Shown here: positions 1-64,000 of the stretch, piece by piece | How the letters are laid out: each line of letters starts with the position of its first letter | Numbering within the stretch: the stretch's first letter is position 1 | Assembly (NCBI RefSeq): GCF_020567425.1 | Contig: NZ_JAJCVJ010000001.1 | Span: 1,302,001-1,366,000 of the forward strand | Origin: Salinirubrum litoreum | GTDB taxonomy: Archaea > Halobacteriota > Halobacteria > Halobacteriales > Haloferacaceae | DNA length: 64,000 nucleotides | Direction of reading: 5' to 3' | The notes under the pieces: generated by a model | Seen by the model: only the letters and a program-made list of their open reading frames with translations | Databases searched by the model: none | What the model was told of the DNA's origin: nothing | Translations under genes and position numbers: made by a program

Positions 1-245
1 TCCGCGCGGTTCAGGCCGTGGCCGACGACGCGGGGGTAGCTGGCGTCCGGCGGCAGGTGTGAGACCCAACTGCTCATCAGGTCGAGGACGCGGGCGTCGG
101 CCGGAAGCTCCCGGCGGTAGAGCGCGGTGAGTCGCTCGCGGAACTGCTCGTCGACGTGGTGGACGAAGCGCGGACTGACGTAGAAGTCGCGGTCGTCGCC
201 GTCGAGGAGTTTCTGGCGGTCGGTCGCGTCCAGCACCGTATCCAT
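1..245 (-). CDS. SAM-dependent methyltransferase, N-terminal part (runs off the window)
   Basis: The first 81 residues of a minus-strand protein are visible; the rest lies beyond the left edge. The segment ARVLDLMSSWVSHLP at residues 51-65, preceded by FVHHVDEQF, is the glycine-poor SAM-binding motif I of a class I methyltransferase group often annotated as methyltransferase type 11. The ATG at 245 is the first good start, although the frame is open a little further upstream. It is divergent from the CinA-like gene, with 110 bases between the starts. The substrate is unknown, and the fold assignment rests only on this N-terminal motif. Confidence 0.7.
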   Translation of the reverse strand, partial: MDTVLDATDRQKLLDGDDRDFYVSPRFVHHVDEQFRERLTALYRRELPADARVLDLMSSWVSHLPPDASYPRVVGHGLNRA

Positions 246-355
246 ATCGAAGCGCAGGATGCGGGCGGCTTCAGGCTGTCGGCGGGCACGGGAGGCTTCG
301 GTCGGCTGCGGACGCGACGACCAGTCTTATTCTCGTCGCGTGCGTCCCTCCGCGC

Positions 356-1090
356 ATGCAGGTCGCGCTCCTGACGGTCGGCGACGAGATTCTCGCGGGG
401 GACATCGAGAACACGAACGCGACGTGGCTCGCCCGCCAGTTGACCGAGCGCGGTGTGACCGTCACCCGAATTCTGACGGTGCCGGACGACCGGGGGCTGA
501 TCGCCGAGACGCTCCGCGACTGGACCGCCCAGTTCGACGCGGTGGTGGTCACCGGGGGACTGGGCGGCACGCCGGACGACGTGACCATGGACGCGGTGGC
601 CGACGCGGTCGGGGTGGAGATGGCCGTGAACGACGAAGCGAAGACGGACGTGGAGGCGACGATCGCCGCGTACCGCGAGCAGTACCCCGACCTCGCCGAG
701 CGCTACCCGGATCTCGATCTGGACGTGACCCAGCACGCCTCGATTCCGGCCGGCGCGCGACCACTGCTGAACACGGTCGGCCTGTCGCCGGGGTGTGTGA
801 TCGGCGGGGTGTACGTCTTCCCCGGTATCCCCGAGGAGATGAAGGCGATGTTCGACGCGGTAGCGGAGGAGTTCGGCGGGAGCGTCGTCTCGGAGACGCT
901 CTACACCGACGCCCCGGAGGGTGCCCTGACTGAGCAGTTGCGGACTGCACGGGACGAGTTCGGCGTCGCCGTCGGGAGCTACCCGAGTCGGGGCGAGCCG
1001 AATCGACTGAAGATAGTCGGGGAGGACGCCGAGGCGGTGGCCGCGGCGACTGCGTGGTTGCGGGAGCACGTCGAGACTGTGGACCGGTGA
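356..1090 (+). CDS. cinA: CinA/MoaB-type molybdopterin-binding domain protein
   Basis: This 244-residue protein matches the N-terminal MoaB/Mog-like domain of CinA. It has the GDEILAGDIENTN stretch at residues 9-21 and GGLGGTPDD at 67-75, both typical of the pterin-binding fold. Bacterial CinA carries a C-terminal NMN deamidase domain and is about 400 residues long; this archaeal form stops after the first domain plus a short tail. In this truncated architecture the role is uncertain: molybdopterin binding or nucleotide pyrophosphatase-like activity are the options known for the family. It stands alone, followed by a long repeat-bearing gap. Confidence 0.85.
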   Translation: MQVALLTVGDEILAGDIENTNATWLARQLTERGVTVTRILTVPDDRGLIAETLRDWTAQFDAVVVTGGLGGTPDDVTMDAVADAVGVEMAVNDEAKTDVEATIAAYREQYPDLAERYPDLDLDVTQHASIPAGARPLLNTVGLSPGCVIGGVYVFPGIPEEMKAMFDAVAEEFGGSVVSETLYTDAPEGALTEQLRTARDEFGVAVGSYPSRGEPNRLKIVGEDAEAVAAATAWLREHVETVDR

Positions 1091-1264
1091 GTGAATGTCG
1101 AGGGGTGTGTCGAGGTTCGGGAAAGGGTTGTTCTCGAGTGGTGATCTGTTGTCGTGGTCGGTGAACGCGCTGTTCGTGTGAGGGACTGCGACTACACCGT
1201 GAACAGCGATAGCACCGCTACTCGTGCTAGCGCACCGACGAGATGACGCACCCGCGACAGCACC

Positions 1265-1336
1265 CGCAGACCGCGACAACACCGCAGACCGCGACAACAC
1301 CGCAGACCGCGACAACACCGCAGACCGCGACAACAC
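1265..1336 (+). repeat. Four exact 18-bp tandem repeats
   Basis: The unit CGCAGACCGCGACAACAC occurs four times without a mismatch (1265, 1283, 1301, 1319). It is a locally homogenised part of the degenerate CGCGACAGCACC-like array that opens composite locus A. Exact identity suggests recent slippage or unequal crossing over. There are no spacers, so this is not a CRISPR array. Confidence 0.95.
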
Positions 1337-1379
1337 CACTACTCGTGCTAGCGCGAGGAACCGCACCGCGACAGCACCG

Positions 1380-1453
1380 CACCTCGGTCCTCCCCAGCCT
1401 CGGGGTTCTCTCCGCACCGCCCGAACCCCTCCCTCGCGCGTTTCTCGCGCGCC
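1380..1453 (+). repeat. Two-hairpin unit of composite locus A
   Basis: After the constant segment CTCCCCAGCCTCG, positions 1402-1408 (GGGGTTC) pair with 1423-1429 (GAACCCC) around a loop containing CTCTCCGCACCGCCC. A second stem CGCGCG/CGCGCG (1435-1440 with 1446-1451) follows the constant CTCCCTCG. Comparable units at 15957-16023 (minus), 31104-31183, 43744-43834 and 54983-55060 keep the flanks and loop but use different, still complementary stem sequences. Confidence 0.65.
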
Positions 1454-1507
1454 GACCGCAAACCGCACCGCGACACTGAACTGAAGCGCCGACTCACGAC
1501 ACGTTTA

Positions 1508-1542
1508 CCAGTCGAGTGGGCTGGCGCGAGTTCATCTCGCGC
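1508..1542 (+). repeat. Conserved 35-bp hairpin segment shared with locus D
   Basis: This stretch contains the hairpin GGCGCGAGTTCATCTCGCGC and differs at a single base from positions 37058-37092 in locus D, 35.5 kb away. Both copies lie in the linker between the two-hairpin unit and the GGTGGGACTGAAAGGGGC unit. Such identity between distant non-coding segments points to recent copying or to functional constraint. Confidence 0.85.
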
Positions 1543-1618
1543 CGACGGTTGCAGGGAGGCGCTCGCGCTGATCCGACTGGTCCACCGGGAGTTGCGTGAT
1601 GGGTCGCAGATTCCACCG

Positions 1619-1658
1619 GGTGGGACTGAAAGGGGCCGAGAGCGCGGGGGCTTTCACC
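1619..1658 (+). repeat. Short form of the GGTGGGACTGAAAGGGGC element
   Basis: The constant 5' end GGTGGGACTGAAAGGGGC and constant 3' end GGGGGCTTTCACC are joined by only a few bases here (CGAGAGCGC). The 138-145-base forms at loci B, C and D carry long paired arms between the same ends. GAAAG can still pair with CTTTC, giving a minimal hairpin. It may be a deletion derivative of the full element. Confidence 0.75.
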
Positions 1659-1912
1659 TCACGTTGTCCACGACAGCTTCACCTGAGTTCTCTGCGACCG
1701 ATTCGACAGCAATCACATCACTCAGAGACGTTCATCGCTCGTCCTCTCCGACACACTCGACCGAAGTCACTTCTCGCAGAGGATTTCACCCCTCTTCGTT
1801 CACGACGCATCAGTCAGGAGAGACAGCCGTGAGCGTTCGGGGGGTCGTCCACACCACCAGTCCATTCTCCCGAGTACGCCACGTCGTACCGAGGTCGGAC
1901 AAAAGACAACCG

Positions 1913-1921
1913 TTAAAAAGC
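1913..1921 (+). promoter_or_regulatory. Probable TATA box of the zinc-finger microprotein/EF-1 beta operon
   Basis: The AT-rich segment around GTTAAAAAG lies about 25 bases before the ATG at 1942. This is the spacing expected of a leaderless or very short-leader haloarchaeal transcript. It is the only AT-rich patch near the start. Confidence 0.5.
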
Positions 1922-1941
1922 GCGGCCCGGACAGAGTAGAT

Positions 1942-2121
1942 ATGAGCGAAGCCCAGCAACGGCGGGCGCGCAAGTGCGTGTCCTGCGGGATCAACATCTC
2001 CGGCACGACGGCCGCGCGGTTCAAGTGTCCGGACTGCGGTCAGGAGATCTACCGCTGTGCGAAGTGTCGCAAGCAGAGCAACCTCTACGAGTGCCCGGAC
2101 TGCGGGTTCATGGGGCCGTAA
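1942..2121 (+). CDS. Zinc-finger microprotein (HVO_2753-like)
   Basis: This 59-residue protein has four CxxC pairs (C12/C15, C29/C32, C39/C42, C51/C54), enough for two zinc sites, and ends CPDCGFMGP. It corresponds to the haloarchaeal two-zinc-finger microprotein known from Haloferax as HVO_2753, which is linked there to swarming and biofilm formation and is a candidate RNA binder. It is translated directly ahead of EF-1 beta with two bases between stop and start, so the pair forms one operon. That context fits a role close to translation, which is inference. Confidence 0.92.
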
Positions 2122-2123
2122 CA

Positions 2124-2390
2124 ATGGGGAAAGTCGCAGCCAAGATGAAGGTCATGCCGAAGAGCCCCGACATCGACCTCGACGCACTCCAGGAACGTCT
2201 GGAGGAGTCGCTCCCCGAGGGTGCGAAGATTCAGGGCTTCGGCCGTGACGACGTGGCCTTCGGTCTCGTCGCACTCCTGCCGGCCGTCATCGTCCCCGAC
2301 GACGCCGGCGGCACCGAAGCCGTCGAGGAGGCCTTCGCCGGCGTCGAGGGTGTCGAGTCCGTGAAGGTCGAAGAAGTCGGTCGTCTGTAA
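2124..2390 (+). CDS. ef1B: Translation elongation factor 1-beta
   Basis: This 88-residue protein has the full length of archaeal aEF-1 beta and the family pattern [20 protein letters not shown] at its N-terminus, with the conserved [11 protein letters not shown] segment near residue 43. It is the nucleotide exchange factor that recharges aEF-1 alpha with GTP in the cytosol. The start at 2124 gives the canonical MGKVAAK beginning; frame-open sequence upstream belongs to the overlapping microprotein gene. It is co-transcribed with the zinc-finger microprotein. Confidence 0.95.
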
Positions 2391-2489
2391 GACCGCGAGC
2401 CGTCCGGTTTTCAGTTCACCGTTCCGCCAGCGACAGCGCCGGGTTCGCCTCCCCAGCCGGCGTCTGGCGTCTCCCGTGGCACCGCGAAC

Positions 2490-2696
2490 TCAGGCCAGTC
2501 GCCCGAACGCGAGGCCGAGGAGAGCGCCGACGACGATACCGCCCGCGACACCGAGCGCGATGCTGTTGATCAGGACGCCGACGACGCCGCCGAGCAGGAC
2601 GCCGACGACGAACCCGAAGCCGAACATCTCGGCGTAGTGGGCCGTGTCACCTTCTTCGTGGTCCGGGACGCCAGTAGATTCGCTTTCGGTACTCAT
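2490..2696 (-). CDS. Small two-helix membrane protein
   Basis: This is a 68-residue protein with a polar acidic N-terminus (residues 1-22) followed by two Gly/Val/Leu-rich hydrophobic stretches (about 25-43 and 47-66), so probably a hairpin in the membrane. The glycine-dense second half resembles glycine-zipper proteins. It is flanked by convergent EF-1 beta and co-directional metB. I do not recognise a family. Codon use and acidic bias match the neighbours, so it is likely a real gene. Confidence 0.7.
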   Translation of the reverse strand: MSTESESTGVPDHEEGDTAHYAEMFGFGFVVGVLLGGVVGVLINSIALGVAGGIVVGALLGLAFGRLA

Positions 2697-2812
2697 ACGC
2701 CGCCGTTCGACGCCCTCGTATTAAGAACTTAGTTACTCGCGGCGAGCGAGTCGGCACCCTCACCGACCAGCGCCGAGACGCCGACCGGACCGGAGCCGCC
2801 GGTGCCGCCGGG

Positions 2813-4045
2813 TCACTCCAGCGCGGTCCCGATGGCCTGTTGGAGGTCTGCCCGCAGGTCGTCGGCGTGTTCGATGCCGACCGACACCCGGATCAGCCCG
2901 TCCGTCAACCCGGCCGCAATGCGCTCTTCTCGGGGAATCGCGGCGTGGGTCATCGCCGCCGGCTGTTCGATCAGGCTCTCCACGCCGCCGAGCGACTCCG
3001 CGAGCGTGAACACCTCGGTCTCCTCGACGACCGTGCTCGCCTGTTCCAGCGTGCCGTCCAACTCGAAGGAGAGCATCCCGCCGAAGTCGTCCATCTGCCG
3101 GGCCGCGAGGTCGTGCTGTGGATGGGAGTCGAGACCAGGATAGAACACTTCGCTCACGGCGTCGTGGTCGTCTAACCACTCGGCGAGCGTGCGGGCGTTC
3201 TCACAGTGGCGATCCATCCGGACCGGGAGCGTCTTCGTCCCCCGCAGGACGAGGAAGCAGTCGAAGGGGCCGGGCGTCGCGCCGACCGAGTTCTGGTAGA
3301 AGCCGAGGCGCTCGTCGAGGTCGGGGTCGTCGGTGACGAGTGCGCCGCCGATGACGTCCGAGTGGCCGCCGAGGTACTTCGTCAGCGAGTGGGAGACGAT
3401 GTCCGCGCCGTGTTCGAGGGGTCGCTGGAGGTACGGCGTGGCGAAGGTGTTGTCGACGACACAGAGCGCGTCGTTCGCGTGAGCCACGTCCGCGAGCGCC
3501 GAGATGTCGTTGACGCGCATCAGCGGGTTCGTCGGCGTCTCGACCCAGACGAGTTCCGTGGCGTCTCGCATCGCGTCCTCCACCGCGTCGTGGTCGGTGG
3601 TGTCCACGAAGTCGAATTCGAGGTCGTACTCCTCGTAGACCTGCGTGAAGATGCGGTGGGTGCCGCCGTACACGTCGTCGCCCGCGACGACGTGGTCGCC
3701 AGCCGACAGCAGGTTGAGGACCGTGTTGATCCCGCCCATCCCCGAGGCGAAACAGCGGCCGAACTCGCCACCCTCCAGCGAGGCGAGGTTCGCTTCCAGG
3801 TCGGTGCGGGTCGGGTTACCGGTCCGCGAGTACTCGTAGCCGCGGTGGTCGCCGGGACCGTCCTGCTGGTACGTCGAGTTCGCGTAGATGGGGGTCATCA
3901 GCGCGCCGGTCTCGGGGTCCGGTTCCTGCCCGGCGTGGATGGCGCGGGTCTCGATCCGGCCCGACTCGCGTGTGTCGTGCGCGTCGTCTCGGGGCTCGTC
4001 GTCCCCGTCGCTCGTGTCGTGGGCGTCGTCCATGCCGGCAGGCAC
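2813..4045 (-). CDS. metB: Cystathionine gamma-synthase / trans-sulfuration PLP enzyme
   Basis: This Cys/Met-metabolism PLP enzyme has EYSRTGNPT at residues 71-79, DVYGGT at 124-129, the aspartate-bearing VVDNTFATP near 197, and the Schiff-base lysine K223 in [10 protein letters not shown]. It would join O-activated homoserine with cysteine, or run the related lyase reaction; sequence alone does not separate gamma-synthase from gamma-lyase. Residues 1-30 are an acidic extension, and an internal ATG at 4033 is an equally good start. It has no operon partner here. Confidence 0.88.
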
Positions 4046-4148
4046 GCAGGGGGGCCACCTGAGGATTCCGACTCGTGGGGCGACGGTCGCGTCCTGTCGG
4101 GGTCGTCGGCCGTGTCACTCCCTGCCGTCCGCGTCGGGGAACGCACCA

Positions 4149-4156
4149 TTTATAAC
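4149..4156 (+). promoter_or_regulatory. TATA box of rpl21e-rpoF
   Basis: TTTATAAC is centred about 33 bases upstream of the rpl21e ATG at 4185. Transcription would start only a few bases ahead of the ATG, giving a very short leader. No other AT-rich element lies between the divergent metB start and rpl21e. Confidence 0.65.
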
Positions 4157-4184
4157 CGAAAGCGGAGTAACCCTTCCCAAGACA

Positions 4185-4475
4185 ATGCCGAGTTCGAACG
4201 GACCCCTCACCGGCACGCGCGAGAAGTTGTCGAACAAGCCACGAGAGCGCGGGACCTCCCCGCCCCAGCGGGCGATCCAGGAGTACGACGAGGGCCAGAA
4301 GGTCCACCTGAAGATCGACCCGAGCGTCCCCGAGGGACGCTTCCACGCCCGATTCAACGGGCACACCGGCGAAGTCGTCGGCAAACAGGGTCGCGCGTTC
4401 CAGGTGAAGATCGTCGACGGCGGGAAGGAGAAGACGCTCGTCGTCCGGCCGGCCCACCTGCGCGCCCAGCAGTGA
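4185..4475 (+). CDS. rpl21e: Ribosomal protein L21e
   Basis: This 96-residue protein has the length and pattern of archaeal L21e, including [17 protein letters not shown] and the [19 protein letters not shown] segment. It is a component of the large ribosomal subunit near the 5S rRNA region. The ATG at 4185 was chosen over a longer open frame because it gives the usual MPSSNGPL start and sits just behind a TATA box. The rpoF start follows one base after its stop, so the two form one transcription unit, as in many archaea. Confidence 0.96.
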
Positions 4476-4476
4476 G

Positions 4477-4833
4477 ATGACGATCTTCAAACAGAAGCTC
4501 GACGAGGAGTACCTCACGATCCCCGAGGTGAAGGAGCTCCTCGAAGAGGTCGAAGCGGACCGCGCCGCCGACGAGGAGCGTGAACTCCGGTACGAACTCG
4601 CCCGCGCGATCGAGCACGTCAACGCCTTCGCCTTCCTCGACCCCGAGGAGTCCCGCGAACTCGTCGCGGAACTCCAGGAGTTGGAGAAGGTCGACGAGGC
4701 GACGGCGTTCAAGATCGCCAACCTGCTGCCGCACGACCGCAACGAACTCCGCGCGGTGTTCGCACAGGAGCGGTACGCGCTGGACGGCGACGAACTCGAC
4801 GCGATCCTCGACGTGGTCGCGAAGTACGCCTGA
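4477..4833 (+). CDS. rpoF: DNA-directed RNA polymerase subunit F (Rpb4-like)
   Basis: This 118-residue protein matches archaeal RpoF, the Rpb4 counterpart that pairs with RpoE' in the polymerase stalk. Visible family features are the N-terminal LTIPEVKELLEEVE and the C-terminal helical DEATAFKIANLLPHDRNELR segment. It is tightly coupled to rpl21e (one base between stop and start). The next gene, DUF655, has its own promoter, so the unit probably ends here. Confidence 0.95.
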   Translation: MTIFKQKLDEEYLTIPEVKELLEEVEADRAADEERELRYELARAIEHVNAFAFLDPEESRELVAELQELEKVDEATAFKIANLLPHDRNELRAVFAQERYALDGDELDAILDVVAKYA

Positions 4834-4921
4834 GTCGAGTCGTCGCGACTCCCGGTCGCGGTCCCGACCGGAGCCCCCGACCGACCGTGGGCCACGACAC
4901 CGGGCGACGCGCGTGCCTACT

Positions 4922-4930
4922 TTTTAAATA
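4922..4930 (+). promoter_or_regulatory. TATA box of the DUF655 gene
   Basis: TTTTAAATA lies about 28 bases before the ATG at 4954, the spacing for leaderless transcription. It shows that DUF655-ksgA can be expressed apart from rpl21e-rpoF. Confidence 0.65.
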
Positions 4931-4953
4931 GACAGTGACCGTAGACGACAGAC

Positions 4954-5544
4954 ATGACTACGAGCGAGAGCGGTGAGGCCGACGGCTCGGACCCCGAGTA
5001 CGCCGTCGTCCTCGACTACCTCCCCCACGGCCGGCCGGACGACGACAGGCCGCAGTACAAGAAGCCGCCGCTCGCGTACGGCATCGGCGAGTCGGCGTTC
5101 CGGCTGGTGGAACTGACGCTGGCCGACGACGCCGACGTGGGGATCGGCGACAGAGTCGTGATCGAACCGGCCGACGAACGCGAGTCGGTCGATCGCCTGC
5201 GCGACATCGACTACGGCGATCTGTCGAACAGCGCCGTCTCCGAACTCGACTACGTCGTCGAGGAGATCGTCGAGCGCGAAGAACAGCGGTTCGTGGACTT
5301 CTACAACGACGCCCAACCGATCACGCTCCGCCTCCACCAGTTGAATCTCCTGCCGGGCATCGGGAAGAAGCTCCGGAACAACGTCTTAGAGGAGCGCAAG
5401 CGCAAGCCGTTCGAGAGCTTCGCGGAACTCGAAGAGCGCGTCTCGGGACTCCACAACCCGAAGGACGTGCTCGTGGACCGGATCATCGAGGAACTGCGCG
5501 ACGACGACCTGAAGTACAAGACGTTCGTCCGCCGCGAGGAGTGA
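4954..5544 (+). CDS. DUF655 family nucleic-acid-binding protein
   Basis: This 196-residue protein belongs to the archaeal DUF655 family. The N-terminal half (residues 15-90) looks like a small beta-barrel, consistent with an OB-type RNA-binding domain. A helix-hairpin-helix element is visible at residues 130-142 (LNLLPGIGKKLRN). The gene sits between rpoF and ksgA, the conserved archaeal arrangement for this family, which suggests a role in rRNA maturation or translation; that role is inference. Confidence 0.88.
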   Translation: MTTSESGEADGSDPEYAVVLDYLPHGRPDDDRPQYKKPPLAYGIGESAFRLVELTLADDADVGIGDRVVIEPADERESVDRLRDIDYGDLSNSAVSELDYVVEEIVEREEQRFVDFYNDAQPITLRLHQLNLLPGIGKKLRNNVLEERKRKPFESFAELEERVSGLHNPKDVLVDRIIEELRDDDLKYKTFVRREE

Positions 5545-5649
5545 GCGAGGGGGACTCCCGCCGAGCGGTCGATCCGGCGGGCCGTGTCTGCCGAGCGACC
5601 GATCCCGAGAGCGCGGGGTTTACGACCGCGTAGCCAGTAGCACTCGCCA

Positions 5650-6552
5650 ATGACCGACGCCGACGGCGCGGCTGGCGGAGCCGCGAACACTGCGGACGCG
5701 GCCGAGGACCGCGAGTACCGCGACCCCGACGCCCTGCTCCGCCGGGCGGGGGTCCGTGGCAACCCCGACCGCGACCAGCACTTCCTCGTCGACGACCGCG
5801 TGCTGGACCGCATCCCGACGTACCTCCCCGACGAGACCGACACGAGTCACCTGCTGGAGATCGGTCCCGGCACCGGCGCGCTGACCGACCGACTGCTCGC
5901 GGTCGCCGACCGCGTGACGGCCATCGAGCGCGACCCCGATCTGGCCGACTTTCTCCGCGAGGAGTTCGCCGACGAGATCGAGTCGGGTCGACTGACCGTG
6001 ATCGCGGGTGACGCACTCGACGTCGAGTTGCCCGACTTCACCGCCTGCGTGTCGAACCTCCCGTACGGCGTCTCCTCGCCGATCACGTTCCGACTCCTGC
6101 CCGAGGGCAAACCGACGGTTCTGATGTTCCAGAAGGAGTTCGCCGAGCGCATGGCCGCGAGCGTCGGCGACGACGACTACGGCCGTCTGTCGGTGAGCGC
6201 GGGCCACTACGCCGACGTCGAAGTCGTCGAACCGGTGCCGAAGGGCGCGTTCGCGCCCCCACCGGACGTGGAGAGTGCGGTGGTGCGGACGACGCCGCGC
6301 GATCCCGACTACACCGTCGACGACGAGCAGTTCTTTTTGGACTTCGTGAAGGCGCTCTTTACGCAACGTCGGAAGAACGTCCGGAACGCGATCCGGAACA
6401 CGGCACACATCTCGGGACTCGCGGAACCGGAGGCGGTGGTCGAGGCGCTGCCCGAGGAGACGCTCCGGAAGCGACCGGGCAAGTTGGCCCCGTCGGCGTT
6501 CGCCGAGATCGCGGGGATCGCGGCGGAACACGGGGGGCCGACCGATGGTTGA
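5650..6552 (+). CDS. ksgA: 16S rRNA dimethyladenosine transferase KsgA/Dim1
   Basis: This 300-residue enzyme dimethylates two adjacent adenosines in the 3'-terminal helix of 16S rRNA using SAM. Visible are QHFL at residues 43-46, motif I LLEIGPGTGALT at 68-79, the acidic ERD near 93-95, and the catalytic NLPY at 136-139. The first 25 residues are a low-complexity Ala/Asp extension. It overlaps the mscS-like gene by 8 bases, implying translational coupling. Confidence 0.95.
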   Translation: MTDADGAAGGAANTADAAEDREYRDPDALLRRAGVRGNPDRDQHFLVDDRVLDRIPTYLPDETDTSHLLEIGPGTGALTDRLLAVADRVTAIERDPDLADFLREEFADEIESGRLTVIAGDALDVELPDFTACVSNLPYGVSSPITFRLLPEGKPTVLMFQKEFAERMAASVGDDDYGRLSVSAGHYADVEVVEPVPKGAFAPPPDVESAVVRTTPRDPDYTVDDEQFFLDFVKALFTQRRKNVRNAIRNTAHISGLAEPEAVVEALPEETLRKRPGKLAPSAFAEIAGIAAEHGGPTDG

Positions 6553-7687
6553 CGTGAGCGTCCTCGGGCAACTCCAGCCGTATCTCGACGAGATACTGCT
6601 CTCGGCCGTCGTCATCACCCTCGTTCTCGGGATCCGGTACGCCGCTCGGCGGTGGCGGAAGTCCCACCAGTCGGCGATGGCGAACCGTCGAATCCGAGTG
6701 GTCGTCTCCGGCAGCGTGGCGCTCGTCACCGGCGTCGGCCTGTTCAGCCTGATCGTCGTCTGGGGGCTGTGGGACATCCTCGTCTCCGTCGTCGACGGCC
6801 TCTGGAACTCCGATGCCAACTCGGGTAGCAGTCTGATCGCTCGGGTCACTCTCGCGGTCGTCCTGCTGGGGACGGCCTACGCCCTCACGAGCTTCATCGG
6901 GCGAGTGATCAGCGAGTTGACCAGCGGCACCGACAGGATCAGCGAACACCAGCGGGAGATCATCTACCGCCTGACGCAGGTGACGCTGTACGCGGTCGTC
7001 GGGTTGGTCGTGCTGTCGATCTTCCTGGAGGACCTCGGCAGTCTGCTCGTCGGTGCCGGCTTCCTCGGCATCGTGGTCGGGATGGCCGCGCGACAGACGC
7101 TCGGTGCCGTACTCGCGGGGTTCGTGCTGATGTTCTCCCGACCCTTCGAGATCGGCGACTGGGTGCAGATCGGCGACCAGGAGGGCATCGTCACCGACAT
7201 CACGATCGTCAACACGCGACTCCAGACGTTCGACGGCGAGATGGTCGTCCTGCCGAACGACGAGGTGAGTTCCCAGGCGATCACGAACCGCACCCACAAA
7301 GGTCGCCTGCGACTGGAGGTCGAGATCGGGGTCGACTACGACGCCGACCCGCAGGAGGCGGCCGAGATCGCCCGCGACGCGCTGGACGAGGTCGAGGAGA
7401 TTCTGGACGTGCCGACGCCGCAGGTCGTCCTGAAGCGGTTCGACGACTCGGCGGTCGTCCTCGGTGTCCGCGCGTGGATCGGCGAACCGAGCGCCCGCCG
7501 GAAGTGGCGCGCCCGGACCGCGATGATCTCGGCGGTGAAGACCGCCTTCGAGCGCGAGTCGATCAAGATCCCGTTCCCGCAGCGGGAACTCACCGGCCGG
7601 GAGGAGTCCGGCGGTTTCCGGCTCACGGGCGAGCGCCCGGCGCGTGAGGTGCGCTCCGAGGCCGCACCCGACGGGGGCGAGGAGTGA
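6545..7687 (+). CDS. MscS-family mechanosensitive channel
   Basis: This 380-residue membrane protein has hydrophobic segments near residues 17-33, 55-80, 100-120 and 143-160. These are followed by a glycine/alanine-rich pore helix (LLVGAGFLGIVVGMAARQTL, 167-186) and the RPFEIGDWVQIGDQEG start of the cytoplasmic beta domain, the hallmark of MscS. It would release ions on membrane tension after osmotic downshock, relevant for a salt-in halophile. It overlaps ksgA by 8 bases and hemK2 by 4. Confidence 0.92.
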   Translation: MVDVSVLGQLQPYLDEILLSAVVITLVLGIRYAARRWRKSHQSAMANRRIRVVVSGSVALVTGVGLFSLIVVWGLWDILVSVVDGLWNSDANSGSSLIARVTLAVVLLGTAYALTSFIGRVISELTSGTDRISEHQREIIYRLTQVTLYAVVGLVVLSIFLEDLGSLLVGAGFLGIVVGMAARQTLGAVLAGFVLMFSRPFEIGDWVQIGDQEGIVTDITIVNTRLQTFDGEMVVLPNDEVSSQAITNRTHKGRLRLEVEIGVDYDADPQEAAEIARDALDEVEEILDVPTPQVVLKRFDDSAVVLGVRAWIGEPSARRKWRARTAMISAVKTAFERESIKIPFPQRELTGREESGGFRLTGERPAREVRSEAAPDGGEE

Positions 7688-8382
7688 CCCGAGAGCGCGA
7701 CACCGGTGCCGGCGGGTCCGGCGGGGCGGAAGGGCCCGCCGACTCGGCGCGTGATCTCGCCAGCAGACGCGGGATGGAGACCAGCGTCTACCAGCCGGCC
7801 GAGGACTCCGAACTCTTGGCGCGGGCCGCAGTCGGCCACGCCGAGGGGCGGACGCTGGAGGTCGGTACCGGGTCCGGGTGGGTCGCCGAGCAGGTGGCGA
7901 GCGAGACGGCCGCGTCGGTCGTCGCCAGCGACGTGAACCCCGGTGCCTGCCGGCAGGCCCGCGAACGCGCCGAGCGTCTGCGGGCGGAGAGCGAGTCGGG
8001 GACCGGAGCCGAGAGCGAGAGAACCGACGCCGGCTTCGAGGTCGTGCGGGCCGATCTGCTCGCCCCCTTCGCCGACGAGGTATTCGACACCGTACTGTTC
8101 AATCCTCCCTACTTGCCGACCGACCCGGACAACGAGTGGGACGACTGGATGGAGACCGCGCTGTCCGGCGGGGAGTCCGGCCGGGAGTTGATCGAACCGT
8201 TCTTAGACGACGTGGGGCGCGTGCTCGCGCCGGGCGGCGAGGTGCTCCTGCTGGTCAGCAGTCTGACCGGCTACGAGGACGTGCTGGCGTACGCCGAAGC
8301 CCGTGGGTTCTCACACGAGGTCGCGGTACAGGAGTCGTACCCCTTCGAGACGCTGTCGGTCGTCGTCTTCTCGCAGAACTGA
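7684..8382 (+). CDS. HemK2/Mtq2-type protein glutamine methyltransferase
   Basis: This class I methyltransferase carries YQPAEDS at residues 36-42, motif I LEVGTGSGWVA at 58-68, and the NPPY catalytic motif at 140-143 that defines HemK-type N5-glutamine methylation. The expected substrate is the GGQ glutamine of release factor aRF1. The start is a GTG whose GTGA overlaps the mscS stop; the first 30 residues are low complexity, and an ATG at residue 31 is an alternative. A Glu/Ser-rich insertion (about 95-115) lengthens it relative to the family core. Confidence 0.88.
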   Translation: MTRERDTGAGGSGGAEGPADSARDLASRRGMETSVYQPAEDSELLARAAVGHAEGRTLEVGTGSGWVAEQVASETAASVVASDVNPGACRQARERAERLRAESESGTGAESERTDAGFEVVRADLLAPFADEVFDTVLFNPPYLPTDPDNEWDDWMETALSGGESGRELIEPFLDDVGRVLAPGGEVLLLVSSLTGYEDVLAYAEARGFSHEVAVQESYPFETLSVVVFSQN

Positions 8383-8511
8383 TACTGGCGGCACCCGACG
8401 ACGACGCGGCCGCGTCGGGGCGTCCTCACGGCGGAGCGGTCGTTCCGTGGGCCATCCTGTCACACGTCCGTCTGACGCAGGTTTATGGAGCACGCGCCAC
8501 GCCGTAGATGC

Positions 8512-8820
8512 ATGACCGGCAACAGGGTCGAGGAACTCGAATCCCGCGTCGCGGAACTGCAGGCCACCGTCGACGGCCTGACCGAGGAACTCGTCGAGAC
8601 GAAAGAACGCCTCCGTCAGTTGGAGGCCGACGAGGAACCGGCACGCGTGTCCCGCACGACGGACGCGAACACCGAGGTCGTCCGCACCGAACGCGAGCAG
8701 TCTGCGGAGGCCGAGCCAGACGGCGAGTCGGAGACGGCGGCCGAAAGTGATACCACCGAGGCGGCGGAAGACGCAGAGGACGAGGCCGAGTCCGAGAGCA
8801 GCGACATCATCGTCGCGTAA
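8512..8820 (+). CDS. Small coiled-coil acidic protein upstream of smc (DUF7518-like)
   Basis: This 102-residue protein has a heptad-patterned coiled coil at residues 4-40 (VEELESRVAELQATVDGL) and then a very acidic Ser/Glu/Thr tail ending SSDIIVA. Haloarchaea often carry such a gene right before smc, annotated as DUF7518; I make that match from memory. The ATG at 8512 starts the coiled coil; an ATG nine codons upstream gives an unlikely Arg-rich prefix. Only 29 bases separate it from smc, so co-transcription is likely. Confidence 0.78.
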   Translation: MTGNRVEELESRVAELQATVDGLTEELVETKERLRQLEADEEPARVSRTTDANTEVVRTEREQSAEAEPDGESETAAESDTTEAAEDAEDEAESESSDIIVA

Positions 8821-8849
8821 GGGGACTCGGCGTCCGCCACGAGCAACCC

Positions 8850-11800
8850 ATGCACATCAAAAAGCTCGTCCTCGACGACTTCAAGAGCTTCGGCAGAAAG
8901 ACCGAGATTCCGTTCTACGAGGACTTCACCGTCGTCACCGGCCCGAACGGGTCGGGCAAGTCGAACATCATCGACGGGGTGCTGTTCGCGCTCGGACTCG
9001 CCCGGACGCGCGGCATCCGCGCCGAGAAGCTGACCGACCTCATCTACAACCCCGGGCACGCCGACGAGTCGGCGTCCGGCGGCGGCGCGCGCGAGGCGAG
9101 CGTCGAGGTGATCTTGGACAACGAGGACGGGCGACTCGACCGGTCGCAGGTGGTCTCGGCGGCCGGCAGCGAGAACGTCGGCAGCGTCGACGAGATCAGC
9201 ATCAAGCGCCGGGTGAAGGAGACCGAGGACAACTACTACTCCTACTACTACCTCAACGGGCGCTCGACGAACCTCTCCGACATCCAGGACCTGCTCGCGC
9301 AGGCCGGCGTCGCGCCCGAGGGGTACAACGTCGTCATGCAGGGCGACGTGACCGAGATCATCAACATGACCCCGTACCAGCGCCGGGGCATCATCGACGA
9401 GATCGCGGGCGTGGCGGAGTTCGACGCGAAGAAGGAAGACGCCTTCGAGGAACTGGAGACCGTCAAGGAACGCATCGGCGAGGCGGACCTCCGCATCGAG
9501 GAGAAACAGGACCGACTCGACCAACTGGCGGACGAACGCGAGACGGCACTGGAGTACCAGTCGCTCCGCGAGGAGAAAGAGGAGTACGAGGGCTACCTGA
9601 AGGCCGCCGAACTGGAGGACAAGCGCTCGTCGCTCAACCGCGTCACCGGCCAGATCGACGCGAAGGAAGACGAACTCGCCGAGAAGCGGTCGGAACTGGA
9701 CGAGCGACAGGGGCGCGTCACCCGACTCGAAGCCGAGTTGGACGACCTCAACAGAGAGATCGAGCGCAAGGGCGAGGACGAACAGCTTCGCATCAAAAGC
9801 GAGATCGAGGAGGTCAAAGGCGAGATCAGCCGGCTGGAAGACGCCATCGAGACCGCCGAGGGGCGCATCGAGGACGCCGAGTCCGAGCGCCGCGAGGCGT
9901 TCATGAAGATCGACCGGAAGCAGGAGCAGATCGACGAGTACGACGACGAACTCCGCGAGATCAAAGTCGAGAAAGCCTCCGTGAAGAGCGACATCGCGTC
10001 GAAGCGCGGCGACCTCGCGGAGGTCCAACAGGAGATCGAGAGCGTCGACACCGAGTTCGACGAACTGAAAGCCGACCTCGCGGACGCGAAAGACCGGCTG
10101 GAGGAGTTGAAGACCGAGCGAAACGACGCGCAGCGCGAGAAGGACCGCCTGTTGGACGAGGCCCGCAGACGCTCCGAAGAAGTCGAACAGGCGCAGGCCG
10201 ACCTCGAGGAGGCGCACGGTCGCATCCCCGATCTGAAGGCCGACCTCTCCGATCTGCACAGCGAACTCGACAAGGCACGCAAGAACGAGTCGAAGGCCGA
10301 CGAGGCGCTCGCGGATCTGAAACAGGAGAAGCGCGAACTGCAGGACGAACTCGACGACGTGAAGGCCGACATCAACGCCAAACAGTCGGAGTACGCCGAC
10401 CTGGAGGCGAAGACCGACGACGGCGGGAGTTCGTGGCCGCGAGCGGTCTCGACGATCAAGAACGCCGGGATGTCGGGCGTCCACGGTGCGGTCGGCGAAC
10501 TCGGCAGTGTGCCGGCCGAGTACGCGACCGCCTGTGAGACGGCCGCCGGCGGGCGACTGGCGAACGTCGTCGTGGACGACGACCAGGTCGGGTCGGACTG
10601 CATCGACTACCTGAAGCGCCGGAACGCGGGGCGGGCGACCTTCCTCCCGATCACCGAGATGGACGACCGCGGGCTGCCGCGACTCCCGAACCGACCGGGC
10701 GTCGTGGACTTCGCCCGGAACCTCGTGGAGTACGAGTCGCAGTACGAGGGCATCTTCTCGTACGTCCTCGGGTCCACGCTGGTCGTGGAGGACATGGACA
10801 CCGCCCGGTCGCTGATGGGCGACTACCGGATGGTGACGCTGGACGGCGACCTCGTCGAGAAGTCCGGCGCGATGACCGGCGGGTCCGGCGGCGGATCGCG
10901 CTACTCGTTCTCGAAGTCCGGCGGCGGGAAACTCGAACGACTCGCCGCCGAGATCGGCGACCTCGAAGACGAGCGCCGGTCGCTGAACGAGGAGATCCGC
11001 GAGGTGGAGTCCAAGTTGGACGACGCCCGCGACCGCAAGAGTTCGGCGGGCCAGCAGGTCTCGAAGATCGAAGGGCGGATCGACGCGACCGAGGACGACC
11101 TCGCCGACGCCGAGAGCGAGATCGACGGTCTCGAAGAACGCCTCGAAGACCTCCGCGAGGAACGCGCCGAGGTGGACGAGGAGATGCAGACGGTCGAGGA
11201 GACGATCGCCGAGAAACAGGAGGCGGTCGCCGAGGTCGACGCCGAGATCGACGACCTCGAGGCGGAACTGGCCGACTCGCGCGTCCCGGAACTGACGAGC
11301 CGAAAAGAGGAGATCGAGTCGGCCATCGCCGAGCACGAGGAGCGGATGGACGATCTGGACGGCCGACTCAACGAACTCCAGTTGGAGAAGCAGTACACCG
11401 AGGAGGCCGTCGACGACCTCCACGACACCGTCGAGTCCGCCCAGAACCGGAAGGCCGAACAGGAGGAGACGATCGCCGAGTTAGAGGCCGAGATCGACGA
11501 ACAGGAGGACCTGCTCGCCGAGAAGCGCGAGGCGGTCGAGGAGTTAGAAGAAGAACTCACCGAACTGAAAGACGACCGGCGCGATCTGCAGGGGACACTC
11601 CGGGAGGCGAAGGAGAAACGCGACGACGCGAAGGAGACGGTCTCGACCGTCGAGTCGACGCTCTCGACGCTGACCGACCGGCGGGATCGACTGGAGTGGG
11701 AGATCGACGAGTTGGAGTCGCAGGTCGGCGACTACGACCCCGAGGAGATTCCGAGCCACGACGAGGTGGAGGCGACCGTCGAGCGACTCGACGGCGAGAT

Positions 11801-12431
11801 GGAGCAGTTGGAACCGGTCAACATGCTCGCCATCGAGGAGTACGACGAGGTGCAGAGCGATCTGGACGACCTCCAGGAGGGCCGCGACACCCTCGTCGAG
11901 GAACGGGACGGGATCAGAGACCGGATCGACTCCTACGAGGCCCAGAAGAAGGCGACGTTCATGGCGGCCTTCGAGAGCATCGACGAGCAGTTCCGCGACA
12001 TCTTCGAGCGTCTATCGGACGGTACCGGCGAACTCCACCTCGAAGACCCCGAAGACCCCTTCGATGGCGGCCTGACGATGAAGGCGCAACCGGGCGACAA
12101 GCCGATCCAGCGGCTGAACGCGATGTCCGGCGGCGAGAAGTCGCTGACCGCACTCGCCTTCATCTTCGCCATCCAGCGACACAACCCCGCGCCGTTCTAC
12201 GCACTGGACGAGGTGGACGCCTTCCTCGACGCCGCGAACGCCGAGCGCGTCGGCGAGATGGTGGACGACCTGGCGGGCGAGGCGCAGTTCGTCGTCGTCT
12301 CCCACCGGTCGGCCCTGCTCGAACGGTCGGAGCGCGTCATCGGCGTGACGATGCAGGAGAACAACGTCAGCGCCGTGACCGGCATCCAGTTGGCCGAGGC
12401 CGACGGCGAGGAGGTGCCGGCGGATGACTGA
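8850..12431 (+). CDS. smc: Chromosome segregation protein SMC
   Basis: This 1193-residue protein has the full SMC plan. The Walker A GPNGSGKSNI is at residues 31-40, followed by a long coiled coil (about 170-500). A hinge lies around 510-680 with glycine-rich GGSGGGSRYSFSKSGGGK near its end, then a second coiled coil (about 695-1010). The C-terminal ATPase half has the signature LNAMSGGEKS near 1088 and Walker B FYALDEVDAF near 1115. It organises and condenses the chromosome with the kleisin ScpA, whose gene follows. Confidence 0.97.
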   Translation: MHIKKLVLDDFKSFGRKTEIPFYEDFTVVTGPNGSGKSNIIDGVLFALGLARTRGIRAEKLTDLIYNPGHADESASGGGAREASVEVILDNEDGRLDRSQVVSAAGSENVGSVDEISIKRRVKETEDNYYSYYYLNGRSTNLSDIQDLLAQAGVAPEGYNVVMQGDVTEIINMTPYQRRGIIDEIAGVAEFDAKKEDAFEELETVKERIGEADLRIEEKQDRLDQLADERETALEYQSLREEKEEYEGYLKAAELEDKRSSLNRVTGQIDAKEDELAEKRSELDERQGRVTRLEAELDDLNREIERKGEDEQLRIKSEIEEVKGEISRLEDAIETAEGRIEDAESERREAFMKIDRKQEQIDEYDDELREIKVEKASVKSDIASKRGDLAEVQQEIESVDTEFDELKADLADAKDRLEELKTERNDAQREKDRLLDEARRRSEEVEQAQADLEEAHGRIPDLKADLSDLHSELDKARKNESKADEALADLKQEKRELQDELDDVKADINAKQSEYADLEAKTDDGGSSWPRAVSTIKNAGMSGVHGAVGELGSVPAEYATACETAAGGRLANVVVDDDQVGSDCIDYLKRRNAGRATFLPITEMDDRGLPRLPNRPGVVDFARNLVEYESQYEGIFSYVLGSTLVVEDMDTARSLMGDYRMVTLDGDLVEKSGAMTGGSGGGSRYSFSKSGGGKLERLAAEIGDLEDERRSLNEEIREVESKLDDARDRKSSAGQQVSKIEGRIDATEDDLADAESEIDGLEERLEDLREERAEVDEEMQTVEETIAEKQEAVAEVDAEIDDLEAELADSRVPELTSRKEEIESAIAEHEERMDDLDGRLNELQLEKQYTEEAVDDLHDTVESAQNRKAEQEETIAELEAEIDEQEDLLAEKREAVEELEEELTELKDDRRDLQGTLREAKEKRDDAKETVSTVESTLSTLTDRRDRLEWEIDELESQVGDYDPEEIPSHDEVEATVERLDGEMEQLEPVNMLAIEEYDEVQSDLDDLQEGRDTLVEERDGIRDRIDSYEAQKKATFMAAFESIDEQFRDIFERLSDGTGELHLEDPEDPFDGGLTMKAQPGDKPIQRLNAMSGGEKSLTALAFIFAIQRHNPAPFYALDEVDAFLDAANAERVGEMVDDLAGEAQFVVVSHRSALLERSERVIGVTMQENNVSAVTGIQLAEADGEEVPADD

Positions 12432-12498
12432 CGACCCGGTCCCCGGGGAGCGCCTGTGGACGCCCGGCGACTCGGTCGTCGGGGAGGCGGCGCGATGA
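12424..12498 (+). CDS. Candidate 24-residue ORF between smc and scpA
   Basis: An ATG embedded in the end of smc (ATGACTGA, overlap 8 bases) opens a frame coding for MTDDPVPGERLWTPGDSVVG plus four residues. It stops in an ATGA that overlaps the scpA start. Overlaps at both ends would couple translation across the 63-base gap between smc and scpA. It could be a real micropeptide or just a translational bridge; composition is compatible with haloarchaeal coding. No family is recognised. Confidence 0.4.
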   Translation: MTDDPVPGERLWTPGDSVVGEAAR

Positions 12499-13484
12499 CC
12501 GAACCACCCGAGACGCTGGCGGCCGCCGGCGTCGACCCGGACGCGGCGGTCGGCGTCGAGGCCGGTGACGGCGAGGGGGACGAGGAGGTCGAACCGGTCG
12601 AACTGCTCGTCACGCTCGCCGAGGAGGGTGAGATCGAACCGTGGGACATCGACATCGTCGCCGTCACCGACGCCTTCCTCGACCGACTGGACGCGACCGA
12701 CCTCCGGACCTCCGGCCGGGCGCTCTTCTACGCCAGCGTGCTCCTCCGGATGAAGAGTGACGCCCTGCTGTCGGACGACGACGAAGCGGAGGAACCCGAG
12801 GCCGAACCGTGGGAACTGGCGATGCAGGGCGGGCCGGGCGGAGACGGCGGTGCGGGTGGACCCGGCGGGGCGGACGGTGATCCGGGCTTCGACCCCGTCG
12901 ACGCACTCGAAGACGAGATGGACCGCCGGCTGGAACGGAAGTCGGCACGCGGCAACCCGGAGACGCTGGACGAACTCGTCCGGGAGTTGCGGGAGGCCGA
13001 ACGCGGGTCGTGGTGGAAGGAGCGCCGTGAGTACGACACCAGCGAGTCGCCGAAGGGGTTCTCGCGCGGGACACAGACGCTCGACTACCACAGCGCGGAC
13101 GACCTGCGGCGCGACGAGGAACCGACCGAGGGCGACGTGACCGGGACGACGCACAAAGAGGACATCGAGGAGACGATCTCACACGTCCAGCGCAGTCTGC
13201 GCGAGCAGTACGATCAGGGGCGCAACGAGGTACTGTTCGCCGAAGTCCGGGACGTCGGCGGGACCGTCGTGGCGACGTTTCTCGCCCTGCTGTTTCTCTC
13301 ACACCGGGGGCACGTGCTGCTCCAGCAGGACGACCTGTTCGGCGACCTGTGGATCAGGAACCCGGCCGTCGACTGGTCCGACGAGGAAGCGGCCGACGGT
13401 GACGAAGCGAGTGCCGGTGAGGAAGAGACGACACCGGCAGAGACCGGCGAGTCGGCGGTGGTCGCGGAGACCGACGACGACTGA
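12495..13484 (+). CDS. scpA: Segregation and condensation protein ScpA (kleisin)
   Basis: This 329-residue protein has the kleisin N-terminal pattern EPVELLVTLAEEGEIEPWDIDIVAVTDAF, split here as residues 33-61, followed by RALFYASVLLRMKSDALL. Its C-terminal winged-helix segment near 250-295 (VVATFLALLFLSHRGHVLLQQ) would bind the SMC head. A Gly/Pro-rich insert (about 105-130) and an acidic tail are haloarchaeal elaborations. The ATG at 12495 was preferred over an upstream alternative because it overlaps the stop of the short ORF. It acts with the adjacent smc product. Confidence 0.93.
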   Translation: MTEPPETLAAAGVDPDAAVGVEAGDGEGDEEVEPVELLVTLAEEGEIEPWDIDIVAVTDAFLDRLDATDLRTSGRALFYASVLLRMKSDALLSDDDEAEEPEAEPWELAMQGGPGGDGGAGGPGGADGDPGFDPVDALEDEMDRRLERKSARGNPETLDELVRELREAERGSWWKERREYDTSESPKGFSRGTQTLDYHSADDLRRDEEPTEGDVTGTTHKEDIEETISHVQRSLREQYDQGRNEVLFAEVRDVGGTVVATFLALLFLSHRGHVLLQQDDLFGDLWIRNPAVDWSDEEAADGDEASAGEEETTPAETGESAVVAETDDD

Positions 13485-13551
13485 GCCGGTCGCTCTTTTC
13501 GGCAGTGGTCGGCGGTCAGTGCGGCGTGTGTCGATCGTGATCCGACGCGAG

Positions 13552-14289
13552 TCAGTCGTGATCCAACGGGAGCCAGTCGGTCTGGAGGCCGGCGTCGCGG
13601 AGCGTCCAGCGCTGTTGTGGCCCGTCTACCGTCGTTCGGACCTCGACGGTCGCGTCGAACAGCGGACGGACGGTCCTGATCGTCACCGCGTCGGCGGCCC
13701 CCGAGAGGTGGAAGTGCGCCATCGCCTCGGCGGCGCGCAGTCGGTTCGTGAGGACGTGGAGAAAGCGGAACAGGTCCCGCTGGTCGACGGTGTCTACGAA
13801 GGGGTCGAGCGAGTCGAAGCAGACTCTGATCTCGCTCGGATCGGGGTCGTACGCCTCGAACCGCCGGAGGTGTCGGTGCACGTGTCGAGCCACCCCCGGC
13901 AGGTCGTCGAGTGTAGCGAGTCGACTGTACCACACCGCCGACTCCCGCGGGCCGATCGGTCCTGCTCGGTCCGGAATCGGGAGGTCGGCGGTCGCGTCGA
14001 GCACCCTCTCGTTCGGCGTCGGACGCGCGACCGGTTCGCTCGACGAGCGTGTCGGATCGCCGGTAGCCTCCACGACGCCGAGTCGACTCGGGTCGGGAAC
14101 CGGACGCTCGCCCGGCGTGTCGCCGCGTCCGGCCGAGACGAACAGTCGTCGCCTGACCTCGCTGTCGTCGCCGAGTAGGTGGTCACAGATCACCGGCGAC
14201 GACCCCGGATCGCTGAGGACGAGGAGACTCACACCGCTCTGCTTGAGGTTCTCTAACTCCGTGCTGAACGCTGCGACGTCTCCCTCCAT
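13552..14289 (-). CDS. Haloarchaeal DUF7504-like protein
   Basis: This 245-residue soluble protein begins with a segment (GVSLLVLSDPGSSPVICDHL, residues 19-38) resembling the first strand and loop of RecA/KaiC-like domains but without a P-loop lysine. The C-terminal third (about 155-245) alternates strands and helices (AEAMAHFHLSGAADAVTIRT). It resembles proteins annotated DUF7504 in haloarchaea, often near signalling or regulatory genes; that match is from memory. The function is unknown. It is convergent with scpA. Confidence 0.7.
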   Translation of the reverse strand: MEGDVAAFSTELENLKQSGVSLLVLSDPGSSPVICDHLLGDDSEVRRRLFVSAGRGDTPGERPVPDPSRLGVVEATGDPTRSSSEPVARPTPNERVLDATADLPIPDRAGPIGPRESAVWYSRLATLDDLPGVARHVHRHLRRFEAYDPDPSEIRVCFDSLDPFVDTVDQRDLFRFLHVLTNRLRAAEAMAHFHLSGAADAVTIRTVRPLFDATVEVRTTVDGPQQRWTLRDAGLQTDWLPLDHD

Positions 14290-14495
14290 TCGTTAACCGA
14301 TTCAGGGGCCCGGTATTTAGAGTTTGGGCGGGTTCATGTCACGGCCGTCACAGACTGCACGCAACTCCGCCGGATCGAGTTACAGACGTGTCACGTTCGA
14401 GCGCGCGATGGCCGTAATCGACCAGTTCCGGGGTCGTGCTGGACTCTCTGGACGCGTCGGTCCCGACAGAAAAGAGTACGTCGTCCCGCGTCGAC

Positions 14496-15353
14496 TCAGT
14501 CGAGGTACTCGCCCGCGAGCAGATCGACACGCGACTTCGTCTCCTCGGGGATGGCCTCGCTGGGGGTGTTGATCGTCCCGGCGAGCGCAGAGCCACAGTC
14601 GCAGTCGCGGTCTTCGGGGAGAGTCCGGATCGCCTGCTCGACGACCTGCTTGATCGCGGTCTCGTTGGCGGCGGCGTTGTCCAGGACTTCACCGAGACTG
14701 ACCTCGGCGTCGGTCTTCCAGACGTCCCAGTCGGTGACGCCCGTGATGGTCGCGTAGCAGATCTCGGCCTCGCGGGCGAGTTTCGCCTCCGGGATCGTGG
14801 TCATCCCGATCACGTCCCAGCCCTGCGCCCGGAAGAACTCGCTCTCGGCGCGGGTGGAGAACTGCGGGCCCTCGATACAGACGTAGGTGCCGCCGTCCAC
14901 TGCGCCATCTTCGGTCGCCTCGTCGGCCGACTCGACCAGGTGCTCGGCCATGTGCGGACAGTAGGGTTCGGCGAAGCCCATGTGGACGACCATCCCCTCG
15001 TCGAAGAAGGTGTACGGGCGACTGCGCGTCCGGTCGAAGGCCTGATCCGGGACGAGGAGCGTGCGCGGCGGCAGGTCCTCGCGGAGGCTCCCGACGGCGT
15101 TCGACGACAGGATGCGCTCGACGCCGAGTTGCTTCAGCGCGTAGATGTTCGCGCGGTACGGCGCGTTGGTCGGGTTGTACTCGTGGTTCTCGCCGTGGCG
15201 CGGGAGAAAGGCGACCTCGGTGCCGGTGTCGGCGAACTCCCCGACCGTGACCGGGGCGCTCGGGTCGCCGTAGGGCGTGGTCACGTCCTCCTCGCGGGTG
15301 TCGTTCAGTGGCAGGGCCTCGTAGATGCCGCTTCCGCCGATGAAGCCGATCAT
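14496..15353 (-). CDS. mtnP: S-methyl-5'-thioadenosine phosphorylase
   Basis: This 285-residue enzyme starts MIGFIGGSGIYEA, with the phosphate-binding GGSGIY at 6-11. It carries LPRHGENHEYNPTNAPYRAN near 65 and the substrate-pocket sequence GMTTIPEAKLAREAEICYA near 190, all typical of MTA phosphorylase. It would split methylthioadenosine into adenine and methylthioribose-1-phosphate for methionine salvage. The start at 15353 gives the standard N-terminus; the longer open frame upstream reads through short intergenic repeats and is not credible. Confidence 0.94.
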   Translation of the reverse strand: MIGFIGGSGIYEALPLNDTREEDVTTPYGDPSAPVTVGEFADTGTEVAFLPRHGENHEYNPTNAPYRANIYALKQLGVERILSSNAVGSLREDLPPRTLLVPDQAFDRTRSRPYTFFDEGMVVHMGFAEPYCPHMAEHLVESADEATEDGAVDGGTYVCIEGPQFSTRAESEFFRAQGWDVIGMTTIPEAKLAREAEICYATITGVTDWDVWKTDAEVSLGEVLDNAAANETAIKQVVEQAIRTLPEDRDCDCGSALAGTINTPSEAIPEETKSRVDLLAGEYLD

Positions 15354-15414
15354 ACGTCGTGGTGGTCGGTGTGTCGTAGTAAACGGTGCGATACTGGGAT
15401 GAATACGTTCGATA

Positions 15415-15510
15415 CGATTCTGGTGGATATACTGTGGTGAACTCGGGTGGATCGGCTGGAAATAGTCCGGGTGAATCGGTCGCAGATAGTTCGGATGAAT
15501 CGGTCGCGGG
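15415..15510 (-). repeat. Degenerate 24-bp tandem repeats, tail of locus B
   Basis: About three units built on CGGGTGAATCGGTCGCAGATAG (plus-strand reading) occur in a row, with substitutions between units. Comparable tails of 24-27-bp units follow the structured element at loci A, D and F. On the minus strand they create an open frame coding for IHP-rich repeats, which I regard as fortuitous. Confidence 0.65.
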
Positions 15511-15518
15511 CGACGAGA

Positions 15519-15656
15519 GGTGAAAGCCCCCGCGCTCTCGACCGGCCGCGACTTCCTGCGCGCTTCCCTCAGGCTGGCGGGCAAGCCCGCCAGCCTTCAG
15601 TCCAGTGCTTGGTGCGTCGGGGCCGGATCGAGAGCGCGGCCCCTTTCAGTCCCACC
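15519..15656 (-). ncRNA. Candidate structured RNA element, copy B
   Basis: This 138-base element read on the minus strand opens with GGTGGGACTGAAAGGGGC and closes with GGGGGCTTTCACC, which pair through GAAAG/CTTTC. Inside, an outer arm CGCGCTCTCGA pairs with TCGAGAGCGCG. A second helix CCGGCC/GGCCGG and then CGAC/GTCG follow, and a constant internal loop (AAGCACTGGACTGA opposite GAGGGAAGCGCGCA) leads to an 11-bp apical helix (AGGCTGGCGGG/CCCGCCAGCCT) with a CTTG loop. Copies C and D keep the loops but have different helix sequences with pairing preserved. Expression is not shown by sequence alone. Confidence 0.6.
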
Positions 15657-15782
15657 CGACTGTGCGACTCATCATGTCGTCACTGGTCGTCACCCGGTGA
15701 GTCGTCTGCGAGTCTGAAACCGCCGGTCGCAGTAGTCCCCAACCCACCCCGACTGCTGGCGACTCGGACTGCGAATCGGTCT

Positions 15783-15897
15783 TCGCTGTCGCTCAGACAC
15801 GATTCGGTTCCGGTCGCCACCAGCTCGCGTCCAGTGCGGGTTCCAGAATCGGCCGGAGCGGGTGACGAGCCGGCCGTCTGTCGGTGGTATAAAAACG
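15783..15897 (-). repeat. Linker conserved between loci B and C with TATA-like box
   Basis: On the minus strand the segment begins with TTTTTATACC (15895-15886), then CGACAGACGGC and CTCGTCACCCGCTCCGGCCG, and continues with ACCGAATCGTGTCTGAGCGA. The same string of blocks occurs at 31236-31350 in locus C. The TATA-like box would start a transcript near 15863 reading towards the structured element at 15656-15519. Conservation of a promoter-like box in two copies supports transcription of the element; this is inference. Confidence 0.6.
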
Positions 15898-15956
15898 TTC
15901 GAGAGTGCTTACAAATAGAGAGTTGCGTGCGATTCGGTTCAGAGTCCGGCGTGCGC

Positions 15957-16023
15957 GACCCCGACGCGCGCGAGGGAGGCGGGCGCTCTCGTGCGCCCGC
16001 CGAGGCTGGGGAGGACCGAGGTG
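15957..16023 (-). repeat. Two-hairpin unit of composite locus B
   Basis: On the minus strand this is the CTCCCCAGCCTCG unit. Its hairpin is GCGGGCGC (16000-15993) with GCGCCCGC (15986-15979) and a six-base loop, followed by CTCCCTCGCGCGCG. The stem sequence is unrelated to those at loci A, C, E and F, yet fully complementary. Confidence 0.65.
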
Positions 16024-16364
16024 CGGTGCTGTCGCGGTGGCCGTGCTGTGCGGTCCCGTGCGCTAGCAATCGCGGCGGTCGCGGTTGCTGTCGCGGTCGA
16101 ATATTCCGTTTGTCCCGGATCGAGTAGCAGTGCTGGTGCAGTCGCGGTGCGGGTTGCGGTTCGTGGTGTCGTTGCAGTCGCGGTCGCAGTGCGGGTCGCG
16201 GTTGAGGTTCGCGGTCCCGGCGTCGTTGTAGTCACGGTCGCGGTTCGCAGTGCCGACATCGTTCCACCCACAACCACAGTCACAGTTCGCAGAGTCCACG
16301 TCACACGCTATCAACCCGTCATAGAACGGAACCGATATACGACCCGGACATCTACGCCGGACGT

Positions 16365-17420
16365 ATGCAGCGTGCCGCCCCGCAGGAGTTCACGCGCGTC
16401 CTCTCGTCGATGTGTACCGAACCACATCCCGTGGCGCGCGAGGCGGCCGAACGCTTTCTCGCCACGAACCCCGGCGACCCCGCGACCTACCAGCAGATCG
16501 CGGACCTCGAACGCCGCGCCGTCGAGACGCTGGGTGAGATCACCCGACTCGACGCGCCGCACGGCTACATCGCCAGCGGGGGCACCGAGTCGAACATCCA
16601 GGCGGTCAGGGCCGCCCGGAACCTCGCCAGACGGGACGACCCGAACGTCGTCGCCCCGGAGTCCATCCACTTCAGTTTCCAGAAGGCCGCCGAGGTACTG
16701 GGCGTCGAACTCCGGATCGCCCCGGTGGGCGACGACTACCGCGCGAACCTCGACGCCATCGCCGAGCACACCGACGAGGACACGGTCCTCGTGGCCGGTG
16801 TCGCCGGCAGTACCGAGTACGGGCGCGTCGATCCGATCCCCGACCTCGCCGACGTCGCGCACGACCACGACGCACTCATGCACGTCGACGCGGCGTGGGG
16901 TGGGTTCGCGCTCCCCTTCACCGACTACGCGTGGGACTTCGCCGACGCGCCCGTCGACACGATGGCGATCGACCCTCACAAACTCGGCCAGGCGGCCGTC
17001 CCCGCCGGTGGACTCCTCGCCCGCGAGAAGCGAGTCGTGGACGCGCTGGCGGTCGACACGCCGTACCTCGAATCGACCTCGCAGGCGACCCTGACCGGAA
17101 CGCGCTCGGGGGCGGGCGTGGCGAGCGCCGAGGCCGCGATGCGGGAACTGTGGCCCGGCGGCTACCGGACCCAGTTCGAGGTGTCGATGTCCGACGCCGC
17201 GTGGCTGGCCGACCAACTGGCAGACCGTGGCTTCGAGGTGGTCGAGCCGACGCTCCCGCTGGTCGCGGTCGACGTGCCCGAGTCGCTGTTCTCGGCGCTC
17301 CGGGAGCGTGGCTGGCGCATCTCCCGGACCGCCACGGGCGAGTTGCGCGTCGTCTGTATGCCCCACGTGACCCGCGAACAGCTCTCGGCGTTCGTCGCCG
17401 ACGTCGACGCGCTCCGGTGA
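16365..17420 (+). CDS. mfnA: L-aspartate (L-tyrosine) decarboxylase MfnA
   Basis: This 351-residue group II PLP decarboxylase has the family N-terminus [16 protein letters not shown], the GGTESN motif near residue 71, the cofactor aspartate in HVDAAWGGF near 172, and the PLP lysine K206 in [10 protein letters not shown]. In haloarchaea, which do not make methanofuran, such enzymes are thought to decarboxylate aspartate to beta-alanine for coenzyme A synthesis. That assignment comes from family knowledge. The gene is monocistronic here, preceded by composite repeat locus B. Confidence 0.92.
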
Positions 17421-17551
17421 GGACGCCGTGACGCGGCCCGAGCCGTGACGTGACCAGACGAGGTGGGGCCGCGACCGCGTCGGTCGCCCGGGAATCCTTC
17501 GACCGACCCGAAACCTGAAAGCTTACATCCGAGCGACTGCGAGCGACAGTC

Positions 17552-18172
17552 GTGCCACTCCCCGGTGTCCCCGAACTCGCGGCGTCGGCCCCCGCCCTCC
17601 TCGGTACGATGTCGGAGTTGTCGCTCTCGTTGCCGTTGAGCACCGGCGGCCCGTTCGGCTGGCTCGAACGACTCGTCGAGACCGCGACCGGGTGGTTCGG
17701 TCTCGTCATCATCTTCGTCTACTCGTTTCTGATCGCCTTCGCGCTCCCCGGCGTGAGCGAGGTCGTCCTGCTCGCGCCGCTCGATCTGGGGCTGCCCTAC
17801 TGGGCGAAGATGTCGGCGATCATCCTCACCAGCGGTCTCGGGAAGGCCGCCGGGAGCGTCTTCGCGTTCCACATCGGGCAGGAGGCGAAAGACTCCGGGC
17901 TGATCATCGGCTGGCTCCGGCGGTCCCGGTTCGACATCATCGAGTGGTCCGAGAAGCAGACGGTGAAGATCGCCCAGAAGTGGGGCTACCTCGGACTGGC
18001 GCTGGCGCTGTGTGTGCCGGGGTTCCCGGACACGCTGTCCATCTACGCCTTCGCCGTGCTGGAGGAGGACTACTACAAGTTCGCGCTGGCGACCTTCTTC
18101 GGTAGTGTCGGCCGACTCGTCCTCTGGCTTGCGGGCGCGGAGACGCTCGTCACGCTGGTCGAGTTCCTCTGA
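17552..18172 (+). CDS. VTT/DedA-like (SNARE-associated family) membrane protein
   Basis: This 206-residue integral membrane protein starts at GTG. Hydrophobic stretches lie near residues 50-75, 88-110, 145-160 and 180-200. The re-entrant-like LLAPLDLGLPYWAKMSAII and GLGKAAGSVFAFHIGQ and the later VPGFPDTLSIYAFAVLEEDY match the YqaA/VTT-domain group, thought to be lipid scramblases or transporters. The exact function is unknown. It lies between mfnA and a LiaF-like gene, each with its own spacing, so it is probably expressed alone. Confidence 0.78.
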   Translation: MPLPGVPELAASAPALLGTMSELSLSLPLSTGGPFGWLERLVETATGWFGLVIIFVYSFLIAFALPGVSEVVLLAPLDLGLPYWAKMSAIILTSGLGKAAGSVFAFHIGQEAKDSGLIIGWLRRSRFDIIEWSEKQTVKIAQKWGYLGLALALCVPGFPDTLSIYAFAVLEEDYYKFALATFFGSVGRLVLWLAGAETLVTLVEFL

Positions 18173-18271
18173 GTCGGTCGTCTCGGCGACCGCTCACGAC
18201 GCAGTAGATCGATTCTCACCCGGTGAGTCTCGGCTGGCCGGCTTATCGTCTCGTCCCGCGTACACTCCGGT

Positions 18272-18949
18272 ATGGCATACACTCGTCTCTCCCCACGCGT
18301 CCTGTTCGGTGCGGTCGTCGTCCTCGTCGGCGTCCTGCTGCTGGCGAGTACGACCGGCGTCTACGACACCGGCCGACTGCTGGTGTACGTCCCCTCGCTC
18401 CTGATCCTCGTCGGACTCGTCTCGCTCGTGACCGACTGGCGCGGGAACCTCGGTGGCTCGCTCCTCCTGATCGTCCTCGGCGGGGTCTGGCAGGCGGTCG
18501 CGCTCGACCTCCTCACCTGGGGCGAGGCGGTCGCCTACTGGCCGGTCCTACTGATCCTGTTCGGCCTCTCGCTCGTGCTCGGGCGACTCGGGACCCGCGC
18601 CGTGGGCACCGACGACGACTGGCTGGACCTCCTCGCGGTTCTCGGGGGGCGGGTCGCACGGGCGACCTCCCAGACGTTCCGAGGTGCGGACACGACGGTC
18701 GTCTTCGGGGGAATCGACCTCGATCTGCGCGACGCCGAGGTCGTCGACCCGCCGGCCCGCATCGACGTGCGGGCGGTGTTCGGCGGCGTCGAACTCGCGG
18801 TCCCGCGCGACTGGAACGTCCGACTCGACGTGGTGCCGGTGCTCGGCGCGGCCGAGGACGAACGACTGCGGACCGAGCGCGACCACGAGGCGGTCGACCT
18901 GGTGGTCGGGGGGTTCGTCGCCTTCGGCGGCGTCTCGGTGACGGATTGA
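18272..18949 (+). CDS. LiaF/LiaI-like membrane protein
   Basis: In this 225-residue protein the N-terminal half carries about four hydrophobic helices (near 10-27, 36-53, 61-78, 89-107). The C-terminal half is a beta-rich soluble domain (residues 130-225) with the repeated TTVVFGGIDLDLRDAEV and VFGGVELAVPRDWNV pattern, typical of the YvqF/LiaF C-terminal domain. In Bacillus LiaF represses a cell-envelope stress sensor. The archaeal role is unknown but probably concerns the envelope. Confidence 0.82.
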   Translation: MAYTRLSPRVLFGAVVVLVGVLLLASTTGVYDTGRLLVYVPSLLILVGLVSLVTDWRGNLGGSLLLIVLGGVWQAVALDLLTWGEAVAYWPVLLILFGLSLVLGRLGTRAVGTDDDWLDLLAVLGGRVARATSQTFRGADTTVVFGGIDLDLRDAEVVDPPARIDVRAVFGGVELAVPRDWNVRLDVVPVLGAAEDERLRTERDHEAVDLVVGGFVAFGGVSVTD

Positions 18950-19019
18950 GCGGTCCCGGCGGCCGCCGACGGTCGTCACGAAAAGAACCTTCTTAACCCT
19001 CTCCCCGGTAGTGAGTGCT

Positions 19020-20363
19020 ATGGGTCTGTTCGACCGGCTACGCGGGCAAGACAACCCGCGTGTCGCCTTCATCGGTATCGACGGGGTTCCCTTCAGCCTC
19101 CTCTCTCAGCATCCCGACGAGTTCCCCAACTTCGCCCGGATGGCGGAGGAGGGGAGCGCCGGGGCCATCGACAGCATCGTCCCCCCGGAGTCGTCGGCCT
19201 GCTGGCCGGCGCTGACGACCGGCGTCAACCCCGGCGAGACGGGCGTCTACGGCTTTCAGGACCGGGAGGTCGGTTCGTACGACACCTACGTCCCGATGGG
19301 CCGTGACGTGCAGGCGACTCGCCTCTGGGATCGCGTGATGGACGCGGGGATGGACGCGACCGTGATGAACGTCCCCGTCACCTTCCCGCCCCAGCGCAAC
19401 GTCCAGCGGATGGTCTCGGGCTTCCTCTCGCCGGGCGTCGACAAGGCCGCCTACCCCGACGACTTCCGCGACTACCTGGAGTCCATCGACTACCGGATCG
19501 ACGTGAACGCGAAACTCGGGCACAGAGACGACAAGTCGGAGTTCATGGCCGACGCCCACGAGACACTCGACAAGCGGTACGAGGCCTTCCAGCACGTCAT
19601 CGAGGAGGACGACTGGGACCTCTTCTTCGGCGTGTTCATGACCACCGACCGCGTCAACCACTTCCTGTTCAAAGACTACGAACAGGAGACCGACGACAAG
19701 CCCGCCTTCGTCGAGTTCTACCAGAAGGTCGACCGCTACCTCGGCGAGATTCGGGACATGCTCCCCGAGGACGTGACGATGGTCGTCGCCTCCGACCACG
19801 GGTTCACGTCGCTGGACTACGAGGTCCACTTCAACACGTGGCTCGAGGAGAACGGCTGGCTCTCCTACGCGGACGACGACCACGAGGGACTCGACGACAT
19901 CGCCGACGACACCGAGGCCTACTCGCTGATCCCGGGTCGCTTCTACATCAACCTCGAAGACAGAGAACCGCGCGGGAGCGTCCCCCAGTCGGAGTACGAG
20001 GCGAAGCGCGACGAACTGAAGGCCGAACTCGAAGCCCTCGAAGGGCCGGACGGCCGGAAGGTGTGTGAGCGCGTCGTCGAGAAGGAGGAGGCGTTCCGTG
20101 GCGACCACGACGACATCGCGCCGGACCTGGTCGTCATCCCGGCGCACGGCTTCGACCTGAAAGCCGGCTTCAAGGGCCACGAGGACGTGTTCGGACAGGG
20201 CCCGCGAAACGGGATGCACAGCTTCGACAACGCGACCCTGTTCGTGGACGACCCCGATGCCCACATCGACGACGCCGACCTCTACGACATCGCCCCGACG
20301 ATTCTCGACTTACTGGAGGTCGACTACGCCCGGACCGAACTCGACGGCGCGAGCCTACTGTAA
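19020..20363 (+). CDS. Alkaline-phosphatase-superfamily phosphodiesterase
   Basis: This 447-residue enzyme of the type I phosphodiesterase/nucleotide pyrophosphatase group has a metal ligand D21 in VAFIGIDGVPFSLL. The probable nucleophile region is PPESSACWPALTTGVNPGETG, given here as residues 60-80. SDHGF at 258-262 and the histidine-bearing GMHSFDNATLF near 400 complete the metal site. The ATG at 19020 was chosen; a GTG three codons earlier is possible. The next gene is a glycosyltransferase, so a role in a phosphorylated glycan or lipid intermediate is conceivable but not shown. Confidence 0.85.
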   Translation: MGLFDRLRGQDNPRVAFIGIDGVPFSLLSQHPDEFPNFARMAEEGSAGAIDSIVPPESSACWPALTTGVNPGETGVYGFQDREVGSYDTYVPMGRDVQATRLWDRVMDAGMDATVMNVPVTFPPQRNVQRMVSGFLSPGVDKAAYPDDFRDYLESIDYRIDVNAKLGHRDDKSEFMADAHETLDKRYEAFQHVIEEDDWDLFFGVFMTTDRVNHFLFKDYEQETDDKPAFVEFYQKVDRYLGEIRDMLPEDVTMVVASDHGFTSLDYEVHFNTWLEENGWLSYADDDHEGLDDIADDTEAYSLIPGRFYINLEDREPRGSVPQSEYEAKRDELKAELEALEGPDGRKVCERVVEKEEAFRGDHDDIAPDLVVIPAHGFDLKAGFKGHEDVFGQGPRNGMHSFDNATLFVDDPDAHIDDADLYDIAPTILDLLEVDYARTELDGASLL

Positions 20364-20480
20364 GTCGCTGTAGCCGCGACCGGTCGGCCCCCGCCGCCGG
20401 CGTCGAATTTTAGCCGTGATTCCCCCACGAACACCCACCGAGAGGTGGTGTTTTAAGTATCGGACTCTGTATCTTCGGGT

Positions 20481-21383
20481 ATGCAGCTCTCGGTCGTCGT
20501 CCCGACACTCAACGGTCGGGACCAGCTCGCCACGAGTCTCGACTCGCTGGCCGAGTACGCACCCGACGCCGAGGTGATCGTGGTCAACGGTCCCTCCGCA
20601 GACGGGACGACCGGGATGGTCAGAGCCCGCGACGACGTGGACGCGCTGATCGAGATCTCCGATCGGACGCTGAACGTCGCCCGCAACGCCGGCATCGAGA
20701 CGGCCAGCGGCGACGTGGTCGCCTTCCTCGGTCACGACCTCGCCATCGAGGAGACCTGGCGCGAGTCGGTGGAGACGGGACTCGCAGACGCCGATGCCGT
20801 GACCGGCCCGACCCACCGGACGCTCCGGGCCGGCATGACGACCGAGGAGGCCGAACACCGCGACATCGCGGGCCGCCACGTCACCTACTTCAACGGCTCG
20901 AACGTCGCGGTCCGCCGGGACGCACTGGAGACGATCGACGGCTTCGACGAGTACCTGGAGACCGGCGGTGCGCGCGACGCCGCCCACCGACTCGCCGGGG
21001 CGGACTACGCGGTCGACTGGCAGTCGAAGATGAGCGTCCGGTGTGAGTACGAGGCCGACGGCGGCGTCACTCGGCGCGACTGGGGCTGGAAGTACCGCGC
21101 GCTGACCTACCGACTGGTGAAGAACTACGGACTCCGGCCGACGGTCGCGCTCCGGACGCTCTCACACGCCGGGAGCGACGCGGTGGCGACCGCCAGAGAC
21201 GTGGCTCGCGGCGACGCGGTGCCCTCCTCGTGGTTCGGCAACGGCCGGGACGTCGTCGTCGGTATCGCCACCGGCGGCTCCGACGGCCTGGTCGCACGAG
21301 CACGCGACCGCTCCTCGGCCCGGAATCCCCACGGCGTCTCGAAGCGCGGTGATCGCGCGGTCGCACGCTACGACTGGCGCTGA
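20481..21383 (+). CDS. GT-A family 2 glycosyltransferase
   Basis: This 300-residue protein begins MQLSVVVPTLNGRDQLATSL, the usual start of a family 2 glycosyltransferase nucleotide-sugar domain, with VVNGPSADGTTG near residue 36 and RNAGIETASGDVVAFLGHD near 72. The usual DxD is replaced by GHD. The C-terminal region has no clear membrane helices. It follows the phosphodiesterase gene with a TATA-like TTTTAAGT (about 20452) between them, so it probably has its own promoter. The sugar and acceptor are unknown. Confidence 0.85.
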   Translation: MQLSVVVPTLNGRDQLATSLDSLAEYAPDAEVIVVNGPSADGTTGMVRARDDVDALIEISDRTLNVARNAGIETASGDVVAFLGHDLAIEETWRESVETGLADADAVTGPTHRTLRAGMTTEEAEHRDIAGRHVTYFNGSNVAVRRDALETIDGFDEYLETGGARDAAHRLAGADYAVDWQSKMSVRCEYEADGGVTRRDWGWKYRALTYRLVKNYGLRPTVALRTLSHAGSDAVATARDVARGDAVPSSWFGNGRDVVVGIATGGSDGLVARARDRSSARNPHGVSKRGDRAVARYDWR

Positions 21384-21396
21384 GTCGATCCGGCGA

Positions 21397-22371
21397 TCAC
21401 TCCACTGCCGCGTCCGGGTCGCCCTCGCGCAGCATCGAGACCATGACGTCCGTGAACGCCTCGGCGTCCGCCGAGTGCCAGACGGTCGTCCGTGCCTCCT
21501 CGTCCAACATCCCGGTCTCGTCGACCGCGCTGTGGCCCCGCGTCACGCCCTCGCGTTCGTCCACGTCGGCGTAGTAGGTCCCCGACTCGCCGCGCAGTTC
21601 CGGGTAGAACAGCAGGGCGGCCGCGAGCGAGTCCGGTTGGGTCACGCCGTCGAGTCCCTGTTCCGCCTTGGTGAACTCCCGGACCGGTTCGGTGATCTCT
21701 CGGAAGAAGGTCGCGTATGGCGTGTCGGCGTCCGCGATGCGGTCGTACTCCGCCGGCCCGAAGGTGGAGGCGTCGACCGTCAGTCCCCAGTCCACGAGGT
21801 GACAGTCAAGGTCGCGGACGACGAGTTTCGCGGCGTCGGGGTCGACCCAGAAGTTGTACTCCGCAGAGGGGATGACGTTGCCGAGACAGTTGACCGCGCC
21901 GCCCATGATCCACACCTCGTCGACCAACTCGTCGAGGTTCGGTTCCCGCTTGAGCGCCAGCGCGATGTTGGTCAGCGGGCCGATACACAGCAGGCTGACC
22001 TCGCCCGGCGACTCCCGAACCGTATCGAGGATGAAGTCCACGGCGTGGTCGTCGGCCGAGTCGATGCCCGTGTCCGGAAAGCGGTCGCCGCCGAGACCGC
22101 CCTCGCCGTGGACGTAGTCGGCGTACTCGTGCTCCTTCAGCAGTGGTTCCTCGGCCCCCTCGTACACCGGCACGTCCTCGCGGCCGGCCAACTGGAGGGT
22201 GTACTTCGCGTTCTCGACCTCGTACTCGAACTCGACGTTGCCGGCGACCATCGTCAGTCCCTCGACCGTCGCCCGGTCGGAGAGTAGGCTCAGCAGGATG
22301 GCCTGTGTGTCGTCGCCAGCGGTGTCGGTGTCGACGATCACTCGTCGGCGCTCGGCGTCCATACCACCCAT
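21397..22371 (-). CDS. Inosine/uridine-preferring nucleoside hydrolase
   Basis: This 324-residue protein has the calcium-binding signature DTDTAGDD at residues 14-21 (canonical DTDxGxDD). ICIGPLTNIALALKREP (near 118) and the family segment WIMGGAVNCLGNV (near 144) also fit. It hydrolyses the N-glycosidic bond of ribonucleosides. A start at 22362 (MDAERR) is equally possible. It is divergent from a PfkB-type kinase whose start is 108 bases away, a pairing that suggests ribose salvage. Confidence 0.93.
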   Translation of the reverse strand: MGGMDAERRRVIVDTDTAGDDTQAILLSLLSDRATVEGLTMVAGNVEFEYEVENAKYTLQLAGREDVPVYEGAEEPLLKEHEYADYVHGEGGLGGDRFPDTGIDSADDHAVDFILDTVRESPGEVSLLCIGPLTNIALALKREPNLDELVDEVWIMGGAVNCLGNVIPSAEYNFWVDPDAAKLVVRDLDCHLVDWGLTVDASTFGPAEYDRIADADTPYATFFREITEPVREFTKAEQGLDGVTQPDSLAAALLFYPELRGESGTYYADVDEREGVTRGHSAVDETGMLDEEARTTVWHSADAEAFTDVMVSMLREGDPDAAVE

Positions 22372-22479
22372 CGCGCGACCGGCGGCAAAGTCGTTGCGGG
22401 CTTCCTCGCCAGCGTCGTCCGCACCGTCTCGCTCGGCGCGAACGAAAGAGTCACCCTGCTCGCTGTCGTCGCCCCGGAC

Positions 22480-23610
22480 GTGTCACGGGTCGTCAGCGTC
22501 GGGAGCGTCAACGTCGATCACGTCGCCTACTGCGACGCCGAGACGGTCGAGTCGCTGTCGGCGACCTACGACTGGTTTCCCGCGCCCGGCGAGACGGTTC
22601 GCGTCGAGTCGATACCCGGCGAGATCGAACAGTACGTCTCCGAGACCCACGTCGGCGGGAAGGGTGCGAACCAGTCGGTCGCGGCCGCACTCGCTCGGCC
22701 TGCCGAGGAGCGTGGGGGTGACAACCCGGCGGCGGAGAGCGTCTTCCTCGGGAAGGTCGGCACCGACGACGACGAGTGGAGCGTCCGCGAGACACTCGCC
22801 GACTACGGCGTGGACGTGTCCGGCGTCGGCGTCGCGGACTGCCCGACCGGGAGCGCGCACGTCTTCGTCGACGAGGCGGGCGAGAACTACATCGCCATCC
22901 GGGCCGGCGCGAACGGCCGGGTCGACGCCGACTACGTGGCGACCCACGCCGAGTCGATCCTGTCTGCCGACTGTCTGCTCCTCCAGAACGAGTTGCCGGT
23001 CGCGACCGGCGCGGCGGTTCTCGATCTGATCGCGGACGCGCCGGCCGACGTCGGTGCCGCCGCCACCGCTACCGCCGCCGATGCCGCCGACGCCACTGCT
23101 ACCGCCGCCGATGCCGCCGACGCCACCGCTACCGCCGCCGATACCACCCCGACCGTGCTTCTCGACCCAGCCCCGGCGGACGGCGCAGGGCGACTGGTCG
23201 GTCATCCGGCGGTCGATCTGCTCACGCCGAACGAGTCGGAGTACGCGTGGCTCTCCGGTGAGTCGACGGCACCGGGCGCACCCGAGTCGGATCTGCTCGC
23301 GGACTTCGCGGGTGTCGTCGTCCGGACGCGCGGGGCGAAGGACGTGCTGGTCGAAGATCGGTCTGTGGGAGAGACGTTCGCCGTCACGCCGCCGCCGGTC
23401 GACCCGGTGGACACCACCGGCGCGGGCGACGTGTTCGCGGGCTACCTCGCGGGGGAACTCGCCTGCGGGCGGGACCTGCGGGCGGCGTGTCGCACTGCGG
23501 TCGCGGCCTCGGCCTGTTCGACCGAACGCGAGGGTGTCCAGACCGCGACGCCGACGCGGGCCGAGGTCCGGGAGTTCGCAGAGCGCGTCGGCTTCACGCT
23601 CCGCGAGTGA
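22480..23610 (+). CDS. PfkB-family sugar kinase (ribokinase-like) with low-complexity insert
   Basis: This 376-residue kinase starts at GTG. It has the N-terminal SVGSVNVDHVAYCD, the substrate-side GGKGANQSVAAALA near residue 59, and the catalytic DTTGAGDVFAGYLAGELA with D317 as base. Position next to a divergent nucleoside hydrolase makes ribose the likely substrate, by inference. Residues 190-225 are a tandem Ala/Thr/Asp repeat encoded by about three 30-bp DNA repeats. They are inserted between the lid side of the fold and the TVLLDPAPADG strand, so the protein is longer than typical ribokinase (about 300 residues). Confidence 0.9.
   Translation: MSRVVSVGSVNVDHVAYCDAETVESLSATYDWFPAPGETVRVESIPGEIEQYVSETHVGGKGANQSVAAALARPAEERGGDNPAAESVFLGKVGTDDDEWSVRETLADYGVDVSGVGVADCPTGSAHVFVDEAGENYIAIRAGANGRVDADYVATHAESILSADCLLLQNELPVATGAAVLDLIADAPADVGAAATATAADAADATATAADAADATATAADTTPTVLLDPAPADGAGRLVGHPAVDLLTPNESEYAWLSGESTAPGAPESDLLADFAGVVVRTRGAKDVLVEDRSVGETFAVTPPPVDPVDTTGAGDVFAGYLAGELACGRDLRAACRTAVAASACSTEREGVQTATPTRAEVREFAERVGFTLRE
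23056..23150 (+). repeat. In-frame 30-bp tandem repeats inside the PfkB kinase gene
   Basis: About three units based on GCCACCGCTACCGCCGCCGA plus GCCGCCGAC occur in a row, almost identical. They encode repeated ATATAADAAD and keep the reading frame (30 is a multiple of 3). Low divergence suggests recent expansion by replication slippage. Confidence 0.9.
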
Positions 23611-23727
23611 GTCGAGACGAGTCTACGGGCTGAGACGTTGGGATACGGTTAATCTCTCGAAGCGCGTAGTTCTCTCGGAGAGTTCCGGCGAATCACACGA
23701 TTCGGCCGGGAATCTCGGGAGATACCA

Positions 23728-24486
23728 ATGAACGGAATCAGTGGCAAGGTTGCGCTCGTGACGGGTGGTGCATCGGGGATCGGCCGGGCGACCGCGATGC
23801 GGTTCGCCGAGGAAGGTGCGTCGGTCGCGGTCGTCGACGTCGCGGAAGACGGTGGCGTCCAGACGGTCCAGTCGATTCGGGACATGGGCGGCGAGGCGGC
23901 CTTCTACAAGGCCGACGTGAGCAGTGAAGCCGACTGGACCAAACTGGTCGCGGACGTGGTAGACGACTTCGGGTCCATCGACTGCTTCCACAACAACGCC
24001 GGGATCGAAGGCGACCAGGCACCCCTGATCGCACAGACCGAAGACAACTGGAACCGGGTGATCGACATCAACCTGAAGGGCGTCTTCTTCGGGCTGAAAC
24101 ACGTCATCCCGCAGATGCAGACCCAGGGTGGCGGGGCCATCGTCAACACCTCGTCTGTCGCGGGCCTCGTAGGGTACGAGAACATCGCACCCTACGTCGC
24201 CAGCAAGCACGGTGTGGTCGGCCTGACGCGCACCGCCGCGCTGGAACACGCGACCGAGAACATCCGCGTCAACTCGGTGAACCCCGGTGTCGTCGACACG
24301 CCGATGGTCCAGCGGTTCGTCGGCGACGATCCGGAGGCGCGAAAGGCGTTCGAGGCCACCGAACCGGTCGGCCGGTTCGCCGATCCCGAGGAGATCGCGT
24401 CCGCGGTCGTGTTCCTCTGCTCGGACGACGCCTCGTTCGTCACCGGCTACCCGCTGGCGGTCGACGGCGGGATGGTCGCACGCTGA
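23728..24486 (+). CDS. Short-chain dehydrogenase/reductase (SDR)
   Basis: This 252-residue classical SDR has the cofactor motif TGGASGIG at residues 12-19, NNAG near 91-94 (HNNAGIEGD), the catalytic serine in NTSSVAG near 141, and YVASK with Y156 and K160. An acidic residue after the second strand (VVDVAEDG) favours NAD over NADP. The substrate cannot be read from the sequence. The gene stands between the kinase and a convergent small monooxygenase gene. Confidence 0.92.
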   Translation: MNGISGKVALVTGGASGIGRATAMRFAEEGASVAVVDVAEDGGVQTVQSIRDMGGEAAFYKADVSSEADWTKLVADVVDDFGSIDCFHNNAGIEGDQAPLIAQTEDNWNRVIDINLKGVFFGLKHVIPQMQTQGGGAIVNTSSVAGLVGYENIAPYVASKHGVVGLTRTAALEHATENIRVNSVNPGVVDTPMVQRFVGDDPEARKAFEATEPVGRFADPEEIASAVVFLCSDDASFVTGYPLAVDGGMVAR

Positions 24487-24529
24487 CGGTGCGGTGACCG
24501 CGTGCTCGTCGGCGAATTTTCACTCGGAA

Positions 24530-24838
24530 TTACTCGGAGTGTTTCGCGGCCAGCACCTCGATCTCGTCGATCTGCGGCGGTTCTGCGAACAGTTCGTCGG
24601 CACGGCTCAGCAGTTCCTCTGCGATCTCGCCGTCGAGGTGCGCCTGCCGACCGTCCTCGTCGGCGAAGGTGTCGAAGATGCCGAAGGTGGTCTCGTCGAG
24701 TCGGAGTGCGAACCACGTGGTGGTGTCCTCCTCGGCTTCGGCCTTCGGGAGTGCCGATTCGAGGAACTCGGCGACCTCGTCGGCCTTCTCGGGTTTCGCG
24801 TGCAGGTGCGCCTGGAGTGCGTAGTTGGACTCGGCCAT
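24530..24838 (-). CDS. Antibiotic-biosynthesis-monooxygenase-like (ABM/YgiN) protein
   Basis: This 102-residue protein has the ferredoxin-like ABM pattern: an N-terminal strand YALQAHLHAKPEKADEVAEF, then TTTWFALRLDETTFGIFDTF and HLDGEIAEELLSRADELF. Members include quinol monooxygenases and many dimeric proteins of unknown activity. The ATG at 24838 was chosen over one five codons upstream because MAESNYALQAH fits the family start. It is convergent with the SDR gene. Confidence 0.85.
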   Translation of the reverse strand: MAESNYALQAHLHAKPEKADEVAEFLESALPKAEAEEDTTTWFALRLDETTFGIFDTFADEDGRQAHLDGEIAEELLSRADELFAEPPQIDEIEVLAAKHSE

Positions 24839-25155
24839 CGCGATGGGATGCAAGGGTCGTAGCTGGTTAAGTGCGGCTTCGGGGTGTGTGGGTCGCCGGA
24901 ATCGGAGGAGCTATTCGACGCGACATCTCGACTGCCGGTCCGCGACGACGAGTTCGTCGAAAGAGGGCACCGCGTCACTTCCACCGTCCGAGCCGACACC
25001 GAGCTACCGAGTACAGCACCCGACGACCGGAACGTCCGGTAAGTTCCGGATCGAGAGCCACTTTTAGTTTCACCGTTCGGTGACGGCTCGGCCTTTTATG
25101 CACCGACGAAGTAGCCGAAGGTGGAGTCGGACCACACACTCCACCCCGACCGACC
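24839..25155. other. Gene-free interval with a palindrome and TATA-like box
   Basis: I find no credible gene between the ABM-like gene and the PadR-like region. The interval contains CACCGTTCGGTG (25071-25082), a palindrome with a 2-base centre, and TTTTATGC (about 25093-25100), which could be the TATA box for the PadR-like transcript starting near 25120. A looser inverted repeat CCGGA...TCCGG spans 25028-25050. Confidence 0.45.
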
Positions 25156-25254
25156 ATGCACACCGAGACCATCCACAGCGACGGCTGTCCCGGACGCGAC
25201 CGACACCAGAACCGCTCTCGACCACCGACCTCGACTACGGGAGACGAACGATGA
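25156..25254 (+). CDS. Candidate 32-residue upstream ORF coupled to the PadR-like gene
   Basis: The frame MHTETIHSDGCPGRDRHQNR plus twelve residues ends in TGA within an ATGA that overlaps the ATG of the regulator gene at 25251. Such overlap can couple translation of the second cistron to the first. It may be a leader peptide or chance. The position downstream of the TATA-like box near 25095 places it on the expected transcript. Confidence 0.35.
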   Translation: MHTETIHSDGCPGRDRHQNRSRPPTSTTGDER

Positions 25255-25670
25255 CACCCGGACTCAGTCGGCGACTGCACCGGCAGACCCGCCGAGGCGA
25301 CAGCGCCCGCGCCGACCCCGAGACACAGGCCGACCCGCCGGACGACGACACGGCCCGGACACGGTGGCGCGACCTCTCGGGGTTCCAGCGCGACTGCCTC
25401 GAAGCCATCGCCACGCTGGACGAGCGACCCGGCCACCCGCCGACCGGCGTGCGACTCATCGAGTTTCTCGGAGCGAGCTACGACGCGGCCGTGAACCGGA
25501 GCCGCGTCTACCAGAACCTCGACCGACTCGTCGCCGACGACCTCGTCGTGAAGGGCGACATCGACCGCCGGACGAACGGCTACTCGCTGTCGCCGACTGG
25601 CCGGCGCGTCCTCGACGCCGGTGCCAGCGCGCTCGCGGACGCGGTCGACGGCGACCGGCGTGATCCGTGA
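25251..25670 (+). CDS. PadR-type winged-helix regulator
   Basis: This 139-residue protein has a basic, disordered N-terminus (1-40) and then a winged helix-turn-helix (about 42-125): FQRDCLEAIATLDERPGHPP, then YDAAVNRSRVYQNLDRLVAD and a wing DIDRRTNGYSLSPTGRRVL. The pattern is the PadR/MarR-like class common in haloarchaea. It lacks an extended C-terminal dimerisation helix. Targets are unknown. The palindrome CACCGTTCGGTG upstream could be an autoregulatory site. Confidence 0.75.
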   Translation: MTPGLSRRLHRQTRRGDSARADPETQADPPDDDTARTRWRDLSGFQRDCLEAIATLDERPGHPPTGVRLIEFLGASYDAAVNRSRVYQNLDRLVADDLVVKGDIDRRTNGYSLSPTGRRVLDAGASALADAVDGDRRDP

Positions 25671-25897
25671 CCCGAGCCCGAGGCGTCGGCGACTACGACC
25701 GAGAGACCGCAGGCTGGTCGGCGTAGAACAGCACCGCAGGGGCCGCCCACTGCCCCTGCGGGGCGTGGTAGGATGACAGACCGCGCTTCGCGTGCGGCGT
25801 GCTGGCATTCCACGTTGGACGATATAAGACTACCGCTCAGACAGTCGCTACTGTCGAATCAGTCGCCCTGCCCGATAATCGTGGAACCGAGCCGACC

Positions 25898-26092
25898 TTA
25901 CAGTCGGGTCAGGTTCTTCGCGCGCGGTCCCTTGTCCGCCTGCTCGATCTCGAACTCTACCTCTTGGCCCTCTTCGAGGTCGGGACCCCCGACGTCTTCC
26001 ATGTGGAAGAACACGTCGTCGTCCGCATCCTCTGTCTCGATGAAGCCGTAGCCGCCAGTGTCGTTGAAGAACGCAACCGTTCCTTTCGCCAT
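25898..26092 (-). CDS. cspA: Cold-shock protein (copy 1)
   Basis: This 64-residue cold-shock domain protein carries RNP1-like GGYGFIE and RNP2-like VFFHMED; it binds single-stranded RNA and DNA as a chaperone. The ATG at 26092 gives MAKGTVAFF. It differs from copy 2 (27701-27895) at only four of 64 residues. The two genes, both on the minus strand, are 1.6 kb apart with a CPBP protease gene and an unrecognised gene between them, suggesting local duplication. A TATA box lies at 26129-26137. Confidence 0.96.
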   Translation of the reverse strand: MAKGTVAFFNDTGGYGFIETEDADDDVFFHMEDVGGPDLEEGQEVEFEIEQADKGPRAKNLTRL

Positions 26093-26128
26093 TGATCGCA
26101 ACTCCACCCACCCGTAGACAGGCCGACA

Positions 26129-26137
26129 ACATATACT
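26129..26137 (-). promoter_or_regulatory. TATA box of cspA copy 1
   Basis: The plus-strand ACATATACT (AGTATATGT on the minus strand) lies about 40 bases upstream of the cspA start at 26092, implying a leader of roughly 10-15 bases. Confidence 0.55.
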
Positions 26138-26147
26138 CGTCGCCGAC

Positions 26148-26963
26148 TCAGACGCCGACGACCGAGAGATACGTCACCGCGAGCAGGGCGGCATTGTACC
26201 CGCCGTGCATGACGACCGGGACGAGCAGGTTCCCGGTGCGCTCGTAGCCGTAGCCGAACAACAGCGAGACCAGCGTGATCGCCAGCGTGGGCGCGAGTCT
26301 GGCTGCCAGCGGGCCGCCGAAGTTCAGGAAGTGGATCGACCCGAAGAACAGACTCGCGCCCACGACGGCCGCCACCGGGCCGAACGACTCCCGGAGTCGA
26401 CCCTGGATCACACCTCGGAACAGCAGTTCCTCGGTCGGCGCGATGACCAACACCGACAGCGGGATCAGTACGAGGAAGACCCGCGCGTCGAGTTCGCCGA
26501 GGTCGGAGATGCCGCTCGTCGGTTCCAGCCCCAGTTCGGTCATCACGACACCCGCGGCGGCCGCCACGAGGAGCGCCGCGACCACACCGCCGCCGACCCA
26601 CAGCGCGTCCCGGCCAGTCGGTCGCCGGACGACGACCGCACGCCTGCCGGTTCGTCGCGCGTACACCAGGCTCACGCCGACGAAGCCGACGACCTGCACG
26701 CCGAACACCGAAATGCCGACGAGCAAAAGCGGCGAGATGCCGCCACCCAGGAGGAGCAACGGTACCAGAACCACGAGGGCGACGAGGTTACCGAGAACGA
26801 GTGCGGCGACGGTCAGGCCGGCCGCGACGGCCACGGCGCGGGCTCGTCGATTCGGGCCCCGCCCGCCGCCCGCATCGAGTTCGTCTGTCGGCGGTGTCTG
26901 CGGACCGGCGTCGGCCGAGGGGCTGTGGACGGGGTCGGCCGACTCGTCGGTGTGGGAGGTCAT
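26148..26963 (-). CDS. CPBP-family intramembrane metalloprotease
   Basis: This 271-residue protein has an acidic N-terminus (1-40) and about eight membrane helices. The CAAX-protease/bacteriocin-processing (Abi) motifs are present: APTEELLFRGVIQGRL with the paired glutamates and arginine, then FFGSIHFLNFGG and PVVMHGGYNAALL with the metal-binding histidines. Substrates of archaeal members are unknown. The ATG at 26963 was chosen because the upstream codons are rich in Arg and Ser and do not look coding. Confidence 0.9.
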   Translation of the reverse strand: MTSHTDESADPVHSPSADAGPQTPPTDELDAGGGRGPNRRARAVAVAAGLTVAALVLGNLVALVVLVPLLLLGGGISPLLLVGISVFGVQVVGFVGVSLVYARRTGRRAVVVRRPTGRDALWVGGGVVAALLVAAAAGVVMTELGLEPTSGISDLGELDARVFLVLIPLSVLVIAPTEELLFRGVIQGRLRESFGPVAAVVGASLFFGSIHFLNFGGPLAARLAPTLAITLVSLLFGYGYERTGNLLVPVVMHGGYNAALLAVTYLSVVGV

Positions 26964-27129
26964 AGTCGAGCGTACGACGCCGAACCGTATCAATCCGGAG
27001 CGTGACGTGAACGCTTTTGCCACGCTCGGCCGTACCACGGGGTGTGTATCGACGACCTCGGATCGGTGTGGGAACCGGTGACGGCCGAGTCGGAGAGGTG
27101 TCCCAGGTCAGGAGTCGGAGGACGGTCGC

Positions 27130-27585
27130 GTGACCGACGAATCTGAGGCACCCGGCGTCGCCAGCGACGACCCGCGCGTGATCCGCTCCGTCGCGGTCAC
27201 GACAGCGGACGTGGTGACGGCACTGGAGGCGAACAGCCGTCGAGACGCAGGGGCCGTCCTCCGGATCACGCCACCGTTCGCGCCGCGGATGCGTGCTCGA
27301 CTCCACCGCGCCGGCGGCGAAGGCGACTACGGCGACGGGCCGCGACCGATCCACGTCGATCCGGCGGCGCTGGTTCGAGACCGCCCGCCGTTTCCGACGC
27401 CGGACGACACAGAGCAGGCGCTTCGGGCCGACCCCGACACCGAGTACTCGGCCGACCGACACCGGGAGCGACACGTCGAGCGTGTCGAGCAGTGGCGCGA
27501 GGCGGTCCGGGAGCGCGTGGTCGAGTCGGTGACGCTGTCGCTCGTCGACGGCGACCACGAGGTGACGGTGAAGGCGCTGGGGTGA
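27130..27585 (+). CDS. Conserved haloarchaeal hypothetical protein
   Basis: This 151-residue soluble acidic protein starts at GTG. It contains AVLRITPPFAPRMRARLHR (residues 42-60), IHVDPAALV, a charged helical segment (about 108-132, RHRERHVERVEQWREAVR) and the C-terminal strand-rich SVTLSLVDGDHEVTVKALG. No catalytic motif is evident. Composition and codon use are typical of the surroundings. I do not recognise a family. Confidence 0.7.
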   Translation: MTDESEAPGVASDDPRVIRSVAVTTADVVTALEANSRRDAGAVLRITPPFAPRMRARLHRAGGEGDYGDGPRPIHVDPAALVRDRPPFPTPDDTEQALRADPDTEYSADRHRERHVERVEQWREAVRERVVESVTLSLVDGDHEVTVKALG

Positions 27586-27700
27586 ATCACACGAGACGGT
27601 GACGTCACTCGGCCGACGACCGCGTTCGGCGATCGGATCGACCGCGAGCGCCGTCGCTGGTGAGCGGTGAAATAAGGGAAGAAGGTGGTGAAGAACCGAG

Positions 27701-27895
27701 TTACAGCCGCGTCAGGTTCTTCGCACGCGGACCCTTGTCCGCCTGCTCGATCTCGAACTCGACTTCCTGCCCCTCTTCGAGGTCAGGGCCGCCGACGTCC
27801 TCCATGTGGAAGAACACGTCCTCGTCGGAGTCCTCAGTTTCGATAAAGCCGTAGCCGCCAGTGTCGTTGAAGAAGTCCACAGTTCCGGTTGCCAT
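27701..27895 (-). CDS. cspA: Cold-shock protein (copy 2)
   Basis: This 64-residue cold-shock domain protein is nearly identical to copy 1 at 25898-26092; the differences are K3T, A7D, A23S and D25E. The RNP motifs GYGFIE and VFFHMED are intact. The ATG at 27895 was chosen over a much longer open frame because it gives the normal cold-shock start behind a good TATA box (27927-27938). The last 57 residues carry only two changes although the DNA differs at silent positions, indicating selection on the protein. Confidence 0.96.
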
Positions 27896-27926
27896 TGGAA
27901 TCCTCACTTGCACAACCTCCCGTCCC

Positions 27927-27938
27927 ACATAAATACCT
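27927..27938 (-). promoter_or_regulatory. TATA box of cspA copy 2
   Basis: The plus-strand CACATAAATACC (GGTATTTATGTG on the minus strand) is centred about 37 bases upstream of the start at 27895. It is a strong match to a haloarchaeal TATA box. Confidence 0.65.
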
Positions 27939-28059
27939 GTGGATTCAGCCCCGGTTGGGGTGTGAGTCCCTGCCAGACCGGCGTTCGGCACTCGCGGCTC
28001 GTCTCTCACCGTCGCACCCGTCGTCGGGCTTATGTCGACGCGGTGCTCCGATACACCGG

Positions 28060-28866
28060 ATGGCAATGAGTCGGCAACAGGTCGCGGGCGATCTGTCGCT
28101 GTTGACCGGCGTCGTCACGCTCCTGCTCGGTGCTCACCTCCTCCTGCCGCCCGCAGTGCAGGCGACGCTCTCGTTCGACGCCCGGACGTTCGCCCCGATC
28201 ACACTCCTGACGGGCGCGTACCTCCACGTCAACGACGCCCACCTCGTCGGCAACGTCGTGGGTTTCTGCTCTGCCGGGCTGGTCAGCTACATCGTCTGTC
28301 TCCAGTTGGACGAACGCGACTGGTTCCACCGCACCGCGGTCGTCTGTCTGCTGGGGCTCCCGGTCGTCGTCAACCTCGCCAGCTACGCCGCCTTCAGTCT
28401 GCGGTACCCCGGCCTCCCGCTGACGACGCGGGGGTTCTCGGGTGTCGTCGCGGGGTTCGCCGGGTTCCTGCTCGTGGCGACACTTGCACTGATCCGCCGG
28501 CGACACACGCGCGGGACGACGCTGTACGCCGGCTACCTGATCGTGCTCACGCTACTCGGGGCGGTGCTCGTCACCTACACCGGCGTTCCCTCGGTCGCCA
28601 GCACCGGGCTGTTCGTCCTCGGGGCCGGCGTCTCGACACTGGGCCTCTACGGGGAGGCGCGCCGGGCGGGCCTGCCGACCGACCGGACTGCGCGAGTGCG
28701 ACTGGCGGTCGAGGTCGGCACGGTGCTGCTGCTGGTTTCGGTCCTGCTGTCGCTCGTGCTCGGGTTGTTTCCGGCGACGCTCACTGCTGGTGGCTGGCTG
28801 ACGAACGTCGTCGGGCACGGGGTCGGCTTCCTCGCCGGCGTCGTCGTGGCGGTGGTGGCGCGGTAA
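28060..28866 (+). CDS. Rhomboid-family intramembrane serine protease
   Basis: This 268-residue membrane protein has six or more hydrophobic helices. Rhomboid hallmarks are visible: H56, H61 and N65 in [14 protein letters not shown] (oxyanion side), the nucleophile S127 in GFSG, and H253 in [12 protein letters not shown] of the last helix for the Ser-His dyad. It would cleave membrane-spanning substrates. Two nearby ATGs (28060 and 28066) are both possible. It is followed 64 bases later by another membrane protein gene. Confidence 0.87.
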
Positions 28867-28930
28867 GGGACTCTGTGCAACATACTGCCACGGCGAACGG
28901 CTTTTCACTCCCCCCGCGCTGACTGGGAGT

Positions 28931-29377
28931 ATGGCAGGCGACGAGTACCGGCGCGGCGAGCAGGTGGAGAAGCTCAGAGAACGCGAGCCGCCGGTCAACT
29001 CGCTGTACCGCCCGGTCGTGCTGTTGATCTGGCTGACCGGCATCCCGATCTTACTGGCCGCCACCTACCTGTTCGGGCCGTTTCTCGGACTGGTCGTGAT
29101 CGCGGTCGTTCACATCTTCGTCGGCGGGATGATCTTCGCGGACATCCGACACCTCCGGAGTCAGGGACTGAACTGGGGGATGAGCCGACACCTCTGGTTC
29201 GGTGCCGGCGTCGGACTCCCGCTGGTCGGTCCGGTGTACTACCTCTACGCGAAACGCCGGATCGACGCCGAGAACCGGGCGCGGGGGTACGACGTGAGCA
29301 AAGACGGGCCACTGCGCCCCTCCGACAAGATCGAGAACTTCGACGCAGACGACGCGGACGACGCGAGCGACGATTGA
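28931..29377 (+). CDS. Small membrane protein with two to three helices
   Basis: This is a 148-residue protein with hydrophobic segments at about 28-46, 50-68 and 86-103, the motif GMSRHLWFGAGVGLPLVGPVYYLY between the last two, and an acidic C-terminal tail (DADDADDASDD). It lies just downstream of the rhomboid gene on the same strand. No family is recognised and no catalytic residues stand out. Confidence 0.75.
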   Translation: MAGDEYRRGEQVEKLREREPPVNSLYRPVVLLIWLTGIPILLAATYLFGPFLGLVVIAVVHIFVGGMIFADIRHLRSQGLNWGMSRHLWFGAGVGLPLVGPVYYLYAKRRIDAENRARGYDVSKDGPLRPSDKIENFDADDADDASDD

Positions 29378-29389
29378 TCGTCACGGGTC

Positions 29390-29466
29390 GGGTCGACGAC
29401 ACGAGACCGCGACTCGGCGACACGAGACCGCGACCCGGCGACACGAGACTGCGACTCGGCGAGACG
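29390..29466. repeat. 21-bp tandem repeats between convergent genes
   Basis: Three to four units of GACACGAGACCGCGACTCGG-type sequence (period 21) occur directly after the membrane protein gene and before the 3' end of paaK. Units differ by one or two bases. The position between two convergent genes suggests a neutral slippage tract or a terminator-region repeat. Confidence 0.85.
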
Positions 29467-29471
29467 CCGAC

Positions 29472-30776
29472 TCACTCGCGGTGGTCGTAGACGCGCTTCA
29501 CCTTCCCGGTCTCCTGTCGCTCGATCCCGCCCGGCTCCACGATGGTCAGCGCGTCGGGCGTGAAGTTCAGCACGGTCTCCAGCCGCGACAGGATTCGCTC
29601 GCGGAGGTCGGTCGAGTCGCTCCCGTCGATCGCGTCGCGCTGGTCGGTCGAGTCGCGTTCGAGCGTGATCTGAATCTCGTCCAGTCGGCCCTCCCGCCTG
29701 AGGTCGATCCGGTAGTGGGGGGCGATCTCGTCGAACTCCAAGACGACCGACTCGATCTCGCTCGGGTAGAGATTCACGCCCCTGACGACCAGCATGTCGT
29801 CGGTCCGGCCGGTCACGTGCTCCATCCGAACTGCGGTGCGCCCGCAGTCGCACTGTTCGCGGTGGAGCGTCGTCAGGTCGCCGGTCCGGTAGCGCATCGT
29901 CGGGACCGCTTCCTTCGTGAGGCACGTCAGGACGAGTTCACCCTCCTCGCCGTCCGGCAGGACCTCGCCGGTCGTCGGGTCGATCACCTCGGGGTAGAAG
30001 TGGTCCTCCCAGACGTGCAGGCCGTCTTTCTCGGGACACTCCATCGACACGCCCGGGCCGATGATCTCCGAGAGCCCGTAGATGTCGAGTGCGGTCACGT
30101 CGAGTGCGTCCTCGATCTCGGCGCGCATCGGTTCCGTGCAGGGTTCCGCGCCGACGACGACCGTGTCGAGAGCGAACTCGCGGGGGTCGTACCCCTCTTG
30201 CTCGGCCTGTTCGGCGAGGTACAGCGCGTAGGAGGGCGTCGAGGTGTAGACTTCCGCGCCGAGATCGGCGAGCAGTTCGATCTGTCTGCTGGTCTGCCCG
30301 CCGCCGATCGGGACGACGTTCGCGCCGAGGTCTTCACAGCCGGTGTGGATGCCGAGACCACCGGTGAACAGCCCGTAGCCGTAGGCGTTCTGCACGGTGT
30401 CGTCGGGCGTGACGCCGGCCGTGGCGAGCGAGCGACCCATCACCGCGCTCCACACGTCGAGGTCGTTGGCAGTGTAGCCGACGACCTTCGGCTTCCCGGT
30501 GGTGCCGGAGGAGGCGTGGATACGCTCGATCTCGGCGTCCGGCACCGCGAAGTGCTCGTCGGGGTACGCGTCCCGGAAGTCCTCTTTCGTGGTGAAGGGG
30601 AGTTTCGAGAGGTCGGCGACGCTCTCGACGTCGGCGGGAGTGACGCCGGCGTCGTCCATCTTGGTCCGGTAGAAGTCGACGTTGTCGTAGACGTGCTGGA
30701 TCGTCCTCTGGAGTCGGTCGTCTTGGAGGTCTCGGAGGTCGTCCCGACTCGCCGTCTCTACGTCGTGATAGACCAT
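29472..30776 (-). CDS. paaK: Phenylacetate-CoA ligase family AMP-forming enzyme
   Basis: This 434-residue adenylate-forming enzyme has SSGTTGKP at residues 89-96, DIYGLSEIIGPG near 222, ERIHASSGTTG context and the C-terminal hinge TGRTDDMLVVRGVNLYPSEI, all diagnostic for PaaK. It activates phenylacetate or a related aryl acid to its CoA thioester with ATP. No other phenylacetate catabolism genes (paaABCD) are in the window, so the true substrate is open. A branched-chain-type transporter is encoded 25 kb away. Confidence 0.92.
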   Translation of the reverse strand: MVYHDVETASRDDLRDLQDDRLQRTIQHVYDNVDFYRTKMDDAGVTPADVESVADLSKLPFTTKEDFRDAYPDEHFAVPDAEIERIHASSGTTGKPKVVGYTANDLDVWSAVMGRSLATAGVTPDDTVQNAYGYGLFTGGLGIHTGCEDLGANVVPIGGGQTSRQIELLADLGAEVYTSTPSYALYLAEQAEQEGYDPREFALDTVVVGAEPCTEPMRAEIEDALDVTALDIYGLSEIIGPGVSMECPEKDGLHVWEDHFYPEVIDPTTGEVLPDGEEGELVLTCLTKEAVPTMRYRTGDLTTLHREQCDCGRTAVRMEHVTGRTDDMLVVRGVNLYPSEIESVVLEFDEIAPHYRIDLRREGRLDEIQITLERDSTDQRDAIDGSDSTDLRERILSRLETVLNFTPDALTIVEPGGIERQETGKVKRVYDHRE

Positions 30777-31103
30777 GATGAATCGCTCGGCGGGGGTGTA
30801 CTAAACCGTTGTCGTGAGTGAGATGCCGGTGGTCGGCTCGATTCGGTTCGGGGTTGTGACGACCGCAGACCGCGACTGCACCGCGAACAACACAGCGACT
30901 CGCGCTAGCGCACGGAACCGCGACCAGACGGGAGACCGCGACAGCGACCGCACGACAGACCACGACAGCGACCGCACCAGCACCGCAATCCGCGACCGCA
31001 CCAGCACCGCTACTCGATCCGATACATCCGGAATATTCGACCGCATCCGCGACAGCACCGCGCGGCACCGCGACCGCACCGCCATCGCAACCGCATCAGC
31101 ACC

Positions 31104-31183
31104 GCACCTCGTCCTCCCCAGCCTCGACCGCCTCTCCGCACCGCCCGGCGGTCTCCCTCGCGCGCGTCGGGGTCGCGCGCGCC
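31104..31183 (+). repeat. Two-hairpin unit of composite locus C
   Basis: After CTCCCCAGCCTC, GACCGCC (31126-31132) pairs with GGCGGTC (31147-31153) around the constant TCTCCGCACCGCCC-type loop. A second stem CGCGCGCG/CGCGCGCG with loop TCGGGGT follows. Stem one differs from every other copy while pairing is kept. Confidence 0.65.
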
Positions 31184-31235
31184 GAGTTCTGAGTCGAGTC
31201 GCACGCTACAGACCGTTTATAAGCGATTTCGAATA

Positions 31236-31350
31236 TTTTTATACCCCCGACAGACGGCAGGCTCGTCACCCGCTCCGGCCGATTCTGGAATCCGGTCCGG
31301 ACGCGATCTGCTGGCAACCGGAGCCGAATCGTGTCTGAGCGACAGCGAGG
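31236..31350 (+). repeat. Linker conserved with locus B, with TATA-like box
   Basis: TTTTTATACC (31236-31245) is followed by CGACAGACGGC, CTCGTCACCCGCTCCGGCCG and ACCGGAGCCGAATCGTGTCT. The same blocks occur in the same order on the minus strand at 15897-15783. The box would place a transcription start near 31270, reading into the structured element at 31475. Confidence 0.6.
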
Positions 31351-31474
31351 ACCTCATCGCAGTTCGGTCGCTCAGCAGTCGGGGAGGTTCGGGGACGACT
31401 GCGACGACCGGATTCCGAACCTGCGACGACCGACCGGGTGACCACCAGTAACTGCGTGATGGGACGCCGATTCG

Positions 31475-31612
31475 GGTGGGACTGAAAGGGGCCGGCCGCT
31501 CGAACCCCCTCCGACGACGAAAGCACTGGACTGAGGGCGACCGGGCTTGCCCGGTCGCCCGAGGGAAGCGCGCATCGAGTCGCAGGGGGTCGAGCGGCCG
31601 GGGGCTTTCACC
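31475..31612 (+). ncRNA. Candidate structured RNA element, copy C
   Basis: The same plan as copy B. GGTGGGACTGAAAGGGGC and GGGGGCTTTCACC close the outer helix, and GGCCGCTCGA pairs with TCGAGCGGCC. CCCCCT faces AGGGGG and CGAC faces GTCG. The internal loop AAGCACTGGACTGA / GAGGGAAGCGCGCA is invariant. The apical helix GGGCGACCGGG/CCCGGTCGCCC (31535-31560) has 11 pairs and a CTTG loop. None of the paired arms matches the B or D sequence, yet all are complementary. Confidence 0.6.
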
Positions 31613-31735
31613 GCTCGTCGTCTACAACTCGCTTACCAAAGGTCACCTCTCACTGGGAGTTTCACCTCTCGTCGTCTACGACAGACTCGTCAGGATCCAC
31701 ATCTCAGACCGAGACAACCACACCCACCACACCGT

Positions 31736-32365
31736 TCACGCGATGTCGCGCGAGGTGTCGATGGTGACCTGCTCCGTCAGCTGGAGCTTGATCGTCTCGT
31801 CCAGTGCCCGACCGCCCCGGAACTTCGGCACCGCGAGCCGGTTCTCGATCTCGGAGCCCGACACCGTCGTCTCCAGGTCGAAGATGACGTCGGCCATGTG
31901 CTCGGACATGTCGCGGTTCTCCGGGACGCTCCGGCCGTTCAGCGCGTGCAGAACCGCCAGCCCGCCGGTGTTGACCATGTGGGTCTGGAGTTCGTTCAGG
32001 AAGTTGCGGTAGCGCGCTCGCGGCGTGCGTTCGAGGATGTCCGCGATGTCGATGATGAGGTTCGCGCCCGAGGGGAGCGCACGGATCAGCCGGTTCGCGT
32101 GATCCAGGGGGGCGTCCCCGCCGATGTCCCGCACGGTCGGGTTCCCCGTGCGGGTCGTCGTGCGCTCGAAGGCGTCCTTCACCGCCTGGTCCGACCGGAC
32201 CGTCGTGAGGTAGAGCGTCCCGCGCGCGGCCGTCAGTTCGTACAGCAACAGCTCCGACTGACTCGCCGGACTGGCCGTGAACGTGACGATGCTCCCGGCC
32301 GGGATGCCACCGCCGAGTTGGCGGTCCAGCACCGTGATCCCGGTGGGAAGCCGGCCGGACGACAT
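31736..32365 (-). CDS. RAD55/KaiC-like protein without a functional P-loop
   Basis: This 209-residue protein has the RecA-like order of RAD55/KaiC proteins. It starts LPTGITVLDRQLGGGIPAGS and later has a Walker-B-like ANLIIDIADIL (near 99-109). The P-loop position reads FTASPASQSELLLYEL, without the lysine-threonine needed to bind ATP. It may therefore be a structural or signalling module, not an ATPase. A TATA-like CATATTATG about 27 bases upstream gives it its own promoter. It lies directly downstream of a ParA-like gene on the same strand. Confidence 0.78.
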   Translation of the reverse strand: MSSGRLPTGITVLDRQLGGGIPAGSIVTFTASPASQSELLLYELTAARGTLYLTTVRSDQAVKDAFERTTTRTGNPTVRDIGGDAPLDHANRLIRALPSGANLIIDIADILERTPRARYRNFLNELQTHMVNTGGLAVLHALNGRSVPENRDMSEHMADVIFDLETTVSGSEIENRLAVPKFRGGRALDETIKLQLTEQVTIDTSRDIA

Positions 32366-32386
32366 GGGTGTGGCTACGGGAGTGCG

Positions 32387-33040
32387 TCATAATATGTTTT
32401 GCTCCACCTGTATCCAGTCTGCAAGACGCACGTATGCCGCACGCACGCCGTCGTCGGCCAGCACAGGCGCTGTCCCGCGTGGAACGCTCGCCGCGACCGG
32501 ACAGTCGAGCAGGCGTGTCACCGACGGCGGCGCGAGTCGGGTTCTGGTCAGGACCGCGCCGTGGACCGCCGTCCCGAGCGCCCGCGACATCGCGGCCGTC
32601 TTCGCCGTGTCGCGCAAACCCGGCGCACACAGCGTCCCGACGAGGAGTGTCCCGTCTGCCACGCGGAGCGGTGCCGCCGCGTCCGGCCCCGCGCCCGCCG
32701 GGCAGTCGAGGAGGATCGGGGCGTCGGTCCCGGCGGCGAGTCGCGTCAGCGCCGCCGCGAGATCACAGTCGGCCGACCCCGGCGGCGCGGGGACGACCGA
32801 GACGGAGGGGTCGTCGGGGTACGACTGTGTGACCGAATCGACCGAGTCTGTCTCCGACTCCCGCGTTCGGCGCGTCAGATCGGCGAGCGTGGGGTGGCGG
32901 TCGACGCCGGCCAGCGCGTGGAGGTTCGGCATCGCGCGGTCGGTGTCCACGACGACTGCCGGGCCGTCGAGTGCGGCGGCGAGGCCGAGGGTCGTGGTCG
33001 TCTTGCCACAGCCACCCTTCCCGCCAGCGAGTGCGAGCAT
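32387..33040 (-). CDS. ParA/MinD-family ATPase
   Basis: This 217-residue P-loop ATPase has the deviant Walker A KGGCGKTT at residues 8-15 and VVVDTDRAMPNLHAL as the switch aspartate region near 30. ILLDCPAGAGPDAA serves as the Walker-B region. It is shorter than MinD (about 260 residues) and lacks an obvious C-terminal amphipathic membrane helix. The ATG at 33040 gives MLALAGGKGG; the longer open frame upstream is not credible. It may position or partition a cargo, perhaps with the adjacent RAD55-like protein. Confidence 0.85.
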   Translation of the reverse strand: MLALAGGKGGCGKTTTTLGLAAALDGPAVVVDTDRAMPNLHALAGVDRHPTLADLTRRTRESETDSVDSVTQSYPDDPSVSVVPAPPGSADCDLAAALTRLAAGTDAPILLDCPAGAGPDAAAPLRVADGTLLVGTLCAPGLRDTAKTAAMSRALGTAVHGAVLTRTRLAPPSVTRLLDCPVAASVPRGTAPVLADDGVRAAYVRLADWIQVEQNIL

Positions 33041-33132
33041 GGGGGCGGTGGTCCCGTTCTCGTACTTGGACCTACGGCCGGGTACGCTCGCTCGGCACCT
33101 TCGAGGATGAAAACCGGTTTCCGACACGCGAC

Positions 33133-33149
33133 CCATCGACGTTCGATGG
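33133..33149. promoter_or_regulatory. 17-bp palindrome upstream of the Bat-like regulator
   Basis: CCATCGACGTTCGATGG is a 7-3-7 inverted repeat 26 bases before the ATG at 33175, in the divergent region with the ParA-like gene. A second perfect palindrome, AAACCGGTTT, lies at 33111-33120. These are candidate operators, for example for autoregulation. Confidence 0.45.
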
Positions 33150-33174
33150 CTCTGTGTGCAGTCGGTGATCGCCG

Positions 33175-33855
33175 ATGAGGACAGGGACCGACACCGACGG
33201 CGTCCACGCCCGGATCGCCGTCGAACCGGCCCGCGACTGTCCGCTCCGCGACCTCGCCGAGTCGTTCCCGATCCGCGATCTGATCCCGGCCGACGCTGGC
33301 TCCGCGCCACAGTTGCTCCTCGACACACCGCACTCGTCGGTCGTCGCCGACCGCGAGGGCGTCGATCCGGTCGTCTCGACCGACGGCGTGACGATCTGTC
33401 GCCTCCCCGACCTAGCACCGACCGTCGACGACGACCCCTGTCGCCACGAGCACTGTCTCGCGCAGGGGTTCGGCTTCCTGCCGATCGAACCGTACTCCCA
33501 CCGCTGGGCCGGCAGCCAGTTCCTCGTGAACGTCGCGGCGACGGACAGCGACCAGATCGAGGCGACGATCGACCGGTTCCGCGAGGCCGGGTTCTCGGTC
33601 TCGACCGAACAGTTGAGCCGAGGGGCCGGCGGCGTCGACGTCGAGGCCGAGCGTGCGGTCGTCGACCTCACGACGCTCACCACACGGCAGCGTGAACTGG
33701 CGCGCGTCGCCGCCGAGCGCGACTACTTCGACCCCGACGGTCCCTCGGCGGAGACCATCGCTGCGGAGTTGGACATCGCCAAGGCGACGTTCTCCGAGCA
33801 TCTGCGAACCGTCCAGGCCGAGGTCGCTGGCCAGTTGTTCTCCGGGGGAGAGTGA
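33175..33855 (+). CDS. Bat-like HTH-10 transcriptional regulator
   Basis: This 226-residue protein has an N-terminal sensory-like region (1-155) and a C-terminal HTH_10 domain (about 160-222) with LTTRQRELARVAAERDYFDP and AAELDIAKATFSEHLRTVQAE, the bacterio-opsin-activator pattern. The N-terminal part has CRHEHC (residues 88-93), a possible metal or redox site. It is divergent from the ParA-like gene with palindromes between. Targets are unknown. Confidence 0.88.
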   Translation: MRTGTDTDGVHARIAVEPARDCPLRDLAESFPIRDLIPADAGSAPQLLLDTPHSSVVADREGVDPVVSTDGVTICRLPDLAPTVDDDPCRHEHCLAQGFGFLPIEPYSHRWAGSQFLVNVAATDSDQIEATIDRFREAGFSVSTEQLSRGAGGVDVEAERAVVDLTTLTTRQRELARVAAERDYFDPDGPSAETIAAELDIAKATFSEHLRTVQAEVAGQLFSGGE

Positions 33856-33947
33856 GCCGTCGAGGAGGGAGCAGACGGTGCGAGCGAGTCCGCGCCGTCG
33901 CCGGTACAGCCGGCACACTTTTGTCGGGTGCCCCGGTGGCACGTCTC

Positions 33948-34250
33948 ATGACAGAGAGCGCGGAGGCGGACGCCGAGGCCGACGCCGAGGCAGACGAGGC
34001 GCCGCAAGCCGACGGCGGTGAGGACGACGCGCCGGCCGGAGAGCGACCCGGCGAAGACGGAGAGGAGGACGCGGACCGCGACACCGTCCCGGAGGTCAAA
34101 CTGACGCTCTACCAACTGTCGGTCGGCGTGACCGGCCAGACGACCGACGACCTCGAAGACGTGGAGGCGTCCGCGACCCGCCTGATGGACTACCTCGTCG
34201 AGAAGGCGGGCGACCTCGAAGACCACCCCGACGACCGTGGACTCGGCTGA
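33948..34250 (+). CDS. Small acidic haloarchaeal protein
   Basis: In this 100-residue protein, residues 1-45 are an extremely acidic, Ala/Glu/Asp repeat-like stretch. Residues 47-95 form the likely fold (VPEVKLTLYQLSVGVTGQTT, then a helix ASATRLMDYLVEKAGDL). I recognise it only as a conserved haloarchaeal small protein. It lies 92 bases after the Bat-like regulator gene on the same strand. Confidence 0.72.
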   Translation: MTESAEADAEADAEADEAPQADGGEDDAPAGERPGEDGEEDADRDTVPEVKLTLYQLSVGVTGQTTDDLEDVEASATRLMDYLVEKAGDLEDHPDDRGLG

Positions 34251-34285
34251 ATCCGACTGTTTTTGGCGAACCTAAAAGTTCAAGC

Positions 34286-35086
34286 GTGTCGAGTGGCAAC
34301 GCCGAGTCGATGACCACAGCGACCGGGCACGACGAGCGCGAGTCGGCCGCAGACGACACAGTAGACGAATCGGCAGACTCCGAGCAGACAGTCGAGCACA
34401 GCGACGCGGACGACGAGTACACCTTCGACGACCTCAGCGTCGTCATGGGGACGTACAACGAGGAGGCGGCGATCGGGACCGTCCTCGACGACATCGACCG
34501 CGTGACAAACGGTCGCGCGGAGGTCGTCTGCGTCGACAGTTCCTCGGACCGGACGCCGGAGATCGCCCGCGAACACGGAGCACGCGTGATCGAACAGCCC
34601 GCGATGGGCTACGGCGTCGCGGTCTCGAAGGCGCTGCAGTCGGCGAGTCGCCCGGTGATCGTCACGACCGACTGTGACGACACCTACCCGATGGAGGCGC
34701 TGCCGGAGTTTCTGGAGGCGATCAACGCCGGCCGGGACGTGGTCAGCGGCGACCGCCTCTACTGGGGTGCCGAGGCGATGCCAGACTTCAACCGCCTCGG
34801 CAACGCCGGCTTCGCACTGCTCGCCTCTGCACTGCTCGGCGAGCGTGTCCACGACACGACGACCGGGATGCGGGCCTACCGCAAGGACGTGATCGAGTCC
34901 ATCGAGTGGACCGAGAACACCGGCCTGTCGGCGGAACTGCTGATCCGACCGCTGGCGCGCGGTTACGACGTGCAGGAACGGCCCATCGCCTACCGGGAAC
35001 GCGCCGGCGAGACGACACTCGATCCGATCAAGGGTGGACTGGCTATCGCCAAGTCCATCGTGAAGGTCTGTCTCGCAGAACGGTGA
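34286..35086 (+). CDS. aglJ: Family 2 glycosyltransferase, AglJ-like
   Basis: This 266-residue GT-A enzyme has an acidic N-terminal extension (1-45) before LSVVMGTYNEEAAIGTVLDD, then VVCVDSSSDRTPEIAREHGA and the metal/donor region TTDCDDTYPMEALPEF. It closely follows AglJ, which in Haloferax adds the first hexose to dolichol phosphate for N-glycosylation of the S-layer. No other agl genes are nearby, so the pathway assignment rests on similarity. The start is GTG at 34286; an ATG eight codons downstream is possible. Confidence 0.82.
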   Translation: MSSGNAESMTTATGHDERESAADDTVDESADSEQTVEHSDADDEYTFDDLSVVMGTYNEEAAIGTVLDDIDRVTNGRAEVVCVDSSSDRTPEIAREHGARVIEQPAMGYGVAVSKALQSASRPVIVTTDCDDTYPMEALPEFLEAINAGRDVVSGDRLYWGAEAMPDFNRLGNAGFALLASALLGERVHDTTTGMRAYRKDVIESIEWTENTGLSAELLIRPLARGYDVQERPIAYRERAGETTLDPIKGGLAIAKSIVKVCLAER

Positions 35087-35314
35087 GTCGGGCGGAACAC
35101 TGAGTCGGGTTGACGCGTCGAAGCGGAGACGTTCAGGGACGGAGAAGCGTCCGGTAGAGAGTTGGGGTGCGTGACGCCCGGTCGACAGTGGAGAACTGGG
35201 GCGTGCGTGAACCGGCAGCGCGGTCGTGGCAGACGATAGCGCCCGGTCACGCGGGCCGCGGTCGGAGTCCCGGTCGCGGCCGGCAACGCCGTGGGGACGG
35301 TCGGGGGTGTCTCG

Positions 35315-36304
35315 TTACTTCTCCAGGACCGTCCCGCCGGCACCGACCGTGACGTCCGGCGCACCGTTCGGCCCGCGCACGACGGCCTTCAGATTCTGGC
35401 CGACTGGCGTGGCCTCCGCGGTCCACGACCCGGCGAGTTCGTCGAACTTCGCGGCCGTGGTGTCGACGCTGTAGACCGTCCCGCCACCGCCGACCACGTA
35501 GCCGTCGCCGTCTTCGACCTCCACGTCGAGGAGACTCTTGTCGCCGGTGGAGTCGGCCGTCCACTGGGACTCGGCGAGGTGGAACACCATCCCGCCGCCG
35601 CCGACCACGGTCGCCTCGCCGTCGCCGTCGCTGTCCACGCCGTAGAAGTTGACGTTGGCGTCCTGCAGGCCGACCGGATTCCAGGTCGTCCCGTCGTCGG
35701 TGGCGAACACCTTCCCGTTGCCGTCGACCGCGTGCCCGGAGCGCGGGCCGTGGAAGTCGATCGCCTGGATCGCAGAGCCGGAGCCGGGAGTCACGTAGTT
35801 CCACGTGCCCGTCTCGCCGTTCTCGAAGCTGTAGTAGATCTTCCCGGAGTCGCCGGCCACGTAGACGTTCGCCGAGCCAGTCTCGCCGGTGACGGCCACG
35901 TCGTTGTAGTTGTTCGTGTTGTCCATCGGGGCGGAGTGGTCGTTCAGGTTGCCCGTCCGGACCGCGTACTCGCCGATCGCACCCGAGGACCCGACGAACC
36001 AGAGCGCGTCGCCGTCGTCGGTCACGTCGGAGCCGTAGAGACTGTTGCCGTTGCCGGTCGGCCCGCCGTCGACGATCTTCGTCCACTGTGTCGGGCCGCG
36101 TTCGAGGACGACACCGCCCGCGCCGACCGCGTAGGCACCGGCGTTCGTGTACTCCACGTCGTACAGCGAGGAGTCCGTCCCGGTCTTCGCTGTCGTCCAC
36201 TCCGCCTCGGCCGCAGTCGTGAGTCCGGAGAAGCCGCCGACGGCCAGCGATGCACCGATTCCCTGCAGCATCGTGCGTCGCGTCGTGGAGGTTTTCTCGG
36301 ACAT
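35315..36304 (-). CDS. Tat-exported beta-propeller-like protein
   Basis: This 329-residue protein has a twin-arginine signal (TTRRTMLQGIGASLAVGGF, residues 7-25) and a probable cleavage site after AEA. The mature part consists of repeats of about 45 residues with AVGAGGVVLERG, FVGSSGAIGEY, VAGDSGKIYYS, VVGGGGMVFHL and VVGGGGTVYSV. This is like YCF48/photosystem-assembly propellers or BNR-type repeats. It would fold before export and act outside the cell. The ligand is unknown. The last repeat ends exactly at the C-terminus. Confidence 0.88.
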   Translation of the reverse strand: MSEKTSTTRRTMLQGIGASLAVGGFSGLTTAAEAEWTTAKTGTDSSLYDVEYTNAGAYAVGAGGVVLERGPTQWTKIVDGGPTGNGNSLYGSDVTDDGDALWFVGSSGAIGEYAVRTGNLNDHSAPMDNTNNYNDVAVTGETGSANVYVAGDSGKIYYSFENGETGTWNYVTPGSGSAIQAIDFHGPRSGHAVDGNGKVFATDDGTTWNPVGLQDANVNFYGVDSDGDGEATVVGGGGMVFHLAESQWTADSTGDKSLLDVEVEDGDGYVVGGGGTVYSVDTTAAKFDELAGSWTAEATPVGQNLKAVVRGPNGAPDVTVGAGGTVLEK

Positions 36305-36724
36305 CTGTCGTCACCTACCTGTAGGGTGGGGTGGAATCGGGTTACGGGTGGTGGCTAACAATTCGGCGCTTGAAGTGGGGAGAGGTGTTTGTGACGTGGG
36401 ATTGGGGGTAGAATCGTGTGACAGCGTAGCGATGGTGTGAACGTGTGGCTCGATACTGGTGGTGAGACGACTGCTTTCACATCGTAGATTGCGGCGGTAC
36501 AGCAGACTCCTTTTCTGACCGCATCAGCACCGCTACTCGATCCGGTGCATCCGGAACAGTCGGCCGCGACAGCGACCGCACCGCGAACAGCACAGCGACT
36601 CGTGCTAGCGCACCTCCCAGCGGACCCGCGACCCGCGACAGCACCAGCAACGCGACGATTGCTAGCGCGAGGAACCGCGACCGCAACCACACCGCAATCG
36701 GAGTAGCCACGAGCCTCCCCAGCC

Positions 36725-36985
36725 GACTGCGTTGTCGTCGGGCGACACGGGAGTCGCCCGACTACTGGCGAGACCTCCGGTCTCGCTCTGCTCACGTGGC
36801 GCGCCCACGAAGGACGCGCCGGTTGCGCTACTCATCCACCGTCAGAGGCAAGCTCTGACGAGCCTTCGTCACCGGCGCTGTGCGCCGGTTGCTGGCGAGA
36901 GCTTCGCTCTCACTCTGTCGTCGGCACGTCGCGCCGACTGCTGGCGGGACCTCCGGTCCCGCTCTGTTCGGTCCCCTCACGAAGA
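36725..36985 (+). repeat. Array of stable hairpins inserted in locus D
   Basis: At least six hairpins follow one another, separated by a recurrent GCTGGCGRGA-type motif. They are GGGCGAC/GTCGCCC (36740-36760), GCGAGACC-TCC-GGTCTCGC (36768-36786), GTCAGA/TCTGAC (36841-36859), ACCGGCG/CGCCGGT (36871-36889), GAGAG-CTTCG-CTCTC (36897-36911) and GGGACC-TCC-GGTCCC (36946-36960). Most of the array recurs inverted at 55163-55291 in locus F. The array interrupts the two-hairpin unit, so it looks like a separate mobile module. Confidence 0.7.
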
Positions 36986-37057
36986 CCTCGCACGCGTTCC
37001 TCGCGCGCCGACTGCAACCGCGACAGCTCAGCATGGTTTCGTCTCACGCTACAGGTC

Positions 37058-37092
37058 CCAGTCGAATGGGCTGGCGCGAGTTCATCTCGCGC
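37058..37092 (+). repeat. Conserved 35-bp hairpin segment shared with locus A
   Basis: Identical to positions 1508-1542 except for one base; contains the stem GCGCGA/TCGCGC with loop GTTCATC. It sits in the same relative position between the two-hairpin unit and the structured element. Confidence 0.85.
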
Positions 37093-37200
37093 ACTTCGGC
37101 GGCGTGGGGCCGCCTCAGGTACGCCGACGGTCGCAGGGAGGCACGACGCTGAAACCGACTGGGCCACCGGGTGTTGCACGAGCTTTCGCCGATTCCACCG

Positions 37201-37345
37201 GGTGGGACTGAAAGGGGCCGACCTCTCGGTCTACCCCCGACGACGTAAGCACTGGACTGAACGAGAGCGCGGAGGGAAGCGACGCGCTCTCGTGAGGGAA
37301 GCGCGCAACGAGTCGCGGGTAGCCGAGAGGTCGGGGGCTTTCACC
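37201..37345 (+). ncRNA. Candidate structured RNA element, copy D
   Basis: The ends and internal loop are the same as copies B and C. ACCTCTCGG pairs with CCGAGAGGT, CTACCC with GGGTAG, and CGAC with GTCG. The constant AAGCACTGGACTGA faces GAGGGAAGCGCGCA. The apical helix ACGAGAGCGCG/CGCGCTCTCGT (37261-37293) again has exactly 11 pairs. Its loop is longer (GAGGGAAGCGA) and resembles the constant GAGGGAAGCG strand, as if that motif were duplicated. Confidence 0.6.
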
Positions 37346-37383
37346 CCTCGTTGTCCACGCCCGACTCGACTGAGTTGTCCACG

Positions 37384-37464
37384 ACCAGTTCGACCGAGTA
37401 CACCTCACCGACCAGTTCGACCGAGTACACCTCACCGACCAGTTCGACCGAGTAGACACCACAG
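37384..37464 (+). repeat. Three 27-bp tandem repeats, tail of locus D
   Basis: The unit ACCAGTTCGACCGAGTACAC plus CTCACCG starts at 37384, 37411 and 37438; the third copy diverges at its end. It lies 50 bases ahead of the next gene, so it could also be a promoter-proximal array. Confidence 0.9.
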
Positions 37465-37514
37465 TCCACGTCGTCCTGGCAAACACCCAAGCCCCCGGCG
37501 TCCGACCACGCGAT

Positions 37515-38483
37515 ATGCACACCGCAGAGCGCATCACGCTCGCCAGACTCCCCTCGGGCGTCCCACTCGTGACGACCGTCCACCGGTACCACGGACCCGA
37601 GGGACCGACCGCCGGACCGACACTCTACGTCCAGGCGGCCCAGCACGGCCGGGAGATCAACGGAAGCGAGGTCCTGCGCCGACTCCACGACCGTCTCCGG
37701 AACGCCGACATCGCCGGCACCGTGATCGCCGTGCCGGTCGCCGACCCCCTCACGTTCGACCGGAAGTCGTACACCACGCCGGAGGTCCTCGACTCGGTTC
37801 ACTCGAACATGAACCGCGTCTGGCCCGGCGACCCCGATGGGACGCTCCACGAGCGCATGGCCGCGAAACTGTGGGAGTACGCCGAACGCGCCGACGCGGT
37901 GGTCGACCTGCACACCGGCAGTCCCGACATGCTGACCCACACCGTCTACCAGCGGGACGCCCAGGCGTGCCGCGAACTGGCGGAGGCATTCGGGACCGAC
38001 CTCCTGCTGGCCGAAACGGCGGGCGAGGACGCCGACGACGAGTGGGCCGACCGCGACTTCGGCGGGAAGTTCCGGGTCGCCGCGCGGGACGCCGGCATCC
38101 CGGCGATCACACCCGAACTCGCCCACAGCAAGGAACTCGTGGAACCCGCAATCGAGACCGGCCTGCGCGGGATGGAGAACGTCCTCCGACACCTCGGCGT
38201 CCGGGAGGGCGACCCGGAGACGCCTAACGAATATCAGCGCGCGCGGAACCACCTCGGCAGAGCGACCGCCGACGCCTCCGGACTGTTCCACCCGGAGTCC
38301 GACCTCGAACTGGGCGCGAGCGTCACGGAAGGCGAGCGACTCGGGGAGATCACCGACCCCACGACCTACGAGACGCTGGCGACCGTCACCGCCGAGGAGT
38401 CCGGCGTGGTCTACTCCGTGACCCGCGAGGCGACAGTCTGTGCCGGTGACACGTTGGTCGGCGTGGCGATGCCGCTGGAGTGA
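37515..38483 (+). CDS. Succinylglutamate desuccinylase/aspartoacylase-family enzyme (1)
   Basis: This 322-residue zinc carboxypeptidase-fold hydrolase has H44 and E47 in AAQHGREINGSEVL and the third ligand H133 in VDLHTGSPD. A substrate-binding NMNRVWPGD lies near 96. The C-terminal 70 residues form the usual beta domain. The family removes N-acyl groups from amino acids or similar amides; the substrate is unknown. A second, distant family member is at 50177-51208. The start at 37515 follows the tail of locus D. Confidence 0.88.
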   Translation: MHTAERITLARLPSGVPLVTTVHRYHGPEGPTAGPTLYVQAAQHGREINGSEVLRRLHDRLRNADIAGTVIAVPVADPLTFDRKSYTTPEVLDSVHSNMNRVWPGDPDGTLHERMAAKLWEYAERADAVVDLHTGSPDMLTHTVYQRDAQACRELAEAFGTDLLLAETAGEDADDEWADRDFGGKFRVAARDAGIPAITPELAHSKELVEPAIETGLRGMENVLRHLGVREGDPETPNEYQRARNHLGRATADASGLFHPESDLELGASVTEGERLGEITDPTTYETLATVTAEESGVVYSVTREATVCAGDTLVGVAMPLE

Positions 38484-38568
38484 CACGACCGGTCGCGGAG
38501 CAGACCGATCTCGGAATCGACCACCGAGCCGACAACACTTATTCGTCGTGCGACCGTGCGTGCGAGTG

Positions 38569-39390
38569 ATGTCAGGGGAGCAGGCGCTCGGGGACGACCT
38601 CGACGAGTGGCTCGACGAGAGAGCCGACGAACTGGGGACCGATCGCGAGCGACTGCTGGCCCGACTGGTCGCAGCACAGCGACTCGCGCTGTCCGAGACC
38701 GACGGGGGTCTCGCCGAGCTATCGACCCTCGAATCGCGGGTCTCGGCGGTCGAAGACGACTTGGACGAGAAGATCGCCGACGTGCGCGAGCGCGTGATCC
38801 AGATCAAACGCGAGACGGACGCGAAGGCCCCCGCCGACCACGGCCACCCCGAACTCGCCGACCGACTGGAGACACTCCGAGCAGAGATCGACACGCTCCG
38901 CGCGGAGTACGACGACCTTCGGGACAGCCACGACGGGCTACGGCAGGACCTCGACGCCGGCTTCGAGAACTACGAACTGGTCCTCGACGACCTCGACTCG
39001 GACACGACCGACCTCGCGGCGAAGGCCGACACGCTGGCGCGGGTCGCGCTCGGCCTCCGGGAGCGGATCGCCTCGCTGGAAGGCGAGTCGGCGGTCCAGC
39101 GTGCCGTCGCGGACCTCCAGCGCGAGGCGAACCGCGCCGGCGTCTCGTCGGCACAGTGCCGGAACTGCGGGTCGTCGGTCCACGTCGGCCTGCTCGGTGC
39201 GCCGGCCTGCCCGCACTGTGAGGCGACCTTCGACGGCGTGGAACCGGCACGCGGGTTCTTCGGGTCCCCGAAGCTGACGACCGGCGAGCGCCCGGCACTC
39301 ACGGACGGGACCGACGGCGGGTCGACGCCGAGGAGCGACGAGGTGGCCCAGACGGCCGACGATCTGTTCGCGGAGGACGACGATGACTGA
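38569..39390 (+). CDS. Coiled-coil protein with C-terminal zinc ribbon
   Basis: In this 273-residue protein residues 6-35 (LDEWLDERADELGTDRERLL) resemble a ribbon-helix-helix-type N-terminus. Residues 45-180 are a heptad-rich coiled coil. A zinc ribbon C197/C200 (CRNC) and C214/C217 (CPHC) follows, and the tail is acidic. It overlaps the next gene by 8 bases, so both are probably translated together. The combination suggests a nucleic-acid or envelope-linked scaffold; the function is unknown. Confidence 0.8.
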   Translation: MSGEQALGDDLDEWLDERADELGTDRERLLARLVAAQRLALSETDGGLAELSTLESRVSAVEDDLDEKIADVRERVIQIKRETDAKAPADHGHPELADRLETLRAEIDTLRAEYDDLRDSHDGLRQDLDAGFENYELVLDDLDSDTTDLAAKADTLARVALGLRERIASLEGESAVQRAVADLQREANRAGVSSAQCRNCGSSVHVGLLGAPACPHCEATFDGVEPARGFFGSPKLTTGERPALTDGTDGGSTPRSDEVAQTADDLFAEDDDD

Positions 39391-40033
39391 CGACGCGGAC
39401 GACGGGAGAGAGACGGCACACGACGAGCAGAGCGACGGTGACCCGGACGCGCCACTGGGCGACCTCGCGAGGCGTCGCCGAACACGACGCGAGGAGCGCG
39501 AGTCGGCGGACGCAGACGGAGACGAAGACGACCCCTTCACGGCTCTCGGCCGAGACGCAGACGCGAGCGCAGCCGACCACGTTACCGCGGGCGAGTCGGA
39601 CGACGCCTTCGAGGAGATGGACGTCGATCCGGTCGACAGCGAGGACGTGTGGTCGGACCTGCTGGAGGCGGACACCGCCGACACAGCCCGGACTGGCGAC
39701 TCGGAGACGGAAGCCGCCGGAACCGTGACCGCAGTCGATGAGTCGGCCGAGGCGGTCGGTGCGGAGGTGGCCGACGCCGACAGCGAGGTCGGAGAACCGG
39801 ACCCGGCCGCAGTCGACGCGGCCGAGGTCGGCGAGGAGACCGACCCCCGCGAGGAGCACGTCATCCGGAAGGCCGACTACTGCCAACAGTGTGAGTACTT
39901 CACGGATCCACCGGCGGTCGCCTGCGAGAACGAGGGGACCGACATCGTGAGCGTCGAGGACTTCGAGCACTTCCGGGTTCGGGGCTGTCCGGTCGTGGAA
40001 AACGAGTTCGAGCCGGGCGAAGGCAACTACTGA
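39383..40033 (+). CDS. Acidic haloarchaeal protein with C-terminal Cys cluster
   Basis: This 216-residue protein has about 150 residues of disordered acidic sequence with a short Arg cluster (LARRRRTRREER, 28-39). A compact C-terminal module follows: ADYCQQCEYFTDPPAVACEN and FRVRGCPVVEN, a CxxC plus two further cysteines that could bind one zinc. It overlaps the preceding coiled-coil gene by 8 bases. Both products carry terminal cysteine motifs and may work as a pair; this is inference. Confidence 0.75.
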   Translation: MTDDADDGRETAHDEQSDGDPDAPLGDLARRRRTRREERESADADGDEDDPFTALGRDADASAADHVTAGESDDAFEEMDVDPVDSEDVWSDLLEADTADTARTGDSETEAAGTVTAVDESAEAVGAEVADADSEVGEPDPAAVDAAEVGEETDPREEHVIRKADYCQQCEYFTDPPAVACENEGTDIVSVEDFEHFRVRGCPVVENEFEPGEGNY

Positions 40034-40102
40034 GCGCTCGGTCGTATCGCCCGCCGGTGTCAGTCCGACCCTGATTTAGGGCTCGACCGACGAGTGGCGG
40101 GT

Positions 40103-40432
40103 ATGCAGTTCTGTGACGACTGCGGGTCCATGATGCACTCCCGCGACGGCGAGATGGTCTGTACCGACGACGACTGCGGTGGCTCTGCAGAGCGCGACGA
40201 GGACCTCGCGGCACAGTTCGTCTCGACCGAAGCACAGACCGACGACGACGTCATCGAGACCGAGGAGGGCGCGAACTTCGAGGGGAAGCCGACCGCCAAC
40301 GACGTGATCTGTGACGAGTGTGGCCACACGAAGGCGTGGTACACCATCAAGCAGACCGGTGCCGCCGACGAACCGCCGACGCGCTTCTTCAAGTGCCAGG
40401 AGTGCGGCTATCGGTGGCGGAGCTACAACTGA
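40103..40432 (+). CDS. tfs: Transcription factor S (TFIIS-like cleavage factor)
   Basis: This 109-residue protein has two zinc ribbons: C4/C7 with C20/C25, and C70/C73 with C98/C101. The acidic pair D89-E90 in GAADEPPTRFF sits in the exposed loop that enters the polymerase to stimulate cleavage of backtracked RNA. The ATG at 40103 gives the usual MQFCDDCGSMM; three codons upstream belong to a longer open frame. A TATA-like GATTTAGG lies about 30 bases ahead. Confidence 0.94.
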   Translation: MQFCDDCGSMMHSRDGEMVCTDDDCGGSAERDEDLAAQFVSTEAQTDDDVIETEEGANFEGKPTANDVICDECGHTKAWYTIKQTGAADEPPTRFFKCQECGYRWRSYN

Positions 40433-40456
40433 AACCCGAGAACTCGACTCGACGGC

Positions 40457-40690
40457 TCACCCGTCCATCGAGATGTACGTCTTCGTATCGGTGACGCCCT
40501 GCAGTCCCTGCACGTCACCGGAGACCGACTTCAGCACGTCGTACACCTCCTCGGTGTCCATCTCGGCGATGATGTCGTAGTTGCCCGCGACGATGTGGGC
40601 CTCCGTCACGCTCACCACCTGCCGGATCGCGTCGAGCAGTCGCTCACCCTCCCCCGCCTCGGTCTTGACCATGACGAACGCGTGTACCAT
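40457..40690 (-). CDS. Stand-alone RAM-domain (Lrp/AsnC ligand-binding) protein
   Basis: This 77-residue protein consists only of the RAM domain: MVHAFVMVKTEAGEGERLLD, the ligand-side HIVAGNYDIIAEMD and a C-terminal GVTDTKTYISMDG. It has no HTH, so it cannot bind DNA as Lrp does. It is divergent from trkA; a related RAM-only gene follows trkA. This flanking arrangement suggests the two proteins sense a small ligand connected with potassium uptake. Confidence 0.85.
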   Translation of the reverse strand: MVHAFVMVKTEAGEGERLLDAIRQVVSVTEAHIVAGNYDIIAEMDTEEVYDVLKSVSGDVQGLQGVTDTKTYISMDG

Positions 40691-40762
40691 CTCGACGTGT
40701 GGTACTCGGGCACACAGTAAAAGCGTTCCCCCGACGCCGGGGGCGTATTTCCGCCGGGTCGG

Positions 40763-40777
40763 GGTAAGGTTATTACC
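40763..40777. promoter_or_regulatory. Palindrome over the probable trkA TATA box
   Basis: GGTAAGGTTATTACC is a 5-5-5 inverted repeat whose AT-rich centre and right arm lie about 25-32 bases before the trkA ATG at 40800, exactly where a TATA box belongs. A protein bound here would block the basal factors. No other TATA-like segment is present in the 109-base divergent region. Confidence 0.45.
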
Positions 40778-40799
40778 GCCCCCTGTCGTAGCCCTGCTC

Positions 40800-41483
40800 A
40801 TGCGATTCGTTATCATTGGTGCTGGGCGTGTCGGCTTGCGGACGGCACGGGTGCTCCGCGAGGAGGACCACGAGGTCGTCCTCGTCGAGCGTGACGTAGA
40901 CCGAGTCGAGCGCGCCCGCTCTGACGACTTCGAGGTGATCCAGGGCGACGGCTCCCGTGAGGACATTCTCGCGCAGGCGGACCTCGAGTCGGCCGACGCA
41001 CTCGGCGCGCTGACCTCCGATCTGAACACGAACTTCGCGGCGTGTATGATCGCCAAGCACCACGGCTGCCGGACCGTGATGCGGATCGACGAGGAGTACC
41101 GCGAGGACATCTACCAGAAGTACGCCGAGGAGGTCGACGAGATCGTCTACCCCGAGCGACTCGGTGCGATCGGCGCGAAGAACGCCCTGCTCGGCGGGTC
41201 GATCCGCGCCATCGCCGACATCGCCCAACACCTGCAGGTCGTCCTGCTGACCGTCAGCGAGGACTCGCCGATGGCCGGCTACAACCTCACCGAGGTCGCC
41301 CTGCCGGCACAGGCCCGCATCCTCGCGTTCGGCAAACACGAGCAACCGATGGGCATCCCCCTGCCGGACGACTCGCTCGACGTCGGCGACCGGGTCGCGG
41401 TCCTCGCGGACTTCTCTGTCCTCGAAGACGTGCGCCGGCTGATCGTCGGCGAGAGCGCCGAGGCGGCCGTGGGAGGTGCCTGA
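40800..41483 (+). CDS. trkA: TrkA potassium uptake regulatory subunit (RCK)
   Basis: This 227-residue protein has an N-terminal Rossmann RCK_N domain with GAGRVG at residues 7-12 and an acidic E30-like end of strand two (VLVERDVDRVE). An RCK_C domain spans about 140-220 (YNLTEVALPAQARILAFGKH). It gates a TrkH-type channel in response to nucleotides and is attached to the inner face of the membrane. No trkH is in the window. The downstream RAM-domain gene starts one base after its stop. Confidence 0.93.
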   Translation: MRFVIIGAGRVGLRTARVLREEDHEVVLVERDVDRVERARSDDFEVIQGDGSREDILAQADLESADALGALTSDLNTNFAACMIAKHHGCRTVMRIDEEYREDIYQKYAEEVDEIVYPERLGAIGAKNALLGGSIRAIADIAQHLQVVLLTVSEDSPMAGYNLTEVALPAQARILAFGKHEQPMGIPLPDDSLDVGDRVAVLADFSVLEDVRRLIVGESAEAAVGGA

Positions 41484-41484
41484 G

Positions 41485-41715
41485 ATGGTGACCGCCTACG
41501 TGATGGTGAAGGTGAACACCGGCGAGGCCGACCGCCTGAAGGAGTCGTTCGAGTCCATCGAGGGCGTCGAGAGCGTCCACATCGTCGCCGGCGACGTGGA
41601 CTTCGTGGTGAAGGTCGTCGTCGACACGCCGAACGACGTGAAAGACATCGCGGCCACGACGATCCAGAACGTCGAGGGTGTCGAGGACACCCAGACGTAC
41701 CTCTCGATGGACTGA
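41485..41715 (+). CDS. Stand-alone RAM-domain protein downstream of trkA
   Basis: This 76-residue protein has only the Lrp/AsnC ligand-binding domain (MVTAYVMVKVNTGEADRLKE, HIVAGDVDFVVKVVVD, GVEDTQTYLSMD). It is co-transcribed with trkA (one base between). It is paralogous to the divergent RAM-only protein at 40457-40690, sharing the HIVAG and TYxSMD ends. Heteromers or ligand-dependent control of the RCK unit are plausible. Confidence 0.85.
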   Translation: MVTAYVMVKVNTGEADRLKESFESIEGVESVHIVAGDVDFVVKVVVDTPNDVKDIAATTIQNVEGVEDTQTYLSMD

Positions 41716-41739
41716 GTCGGCTGTCGGCTCGCGTACTCG

Positions 41740-41752
41740 GGTTCTTTTTCGC
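41740..41752 (+). terminator. T-rich stop signal after the trkA unit
   Basis: TTCTTTTTCGCTT occurs 25 bases after the RAM-domain gene stop, before the convergent DUF5813-like gene. Archaeal termination relies on such T-tracts. Confidence 0.45.
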
Positions 41753-41798
41753 TTCCCTACTTCCGTACTTCCTCGCTTCCTCAGACGCCGTCACGTCC

Positions 41799-42308
41799 TC
41801 AGACGCCGTCGCTTCCGGCGGTCTGCCGCGCCCGGTCGATGAGACCCGTCACCGGGTCGGTGTAGTCGTAGCCGGGGATGATCCCCTGCACGTAGGTTCC
41901 CTCGACGAAGTCGATCAGCGCCCCGGCGTCGTCCACGCCCCGACGCTCGTCGATGTCGGTGAACGCCGCCTCCACGACCGCGACCCGAGTGCCGTCGTGG
42001 ATCGTCTCCGACACCTCGGATGAGAGGTCCCGTTCTCTGCTCGTGACGCCCGACACGTCTACCGCTCGCAGTTCGAACGTCTCGAACCAACCCTCCTCGA
42101 CGATTTCGGCGACCTCTCCTTCCACCACCTCGTTCAGCATCGGCACGCGCACCGTCACGTCGAACCCGATCTGGCCGCCGTCGGCACTGCTCGCGTCGAC
42201 CACGCCGTCGAACGGTGTCGTCACCGACTCGAACGTGCCGTCGTCTCGCTGTTCGAAGGAGCCGTGGTCCCGAAACGCCCGGCGGACTCGTCCGGGGAGT
42301 TCACTCAT
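41799..42308 (-). CDS. Haloarchaeal DUF5813-like protein
   Basis: This 169-residue soluble acidic protein begins MSELPGRVRRAFRDHGSFEQ. A beta-rich body follows (IGFDVTVRVPMLNEVVEGEV, TRVAVVEAAFTDIDERRGV), and near the end is a helix-rich FVEGTYVQGIIPGYDYTDPV. It matches proteins annotated DUF5813 in haloarchaea, by memory. The function is unknown. The start at 42308 was preferred over one nine codons upstream because RLQSS does not look coding. Confidence 0.72.
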   Translation of the reverse strand: MSELPGRVRRAFRDHGSFEQRDDGTFESVTTPFDGVVDASSADGGQIGFDVTVRVPMLNEVVEGEVAEIVEEGWFETFELRAVDVSGVTSRERDLSSEVSETIHDGTRVAVVEAAFTDIDERRGVDDAGALIDFVEGTYVQGIIPGYDYTDPVTGLIDRARQTAGSDGV

Positions 42309-42463
42309 GGACGACTGCAGGCGCGGGACCGGCAAAAGCGCGTCGTGTCGAGAGAGCGTGGCAACGTGCCGAGGGCGGCGTCGTCCGACTCGGGACCGTG
42401 ACGTTCCGGAATCGCGTCACGTCGGCGGGCTTCAAACGACTGCGACGCGTCAAGTTCGACCGA

Positions 42464-43078
42464 ATGGGACCCACCGTCACGGCCTACGCGCGGACGGTCG
42501 AGCGCCTCCGGCAGTTCCTCGGTCGGTTCGACCCGGTCGTCGTCGCGTGGATCGCAGTCGTCACCGGCGCCGTCCTCGCGGCGGTCTCGCTGGAGTACGA
42601 CGTGCTCCGGAACGGCGCGCGGGTGCTGTTCTACGCGGTGCTGGTGGAGTTGGCGATCACGATCCCGGAGGAAGCGACGACCGAGGATCGAAACGCCGAA
42701 CAGGCGTTTCTCGTCGTGACCGGACTGACCACGATCGGGAGTGGGTTCCTGCTCGAAGGAGCGATCGGTCTCGTCTTCGGGTCGCTCTCGGCGACCCAGT
42801 TGCTCGCGCTGGCCGGACTGGGGAGTCGTCTCTACGCGAACCTGTGTCACGAGGGGTCGCTCCGCCGAGCCGTGACCGCCGACGACCGGGTGACGCGACC
42901 CTTCGCGACCGTCTCGTGTGGTGTCGCACTGGTCCTGCCGCCGGTGCTGGGCGGTGTCGTCGCACTCGGTAGGGGAGTGGGACCGGTGCCGGACGCCGAC
43001 AGCGCGTGGTTCGTCGCGCTGGCGGTGGTCGCGAGCGTGACCGCCGGACTGGTCGTGACTCGGCGTCGTGCGTCGTGA
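42464..43078 (+). CDS. Membrane protein with about six helices
   Basis: This 204-residue hydrophobic protein has helices near 22-40, 45-65, 78-100, 105-122, 140-162 and 175-195. The sequence has few conserved charged residues and no transporter motif that I recognise. The ATG at 42464 was chosen; a GTG at 42398 would add a basic 22-residue N-terminus. It is divergent from the DUF5813-like gene. Confidence 0.7.
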   Translation: MGPTVTAYARTVERLRQFLGRFDPVVVAWIAVVTGAVLAAVSLEYDVLRNGARVLFYAVLVELAITIPEEATTEDRNAEQAFLVVTGLTTIGSGFLLEGAIGLVFGSLSATQLLALAGLGSRLYANLCHEGSLRRAVTADDRVTRPFATVSCGVALVLPPVLGGVVALGRGVGPVPDADSAWFVALAVVASVTAGLVVTRRRAS

Positions 43079-43186
43079 GTGGTGAGTCGTGCTCCGCGGT
43101 GGACCGTCCGGACAGCGCGTCGTCACGTCGTCTCACGGCGCGGACACAAGAGAACGCATTTACCGCCGGGTGTCGTTCGTGTAACT

Positions 43187-43477
43187 ATGGCTGAATCATC
43201 TGTGGGGAGCAATCTGCCACGCCTCGTCGAACTGCTGCACGACCGTCTGAAACAGTCGGAACTCGACATCCTGCACGCGCTGGCCGAGGCCGACGGCGAC
43301 TCGCTGTCGGTCGACGAACTGGTCGAGGAGACGGGCTACACCGAGCGAACCGTGAAGAAGCGAACCGAGACGCTGGAAGAACAGGTCCACGGCGGGACGC
43401 TGATCCGCCGGACCGACGAGGACGAACCGGCGCTACACCCGGCCTTCGCGCGTGCGGTGCGCGAGTACGAACACTGA
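43187..43477 (+). CDS. Small HTH-domain protein
   Basis: This 96-residue protein contains a winged-helix-type segment (residues 26-75): LDILHALAEADGDSLSVDEL then EETGYTERTVKKRTETLEEQ. It has no sensor domain. It is probably a transcriptional regulator. A TATA-like CATTTACC lies about 28 bases before the ATG. It precedes composite locus E. Confidence 0.75.
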   Translation: MAESSVGSNLPRLVELLHDRLKQSELDILHALAEADGDSLSVDELVEETGYTERTVKKRTETLEEQVHGGTLIRRTDEDEPALHPAFARAVREYEH

Positions 43478-43589
43478 ACTACTGCTCGCTGGCGTGACCG
43501 ATTCGGGGTCTGTCGGCCGTGAGTTCTCGGGACGTGTGTCGTTCGAGTGGTCGGACTCCCGAACCGCGAAGTGACTGCTACTGGGGGGA

Positions 43590-43850
43590 ACATCTGTCCG
43601 AGGCGACTACAGACCGCAATCGTAGCCCGCGACCCGAAGGAGTGTCTACCCGAGACGACCACAGACCGCAATCGTAGCCCGCGACAACACCCACAACCGC
43701 TACGAGCGCTAACGCACCCCCAGCGGAACCGCAACCGCAACCGCACCTCGGTCCTCCCCAGCCTCGGCGAACGCTCTCCGCACCGCCCGCGTTCGCCTCC
43801 CTCGCGTGCGCGTCGGGGTCGCGCACGCGCCGACCGCATCCTCCGCAGAC
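43590..43850 (+). repeat. Composite intergenic repeat, locus E (5' part only)
   Basis: Only the opening array and the two-hairpin unit (43744-43834) are present in this 420-base gap; the structured element is absent. The array contains an exact 25-bp direct repeat (43609-43633 and 43661-43685, period 52). The 3' end of DUF373 follows at once (43898), so the locus may be truncated there. Confidence 0.75.
43744..43834 (+). repeat. Two-hairpin unit of composite locus E
   Basis: GGCGAACG (43766-43773) pairs with CGTTCGCC (43790-43797). The second hairpin is GCGTGCGCG (43804-43812) with CGCGCACGC (43820-43828) around loop TCGGGGT. Relative to locus C, the second helix has a matched change on both sides, which is direct evidence that pairing matters. 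Confidence 0.68.
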
Positions 43851-43897
43851 GGGGGGCTTCGGTTCACGTCGACGGACGACTCACAAGAAGCAGATAG

Positions 43898-45022
43898 CTA
43901 CTCCACCATCTCCTCGTCTAACGTCTCGTCGCTCACGTCGGCCGCGATCTTGACGCCGACGAGGCTCACCACCAACCCCGCGACGACGAACAGTCCCAGT
44001 CTGAGGCCGGGCGAGATCACGACGGTCCCGAACTGCGGCACGACGAACTCGATAGTCTGGAGTGCGTCCTCCCGTTCCAGGAAGAACCCCGCGAAGCCCC
44101 GGAGCACCAGCCCGAGCGCCACGACGCCGAACGGGAGGTTGAGGTACGGCATCCGGACCGCGTCGTCCCGGATGAACTCGTCGACCAGTCTGCCGGCAGA
44201 GGCCGCCAGCGCCGCCAGCGCGAGCCACGGGACGCTGGCGTAGACGAACCGCACCGCCGGGATGAACGCCGGTTCGACCGTGCCGGCGTCCCGGACCGAC
44301 AGCGCGCCGAGGAACACCCCGACGAGCGCCAGGCCCGCGCCGACGACGTAGGTGACGACCGACACCTGCCCGGAGTACAGTGCCTCGCGCGTCCGCTCCG
44401 GCAGGTCCTCGAGGAGTTCGTCGATAGCCAGCCCCTTGTAGAGCAGCGCCGCGCCGAGCAGCGACGCCAACCCGGCCAGTGCGACCGCCAGCGAGAACTG
44501 CAAGAGCAGAATCGGCATGAGCAGCAGGCCGATGCCCAGCGGCACGAGCACCGTCTGGCGGAGTTCCTCGTCGCCGAGGAACTGCTTCAGCAGGTAGTAC
44601 GTGGACTCGATGTCGCGGGCCTGCCGGACGATCACCCGGTCGACCGAGTCGACGCGCAGGCGACTCTCGATGATCGGGACGAGCCGTTCGTCCTGCGCGC
44701 TGTCGATGACGACGACCGCCGACTCCGGGTCGTACTGGTCGATGAGGTCGTCGAGTTGCTGGGCGACCGACCGGTCCGCGCCGACGACCGACTCGCCCGC
44801 CCCGGAGACGACCGCGACGACCGCCTCCTCGCGGTCGTCACGCAGGTCGCGTGCGACGCGCAGTGCCTCCAACAGGCAGTTGACACTGGAGTCCTCCGGA
44901 TCGGCGAGTCCGACCTCGACGACGAGCGACCGGACCGCCTCCCACCCCGCGACCGGCGTCCGAAGCCCGGTCTTCCGACCGATGTCGTTCGCCCGGTCGA
45001 CACAGACGACCAGCGTTGTCAC
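43898..45022 (-). CDS. DUF373 family membrane protein
   Basis: In this 374-residue protein residues 1-135 are a soluble Rossmann-like domain (TTLVVCVDRANDIGRKTG, ADPEDSSVNCLLEALRVA). The rest has about six to seven helices. It matches archaeal DUF373, whose function is unknown. The start is GTG at 45022 (VTTLVVCVD), the family's normal beginning; the longer open frame adds non-conserved residues. A GC-rich 98-base gap separates it from sppA, co-directional. Confidence 0.87.
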   Translation of the reverse strand: MTTLVVCVDRANDIGRKTGLRTPVAGWEAVRSLVVEVGLADPEDSSVNCLLEALRVARDLRDDREEAVVAVVSGAGESVVGADRSVAQQLDDLIDQYDPESAVVVIDSAQDERLVPIIESRLRVDSVDRVIVRQARDIESTYYLLKQFLGDEELRQTVLVPLGIGLLLMPILLLQFSLAVALAGLASLLGAALLYKGLAIDELLEDLPERTREALYSGQVSVVTYVVGAGLALVGVFLGALSVRDAGTVEPAFIPAVRFVYASVPWLALAALAASAGRLVDEFIRDDAVRMPYLNLPFGVVALGLVLRGFAGFFLEREDALQTIEFVVPQFGTVVISPGLRLGLFVVAGLVVSLVGVKIAADVSDETLDEEMVE

Positions 45023-45120
45023 GGTGTGAACGAACACTGCACGGAATAAAAACCTCCCGTCCGGCGAACCCGCAGAGAGCGGACCCGACACCGGACGAGG
45101 GCCGCGACGAACCCGGACGG

Positions 45121-46143
45121 TCAGAGCCGCAGGTCGACGTCGCCGTCAGCGTCACCACCGACGACGCTCGCCACGCCGGCACCGAAGGCGTACGCGACCG
45201 CCGCCGCACCGCCACGGAATCTGCCCATCAGCGACCGGGGCGGCTGGAACTCCCGCACACCGACACCCTCGCCGAGCAGGTCGGCCACTCTGTCCTCCAC
45301 GTCGTCGGCTGTCCCGAGGTCGTCGACGAGGCCGCGCTCGTGGGCCTCCTCGCCGAGGAACACTCTCGCCTCTGTCTCCCGGATCGTCTCGGGGTCCATC
45401 TCCCGGCCCTCGGCGACCCGGTCGACGAAGTCGTCGTAGATGTCGTCGATCAGGCCCTGGAGGTACGCGCGGTCCTCCTCGTTCATCTCCTTCAGGCTAC
45501 TGCCGGCGTCCTTGTACTTGCCCGCCGCGAAGCGCTCGTAGGAGAGGCCGAGTTTGTCTGCGGCTTCGGCGGCGTTGACCGACGAGCCGATGACGCCGAT
45601 GCTGCCGACCACGCTGGCGTCACGGGCCCACAGTTCGTCACACCCGGAGGCGATCCAGTAGCCGCCGCTGGCGCAGGTGTCGGTCGCGTAGGCGACGGTC
45701 GGACCGTCGAAGGCCGCCGCGGCGTTCCGGATGTCGTCGCTCGGCAGGACCTCGCCGCCGGGCGTGTTCAGTTTGACGAGCAGTGCCTCGGCGTTGTCGT
45801 CGGCGTCGGCGCGTTCGATCTGGTCGACGATGGCGTCCGCGTCCGCACCGACCGACCCGGCCGCGAAGGAACTCGTCCCCGTGTCGCGGACGATCGGCCC
45901 CTCGACGGCGACCTCGGCGACGTTGTAGTCGGGGAACAGCGAGTCGGCGATGCCGCCGGCGACACGCGCGCCCAGCAGAGCGGTGCCGACGACCAGCAGG
46001 ACGCCGAGCAGTCGTGCGAGGTTCCCGCCGGGGACGATCACGAAGACGACGACCCCGAGTGCCGCCGCGAGCAGGCCGACCAGGAGGACTGTCAGCAGTC
46101 TGGCCGTGCCGGAGCCGGGGCCGTCTGTCGAATCTGTTGCCAT
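45121..46143 (-). CDS. sppA: Signal peptide peptidase SppA (S49)
   Basis: This 340-residue protein has two N-terminal helices (about 15-37 and 43-65) and a protease domain. It has LLVKLNTPGGEVLPSDDI, the nucleophile S159 in CASGGYW, and a general-base lysine near 210 in FAAGKYKDAG. It degrades signal peptides after membrane cleavage. The length is that of the short archaeal/Gram-positive type, with a single S49 domain. Confidence 0.93.
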   Translation of the reverse strand: MATDSTDGPGSGTARLLTVLLVGLLAAALGVVVFVIVPGGNLARLLGVLLVVGTALLGARVAGGIADSLFPDYNVAEVAVEGPIVRDTGTSSFAAGSVGADADAIVDQIERADADDNAEALLVKLNTPGGEVLPSDDIRNAAAAFDGPTVAYATDTCASGGYWIASGCDELWARDASVVGSIGVIGSSVNAAEAADKLGLSYERFAAGKYKDAGSSLKEMNEEDRAYLQGLIDDIYDDFVDRVAEGREMDPETIRETEARVFLGEEAHERGLVDDLGTADDVEDRVADLLGEGVGVREFQPPRSLMGRFRGGAAAVAYAFGAGVASVVGGDADGDVDLRL

Positions 46144-46195
46144 ACCTCCGGCTCACGGGCGGGCGTCGTATAAAACCGAACGTCGTCGGGAGAAC

Positions 46196-47113
46196 TTAGA
46201 GCAGCCCCGTCTTCTGGAGCTTCATCAGGTCCTCGGTGTCGAGGGTCTCGCCTTCCTTGAACTTCTGGTAGATCTCTTCGGCCTCGGCTTTGGCCTCCTC
46301 GCGCTTGGCCTCGCGCTCGTCCTTCTGCTCTTCTTCTTCCTGCTTGTCGAGTTCGCGCAGGCGCTTCTGGACGCGGACGAAGTCCTCGTGGTGGCGGTCG
46401 GCGGCCTCCTGGGCCTCCACGAACAGTTCGTGCATCTCGTCGGCGTTGTCACGGATGTCGTCGGCCGCACGGTAGGCCTCGATCATCTCGTTGTGGTGTT
46501 CCTGGGCCTTGTCGGCGAGTTCCGTCACCTTCTGGTGGTGCTGGGACGCCTCCGAGCGGACTTCCTCGGCTTCCTCGATGAGGTCCTCGAGTTCCTGGGA
46601 GTCGTCGAGCTTGTCCTTGCGCTCCTGGTACTCCTCGCGTTTCTGCTCGATCTTCTCGATCAGTTCGCGCTCGTCCTCGGTCGAGAGCACCTCGGTCTGC
46701 TGGCGGAACTCCAGCTGTTCGATCTCCTCTTCGAGCTCTTCGAGGTCCTTGCCGTCGCCGAGCTCGAGGTCCTGCTTCATCTCCTCGACCTTGTCGAACA
46801 GCTCGTTGGCCTCGGCGTTGAGCTCGTTTCGCTTGTTCTTGTGCTCCTGGACCTGCTCGTTGAGCTCGTCGCGCTGCTCGCGGTGCTCCTGGGCCTCGTC
46901 GACCTTCTCGCGGGTCTTCGCGTTCAGGTCGTCGCGCTTGGAGGCGCGCTCCGAGGCCATCTGGTTCAGGTCGTTCCGCCGGTCGCGGAGCTGTCCGGCG
47001 AGTTTGATGAGTTGGCCTTTAGAACCAGTTTCGAGTTTGTCGTCGGTCAGTTCTACGTTGTTCGATTCGTCGAGTTCGTCGATGTCGAACTCGGCTGTGA
47101 TTGCGTCTGCCAT
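46196..47113 (-). CDS. Long coiled-coil protein (DUF7121-like)
   Basis: This 305-residue protein is almost wholly helical, with continuous heptads from about 28 to 290 (for example DELNEQVQEHKNKRNELNAE) and a short C-terminal LMKLQKTGLL. Relatives have been mislabelled phosphoserine phosphatase; no phosphatase motif is present. It may act as a structural or cytoskeletal spacer. The ATG at 47113 was chosen. A TATA box about 150 bases upstream predicts a leader of about 130 bases, unusually long for haloarchaea. Confidence 0.82.
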   Translation of the reverse strand: MADAITAEFDIDELDESNNVELTDDKLETGSKGQLIKLAGQLRDRRNDLNQMASERASKRDDLNAKTREKVDEAQEHREQRDELNEQVQEHKNKRNELNAEANELFDKVEEMKQDLELGDGKDLEELEEEIEQLEFRQQTEVLSTEDERELIEKIEQKREEYQERKDKLDDSQELEDLIEEAEEVRSEASQHHQKVTELADKAQEHHNEMIEAYRAADDIRDNADEMHELFVEAQEAADRHHEDFVRVQKRLRELDKQEEEEQKDEREAKREEAKAEAEEIYQKFKEGETLDTEDLMKLQKTGLL

Positions 47114-47263
47114 GCTTAATCGTACCTCGACACCATCACTGCACCGTGCGTGGCGGCTGCTCGTCGGGGTGCGAGCGCCCGTGGATAAGAGTTCCCGATC
47201 ATTCTGCGTGCGATCCACCGCCGAACGCCGGATGCGTTCTGGTGACTCTACCTAGTCCGGTCG

Positions 47264-47275
47264 GACATATAAATA
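47264..47275 (-). promoter_or_regulatory. Probable TATA box of the coiled-coil gene
   Basis: ACATATAAATAC (plus-strand reading) is the best TATA element in the 356-base divergent gap. It resembles that of cspA copy 2, and points at the minus-strand gene starting at 47113. Confidence 0.5.
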
Positions 47276-47325
47276 CTTCGGTGGTCGAAGGGGTGAAAGG
47301 AGCTACCACACCCCGCAAAACCGCC

Positions 47326-47342
47326 GTGTGAGCGGTTCACAC
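47326..47342. promoter_or_regulatory. 17-bp palindrome in a divergent promoter
   Basis: GTGTGAGCGGTTCACAC is a 6-5-6 inverted repeat 13 bases upstream of GGTATATAAACC (47355-47366), the probable TATA box for the small gene at 47470. It is a candidate operator; the rest of the gap between 47114 and 47469 holds no gene. Confidence 0.45.
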
Positions 47343-47469
47343 GCGTCGCGGCGAGGTATATAAACCAGTGCCGGGGTCCCTCGTGATCCGGCTCCCTCGT
47401 CGTCGGACACTTTCACTTTCACCGTGCCCTTGGCACGGGTTGATACCGGATCGGGTCGTATCCGGAAGT

Positions 47470-47619
47470 ATGCAGGAACAACTCTCCCTGGCCTGTGAGA
47501 GCTGTGGTCGCGGGCTGGCAGACGACAGTTTCGCGCTCTCGGTGACCAGCGACGCGGGCGAGCGCCGCGCCTACGAGTGTGGCTGTGGTGCGGTGACCAT
47601 CAGCGTCGTTCGGGAGTAG
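47470..47619 (+). CDS. Zinc-ribbon microprotein
   Basis: This 49-residue protein has C9/C12 (CESC) and C37/C39 (CGC) flanking a strand-rich middle (FALSVTSDAGERRAYE), consistent with one small zinc ribbon. It is probably preceded by an 80-base leader from the TATA box at 47355. It belongs to the large group of haloarchaeal zinc-finger microproteins; the function is unknown. Confidence 0.75.
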   Translation: MQEQLSLACESCGRGLADDSFALSVTSDAGERRAYECGCGAVTISVVRE

Positions 47620-47734
47620 CCGACTCGCGCCCGCGCCGAGCAGTCGGCCGACCCAGCCACCCGTGGCGACTCGACGCGCACGTCTCCCGCGTCGTTCCGA
47701 CGCGCACTTCCGGCGTCGTCGCTCAGTCTCGGAC

Positions 47735-48148
47735 ATGGAAGAAGTCGTCCACGCACGCGGGCACGAACACGTCCGGGCCGAGCACACCAGCACCTTCGAG
47801 GTGACGACCGACGACTGGCTCACCCCTGCCGGCGACTGTATCGTCGCGGTCGAGGCCGACCGCGCGCCGGCCGACTTTTCCGAGGCGTTCGTCGACGCCT
47901 GCCAGTCCGCCGACGCCACGATCACCGCCGAGATCACGGTCGGCGATCACGAGCAGACCGTCGTCGGCAGTGGACATCCCGATCTGACCTTCGAGAGCGA
48001 CCGGAGCGCGGTCGCCCGGACCTCGGACTACGTCGACGAGCGCACCGTGATGACCGACGCCGACAGCCCTGCGCTCGGTATCGACCGCGAGATGGTGACT
48101 GCGCTCGTCGAGGGTGCCGAACTGACACTGACGCTCAGCGTGGAGTGA
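47735..48148 (+). CDS. DUF371 family protein
   Basis: This 137-residue archaeal DUF371 protein has the N-terminal VVHARGHEHVRAEHTSTFEV, then DCIVAVEADRAPADFSEAF and the DSPALGIDREMVTAL helix. It is a single compact alpha/beta domain with a histidine-rich N-terminus; the activity is unknown. The ATG at 47735 was chosen over an upstream Arg-rich extension. It is followed by a set of tandem repeats and nth. Confidence 0.85.
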   Translation: MEEVVHARGHEHVRAEHTSTFEVTTDDWLTPAGDCIVAVEADRAPADFSEAFVDACQSADATITAEITVGDHEQTVVGSGHPDLTFESDRSAVARTSDYVDERTVMTDADSPALGIDREMVTALVEGAELTLTLSVE

Positions 48149-48158
48149 GTCGGGTCGA

Positions 48159-48265
48159 ACGTCGGATTTTGCCGAACTTCGCTGACGTGGGGTTTTGCCG
48201 AACACTGCAAACGTCGGCTGTTGCCAGATCACTACTGACGTGGGATTTTGCCCGACTACTCCTCG
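48159..48265 (+). repeat. Four degenerate 26-28-bp tandem repeats ahead of nth
   Basis: Units start at 48159, 48185, 48211 and 48238 and follow ACGTSGGNTTTTGCCGAAC, with conserved ACGT at the start and TTTTGCC in the middle. Periodic T-tracts every 26-28 bases could act as terminators of the DUF371 gene or as binding sites for a factor. The array is outside any gene. Confidence 0.8.
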
Positions 48266-48328
48266 TGACCGCCAGCACAGATCGTACGCCAGCGACCGAC
48301 TTTTGTCCGATCAGTCCGACAGACGAGT

Positions 48329-49156
48329 ATGGCCGAAGAGCCTGCGGAGAACATCAGCGGCGGCGATTCGGGCGGCGGCCGCGACACCGAGTTCGACCCT
48401 GCGACCGCCGGCACCCGCGCCGAGGCGGTCGTGGACGCGCTCGGCGATCTCTACTGGCAGAAGGCCTACGGCGGGCAACCGGCCTTCGAGTGTCTCGTCC
48501 GGACGATCCTCTCACAGAACACCTCGGACAAGGCCAGTCAGCCGGCACACGACAGCCTGATGAATCGCTACGGAGCGGGCGGTGAGGAGAACGTCGAGGG
48601 TGATCTGGCCCGGTCGCTGGCCGACGCCGAGCAGTCGCTGCTCGCCGAGACCATCTCTTCTGCCGGTCTCTACAACCAGAAGTCCGAGCGACTGATCGAC
48701 CTCGCCGAGATCGTCGTCGCCGAGTTCGGCGGAAGCGAAGGGTTCGACGCGTTCGTGAGAGGCGAGGAGCCGTCTGTCGTCCGAAGTCGACTGCTAGAGA
48801 TGCACGGCGTCGGGCCGAAGACCGCCGACTGCGTGTTGCTCTTCTCCGGTGGTCGCGGCGGCGTCTTTCCCGTCGACACGCACGTCCACCGCATCGCCCG
48901 CCGGATGGGACTCGCGCCGGCGGACGCCGACCACGAGGCGGTGCGCGAGGCGCTGGAAGCCGCGGTGCCCGAGGAAAAGTGCGGCTTCGGCCACACCGCC
49001 ATGATCCAGTTCGGCCGAGAGTACTGTGCGGCGCGGAAGCCCGCGTGTCTGGAGGGGCCGGAGGCGTGTCCCCTGTACGATCTATGTGATCGGGTGGGGA
49101 TCGACGAACTGGACGGGACCGTGGTCGACCCGCGCGAGGCGGTCGCGGACGACTGA
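48329..49156 (+). CDS. nth: Endonuclease III-like DNA glycosylase/AP lyase
   Basis: This 275-residue HhH-GPD enzyme has the hairpin MHGVGPKTADCVLL with catalytic lysine K164 and the activating D183 in FPVDTHVHR. Four C-terminal cysteines C233, C240, C247 and C253 could hold a [4Fe-4S] cluster. Their spacing is 6-6-5 instead of the 6-2-5 of E. coli Nth. It removes oxidised pyrimidines in base excision repair. The N-terminal 25 residues are low complexity. Confidence 0.92.
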   Translation: MAEEPAENISGGDSGGGRDTEFDPATAGTRAEAVVDALGDLYWQKAYGGQPAFECLVRTILSQNTSDKASQPAHDSLMNRYGAGGEENVEGDLARSLADAEQSLLAETISSAGLYNQKSERLIDLAEIVVAEFGGSEGFDAFVRGEEPSVVRSRLLEMHGVGPKTADCVLLFSGGRGGVFPVDTHVHRIARRMGLAPADADHEAVREALEAAVPEEKCGFGHTAMIQFGREYCAARKPACLEGPEACPLYDLCDRVGIDELDGTVVDPREAVADD

Positions 49157-49189
49157 CGACACCGACCCGTTCTCACCGAGAGTGAGTCG

Positions 49190-49582
49190 TCACGCCGACT
49201 CGCTCTCGGCTTCCAGGTGCTGGACCATCCCGTCCAGCATCGAGTCGGCGCTCGCCAGATTCGTCGCCAGCGGGACGTCGTGGACGTCACAGATGCGCAG
49301 GAGCGCCGAGATGTCCGGTTCGTGCGGCTGTGCGGTCAGGGGGTCACGCAGGAAGATGACGCCGTGACAGGTCTCCTCGGCGATCTCCGCGCCGATCTGC
49401 ATGTCACCACCGAGCGGTCCCGACTGCTTGCGGTCCACGTCGAGTCCCGTCTCCTCGATGAGTCGCTTCCCGGTGGTGCCAGTCGCCGTGAGTTCGAACC
49501 GATCGAGCAGTTCGCGGTGCGTCTCGGCGAACTCGATCAGGTCGGGTTTCTTCTCGTCGTGAGCGATGAGCGCGAGTCGCAT
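49190..49582 (-). CDS. mgsA: Methylglyoxal synthase
   Basis: This 130-residue enzyme starts MRLALIAHDEKKPDLIEFA. The phosphate site TGTTGKRL is at 33-40, and SGPLGGDMQIGAEIA with the catalytic aspartate is near 54-68. FLRDPLTAQPHEPDI holds the histidine. It turns dihydroxyacetone phosphate into methylglyoxal, a bypass of lower glycolysis found in many haloarchaea. The gene is convergent with nth and has no operon partner. Confidence 0.95.
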   Translation of the reverse strand: MRLALIAHDEKKPDLIEFAETHRELLDRFELTATGTTGKRLIEETGLDVDRKQSGPLGGDMQIGAEIAEETCHGVIFLRDPLTAQPHEPDISALLRICDVHDVPLATNLASADSMLDGMVQHLEAESESA

Positions 49583-49654
49583 ACTCGCTGTCGTCAGGCG
49601 AGTGGCTTGAAACCCCCCGTCGTCGGTACCGAGGCACCTCGTCGTCGGGACGGC

Positions 49655-50101
49655 TCAGGGGACCGTGTAGCTCACCAGCATCGAGTTCGTCTCGGTGTGT
49701 CGAACCTCGATCCTGTCGCCCGACTCGACGCCCGGGATCACTGCTTCGTCGCCGACGACCACGCTGTCGCCCACGTCGGAATCGTAGCGCTCCCACGGGG
49801 ACTGCTCGTCTCTCACCGCGATCACCACCGCGTTCGCGGTGAAGTGATCGCCGCCCTCATGTCTGACCGTCACCTGCTCGACGACACCGTCGTCGTTCGT
49901 ATCGACACCCGAGGCGACGATGTTCGCCTGTGGTGCCGTCTCTTGGACCGGGCCACCCACACCGAGGACGAACGACCCGATCACTGCCGCGAGTACGACC
50001 GTGACGAGGACGGCGACGAGCGAGAGTGCGCCGAGGAGACCGACGCCGAGGAGGACCTGTACCGATCTGTCGAGTGCTCGAAATCGCTGGACCACTCCCA
50101 T
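49655..50101 (-). CDS. Type IV pilin-like protein without a recognisable processing site
   Basis: This 148-residue protein has one N-terminal hydrophobic helix (about 15-42) ending VVLAAVIGSFVLGVGGPVQE, followed by PQANIVASGVDTNDDGVVEQ and a beta-sandwich-like domain. This matches the archaeal pilin N-terminal (DUF1628) pattern. The helix lacks the preceding basic-Gly prepilin peptidase site, so it may be a membrane-anchored pilin-like protein and not a pilus subunit. The ATG at 50101 was chosen. Confidence 0.75.
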   Translation of the reverse strand: MGVVQRFRALDRSVQVLLGVGLLGALSLVAVLVTVVLAAVIGSFVLGVGGPVQETAPQANIVASGVDTNDDGVVEQVTVRHEGGDHFTANAVVIAVRDEQSPWERYDSDVGDSVVVGDEAVIPGVESGDRIEVRHTETNSMLVSYTVP

Positions 50102-50176
50102 GCCCGCACCGACTCCCGGTCGTGTCAAAACGCTGTCGGCGTTCGTCGCTGACTGGGCCACGCCCTCGCGGCCGAC

Positions 50177-51208
50177 TCAGGCCCACGGGCGTTCGGTGAA
50201 CTCCCCCGCCTCGATCTCGCGTTCGATCTCTCTCCGAGTGTCGTCGTCCACGCTCACCAGATGACACAGCGGATGGCCCGGCGCGGCGACCGGATTCTGG
50301 AGGACCCCGACGATCAGGCCGGTGAACGGGGCGGCGACCCGGCGTTCCCCGCGCTTGAAGTGGTCGGTGATCGTGCAGATGGTGTCGTCCGCGTGGACCA
50401 GCGGGTGCTGGCCGTACTGCATCTCGACCAAGCCACCCCGGTCGGCCCGGAGCCACGTCTTCTCTCTCGCCTCGTCGATGACGCGCGACCACCCGGGCCA
50501 CGTCACCGGTTCGCCCGGCAGGAGTTCGAACTCCGCCAGGACCGACCGGACGCCCTCCAGCGCCCGGTCGATCAGCGCCGGCTGGAACCGGTGGGCGCGT
50601 CCCATCTCGACGGTGATCGCCGGGATACCGGCGTCGGTCGCGGTCCTCCGGAGTGACCCGGTGTCGCCCGCCCCTGCGAGGATCACGTTCGCACCGAACG
50701 CTCTGGCGAGTCGCCGGACCTCCGGGTCGGCCGTGTTCGCCCGGACGTGGTACATCGTCGTCCGGTTGCGCGTCGAGGTGTGGAAGTCCAAGAGGAGATC
50801 ACAGTTCGAGACGAACCGGCGGTAGATGACGTTCGCCATGCGTTCTGCGGTGTTCGAGCGCTCCTTGCCGGGGAACGACCGGTTCAGGTCCTGATCGTAG
50901 ATGGGCAGGTAGCGCTGCTGGGCGAGGTAGCCCGGGACGTTGCAGACGTGCAGACAGACGACGGTCCCGTGGAGTTCGGCCGGCCGGTAGGTGTCGGCGA
51001 CCTCCTGCAGAACTTTCACGCCGTTGAGTTCGTCGCCGTGGATCGCGGCCGTCATGCCGACCGTGGGGCCGGCGTGTTCACCGACGATCACCGTCACGGG
51101 AATCTCGACCGGGTCGCCGAGGTAGGTCTCGCCGACCTCGTAGCGCAGGTGGCGGATCTCGCCCGGTTGGACCTCCGCGTCGTATCGGAACGGTTCGGGG
51201 GCTGTCAC
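50177..51208 (-). CDS. Succinylglutamate desuccinylase/aspartoacylase-family enzyme (2)
   Basis: This 343-residue zinc hydrolase has AAIHGDELNGVKVLQEV (ligands H and E), NRSFPGKERSN and LLLDFHTSTRNRTT (third ligand). The C-terminal beta domain carries the usual APFTGLIVGVLQNP. The start is GTG at 51208; the open frame continues far upstream on this strand but lies opposite the zinc-finger gene and is not coding. It is only distantly related to the family member at 37515-38483, so the two likely have different substrates. Confidence 0.88.
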   Translation of the reverse strand: MTAPEPFRYDAEVQPGEIRHLRYEVGETYLGDPVEIPVTVIVGEHAGPTVGMTAAIHGDELNGVKVLQEVADTYRPAELHGTVVCLHVCNVPGYLAQQRYLPIYDQDLNRSFPGKERSNTAERMANVIYRRFVSNCDLLLDFHTSTRNRTTMYHVRANTADPEVRRLARAFGANVILAGAGDTGSLRRTATDAGIPAITVEMGRAHRFQPALIDRALEGVRSVLAEFELLPGEPVTWPGWSRVIDEAREKTWLRADRGGLVEMQYGQHPLVHADDTICTITDHFKRGERRVAAPFTGLIVGVLQNPVAAPGHPLCHLVSVDDDTRREIEREIEAGEFTERPWA

Positions 51209-51319
51209 GGTCGGGGTTCGCCCGTGGCCGGTATGAAGATTGGTGTGGACCGAGTCGGGGCACTCCCGGTCGGTTCGACCACCCGAAGGTCCATCTACGA
51301 GCACGCCCGACCCTCGGGT

Positions 51320-52636
51320 ATGAGCGACGACGGGACGACGGTCGCGTGCCCAGTCGAGGGGTGTGCGTTCCGGGACACGGCCTCGCTGGTCGCGGCCCAC
51401 GTCAACGGGAGCGAGGCCCCCGGCCACGACTGGCACGCGCTCCGGTTCGGCGGTCCCCGCGACTTCCTCCAGCAGGCGCGTCGAGGCTGGTTGGACGACG
51501 AGGCCGAGGGCGACGAGGACGAGGCCAACCGAGACGTTGCGGACTCGGCGGACGCCGAGCGGTCGGTGACCGACGACGAACCGGACAGATCGACCGAGAC
51601 CGAACGCGAGGGTACCGGCACGGCAGGCGGAGGCGCGGCCGAACCGGGGTCGGTTCCGGTCGGACAGGTCCGCTGTCCGGCAGACGGCTGTCACTACACC
51701 GGCGAACTGGCGTCGGTGAAGGCGCACGTCAGCGGGACCCGTGACGCGGCACACGACGCCGAGCGACTCCGCGAGCGCGGTATCTACCCCACGGAGGACG
51801 ACGTGAAGGGCGGTGTCGGTTCGGGTGATTCGACCGACTCGGGCGACGGTGCCGGAACGACGACCGACAGTGCCGGAACGACGACCGACAGTGCCGAAAC
51901 GACGACCGACAGAGCCGACGCCGACGCGTCGGCGTCGACGGACACGACCACCGAACGGGAGACTACGACGACCGACGACACAACCACCGCCACGACGACG
52001 GCCACCACGTCTCCGGCGACGACGAGCGCGAGCGAGGAGTCGCCGGAGTCCGAGGTGGCTGCCGGGACCGCCGACTCGACGAAGCCGACCGACGCCACCC
52101 GAATCACCGGCGACACGACGGTCGCGGAACTCCTCGATCTGCTCGACGCGGCCGAGTCGCGGGACCTGCCCGTCGACACGTCCGCAGTCGAGACCGCGCT
52201 GGTGCTCTGTGATCTCCTCTCGGACCTCGCCGAGGACCCCGACACCCGGACGCTCGTGGACGCCTACACGCTCGCCTCCGACCTCTCCTCGGAGGCCGGT
52301 GACGCCAGAACCGACCTCCGAGACGAACTCCTCGCCAGGACAGACACCGACGGTGAACTCGCCGGGGAGGTGGGTCGCGTGCGGCGCGTGACGCGCACCC
52401 GGCGGTCGCTGAAAGACGACGACGAGGTGCTCGCTCGACTGCGCGAGGCCGGCGTGGACGAGACGAGCGTCCTGCGGCCCGACTCGAAACGGGTCCGTGA
52501 GACACTCGACGCGGCGGACCTCCCCGAGTCGCTGGCGTTCGACGTGAGCGAGTCGAACTACGTCCAGAAGTCCGACAGCGACGCGGACGCGAAGCAGACG
52601 AGGCTGGCGGCACTCCGCCGACGGAGCGAGGAGTGA
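51320..52636 (+). CDS. Protein with two C2H2-like zinc fingers and a Thr-rich linker
   Basis: This 438-residue protein has a finger at C10/C15/H27/H36 (CPVEGC...) and a second at C119/C124/H136/H145 (CPADGC...), each of about 36 residues. Residues 165-245 are a Thr/Ser/Asp-rich low-complexity linker, partly encoded by 24-bp repeats. The C-terminal 170 residues are helical and charged. It may bind nucleic acid. Its stop overlaps the start of the next gene (TGATG). Confidence 0.8.
   Translation: MSDDGTTVACPVEGCAFRDTASLVAAHVNGSEAPGHDWHALRFGGPRDFLQQARRGWLDDEAEGDEDEANRDVADSADAERSVTDDEPDRSTETEREGTGTAGGGAAEPGSVPVGQVRCPADGCHYTGELASVKAHVSGTRDAAHDAERLRERGIYPTEDDVKGGVGSGDSTDSGDGAGTTTDSAGTTTDSAETTTDRADADASASTDTTTERETTTTDDTTTATTTATTSPATTSASEESPESEVAAGTADSTKPTDATRITGDTTVAELLDLLDAAESRDLPVDTSAVETALVLCDLLSDLAEDPDTRTLVDAYTLASDLSSEAGDARTDLRDELLARTDTDGELAGEVGRVRRVTRTRRSLKDDDEVLARLREAGVDETSVLRPDSKRVRETLDAADLPESLAFDVSESNYVQKSDSDADAKQTRLAALRRRSEE
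51840..51912 (+). repeat. In-frame 24-bp repeats in the zinc-finger gene
   Basis: Three near-identical copies of GTGCCGGAACGACGACCGAC plus ACA... encode the repeated Thr-Thr-Asp-Ser-Ala block. The frame is kept. Confidence 0.85.
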
Positions 52637-54060
52637 TGGCCGGCGACGACCCGACGTCGGGAGTCGACCACGACGCGGTCGACCTCGACACACCACTCAC
52701 GATCGGCGAGGTGACTCTCCCGAACCGCCTCTACCGCGCGCCACTCCTGGAGTGTGCCGGCACCGGTGCGGGCGCGGTGGACGCGCTGATCGAGGACCTC
52801 GAACCGGCGGCCGCGTCGGGGGCGGGACTGCTGTGTCAGGGCGCGACCATCGTCCGGCCGGAGGGTGGCTGTGCCGCCCCACAGATGACCCGCGTCTGTG
52901 ATCCGGCGTTCGTCTCCCGCCTCTCGCGACTCACGGACGTCGTCCACGACCACGGCGCTCGGATCGCGATCCAACTCGAACACGGCGGGCTCCGGGCGAT
53001 GGAGACGTGGCACGCCGAGTACCGCGAGGCGAACCCCGACCTCCGGCAGTTGGCGGTCTCCCGGCCGCCGCGACTCCTGCGACTCCTGGATCGGGTGGGG
53101 TTTCTCGACTACGACGCGCACGTCCTCTCGACCGACGAGGTGTACGAGTTGGCGGTGGACTTCGGTCGCTCGGCGGGGTACGCGGTCGACGCGGGCTACG
53201 ACGTGCTCCACCTCGCGGGCGCGAACATGGGCATCGTCCACCAGTTCCTCTCGCCCTTCTACAACCGGCGGGACGACGAGTTCGGCGACGGGGTGCGCTT
53301 CTTGGAGGTCGTCCACGACGAGATCAGGTCGCGGGCCGGCGACGTGCCGATCATGACGAAGGTGCCCGCCGAGACCGAAGCGCCGCCGATCGTGCGGCGG
53401 CGTCTGACGACCGACGACGCGGTGACGATCTGTCGACGACTGGCCGAGATCGGCTACGACGCGCTGGTACCGGTCAACGGGTCGACCTTCTGGGACGCGA
53501 GCATCGTGAAGGGAGCCTACCCGGAGCGAGCGTGGGCCGACGACCGGTTCCAGTCCGGCTACCGGGCGGCGTTCGGGAGTCGCTGGCGGGCGAAACTGGT
53601 CGCGCTCGGCAACTGGATCGAGGCGCAGGCGTACAGCTTCGACCCGGCGTGGAACGCCGACCTCTGTCGGCGAGTCCGGGACGTGGTCGACGTGCCGGTG
53701 CTGTGTGAGGGCGGGATTCGAGAGCGCGGGGAGATGGACGACCTGCTGGGTGACGCGGCGGACGCGGTCGGGATGGCCCGCCCCTTCTACGCCGAACCGC
53801 GTCTGCCGGCGCGGTTGTTGGACGACTCGGCGGCGGGGACGCGCGCGGTCTGTGAGAGCTGTAACAACTGCGCCGTGCCGCAGGCGACCGGCGAGGCCGG
53901 CGTCTGCCGGACACCCGGAGTGCTGGCCGAGGCGGGGCGACTGCGGAAGGCGGGGGCGTACGACCGTGAAACCGGTAGCCAGGACGAGGAGGTGTCCGAC
54001 GGCCGGGGCGAACGGGGCACCGGCAGAGGCGCGTCGGACGACGATCGGCAGGACCCGTGA
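52636..54060 (+). CDS. Old Yellow Enzyme / 2,4-dienoyl-CoA reductase-like flavoprotein
   Basis: This 474-residue protein has an FMN TIM barrel: TIGEVTLPNRLYRAPL at the start, IQLEHGGLRAM, and an FMN phosphate site VLCEGGIRERGE and AVGMARPFYAEP near 350-385. The cysteines C406/C409/C412 (CESCNNC) with a fourth near 424 resemble the Fe-S motif of dienoyl-CoA reductase. The C-terminal FAD/NAD domain of that enzyme is absent, however, and only a disordered tail follows. The start overlaps the preceding stop. Confidence 0.85.
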   Translation: MAGDDPTSGVDHDAVDLDTPLTIGEVTLPNRLYRAPLLECAGTGAGAVDALIEDLEPAAASGAGLLCQGATIVRPEGGCAAPQMTRVCDPAFVSRLSRLTDVVHDHGARIAIQLEHGGLRAMETWHAEYREANPDLRQLAVSRPPRLLRLLDRVGFLDYDAHVLSTDEVYELAVDFGRSAGYAVDAGYDVLHLAGANMGIVHQFLSPFYNRRDDEFGDGVRFLEVVHDEIRSRAGDVPIMTKVPAETEAPPIVRRRLTTDDAVTICRRLAEIGYDALVPVNGSTFWDASIVKGAYPERAWADDRFQSGYRAAFGSRWRAKLVALGNWIEAQAYSFDPAWNADLCRRVRDVVDVPVLCEGGIRERGEMDDLLGDAADAVGMARPFYAEPRLPARLLDDSAAGTRAVCESCNNCAVPQATGEAGVCRTPGVLAEAGRLRKAGAYDRETGSQDEEVSDGRGERGTGRGASDDDRQDP

Positions 54061-54144
54061 TACTGTGGTGTGTGTGGCCGACTTCGGCTCTCCCTCGGCA
54101 GGAAATCCCAAGTTGTTATATCCGGCGACGGGAATGACCCGGTA

Positions 54145-54519
54145 ATGGTGCGCGACCCGCGTGCGCGGGACGAACTCGACCCCGAGGTCGTCCTCGACGC
54201 GCTCGACGACGCGGACGCACGATCCATCATCAGAGCGTTAGACGAACCCATGACCGCAAGTGAACTCTCGGATGCCTGTGACATCCCGTTGTCCACGACG
54301 TACCGAAAACTGGACCTGCTGACCGAGGCGTCGCTCCTCTTGGAAGGGACGGAAGTCCGGTCGGACGGCCACCACACGACTCGGTACGAGGTGGCCTTCG
54401 AGGAGGTGCGGATCGCACTCGACGAGGAACGTCGCTTCGAGATCGCGGTCGAACAGCGCGACCGGAGCGCCGAGGAACGGCTCGCGGACATGTGGTCGCA
54501 AGTGAGGAGGGAGACCTGA
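54145..54519 (+). CDS. Winged-helix (ArsR-like) regulator
   Basis: This 124-residue protein begins ARDELDPEVVLDALDDADAR and has the HTH ASELSDACDIPLSTTYRKLD (residues 38-57). A wing follows with GTEVRSDGHHTTRYEV, then a charged C-terminal helix. This is the haloarchaeal HTH class commonly paired with a small membrane protein. Its stop overlaps the next start (TGATG), so the two form a translationally coupled pair. Confidence 0.85.
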   Translation: MVRDPRARDELDPEVVLDALDDADARSIIRALDEPMTASELSDACDIPLSTTYRKLDLLTEASLLLEGTEVRSDGHHTTRYEVAFEEVRIALDEERRFEIAVEQRDRSAEERLADMWSQVRRET

Positions 54520-54812
54520 TGGGACACACGGCAGCCTCGGCGACGGTCAGCACCGCGATCATCATCGTCAAGACGATCATCCTCGTCCTCGGCGGCCTGA
54601 TCACCTACTTCAGTCTGAAGGCCTACCGCCGGACCGACGCCCGGCCGCTCGGCCTGCTCTCGCTCGGGTTCGGGATCATCACCTTCGGCGCGGCGGTCGC
54701 CGGCGCGATACACATGTTTCTGGACATCACCCTCGCAGAGGGTGTGCTGGTGGACGCCGTCGTGACGATGCTCGGGCTGATGGTGATCACGTACTCGCTG
54801 TACGCTCGGTAG
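54519..54812 (+). CDS. Small membrane protein coupled to the HTH gene (DUF7521-like)
   Basis: This 97-residue protein has three hydrophobic helices (about 10-32, 45-67, 75-94) and the motif FSLKAYRRTDARPLGLLSLG after the first. It is coupled to the upstream HTH gene by a TGATG overlap, an arrangement seen repeatedly in haloarchaea (DUF7521, by memory). The membrane protein may modulate the regulator; this is inference. Confidence 0.8.
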   Translation: MGHTAASATVSTAIIIVKTIILVLGGLITYFSLKAYRRTDARPLGLLSLGFGIITFGAAVAGAIHMFLDITLAEGVLVDAVVTMLGLMVITYSLYAR

Positions 54813-54982
54813 GACGCTGTCGATGTTGGGTCGCGGTTTCTGGCGGTGCGTTCTCCGGTGACTGCCGGGTTCGTGGGCTCTAGCAACTGGTCGAGGAGTG
54901 TGACGACACCCCGGATCGTGGACTGCGACAGCACTCGGACCGCGACTCAGAACACGACAGCACCCGCGACCGCGACAGCACC

Positions 54983-55060
54983 ACACCTCGTCCTCCCCAG
55001 CCTCGAGGACCTCTCCGCACCACCCGGTCCCCTCCCTCGCGCGCGTCGGGCGCGCGCCGG
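54983..55060 (+). repeat. Two-hairpin unit of composite locus F
   Basis: GGACC (55007-55011) pairs with GGTCC (55026-55030) around CTCTCCGCACCACC. CTCCCTCGCGCGCG follows, then a second stem CGCGCG/CGCGCG across TCGGG. The first stem is shorter than in other copies. Confidence 0.6.
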
Positions 55061-55162
55061 GTCGTGAGTGAAATCCCACGCCACAGTCGTCACCCGATCA
55101 CGCTTCGACAACCGGAACCCACACGGGACGCGATCTGCCGACGCCCGGAACCGGGCAGTGTC

Positions 55163-55291
55163 CGAGCGAGACCGGAGGTCTCGCCAGCAGTCGGCGCGGC
55201 GCGCCGACGACAGAGCGAGAGCGAAACTCTCGCCAGCAACCGGCGTGGAGCACCGGTGACGAAGGCTCCTCAGAGCGTACCGCTGACAGTG
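55163..55291 (-). repeat. Inverted copy of the locus D hairpin array
   Basis: Read on the minus strand this matches much of 36725-36985. It has GTCAGC...GCTCTGA, GAGCCTTCGTCACCGG, GCCGGTTGCTGGCGAGAG, CTCTGTCGTCGGCGCG and GACTGCTGGCGAGACCTCCG in the same order. Several helix changes are matched on both sides. Its orientation is opposite to the surrounding composite repeat, supporting independent mobility of this module. Confidence 0.7.
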
Positions 55292-55463
55292 GTCGAGACG
55301 CCGGGGGCTTTCACCCCTCGTCTTCCGCAACCGATCCGACCGAGGTGTCTGCAACTGATCCCACCAAGTTCACGTCACCAACCGAGTCCACCGAGTCCTC
55401 CACGACAGCGTACCCAACCCTCTCACACTCATCTCCACCGGACTCAGCCGACCACCAGCCCCG

Positions 55464-55874
55464 TCACCGATCCTCGACGATCTCGGCTTCGAACTCCCGA
55501 ACGCGTTCCCGCCACGCCTCGGGCACGCGCGTCGGCGTCCCGTCTTCACCCAGCACCACCTGCGTCGTCTCGCAGGTCGCCGCCACCTCGCCGTCCGCCA
55601 GCACCTCGGAGGCCATGATAAAACTCGACCCCCCGACCTCGGCGACGCGAACGCGCACCGTCACCGACTGCCCCTGCGTGATCGGGCGCTCGTAGTCCAG
55701 TTCGAGGTGTGCGAGCACCATGTTCAGTGCGTCGAGGTCCATCTCGAACACGTCGTCGAAGTAGTCCATCCGCGCCTGCTCACAGTAACTCGCGTACACC
55801 GCGTTGTTGACGTGGCCCATCGGGTCCAGATCGCGGTAGCGCGTCGGGATCTGCGTCTCGTACCGGAAGGTCAT
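55464..55874 (-). CDS. Acyl-CoA thioesterase (hot-dog fold, 4HBT)
   Basis: This 136-residue hot-dog protein has the catalytic aspartate D17 in RDLDPMGHVNNAVYASYCEQ, the signature of 4-hydroxybenzoyl-CoA thioesterase-type enzymes. SVTVRVRVAEVGGSSFIM forms the central strand. It hydrolyses an acyl-CoA. It lies 74 bases downstream of the liv/KAS III-like operon on the same strand and may be transcribed with it. Confidence 0.9.
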   Translation of the reverse strand: MTFRYETQIPTRYRDLDPMGHVNNAVYASYCEQARMDYFDDVFEMDLDALNMVLAHLELDYERPITQGQSVTVRVRVAEVGGSSFIMASEVLADGEVAATCETTQVVLGEDGTPTRVPEAWRERVREFEAEIVEDR

Positions 55875-55948
55875 ACGCCGAGGTGTCCGGGGAGCGCGCT
55901 AAAGCCTGCGATTCCGGGAGCAGAAGAGGTCGGATCCTGCGTCACCCG

Positions 55949-57034
55949 TCAGCCCTGCCACTCGATCACGGTCGCGGCCCACGTGTAGCCGGTCCCGGCC
56001 GCGAGAAACAGCACCAGATCGCCCGACTCGACGCGACCGAGGTCTCTCCCCCGATCCAGCGCGAGCGTCTGGTCGGCACTCTGGACGTGGCCGAACTCGT
56101 CGAGGTAGTAGCCGCCCGACTCGCCGAGACCGAGTTCCGAGAGCAGGTAGTCGTGGAACGACCGCTTCATGTGCGTCAGCGCGACGAAGTCCAGGTCGGC
56201 GCGGTCGTAGCCCGACTTCGCCAACGCCTCGTCGGCGACCGACAGGAAGGCGGGCGCGCTCACGTCCGCGAGTCGCTCCTTCATGTCGTCCGGGTCCGGC
56301 ACGTCCAGCGTGTGGCCGCCGGCCTCGACCGTCTCGTGGCTCGCCGGGCGTTTCGACCCGCCGGCGGGCATCACCACGTCCAGCGAGAAACTGCCGTCCG
56401 TGACGGCCGCCGACTCGCGGACGCGGCCCCTGCTTCGCTCTTCTCTCGGGTCGGCTTCCAGCACCAGCGCCGACCCGCCGGAGCCGAAGTTGAACATGAA
56501 CGAGGCGTCCTCGTTCGCGTAGTCCACCAGGTCCTCCTCCCTGCTGGCGGTCACGAGCAGCGCGTTCTCGACATCGGCGACGCGCAGTTGTGCGGCGGTG
56601 TGCCGGATCGCGATCGGTGCGCCGGCACAGAGCGCGTAGCTCTCGTGTGCGTAGGCGTCCTCGGCACCCAACCGTTCCGCGACGTTCGCGGCGGCGCTCC
56701 ACACCACGTGGTCTTTGAACTCGCTGCCGTGAAAGAGCACGAGATCCAGATCGGTCGCAGCGAGTCCGGCGTCGGCCAGTGCCCGCCGACCGGCCCGGAC
56801 CGACATGTCGGTCACGTGGTCGTCGTCGCCGGCGACGCGCTTCTCGCGGACACCCATCTTCTCGACGACGACGTCCTCGGGGATGCCGCTCGCCTCGGCG
56901 ATCGCCGACCCGGTGACGATCTCCTCCGGCACGTCCACGCCGTAGCCGGTGATCGCCACCTCGCGGCCGAGCGTCTCGGTCGAACCGGCGATCGCGTCCC
57001 GGTCGTCGGTGGCGTCCGCGTCCGACTCATTCAT
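55949..57034 (-). CDS. KAS III-like (thiolase-fold) condensing enzyme
   Basis: This 361-residue thiolase-fold protein has the nucleophile C136 in ESYALCAGAP and a histidine in VALTHMKRSFHD near 290. The usual GN asparagine is replaced: the third motif reads YLDEFGHVQSADQ. It therefore retains Cys but departs from classical KAS III, which uses Cys-His-Asn. Archaea have no FabH-driven fatty acid synthesis, so it probably condenses or transfers another acyl group. It overlaps livM by 4 bases and ends the liv operon. Confidence 0.82.
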   Translation of the reverse strand: MNESDADATDDRDAIAGSTETLGREVAITGYGVDVPEEIVTGSAIAEASGIPEDVVVEKMGVREKRVAGDDDHVTDMSVRAGRRALADAGLAATDLDLVLFHGSEFKDHVVWSAAANVAERLGAEDAYAHESYALCAGAPIAIRHTAAQLRVADVENALLVTASREEDLVDYANEDASFMFNFGSGGSALVLEADPREERSRGRVRESAAVTDGSFSLDVVMPAGGSKRPASHETVEAGGHTLDVPDPDDMKERLADVSAPAFLSVADEALAKSGYDRADLDFVALTHMKRSFHDYLLSELGLGESGGYYLDEFGHVQSADQTLALDRGRDLGRVESGDLVLFLAAGTGYTWAATVIEWQG

Positions 57035-58443
57035 CGCAGATACCTCCGCAGGTGCGCCGGCAGGTGTTTGCCGACCGGCCCGCCGACGCGCTGGCGGACC
57101 GTCCCCAGCAACCCGTCGGGGACGAACAGCACGAACAGCACGAAGACGATACCGACGTACAGTGCGGCGTGGCCGTTCAGGAACGTCTCGATGGTCCCGC
57201 CGACGGTCAGTCCGTTGTAGAGTTCTGTCGCCAGCACGCCCTCGCCGAGCGTGTCGCGGAGCCACGGCAGGAGGCCGCCCCCCTCGCCGGACTTCGAGAG
57301 GAACTCCCGGACCGACTCGTCGAACAGGCGTCCGAACAGTGGCCCGGCCAGCGTCCCGAAGCCGCCGATGATCGACGCGAGCAGGGCGTCACCGGCCACG
57401 AGGAAGTAGAAGGTCCCCTCGGGCGCGACGGACCGCTTGAAGCCGGCCAGCAGGCCGCCAGCGACCCCCGCGAAGAAGGCGCTGATGGCGAACGCGCCGA
57501 GTTTGTAGCGGAAGGTGTTGTAGCCGACCGCCTTCGCGCGCTCCTCGTTCTCCCGGATGGCGATCATGACGCGCCCGAACGGCGAGTGGATGATCCTCTG
57601 CATGGCGAAGTAGCAGACCAACACGACGAGGCCGACCATGTAGTAGGAGACGCCGGTGCCGGTGAACTCGACGAAGCCGAGTGCCACCGAGTCGCCCGCC
57701 AGTCGGCCGATTGCGAGGTTCAGCGCGTCCACACCCGGTACCCCGACCTCGAAGCCCGAGACGCCGCCGGGCACCGCCACGCCGTCACGCGGGTTCGAGC
57801 CGACGTAGTCCCAGTCGCGGACGAAGACGTACAGCACCTGCGAGAAGCCGAGCGTGATCATGGCGAAGTAGACGCCCGTCAGTCGGAACGACACCGCGCC
57901 GATCAGCACGGCGAGCACCGCCGCGAGCAACCCCGCGACGAGCAACAGGAGCATGAACGGTGTCTCGGGGCCGACCAGCGGGACCTTCCCGTTCGCGGCC
58001 AGCACGACCGCGTAGGCCCCCGCGCCGTAGAACGCGGCGTGGCCGAAGGAGAGGTAGCCGGTGTACCCCGAGATGAAGTCGAACGACATGGCGAACAGGG
58101 CGAAGTAGAACACCGTCACCATCGTCGTCACCTGCGGGAGGATGGCGGTCATCTCCGCGCCGACCGGCGAGTTCACCAGCACGTCGTAGATGCCGGGGTA
58201 GGCCGCGAGGAGGACGACGACCGCGACGTGGACGAGGTGGTCCTGCAGGTACTGGACCGGCCACGAGAAATCGGTCTCGTCGGCAGTGTCCGCTGTCGTC
58301 TCGTCGGCCGACGACTCGGTGACGCCGCCGTCGGTGACGGCCTCGGTCGACGTGTCGTCCGCGTCGATTTCGACAGAGGACTCGGTGGTCTCGACAGACT
58401 GCTCCTCGGTCTCGTCGTGGGGTGCCGACTCGTCGGAGCTAAT
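57031..58443 (-). CDS. livM: Branched-chain-type ABC transporter permease LivM (AUU start)
   Basis: This permease of 8-10 helices has the family segment FDFISGYTGYLSFGHAAFYG and the EAA-like loop IRENEERAKAVGYNTFRYKL. The first ATG/GTG start (GTG at 58182) would cut into the first helix (VHVAVVVLLAAYPGIYDVLV). The frame is open 87 codons further to an ATT at 58443-58441 that overlaps the livH stop (ATTAG). That ATT follows GGAGGTG by a few bases and yields (M)SSDESAP, like haloarchaeal LivM starts. I take AUU as the start; 57031-58182 is the conservative alternative. Confidence 0.82.
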   Translation of the reverse strand: MSSDESAPHDETEEQSVETTESSVEIDADDTSTEAVTDGGVTESSADETTADTADETDFSWPVQYLQDHLVHVAVVVLLAAYPGIYDVLVNSPVGAEMTAILPQVTTMVTVFYFALFAMSFDFISGYTGYLSFGHAAFYGAGAYAVVLAANGKVPLVGPETPFMLLLLVAGLLAAVLAVLIGAVSFRLTGVYFAMITLGFSQVLYVFVRDWDYVGSNPRDGVAVPGGVSGFEVGVPGVDALNLAIGRLAGDSVALGFVEFTGTGVSYYMVGLVVLVCYFAMQRIIHSPFGRVMIAIRENEERAKAVGYNTFRYKLGAFAISAFFAGVAGGLLAGFKRSVAPEGTFYFLVAGDALLASIIGGFGTLAGPLFGRLFDESVREFLSKSGEGGGLLPWLRDTLGEGVLATELYNGLTVGGTIETFLNGHAALYVGIVFVLFVLFVPDGLLGTVRQRVGGPVGKHLPAHLRRYLR

Positions 58444-59518
58444 GGCCCCCCACCTCCTCGACGCCGAAGATACCCTGTGGCTTCACGATCAGCATCAGCA
58501 CGAGGATCAGGAAGATGGTCATCTGCGGCAGACCGGTGAAGTTCACCGCGTTCTGGAACCACCACGTCATCGAGGCGTCGACCAGTCCGACGAGCAGGCC
58601 GGCGACGACCGTCCCCCGGAAGGTGCCGAGGCCGCCGACGATGACGACGACGAACGCCGGGAGCAGGGTCTCGGCGGCCAGCGGGACCGACGCGCCCCAG
58701 CGCGGGTCCCACATCAGGAAGACGCCCGCGATGCCGGCGATGCCGGCCCCGAGTGCGAAGACGACGGTGAAGGTCCGGCGCACGTCGATGCCGAGCGCCT
58801 GTGCCATCTCGGTGTCCTCGCTCCCGGCCCGGATGTAGAGGCCGTAGCGCGTCTGCGTCAGGAAGCCGTAGATGCCCGCGACCGTGACGACGCCCGCGAG
58901 AATCTGGAAGCCGGCCAGCCCCGAGGCGTTGATCGGGCCGAGCGGGAGCGACTGGGTGAGGATCGCGGGCTTCGTCGCCAGCGCGGCCTGCCAGTCCGAG
59001 ATGGGTTGCAGTCCGTAGAAGGCGACGACGATGCGGGCCAGTTCGTCCAGCGTCAGCGTGACGCCGAAGGTCAGCAGGATCTGGTAGATCGGCGGCCGGT
59101 CGTACAGCCGCCGGATCAGCCCGACCTCCAGCACGCCGCCGAGTGCGATCAACAGTCCGAAGACGACCACGATGGCGACGAAGAACAGCGCGAGGCGACC
59201 GAGCGACCCCGTCGCGCTCCCGACGAGCAGGACCATCACCAGTCCACCGAGGTACGCACCGATCATCGTCAGCGAGCCGTGCGCGAAGTTCAACACGCCC
59301 ATCAGTCCGAAGATCAGCGTCAGTCCAGCCGCCAGCATGATGTAGAGGGCGGCCTTCGCCAGGCCGTTGACGACCACCGACGCCAGCGTCTCGGGCGCGA
59401 GGAAGTCCACGAGCGCCTCGAAGAAGCCGACGAGGGGGACGGTCGCGTCGAGGGCAGTCGCCGACGCGAGCGTGATCGGTTCGAACAGTGTGGTGAGTAG
59501 GAGTGCGGTGAGCGTCAT
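58439..59518 (-). CDS. livH: Branched-chain-type ABC transporter permease LivH
   Basis: This 359-residue permease has about nine helices. It has the LivH pattern GLTLIFGLMGVLNFAHGSLT near residue 64, and the IRAGSEDTEMAQALGIDVRR coupling loop, which contacts the ATPases. It overlaps livF by 4 bases at its start and livM by 5 at its end. The first 45 residues form an extra N-terminal segment. Confidence 0.93.
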   Translation of the reverse strand: MTLTALLLTTLFEPITLASATALDATVPLVGFFEALVDFLAPETLASVVVNGLAKAALYIMLAAGLTLIFGLMGVLNFAHGSLTMIGAYLGGLVMVLLVGSATGSLGRLALFFVAIVVVFGLLIALGGVLEVGLIRRLYDRPPIYQILLTFGVTLTLDELARIVVAFYGLQPISDWQAALATKPAILTQSLPLGPINASGLAGFQILAGVVTVAGIYGFLTQTRYGLYIRAGSEDTEMAQALGIDVRRTFTVVFALGAGIAGIAGVFLMWDPRWGASVPLAAETLLPAFVVVIVGGLGTFRGTVVAGLLVGLVDASMTWWFQNAVNFTGLPQMTIFLILVLMLIVKPQGIFGVEEVGGH

Positions 59519-60213
59519 GCGGAGAGATACCTCCTGAGTCGGTCGTCGTCGGCGGACACGTCGGCCGTCGCGCCGGAGTCCACGACGCGACCCTTGTCGA
59601 CGACGTAGAACCGATCCGCCAGATCGAGTGCCAGCGGCAGGTTCTGCTCGACGAGGAGCAGTGTCGTGTGTTCGGCCGCAGATTCGAGTGCGTCGGCGAC
59701 CGCCTCGACGATCAGCGGTGCGAGTCCCTCGGAGGGTTCGTCCACGAGGAGCAGGTCGTTGTCGCCGACCAGTCCGCGTGCGATGGCGAGCATCTGCTGT
59801 TGCCCGCCGGAGAGGTTCCCGGCGTCACGGGTCCGGTGATCCCGGAGGTCCGGGAACGTCTCGAACGCCAGTCGGAGTCCGTCGCCGATCGACTCGCCGT
59901 CCGGCACCGACACCCGGATGTTCTCTTCCACCGACAGCTGTGCGAAGATGCGCCGGTCCTCGGGGATCCAGCCGACCCCCATGTCGGCCACCTCGTGGGT
60001 GTCTTTCCCCACCAACTCCTCGCCGCGATACCGGATCGACCCCGAACGCGGCGGCGTCAACTGGAGGATACTCCGGAGGGTCGTCGTCTTCCCGACGCCG
60101 TTCCGACCGATCAGCGCGACGACTTCGCCCTCGTTCACGTCGAGGTCGACGCCTTCGAGGATGTGACTCTCGCCGTAGTACGTCTGCACGTCCTCGACTT
60201 CGAGGAGGCTCAT
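59515..60213 (-). CDS. livF: Branched-chain-type ABC transporter ATPase LivF
   Basis: This 232-residue ATPase has Walker A GRNGVGKTT at 36-44, signature NLSGGQQQM near 133 and Walker B LLLVDEPSEGLAP. The EDRRIFAQLSVEENI segment is typical of LivF. It pairs with LivG to energise uptake. Four-base overlaps link it to livG and livH. Confidence 0.95.
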   Translation of the reverse strand: MSLLEVEDVQTYYGESHILEGVDLDVNEGEVVALIGRNGVGKTTTLRSILQLTPPRSGSIRYRGEELVGKDTHEVADMGVGWIPEDRRIFAQLSVEENIRVSVPDGESIGDGLRLAFETFPDLRDHRTRDAGNLSGGQQQMLAIARGLVGDNDLLLVDEPSEGLAPLIVEAVADALESAAEHTTLLLVEQNLPLALDLADRFYVVDKGRVVDSGATADVSADDDRLRRYLSA

Positions 60214-61034
60214 ACGGTGCCTCCCTCGCCGGTCGAGTCCGACGCTTCGCTGTCGTTCGCCTCACTCGTCTCGCTCGATCCACCCGACTCGTACCCGCCG
60301 AGGTAGGCGCGTTGGACGCGGTCGTCGCCGCGCACGTCCTCGGGGTCGCCGTCGGCGATGACCGCGCCCTGGTTCAAGACGACGACGCGGTCGGAGACGT
60401 TCATCACGATGTCCATGTTGTGTTCGACGAGCAGAACCGCGTGGTCGGTCGCCACGTCCTCGATCAGGTCGATGATGTCCCCGACCGACTCCGAGGAGAC
60501 GCCGGCGTTCGGTTCGTCCAAGAGGAGGACGTCGGGGTCACCCGCCAGCGCGATGCCGACCTCGAGTTGGCGTTTCGCACCGTGGCTCAGGGTGCCGGCG
60601 ACCGTCTCGCGTTCGTCGGCGAGACCCACCCGATCCAGTATCGCGTCGGCCTCCGCGACGTGTTCCTCGAAGTGGCCGACGTTCCGCCAGACGTTCGTCG
60701 CGTCGTCGCTGGCCGCTTGTGCCGCGATCCGGACGTTCTCCAGCACGGTGCTGGTCGGGAAGATATTCGTGATCTGGTACGACCGGTGGATGCCGAGGCT
60801 GGCCGTCTCGTGTGGCGTCGCGTCGGTCACGTCCCGCCAGCCGTCGCCGTCGCGGAGTTCGATGGTGCCCTCGCTCGGCGTGAGCGCGCCGGTCAGCAGG
60901 TTGAAGAACGTCGTCTTCCCCGCGCCGTTCGGCCCGATGAGCGAGCAGAGTTCGTCCGCTGGCAACTCGAAGTCCACGTCGTCCACGGCGGTCAGTCCGC
61001 CGAACTGCTTCGTCAGTCCCTGCGTGCGGAGCAT
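60210..61034 (-). CDS. livG: Branched-chain-type ABC transporter ATPase LivG
   Basis: This 274-residue ATPase has Walker A GPNGAGKTT at 34-42, signature LSHGAKRQLEVGIAL, Walker B LLLDEPNAGVS and the LivG-type RSYQITNIFPTSTVLENV. The ATG at 61034 starts one base after the livK stop region; the longer open frame is not coding. The signature LSHG (instead of LSGG) is found in several LivG/UrtD relatives. A Ser/Glu-rich tail of 25 residues follows. Confidence 0.94.
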   Translation of the reverse strand: MLRTQGLTKQFGGLTAVDDVDFELPADELCSLIGPNGAGKTTFFNLLTGALTPSEGTIELRDGDGWRDVTDATPHETASLGIHRSYQITNIFPTSTVLENVRIAAQAASDDATNVWRNVGHFEEHVAEADAILDRVGLADERETVAGTLSHGAKRQLEVGIALAGDPDVLLLDEPNAGVSSESVGDIIDLIEDVATDHAVLLVEHNMDIVMNVSDRVVVLNQGAVIADGDPEDVRGDDRVQRAYLGGYESGGSSETSEANDSEASDSTGEGGTV

Positions 61035-61035
61035 C

Positions 61036-62460
61036 CTACAGGGAGCAGTCCATCTCGTCGCTGTCGGCCGGGATGGTCGTGCCGTCCTTCCCGATCCGGG
61101 CGACCGGTTCACTCGGCATGATCGCCGCGCCCCAGTTCTCGCCGGCCTCGTCCGTGGTCGGGATCGGATCGGCGACCGTCATGGCAGAGCGAGCCTGGTT
61201 GTTGTACCCCTGGAACGTGTAGCCGTTCTCGCCCTTCGGCGTGTCGGTGACGGTCATCCCGCGCAGTTCGGCGGCGATGTCGGCTCCCTCGGTGGAGCCG
61301 CCGGCCTCGACGGCCTGCACGATGGCGGAGGCGGCGGTGAAGGTGCCCGCCGAGAACAGGTCGGGCCACTTGCCGTAGGCGTTCGCGTAGCTCTCGACGA
61401 ACGCGTTGTTGATCTCGTTGTCGTACTGGTTCCAGTGGTACCGCGTCGTGAACGGGCCGAACTTCTGCTCTTGGATCTTCTCCTCGGTCAGCGGCGTCCC
61501 CAGCACCTTCTGGAGCGTCTGACCGACGATCGAGGTCGTGATCTCGGTGGCGAACCCGCCGAACACGCGGTAGTCGTAGTCGCCGTTCAGATAGCTGGTG
61601 AAGAGTGCCGGGAGCGTGGCGACCGTGAAGCCGCCGACGATGCCCTCAGCGCCCGCGTCGGTCGCGTTCTGGAGCAGGCCGTCCCACTCGGTGTACCCCT
61701 GCGGGACGAACTTCTTGCCGACGATCTCGACGCCCTCGTTCTCCAACACTGCTTCGTAGTTGTTGACGACCGCGCGGCCGAAGGAGTAGTCCGCGCCGAA
61801 GAGGTAGACCGAACTCACGTCGGTCTCCTGTGCGACGTACTTCCCGCCGGAGCGGGCGTCCATCGCGGTGTTCTCGCTCGCGCGGAACACGAGGTCGTTA
61901 CACGTCTCGCTGTTCGAGGTGATGTCCGCAGACGCCGCCGGCCCCGCCATGTACGGGACGCCGGCCTGCGAGACGACCGTGTCGATGACACGGGTCGCCG
62001 CCCCGGAGGAGGCACAGCCGAACAGCATGTCGACCTCCTCGTTCTGCACGAGGTCGGTGGCGAGTTGCTGTGAGGTGTCGGCGCTGAACGCCGAGTCCCT
62101 GACGTACAGTTCGTAGTCCACGTCGCCGACGGTGACCGTCCGGGTCCCGGAGGTGGTGTCGGTGATCGGGTCGCCGCCGTTCTTGTAGGCGAAGCCGGAG
62201 AAGAAGCCCCACAGCGCCTGCTGGCCGTAGTACTGCAGGTCGCCGGAGGTCGGCTGGAGGACGCCGATCTTCACCGTGCCCGACGCGCCGCCGTCGCCCG
62301 AAGTCGTCGTGTCCGTCATGTCGCTGTCGTCGCTATCGTCCGTGCTACCCGGCGTCGCCGTCTCGTTTCCGTCGCCGCCTGTACATCCCGCCATCCCGAC
62401 GATGCCCGCACTGCCGAGTACCGCGAGTGCTTCGCGGCGTGTTGTGAGTCCATCCCGCAT
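61036..62460 (-). CDS. livK: ABC transporter substrate-binding lipoprotein (LivK/UrtA-like)
   Basis: This 474-residue protein has a twin-arginine lipoprotein signal (TTRREALAVLGSAGIVGMAGC, given as residues 5-25) with lipobox cysteine C25. An acidic Thr/Ser linker follows, then a type I periplasmic-binding fold (KIGVLQPTSGDLQYYGQQAL). The body resembles amide/urea and branched-chain amino acid binders. It is first in the operon and defines its specificity, which cannot be read reliably; with KAS III-like and thioesterase genes downstream an organic acid is also possible. Confidence 0.92.
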   Translation of the reverse strand: MRDGLTTRREALAVLGSAGIVGMAGCTGGDGNETATPGSTDDSDDSDMTDTTTSGDGGASGTVKIGVLQPTSGDLQYYGQQALWGFFSGFAYKNGGDPITDTTSGTRTVTVGDVDYELYVRDSAFSADTSQQLATDLVQNEEVDMLFGCASSGAATRVIDTVVSQAGVPYMAGPAASADITSNSETCNDLVFRASENTAMDARSGGKYVAQETDVSSVYLFGADYSFGRAVVNNYEAVLENEGVEIVGKKFVPQGYTEWDGLLQNATDAGAEGIVGGFTVATLPALFTSYLNGDYDYRVFGGFATEITTSIVGQTLQKVLGTPLTEEKIQEQKFGPFTTRYHWNQYDNEINNAFVESYANAYGKWPDLFSAGTFTAASAIVQAVEAGGSTEGADIAAELRGMTVTDTPKGENGYTFQGYNNQARSAMTVADPIPTTDEAGENWGAAIMPSEPVARIGKDGTTIPADSDEMDCSL

Positions 62461-62577
62461 ACCTCAGACGGTGCGAAGAGACCGGCAAAAGCTGACGGGT
62501 TAACATGTGAACCAGTCGCGACGTACGGCGCGTTCACGGACCGCCTCGTCCGGCCGGCGTCGGTCGATTCCGGCACG

Positions 62578-63279
62578 TCAATCGAGGTCGTCGAGCGCCT
62601 GCACGACGCGTTCGATCATCTTCCGTTGCCCGCGCCGGAGGTTCTTCGAGACCGCCGGCTTCGACACGTCGAACTCGTCGGCCAAGGTGCCGAGTGTCGC
62701 CGACCGTGGACTCTTGAAGTAGCCGTCCTGGACTGCGGTCTCCAGCGTCTTGCGCTCCACGTCCGAGAGGTCCCGACAGCCCTCGACGAGCGTCATCGCC
62801 GCGCCCGCGTTCCGGACGAAGTCCTGCAGTTCCGGCAGGTCGGGTTCGTCGCGCTCTACCACGTCGAACTCGTGGTCCCGGTCGAGTTTCGAGAGCGTCC
62901 CGTCGGCCTCTCCCCGGTCGTCGAAGCCGACGTGCCACAGTTCGCTGCCGGACTCGATGTAGAATGGACCGGTGATGTAGCCGCCGCCGTCGCGGATCAG
63001 TTGCATCGCCTCGGTCTGTTCGATCTCGGTCCGGACGTGTCCGACGTGTTCGCGCTTCGAGAGCAGGTCGTAGTCGGCCATGTTGTCGTGGTCGCGGAGC
63101 ACCGACAGGCCGTTGTCGAGCGCCTCCCGGTCGGCCCCCTCGACGATCATCCGGGTCTCCAGTCGCTCGACCGAGGGGTCGAACTCCCAGTGGACCGCCG
63201 AGAACGCGACCGACTCGCGCTCGGTCGCGTCGATGAACGGGCAGTCGTACTGCTCCATGTCCATCGTGATGTCGATCAT
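62578..63279 (-). CDS. Bat-like HTH-10 transcriptional regulator
   Basis: This 233-residue protein has an N-terminal sensory domain (1-150) and C-terminal HTH_10 (about 168-225) with LSDVERKTLETAVQDGYFKS and LADEFDVSKPAVSKNLRRGQ. It is immediately upstream of the liv operon on the same strand, 117 bases from livK, and is a good candidate for its regulator. The ATG at 63279 was chosen over one five codons upstream. Confidence 0.88.
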   Translation of the reverse strand: MIDITMDMEQYDCPFIDATERESVAFSAVHWEFDPSVERLETRMIVEGADREALDNGLSVLRDHDNMADYDLLSKREHVGHVRTEIEQTEAMQLIRDGGGYITGPFYIESGSELWHVGFDDRGEADGTLSKLDRDHEFDVVERDEPDLPELQDFVRNAGAAMTLVEGCRDLSDVERKTLETAVQDGYFKSPRSATLGTLADEFDVSKPAVSKNLRRGQRKMIERVVQALDDLD

Positions 63280-63383
63280 GGCCTCTCCCCTCATGGTTCC
63301 TCACGAACATTAAAAGCCTTTCTCACCGTCACCGGACAGGTTCTGCGAGTCGGTTGCAGGGTCGGCGCGTCCGCTCCGACAAC

Positions 63384-63776
63384 TCACTGCTCTCGGACGA
63401 GTTCGCGCAGTTGCGTCTCGTCGAGGTCGTCGATGGCGAGCAGTCGGTCGAGTTTGCGCTCGAAGTCGTCCTCGTCCAGTTCGCCCTCGGCGTACCGGCG
63501 TTTCAGCGTCTCCACGGGGTCGGCAGTCTCGGCGGGCCGATCCGACGCACGTTCGTCGGTCCGCGCGGAGTCCGACTCGTCGTTCCCGCGATCCAAGATG
63601 CGCGAGAGAAAGTCGTCCTCGAACAGTTCGACGAACGTGATCCAGACGAGAAAGTAGCCGATCCAGAAGAGGAGCGTCGGCCCGGTGAGCACACCCGCGA
63701 CGCCGACCGCCGTCAGTCCGACCACGAGCAGGTGGGCGAGTTTCGTCTCGATCAGATACTCGGGGTCGACAGCCAT
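63384..63776 (-). CDS. SHOCT-domain membrane protein
   Basis: This 130-residue protein has one or two N-terminal hydrophobic helices (about 15-50) and an acidic linker. The C-terminal SHOCT motif is DPVETLKRRYAEGELDEDDF (residues 87-106) followed by ERKLDRLL. SHOCT is a short oligomerisation domain. The function is unknown. Confidence 0.88.
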   Translation of the reverse strand: MAVDPEYLIETKLAHLLVVGLTAVGVAGVLTGPTLLFWIGYFLVWITFVELFEDDFLSRILDRGNDESDSARTDERASDRPAETADPVETLKRRYAEGELDEDDFERKLDRLLAIDDLDETQLRELVREQ

Positions 63777-63861
63777 GCCCGCCAGACGACGCCCGAGGAG
63801 ATAAACACACACCACCTGCCGGACCACAATCGCTTTACCCGACCCGTGTCACCCTCACAGC

Positions 63862-64000
63862 GTGACGCGGGTCTGTCTCGTCGGGAAGGACGACGTGAAC
63901 CTCCGGTACGAACTGCTCTCGCGGGAGACCGCCCGAGACGCACTCGTCACCTACGACCTGTGGGAACCCTACGAGAACAGCATCGCCCTGGAGACGGTCA
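63862..64000 (+). CDS. DUF5804-like protein, N-terminal part (runs off the window)
   Basis: The first 46 residues from a GTG start are visible: VTRVCLVGKDDVNLRYELLS followed by RETARDALVTYDLWEPYENS. This matches, by memory, the start of haloarchaeal DUF5804 proteins. The function is unknown. It is divergent from the SHOCT gene with 85 bases between starts. Confidence 0.65.
   Translation, partial: MTRVCLVGKDDVNLRYELLSRETARDALVTYDLWEPYENSIALETV

Follow-up and report, generated by a model that had tools for sequence, protein, structure and literature searches.

Module 2, the CTCCCCAGCCTCG two-hairpin unit, is in our reading a tagged double-hairpin repeat that Halobacteria carry in many copies between their genes, a REP-like site that acts as a folded strand rather than a domain of one RNA, and we give this reading a probability of about one half. 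Between orthologous sites of Halorubrum the first hairpin (hp1) is replaced wholesale while the tags stay, and it is this behaviour, with tags kept and hairpins exchanged at inherited sites, that is new. Here a repeat family of archaea, present more than 100 times in several genomes, keeps its sites and tags while hairpins are exchanged, and this is a natural experiment that tells apart two sources of covarying stems, selection on the fold and copying of whole hairpins. It is also a warning that covariation among repeat copies alone is no proof of RNA.

Architecture and copies of the unit

The window is the whole stretch of 64,000 nucleotides of the Salinirubrum litoreum genome that was analysed. 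Its five copies of module 2, and the separate element beside copy 1, are as follows (hp2, second hairpin).

1380-1453, plus strand: copy 1, whole unit; 13-mer 1390-1402, hp1 arms 1403-1408/1423-1428, 3' tag from 1429, hp2 1435-1440/1446-1451
1390-1402, plus strand: copy 1, invariant tag CTCCCCAGCCTCG, exact match
1403-1428, plus strand: copy 1, hp1, GGGTTC - TCTCCGCACCGCCC - GAACCC
15948-16023, minus strand: copy 2, whole unit; 13-mer 16001-16013, hp2 with an A.C mismatch
15979-16000, minus strand: copy 2, hp1, GCGGGCGC - ACGAGA - GCGCCCGC, hexaloop class
31104-31183, plus strand: copy 3, whole unit; 13-mer 31114-31126, hp1 31127-31152 (ACCGCC/GGCGGT), hp2 31159-31166/31174-31181
43744-43834, plus strand: copy 4, whole unit; 13-mer 43754-43766, hp1 43767-43796 (GCGAACGC/GCGTTCGC), hp2 43803-43812/43820-43829
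54983-55060, plus strand: copy 5, whole unit; 13-mer 54993-55005, hp1 55006-55031, hp2 55038-55044/55050-55056
1620-1658, plus strand: main element beside copy 1 (GTGGGACTGAAAGGGGC...GGGGGCTTTCACC), separable and outside module 2

The five exact 13-mers reported in the first-pass annotation were all found where it had placed them. It had also given every copy a CTCTCCGCACCGCCC-type loop, which fails for copy 2, where the hexaloop ACGAGA is present instead, and had ended copy 2 at 15957, whereas the second hairpin, with its A.C mismatch, reaches 15948. The first stems were described there as all perfectly paired, but that of copy 5 (AGGACC/GGTCCC) has an A.C mismatch at the outer, basal position. 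The proximity to the main element holds in part: only copies 1-3 have a full main element on their 3' side. In copy 4, hp2 contains a T-A pair matched on both arms. Minimum-energy folding recovered both hairpins for copies 1, 3 and 4; the folding z-scores ran from -0.1 to -2.9, with two just above zero, modest values that reflect the GC-rich region, and they were uninformative.

The S. litoreum genome carries 76 exact copies of the 13-mer, the window's five included, and none of its reversed control pattern. Side-by-side comparison of these copies and their flanks gave the plan (A/C-rich run)-CCTC-N3/4-CTCCCCAGCCTCG-hp1-CTCCCTCG-hp2, in which the 13-mer is invariant in every copy, hp1 and the 3' tag CTCCCTCG are nearly always present and the CG-rich hp2 is usually so. 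The hp1 statistics leave out three copies in which no 3' tag could be recognised and cover the other 73. In most of the 73, the arms of hp1, 6-8 bp long, enclose a loop that is either 14 nt long (TCTCCGCACCGCCC and its close variants) or a hexaloop, namely ACGAGA, ATGAAC or CTGAAC. The arms comprise about 30 sequences, many of them found twice, and their departures from pairing are mostly single transitions, with longer insertions in a few copies. At three S. litoreum loci (L018, L026 and L073) the hp1 arms are parted by a block of ~50 bp with two further hairpins.

With gene calls from a simple codon-usage gene finder, all 76 S. litoreum copies and 85/85 copies in named genomes were extragenic. 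In S. litoreum the median distance is 259 nt to the gene on the 5' side and 539 nt to that on the 3' side, and the orientations of the neighbouring genes are even (21/20/19/16), so that a terminator or leader of a neighbouring gene was rejected for this genome. Converging genes flank 39/85 copies in the named genomes, compared with the even spread in S. litoreum. The 13-mer is also evenly distributed between strands (41/35 in S. litoreum, 53/52 in genome G158); a replication-polarity or uptake motif was discarded on these counts and because the conserved unit contains a hairpin. On contig C1 of genome G000, 9 of 40 copies lie in the first 1.13 Mb and 31 past it.

Covariation of the hairpin arms

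Covariation among the arms, which had been proposed from the window, was confirmed by genome-wide alignment. All five outer hp1 pairs are Watson-Crick in 60 of the 73 S. litoreum copies; 2000 permutations of the 3' arms among copies gave 3.4 on average and never more than 11. In the 6-bp class of S. litoreum (26 copies), 96.8% of the cells are paired (shuffled, 53.9%), the covariation score is 1.052 (0.178) and double-change cells number 67 (18.7); in its 8-bp class (21 copies) the corresponding values are 98.2% (75.0%), 0.735 (0.258) and 42 (10.4). A 33-nt class of Halorubrum (39 distinct sequences) is paired in 96.2% of cells, with 60 double-change cells against 16.3 in shuffles, and a mixed-genus hexaloop class (23 chosen rows) in 98.4%, with 40 against 9.2. 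This last set, in which 7/8 pairs change on both sides, brings together S. litoreum, genus g11, Halorussus halobius and genus g44 (probably Halorussus), which have the tags and an NTGAAC-like loop in common.

In all four alignments, none of 500 shuffles matched the observed percentage paired, double-change cells or covariation score; the two measures that count pairs or pair types separated observed from shuffled less well (405/500 and 189/500, for instance, in the S. litoreum 6-bp class). Sliding the partners by 1-3 columns left 13-51% of cells paired across the alignments, and 28-48% in the two S. litoreum classes. Thus there is covariation beyond the shuffled and slid controls, as is asked of a structured non-coding RNA. 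Random pairing as frequent as that observed, which the first-pass annotation had named as evidence against its claim, was not found. The modest folding z-scores would suit chance pairing in GC-rich DNA; nevertheless, with 60/73 copies fully paired against 3.4 expected, and a score that no shuffle reached and that lies far above the slid controls, this explanation is refuted and retains virtually no probability. Copies elsewhere with unpaired arms, also named there as contrary evidence, do occur in one genome, G034, in 6/6 fetched copies.

Hairpin types within and between species

The spread of the unit was followed with searches that required exact tags. The full tag-N-tag pattern is present in 21/155 genomes and 5/58 genera of the order, and its reversed control gave no match in the 155 genomes. 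Halorubrum (genus g14) has the unit, with 109-176 tags in the four genomes counted, and the bare 13-mer is found there 12 to 176 times per genome among the matches listed. There are 90 copies of the 13-mer in G014 (genus g15) and 14 in G034 (genus g10), and it is rare elsewhere in the family. In G014, which represents a second genus of the same family, the stem is longer (about 16 bp) and the loop A/C-rich, while G034 keeps the tags with no hairpin between them. A contig scan gave, among the matches listed, mostly Halorubrum, and also Halorussus, Halobellus and Haloprofundus; outside Halorubrum and the genus of G014 the unit is sparser and limited to a few genera, one of them in another family. 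A viral origin was rejected, as only one stretch was found among the viral contigs of the IMG/VR collection.

Inherited sites were compared in two ways. Among 14 locus pairs with both flanking genes shared in order, the hairpin is entirely different in most and the same in three, two of which, with neighbours 100% identical, seem to be one locus or its duplicate. In addition, three neighbouring genes were used as baits in 52 Halorubrum genomes, with up to 30 sites per gene, and tags were found downstream of them at 9/29, 15/30 and 8/30 orthologous sites. Over the resulting 83 ortholog pairs, the median identity of hp1 is 0.53-0.59 across all bins of neighbouring-gene identity, equal to the 0.58 of non-orthologous pairs (n=170). 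An identical hp1 was seen in 4/83 ortholog pairs, and in none of the seven pairs whose neighbouring gene is 0.95-0.97 identical. The clearest case is L094 versus L175, both from Halorubrum, where hp1 has been exchanged between intact tags and the upstream region is near-identical. In other pairs hp1 changed in part or not at all: L289 and L290 differ at a few of its positions, with tags and hp2 near-identical, and L126 and L151 share one hp1. The RFC locus also includes short sites that lack the element (L270, L272, L295), one copy with an internal deletion, and tags changed by a single letter. Such empty sites would bear on a comparison with MITEs, whose marks are terminal inverted repeats and a target-site duplication. 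No hp1 exchange event was seen inside one species.

Within S. litoreum, the flanks say almost nothing about hp1 type: flank likeness is 0.67/0.68 for pairs of the same type (n=35) and 0.64/0.65 for pairs of different types (n=1561). An identical hp1 is 2.5-4x likelier within than between two Halorubrum genomes (0.020 and 0.031 versus 0.008). Moreover, the nearest arm type is one base pair off for 7/8 types in the S. litoreum 8-bp class (null 0.35) and for 14/14 types in the Halorubrum 10-bp class (null 0.61); among the 6-bp arms of S. litoreum this holds for 4/12 types (null 0.22), where a stepwise series is not clear. Taken together, the near-neighbour arm types and the whole-hairpin differences show two processes: within a loop class the arms change step by step with compensation, and whole hairpins are replaced.

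Other blocks were seen at the same sites. In four Halorubrum loci (L142, L293, L314 and L132) a double-hairpin block (GCCGGCGGCGAAGCCGCCGGC ... AGAGAGACC..GGTCTCTC) is inserted within hp2. At L268 and L301 unrelated sequence interrupts hp1, and probably insertion sequences landed in the hairpin. In many g14 genomes the matches to the RFC small subunit gene are split, which is consistent with inteins coming and going.

Competing explanations and known relatives

The first-pass annotation had treated module 2 as independent covariation evidence beside the main element; the covariation stands, and the reading of both as one RNA does not fare as well. In S. litoreum GTGGGACTGAAAGGGGC lies 3' of 33/76 module-2 copies; in Halorubrum the main element is 5' of module 2 and in the opposite orientation to that seen in the window. 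By exact patterns, genome G016 contains 65 main tags and none of module 2, and G013 contains 109 of module 2 and four of the main element. Therefore the two are separate units, not tied to each other. The stems speak to the same question, as RNA stems tolerate G.U and not A.C. On the C strand, hp1 departures are 4 G.T to 4 A.C in S. litoreum and 5-6 to 5-8 in others, and thus in these small counts a G.U preference is absent on either strand, which speaks against RNA selection on either. The one-RNA reading is weakened because the modules are untied, hp1 shows no G.U preference and hp1 is replaced wholesale.

That the G-rich strand gives a structured non-coding RNA (hp2, then hp1, then CGAGGCTGGGGAGG), with compensatory selection on its stems and single-strand tags bound by protein, is a different matter, and we regard it as possible, if on the unlikely side. 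Its covarying stems would be explained, and invariant tags with free stems are also expected of a protein-bound RNA. Departures in hp2 are strand-biased: by a strict count there are 24 A.C to 0 G.T on the C strand in S. litoreum and 15 to 3 in Halorubrum (39 to 3 in total). With a looser fit the figures are 33:8 and 38:37, and counted as distinct arm pairs they are 6 in S. litoreum and 7 versus 2 in Halorubrum, the independent events being fewer because of shared ancestry. This bias favours folding of the G-rich strand, or transcription-linked mutation there. In Halorubrum, 85/178 copies have a TATA-like heptamer in one 10-nt bin, 10-19 nt past hp2, against 0.004 expected per 10 nt, and as a sequence motif this is possibly a promoter. 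However, the centre of an archaeal TATA box usually lies about 27 nt from the start, which would put the start within hp2 and not before it, and a promoter model built on these heptamers was not adopted. In S. litoreum such a box is present in 7/66 copies only, at 30-39 nt. The absence of strand bias in hp1 and its wholesale turnover between orthologs also stand against an RNA, as does the search of the window with Rfam 15, which at gathering thresholds gave no match.

The REP-like folded-strand site that we prefer would work as follows. The tags would be recognised, or would recombine, once the strand folds, and the sequence of the hairpin would barely matter provided that its arms pair. New hp1 types may spread by short recombination or gene conversion among copies, the crossovers falling within tags that the copies share, and single compensated base-pair changes would be drift between replacements. 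By analogy with REP/BIME, its putative role would be that of a folded-strand (cruciform or single-strand) site for protein binding or processing. Against this reading, the hp2 bias of 24:0 and 15:3 resembles RNA folding of the G-rich strand, G034 has tags without a hairpin and the 6-bp arms of S. litoreum are not clearly stepwise. A system dedicated to hairpin exchange is a more doubtful proposal: fixed recombination tags at scores of conserved sites, with whole hairpins swapped from copy to copy into species-specific reshuffled sets, would be served by a putative recombinase acting on single strands or hairpins, or else by repair of the Mre11-Rad50 kind, which cuts hairpins, with conversion afterwards among the genome copies of the polyploid cell. 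The unit might also have no function, with gene conversion spreading palindromes that mutation bias, through template switching at hairpins or arm-templated correction, keeps perfect; strand-neutral hp1 departures, fast hp1 turnover and the many other hairpin blocks that appear and disappear between the same genes would agree with this, but we think it unlikely, as the 13-mer and the 3' tag are unchanged across several genera and two families in exact-tag searches, in surroundings that are all different, and loop classes are common to several genera.

Most known tagged extragenic palindromes come from bacteria, often with a tie to RAYT transposases. In the general sense of a multi-copy extragenic palindrome, module 2 is a REP (76/76 copies intergenic, 60/73 with five outer pairs); in the RAYT-associated sense, neither the GTAG/CGTC tag nor the tie to a Y1/RAYT transposase was found. 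That it is a classical REP mobilised by a RAYT or IS200-type Y1 transposase is accordingly very improbable, even with its many extragenic, orientation-independent copies of short tagged hairpins and with Y1_Tnp in 13/14 genomes searched. The invariant ends are CTCCCCAGCCTCG and CTCCCTCG, not GTAG or CGTC, and positions are conserved between species rather than newly inserted. Y1_Tnp is present in all tag-bearing genomes searched except G013, which is 99% complete, has 109 tags and gave no PF01797 match, and six tag-free genomes have 2-10 matches.

As described in PMC3733652, REP/BIME elements are likewise short tagged hairpins, extragenic and in many copies, with REP subfamilies that have alternative complementary stem residues. 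Compared with them, module 2 has a 13-bp tag and a second tag on the other side instead of GTAG/CGTC. A single genome combines the one tag with tens of unrelated stems, hairpins are exchanged at conserved sites and, in G013, there is no Y1 dependence. The RepRanger REP catalogue of bacteria and archaea also deals with palindromes between genes; its main text has no word starting with "Halo" and does not name this family (PMC12306157). In the literature searched, neither the repeat nor the hairpin exchange was found described, and the 13-mer appeared only in an unrelated paper on a sheep promoter. Structured RNA families of Rfam 15 share covarying stems and conserved unpaired segments with module 2, which differs in having no window match at gathering thresholds and no strand preference in hp1.

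The attC sites of integrons have conserved boxes around a variable terminal hairpin and are recognised as a folded single strand. Conserved boxes round a variable hairpin are found in module 2 as well; however, it has no gene cassettes or array, and its conserved boxes are not mutually complementary. As a further observation, at three Halorubrum loci (L149, L209 and L290) tandem units of ~57 bp (TTATAAAT...GAACACC..AAAGCCCCAGCC), up to several repeats, precede the main element.

Follow-up and report, generated by a model that had tools for sequence, protein, structure and literature searches.

The smc and scpA genes of Salinirubrum litoreum are joined by a 24-codon micro-ORF that probably serves as a translational stepping stone from the first gene to the second, whatever its sequence. 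Its peptide is probably functionless, and the ORF most likely arose by an indel or insertion. The junction lies in the window, by which we mean the whole 64,000-nucleotide stretch of DNA analysed here, from a genome of 4.06 Mb in 5 contigs. Its features (positions counted from the first letter of the window) are:

8512-8820, + strand: DUF7518 protein of 102 aa, function unknown (PF24362, 83.5 bits), ending 29 nt before smc
8850-12431, + strand: smc (SMC_prok_A; family model TIGR02169, 1335.9 bits), with terminal codons GAT GAC TGA
12410-12416, + strand: GGAGGTG, a Shine-Dalgarno (SD)-like motif within smc, 7 nt 5' of the micro-ORF ATG
12424-12431, + strand: ATGACTGA, the 8-nt overlap of micro-ORF start and smc stop; this is the scpA start in most relatives
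12424-12498, + strand: micro-ORF of 24 codons, the proposed translational relay (ATG, 23 codons and TGA; MTDDPVPGERLWTPGDSVVGEAAR)
12483-12487, + strand: GGAGG, an SD-like motif within the micro-ORF, 7 nt 5' of the scpA ATG
12495-12498, + strand: ATGA, the 4-nt overlap of micro-ORF stop and scpA start
12495-13484, + strand: scpA, 329 aa, with its ATG at 12495 (family model PF02616, SMC_ScpA, 51.6 bits)

A sequence-only reading of the same DNA had reported an ORF of this length and position that starts within the end of smc and shares an ATGA with the scpA start. Re-reading the sequence confirmed the length and position exactly, as well as both overlaps (8 nt and 4 nt). The claim that the ORF bridges the gap between the two genes also holds, since all 63 nt of that gap (12432-12494) lie within it.

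In Haloferax volcanii, gaps of 13-14 nt markedly lower reinitiation and gaps of 22-23 nt abolish it or nearly so, according to excerpts of PMC10666635. Because a gap of about 22 nt abolishes termination-reinitiation there, the 63-nt gap in the window should uncouple ScpA unless it is bridged. We propose that ribosomes completing smc would reinitiate at the ATG overlapping the smc stop, read 24 codons, terminate at the TGA (12496-12498) and reinitiate once more at the overlapping scpA ATG. ScpA synthesis would thus remain tied to SMC synthesis despite a scpA start 63 nt past the smc stop. The micro-ORF would have been left behind when an indel or insertion shifted a former scpA start, the same ATG, out of the scpA frame. 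That ribosomes follow this route and that selection for coupling maintains it we infer from the comparisons below. No RNA hairpin stands out at the junction, as the segment 12404-12520 folds no better than its shuffles (z +1.0; 176 of 200 shuffles at least as stable), and a scan restricted to bacterial-type promoter models showed nothing like a promoter or terminator in the gap. We set aside a programmed -1 frameshift into scpA, because the spacer scores as non-coding in the scpA frame.

Junctions for comparison came from two sources: 99 genomes of the family, and named genomes, where the best 80 of 236 confirmed places were used. The resulting 174 loci gave 151 distinct smc-scpA junctions, after two copies of the window locus (L001 and L009) and five unreadable loci had been dropped (L077, L083, L176 and L185, where the ScpA core motif was not found, and L187, a fragment without smc). 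In 126 of the 151, the codon whose first base is at -8, counted back from the end of the smc stop, opens scpA in frame. This codon is ATG in 117 and GTG in 9, usually seen as ATGACTGA, and ScpA then carries an N-terminal tail of 18-175 residues ahead of its conserved core. An uninterrupted frame that is conserved, together with the SD motif, makes the -8 codon look like the genuine scpA start in these junctions.

In the other 25 junctions, the window included, the two frames are split and scpA begins further downstream. Of these 25, 23 have a micro-ORF of 6 to 108 codons that overlaps the smc stop at its beginning and the scpA start at its end. Its overlap with scpA measures 4 nt in 16 of the linked junctions and 8 nt in 7, and its start is the ATG at -8, except in L034 and L144, where it is at -11. 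The two split loci without the link, L074 and L116, are both in metagenome-assembled genomes. L079, a near relative of L074, does have the link, and no in-frame scpA start was found in L116.

The split arrangement has appeared repeatedly. The tree of SMC together with the ScpA core implies at least 13 changes of state, of which at least seven are forced by well supported branches; it was built by a quick method whose support values are approximate. The sequence-only reading had named absence of the ORF or its overlaps from close relatives as refuting its proposal, and the answer is divided. The start overlap is retained and a separate ORF arose many times; the nearest relatives, on the other hand, lack a distinct ORF, since there the ATG in question reads in frame into scpA. 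The proposed coupling by reinitiation is supported by the repeated retention of both overlaps among relatives, independently of sequence.

The same reading had suggested that the ORF sets the SMC:ScpA ratio. With two reinitiation steps, each below full efficiency, less ScpA per SMC would be made than in species with a direct overlap. Such an effect follows from the anatomy if the relay works, and reinitiation efficiency does differ among gene pairs, as excerpts of PMC6728339 report. However, closely related species that share the complex differ freely in their number of steps (in Halonotius, L049 is split and L050 is in frame), which argues against a finely tuned ratio. We regard ratio setting as improbable.

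A sequencing or assembly indel could also produce a split, in which case the true scpA start would be 12424, with one continuous frame like that of most relatives. Adding or removing one base would bring back this usual arrangement, the reading frame of the ORF has a coding-like composition, and the comparison sample contains a single genome of the window's genus. Against this, scpA from 12495 begins normally (MTE...), shares an ATGA with the micro-ORF stop and has an SD motif 7 nt upstream, features that a chance frameshift would not create. Moreover, a short ORF ending on the start of the next gene is found not only in the window but in 22 further split junctions, complete chromosomes among them (e.g. 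L094 and L110, Salinibaculum). An error of this kind is thus very unlikely to explain the window's junction.

Does the chain of overlaps exceed chance? At the window's junction alone, 68% of shuffled spacers end in the scpA start (P 0.68, keeping the ATG in place and scpA in another frame), so its stop-start coincidence, taken by itself, is not improbable once an out-of-frame ATG is given. Across the split loci, compared with shuffled spacers in random frame, 23 of 24 are linked where 14.4 would be expected (P 3.9e-6, kinship ignored); L116, although counted among the 25, is excluded here since its scpA start was not found. As near relatives are not independent, the shuffle test was repeated by clade. 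For 13 clades the product of P values ranges from 2e-4 (mean per clade) to 1e-3 (maximum per clade), and if the mixed clade L074/L079 is scored as a failure, the clade-level P is 0.005 to 0.02.

The peptide is not kept. Within the Halolamina clade alone, micro-ORF length varies from 6 to 69 codons. L066 and L068 both have 19 codons, with 65% nucleotide identity in the spacer versus 96% in the smc and scpA core. The sequence-only reading had offered a micropeptide as a second role, and the ORF is probably translated. Its peptide, however, has no match in a family-model search, and sister species differ in both its length and its sequence, so that neither a known family nor conservation in relatives marks it as a microprotein. 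On these grounds a functional micropeptide was rejected, and we hold one to be extremely unlikely. The same differences between sisters are what a relay whose peptide sequence is unimportant would show. Turnover of length and peptide with persisting overlaps fits selection for an unbroken stop-start chain, not for the peptide.

The start signals are retained. An SD motif of at least 4 nt precedes the -8 start in 125 of the 126 in-frame junctions and in all 25 split ones, and such a motif lies upstream of 20 of the 23 linked scpA starts, inside or just ahead of the end of the micro-ORF (raw counts throughout). All 25 split loci have the GAT codon from which the micro-ORF ATG is formed, while over the ~200 SMC codons before it GAT accounts for 59 of 506 Asp codons. 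In the seven species of the Halolamina clade, the ATG-forming GAT occurs in 7 of 7, though not always at one position or with one stop codon (TGA or TAG), and ten other common Asp columns have GAT in 0 to 2 of 7 each. In nine split loci of the other main branch, GAT never exceeds 4 of 9 in any of seven common Asp columns. Part of this retention could be inheritance from in-frame ancestors.

Some of the micro-ORFs have a visible origin. Halobellus captivus (L061), unlike its sister L153, carries a 23-nt tandem duplication of the SD-ATG-stop segment, which yields an 8-codon micro-ORF and its overlaps in one step. The micro-ORF of Halonotius aquaticus (L049) likely has a similar tandem-duplication origin. 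Repeats were also found within the split spacers of L080, L089 and L104. In L089 (Halapricum hydrolyticum), a bridging ORF of 108 codons contains repeated segments and its overlaps to smc and scpA are intact; similar repeat-rich spacers occur in L080, L104 and L110, and a similar in-frame tail in L105. For the window ORF itself, tandem duplication is unsupported (copy score 13 versus a maximum of 20 with other loci). Its coding signal of 0.29 log-odds per codon is the highest of the split loci (others -0.80 to 0.21), and the ScpA tails of in-frame relatives have a median of 0.41. Because its codon signal is the strongest among the split ORFs, we favour a detached former N-terminal tail of scpA as its probable origin.

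A detached tail need not do anything. The ORF could be an inert relic of the 5' end of scpA, with scpA initiating independently at the ATG at 12495 via its own SD motif. The coding-like composition of the window ORF, the nearest among split loci to that of in-frame tails, agrees with such a relic, as does the SD motif 7 nt ahead of scpA. An inert remnant would be expected to lose its start and the coincidence of its stop with the scpA start, yet both are retained in 23 of 25 junctions even though length and sequence differ, and the GAT forming the ATG persists against codon usage. Furthermore, de novo initiation in H. volcanii is not driven by SD motifs, whose contribution to reinitiation varies, according to excerpts of PMC6728339. 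We therefore judge a passive relic to be unlikely, and return to the translational relay as the preferred reading.

Similar bridges were sought beyond smc-scpA on 800 kb of the window's contig, where gene calls by our own script gave 717 genes and 438 co-directional pairs. Among out-of-frame ATGs overlapping a stop, 5 of 8 are bridged to the next gene, with 2.2 expected; control ATGs (0 of 4) are too few to compare. GTG bridges (20 of 81, control 13 of 79) exceed shuffles, but are not clearly above the control. One of the bridged ATG cases is the junction of priS (PF01896) and the next gene, where a 7-codon ORF with 4-nt overlaps at both ends joins the two (G000 contig C1 267,968-267,986; L201 7,968-7,986). 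The gene after priS, which we take to be GINS, has no Pfam match at 1e-8. Of the best 30 of 97 family genomes with the gene, 23 have priS and its neighbour in direct overlap (4 or 1 nt); where the second gene is displaced, 5 of 7 are bridged by ORFs of 5-8 codons, and L246 and L254 are unbridged. At the priS junction of L232, CAGAGAATGA occurs twice, a tandem-duplicated stop-start overlap that gives a 5-codon bridge. On the window's contig, a pair of branched-chain amino acid permeases is joined by a 26-codon bridge. These further bridges support generality, but they are few. We also observed about 4 tandem copies of a unit of about 30 nt, each with GTGA, between co-directional genes on the minus strand of G000 contig C1 (~335,900-336,065; L204 ~15,900-16,065).

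It seems to us evenly balanced whether relay micro-ORFs free of sequence requirements are a general haloarchaeal device, one that would keep operons translationally coupled across inserted DNA. Tandem duplication of a stop-start-SD segment would be one way of making them, and they would persist because about 20 untranslated bases are the most a ribosome can cross. Were the device general, some of the gene pairs now annotated as separated by a gap would have a hidden coupling. If the relay at smc-scpA is real, a coupled gene pair can survive an insertion or frameshift with its coupling intact, and intergenic distance alone may undercount coupled pairs in archaeal genomes. Translated ORFs with a peptide of no consequence would then form a class of their own, which calls for caution in annotating microproteins. 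The junction would also offer a natural series, a single operon across many species with micro-ORFs of 6 to 108 codons, in which to study how long a chain of reinitiation can be.

We found no description of micro-ORF relays between archaeal genes in the open literature, a search that covered few subscription journals. Short ORFs that promote translation of the next gene have been reported in bacteria, such as mgtQ, between mgtC and mgtB of Salmonella (PMC8092293), and the two-codon minigene of axe-txe (PMC8708949), which likewise lie in an intergenic or leader position. As far as the outline of the former and the abstract of the latter go, these act via RNA structure and acidic peptide residues, or via mRNA protection, with no mention of a stop-start relay, whereas no unusual structure is seen at the window's smc-scpA junction.

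That a short ORF may deliver a ribosome is already in print, together with the case of the mycobacterial MIRUs (PMC12548453, as excerpted). The short upstream ORF described there resembles the proposed role of the window ORF, in that its sole job is to bring a ribosome to the next start. Unlike it, the window ORF would be fed by the upstream gene, lies inside an operon, is archaeal and has arisen repeatedly at one junction. MIRUs, in the same excerpts, likewise place an ORF in inserted DNA with a -4 spacing onto the start of the next gene. They are repeated and apparently mobile, whereas, at the sensitivity of our search, the window spacer occurs once in its genome, with none of ten secondary matches covering it (query 133-195).

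The closest parallel is with the termination-reinitiation (TeRe) gene pairs of H. volcanii and E. coli (Huber et al. 2019, PMC6728339; 2023, PMC10666635), as excerpts of both reports describe them. Their preferred overlaps are 4, 1 and 8 nt, enriched among genes for subunits of one complex. The window is alike in its 4- and 8-nt overlaps, in having the SD motif inside the upstream frame and in coding for subunits of one complex. Both ends of the micro-ORF have a same-strand overlap of these sizes, and both ATGs have an SD motif at the 3' end of the upstream frame, a usual but not obligatory trait of such pairs. In TeRe pairs, however, two protein genes overlap directly, whereas in the window a non-conserved micro-ORF is interposed and two successive overlaps link smc to scpA.

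Follow-up and report, generated by a model that had tools for sequence, protein, structure and literature searches.

The element and its copies in the window

The window, i.e., the whole stretch of 64,000 nucleotides analysed here, contains three full copies of a short non-coding element, a collapsed one, and a remnant consisting of a 3' half. A preliminary description of this DNA had placed the full copies at 15519-15656 (minus strand), 31475-31612, and 37201-37345, and a covariance model (R1), for which 53 copies were taken exclusively from genomes other than that of the window, matched all three as located. The collapsed copy that had been described at 1619-1658 and the 3' fragment near 55300 are real as well. 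The stretch 55213-55312 gives a weak R1 match (E 0.96); its letters identify it as a branched copy of larger size that has been reduced to its 3' half. As for the extent of the element, the proposed 138-bp unit exists, but it is only the core of a larger non-coding composite. The features are the following:

~1507-1617, + strand: class II upstream part of the collapsed core
1618..1658, + strand: collapsed core, internal hairpin lost and both ends kept (R1 match 1618-1655, E 8e-7)
15519..15657, - strand: core copy 1 (R1 match 15522-15657, E 2.8e-15)
~15658-16020, - strand: class I upstream part of core copy 1
31108..31473, + strand: class I upstream composite of core copy 2, start approximate
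31114: second repeat, opposite strand, in the upstream part of core copy 2, CTCCCCAGCCTCG
31216-31223: TATA-like TTTATAAG in the upstream part of core copy 2; conserved structured sequence continues after it
31474..31612, + strand: core copy 2, the element under study, GGGTGGGACTGAAAGGGG ... GGGCTTTCACC (R1 match 31474-31609, E 1.2e-16)
31474..31491, + strand: invariant motif at the 5' end, containing three G-tracts (GGG T GGG ACTGAAA GGGG; frequencies per position from 234 copies), candidate half of a putative quadruplex
31492..31503, + strand: 5' arm of helix P1, CCGGCCGCTCGA, hypervariable
31505..31510, + strand: 5' arm of helix P2, CCCCCT
31521..31534, + strand: conserved internal-loop strand AAGCACTGGACTGA
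31535..31560, + strand: apical 11-bp hairpin, closed by CTTG
31561..31574, + strand: conserved internal-loop strand GAGGGAAGCGCGCA
31584..31589, + strand: 3' arm of helix P2, AGGGGG
31590..31601, + strand: 3' arm of helix P1, TCGAGCGGCCGG
31602..31609, + strand: fourth G-tract GGG, and CTTTC as the partner strand of GAAAG in helix P0
31613..31700, + strand: downstream composite tail of core copy 2, CTCGTCGTC and related short repeats, end approximate
37200..37345, + strand: core copy 3 (R1 match 37200-37342, E 1.2e-18), preceded by a class II upstream part whose start is not fixed
55170..55315, + strand: 3' half of a branched copy with class I upstream sequence, 5' half missing

The 18-mer GGTGGGACTGAAAGGGGC, at the 5' end of the core, has four exact matches in the window against 0.05 expected, and the 13-mer GGGGGCTTTCACC, at the 3' end, has five, one of them at 55303-55315 in the 3' fragment. 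As had been noticed, the full copies share both ends and an asymmetric internal loop, whose two strands are identical in the three of them. The sequences of the outer, middle, and apical helices vary among these copies, with complementarity preserved. Inspection by eye agreed that the apical stem has 11 bp in all three copies, two of which close it with CTTG.

Short tandem repeats of the type GCGACCGATTCGACCGAGTTCTCT lie 3' of the core, at 31613-31700 in the window and at many other copies of its genome, and their number differs between copies (e.g., L036 and L045). The second repeat, CTCCCCAGCCTC (GGCTGGGGAGG on the opposite strand), has a variable hairpin of its own and is found in the window at 1390, 16002 (minus), 31114, 43754, and 54993. 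It lies alongside the cores or remnants at 1618, 15519, 31475, and 55213, is absent beside 37201, and stands alone at 43754; it also adjoins cores in other genera (L007, L242, and L018). A coding function of the downstream tail was considered and rejected: the reversed repeats end in TGA at the element, and most frames meet a stop after anything from a few codons to a few dozen, so this tail is not a gene family.

The genome of the window has 4.06 Mb in five contigs. Allowing up to two mismatches, the 5' 17-mer has 92 matches in it, whereas the reversed control has one. In length, the copies vary between 31 nt, in a collapsed form, and more than 350 nt, in branched forms, and they are assembled from a common set of loops and junctions. 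Two inner loops alternate, ACTGGACTGA...GAGGGAAGCG and ACCGCAGGGA...GACTGAGGAGCG, which look like one internal loop with its strands exchanged. Both loop types are found with each common P1 variant, and thus parts have been mixed among copies. The copies are intergenic, with no gene inside the element, and the chromosomal ones have no recurrent flanking gene. Upstream of the core, where two classes can be told apart, the similarity among them extends about 350-700 bp; downstream it covers about 100 bp. No similarity was found beyond ~700 bp among the loci compared, and a linked gene was discarded on these grounds.

A covarying fold across Halobacteria

The structure was examined on a plain MAFFT alignment of the 53 copies from other genomes. 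RNAalifold gave 23 pairs, 21 of them with compensatory changes. After adding P0 and one further pair, 90.6% of the helix cells were paired, against 68.7% with the letters of the 3' side shuffled, and the covariation score was 0.528, against 0.159 for shuffled helices and 0.065-0.101 for helices that had been slid. None of 500 shuffles reached any of five covariation measures. We also read P1 gap-free outward from its anchors in 131 unique arm pairs of other genomes, where 92.5% of the positions were Watson-Crick, against 51% when the arms were dealt anew; the observed figure is raised somewhat by a filter, since copies were retained if at least five of the first seven positions paired (234 of 260 overall). 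P1 is complementary without any alignment, and therefore its complementarity is real and not an alignment artefact. The original claim that conserved loops with covarying helices reveal a selected fold held over the 53 copies and against both shuffled and slid controls.

The preliminary description had also proposed a search of haloarchaeal genomes with a covariance model. R1 (E up to 1e-5) found matches in 116 of 145 near-complete Halobacteria genomes, belonging to 46 of 58 genera; at this threshold, 29 of the 145 genomes have no copy. In a sample of 120 genomes of the phylum there were 16 positives, all in the window's own order, and 84 negative genomes that are given without individual listing. 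The copy number among related genomes goes from none to about 90. High G+C may favour any covariance model, but the full-length matches scoring more than 90 bits are not of that kind. The element usually measures 105-125 nt in other genomes, and hosts of the exact 17-mer include Halobaculum, Haloarcula, Haladaptatus, Natrinema, Halorussus, Natronococcus, Halosimplex, and others. One exact 17-mer match lies in a Prevotella record, where the rest of the element is missing.

When the window and seven loci from other genomes were compared with Rfam 15, no match exceeded a gathering cut-off, and the sole sub-threshold match was BjrC80 (18.4 bits against a cut-off of 80). Thus, neither a lack of covariation nor a known Rfam family was found when both were tested, and the element has no counterpart among the Rfam families, in keeping with the preliminary description, which recognized no named family in it. 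Searching open papers with a few terms, including the sequences GTGGGACTGAAAG, CTTTCAGTCCCAC, and CCTCCCCAGCCTCG, we found no relevant article and, to that extent, no previous description of the element. We take GTGGGACTGAAAG to resemble the 3' ends of CRISPR repeats. The Cas6 model PF10040, which may miss haloarchaeal Cas6, matched in 1 of 34 genomes.

Other inner architectures were also observed. Several species (L001, L012, L170, and L172) have a different core, GGTCGGGTCAGCGACCCCTATC..GATATGTCG..AGCGACC, within the same outer ends. Double-hairpin modules (GTCGTTCGA..TCGTGATGACGA..TCGAACCAC) appear at several positions of the core (L031, L013, L126, L160, L166, and L169), mostly in the orientation that insertion of a single DNA module into one or the other palindrome arm would give.

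The mismatch-type cells of P1 comprise 41 G·T and 16 A·C, as expected if the GTGGGACTG strand is the one that folds. This excess is modest, is gone within the genome of the window (5 versus 6), and does not reach significance when every helix in the alignment is counted (47 versus 36); the stems of tRNAs, as a G·U control, amounted to only three tRNAs in the loci. The internal loops contain 611 A and 61 T while the paired columns are balanced, although loop cells are not independent and their composition partly reflects a few inherited motifs. To judge from composition, such A-rich, T-poor loops are the pattern of folded RNA. The nearly complete complementarity, the A-rich loops, and the modest G·T excess in P1 make it likely that the GTGGGACTG strand folds on itself, and this strand seems slightly more probable as RNA than as single-stranded DNA.

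Among other species, the 150 bp before the core showed no common promoter-like AT peak, and a promoter of its own near the core was rejected for this reason. The copies in the genome of the window have no preferred orientation with respect to the flanking genes (22/22/20/12 on our own rough gene call, mixed and close to random), which led us to discard an RNA produced by read-through from upstream genes. The proposed RNA structure was therefore sustained as a covarying, selected fold but not as a molecule acting as RNA. These results bear on a different explanation, namely a functional non-coding RNA of the host that has been multiplied, whose copies would be transcribed and whose folded product would act in trans or protect transcript ends. 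The covarying fold with its A-rich, T-poor loops on one strand, the presence throughout the class, and the TATA-like box of some class I upstream parts agree with such an RNA; the missing AT peak, the random orientation, and the 29 Halobacteria genomes in which R1 found no copy at its threshold do not.

The core starts with GGG(T/C)GGGACTGAAAGGGG, ends with GGGCTTTC, and contains four conserved G-tracts of three or more, GGG(T/C)GGG..GGGG..GGG. Conservation inside the search motif is inflated by the search itself, but two G ahead of it, which the search did not require, are G in 96% and 99% of the copies elsewhere and in 100% of those in the window's genome. The single base that separates the first two tracts is T or C, and C or T predominates at position -3. 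For a quadruplex to stack on a duplex, four three-G tracts around a hairpin would be required, and the invariant tracts could form a quadruplex collar of this kind; a protein site would give invariant bases too. Quadruplexes have been reported in Haloferax volcanii cells, in DNA and in RNA (PMC12873603).

Mobility, pairs and candidate machinery

In genome G029, the element lies directly after a stop codon, in roughly 300 bp that are replaced by about 25-35 bp in the congeners G060-G063, and G002 has a collapsed remnant at the same locus. A second locus, found in a different genus, has no element in G066 and G067; G071 retains a collapsed remnant there, and G031 carries two head-to-head cores. 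No target duplication was readable, because the sister species are too diverged (flanks ~85% identical). Copies are also lost through deletions between their G-rich ends, and thus an empty site may mean either absence or clean loss. The copies are dispersed, multiple, and present or absent at orthologous sites, as those of a mobile repeat are.

Adjacent copies over all loci are head-to-head in 54 of 67 cases, tail-to-tail in 4, and in the same direction in 9, with a few pairs counted twice because some loci overlap. Many head-to-head pairs have short spacers of 20-29 bp, and the outer six bases of compact pairs are palindromic (0.85 versus 0.58 shuffled, 14 pairs). Terminal inverted repeats like those of MITEs are present in head-to-head pairs as complementary outer flanks, while the only such pairing within a single copy is the inner P0. 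The pairs examined have no internal gene. Empty orthologous sites, head-to-head pairs, patchy copy number, and the large composite are features beyond those of the preliminary description.

The second locus retains a copy in five species of a single genus, with an unchanged motif and with P1 arms that read CCACGGCCGTGGAC, CCGCGGCTATGCGG, CTGCCGGCCTCGTG, and near variants. These arms are almost always matched on the opposite side, and the intermediates are one T·G and one C·A. Stem change seems to occur both by stepwise compensation and by replacement of the whole inner part. Such retention at one locus in five species could mean a host function, and it adds to the case for a multiplied host RNA; the 20-29 bp head-to-head spacers leave no obvious space for two promoters and count against it. 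On balance, we regard the host RNA as possible but doubtful.

Regarding the enzymes that could move the element, Y1 transposase was rejected because it has no match in G016 (84 copies) or G059 (36 copies), and TnpB because it is absent in the latter. Reverse transcriptase was also discarded: RVT_1 was found in 1 of 34 genomes, one without R1 copies, and in none of the high-copy genomes tested. Therefore, none of the three tracks the copy number, which speaks against a mobile repeat. A phage origin was rejected too, since there was no match to a phage record and no exact 17-mer in viral contigs. The element is short, palindromic, intergenic, and of high copy number, just as decaying repeats of the REP/BIME type or derived from IS605 (PATE-type) and moved by Y1 transposase or TnpB would be, and IS605-type elements are described as abundant in haloarchaea (PMC3119063). 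But the high-copy genomes without these enzymes, together with several zero-copy genomes with many Y1/TnpB matches, already weaken this origin, and the conserved motif faces inward in the pairs. We consider it very improbable.

In five haloarchaeal plasmids, two of which have the same sequence in this region, a copy (L239, L240, L241, L243, and L244) lies within ~0.4-0.6 kb of the start of a divergent gene annotated as DNA-binding/OB-fold, which is separated from the core by a conserved structured stretch spanning several hundred bp. This arrangement may be an older or autonomous form. In L239-L241, an HNH nuclease gene is found beyond the stretch with the DNA-binding/OB-fold gene. The plasmid copies, with their similar structured spacer, would also suit a DNA site, a cruciform or quadruplex bound by a protein of chromosome, replication, or plasmid maintenance, whose dispersal would be a by-product of recombination. 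The invariant G-tracts, the quadruplexes seen in Haloferax cells (PMC12873603), and the head-to-head dyads are compatible with such a site. Nevertheless, a duplex site needs no complementary arms, the copy number differs from none to about 90 between relatives, and the chromosomal copies in the window's genome have no recurrent gene beside them; a DNA site is therefore unlikely.

Interpretation and comparison with known systems

The element is real, strongly structured, and mobile, and it can be filed among the structured interspersed repeats. We give a probability of about 50% to the proposal that these copies are Halobacteria-wide, non-coding, non-autonomous mobile repeats, whose fold, and not their stem sequence, would be recognized by machinery supplied in trans. 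Its observed basis comprises the dispersed copies, their presence or absence at orthologous sites, the conserved ends and loops, the variable paired stems, and the head-to-head pairing. The G-rich strand would fold on itself into a capped hairpin formed by P0, a G-rich collar that may be a quadruplex, P1, and stacked helices with purine-rich loops. The trans-supplied machinery would read this fold and spread or maintain the element; if the fold is recognized and not the sequence, the stems are free to vary yet obliged to pair. Recombination or gene conversion inside the conserved loops would mix stem variants and inner loops, which fits their free combination. More tentatively, the element could represent a haloarchaeal family of mobile RNA or single-stranded DNA with a quadruplex-duplex junction and interchangeable helices, spread by a machinery that would recognize the fold regardless of sequence.

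Its nearest known counterparts are haloarchaeal repeats that lack a transposase, SMR-A foremost, and the BOX repeats. The SMR-A elements of Haloquadratum walsbyi (HqIRS42/43/55) have ~110 bp, terminal inverted repeats, no transposase, and up to 54 copies; they insert nested into palindromes, their mobilisation is enigmatic, and SMR copies of one type are commonly more than 95% identical (PMC3119063). They resemble the element in host group, size, and the lack of a transposase and, to judge from their description, differ in that its paired stems are hypervariable; no covarying fold is described for SMRs. BOX repeats are modular, with optional inner modules, terminal repeats that pair in the folded RNA, and ~125 copies, and reports of them are almost confined to pneumococcus and S. 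mitis (PMC3049150). The element is likewise an interspersed, modular, structured repeat, but it spans a class, its stems are replaced wholesale, and it forms head-to-head pairs.

With REP/BIME/REPIN repeats and their RAYT transposases it shares intergenic hairpins, inverted pairs, and mosaic composites; in contrast, the Y1 transposase does not track its copy number. REP/BIME pairs have the opposite polarity to the pairs of this element. It is also similar to MITEs in being short and non-coding, with inverted ends and empty sites, but no parental transposon end was identified, no target duplication was readable at the divergence of the sister species, and it has a long covarying internal structure. 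Fungal mitochondrial double-hairpin elements are mobile hairpin modules with variable stems, although from another domain and with another sequence.

The element combines strong covariation, presence in four fifths of the Halobacteria genomes sampled, and up to ~90 copies per genome, yet it is missing from Rfam. Its wholesale stem changes around fixed loops constitute a natural experiment, it is a concrete candidate for a conserved quadruplex in potassium-rich cells, and it offers a handle on the movement of transposase-free haloarchaeal repeats, which is enigmatic according to the Haloquadratum authors (PMC3119063). Compared with the known kinds, it is set apart by its class-wide spread, its variable paired stems, its head-to-head pairs, and its G-tract collar.
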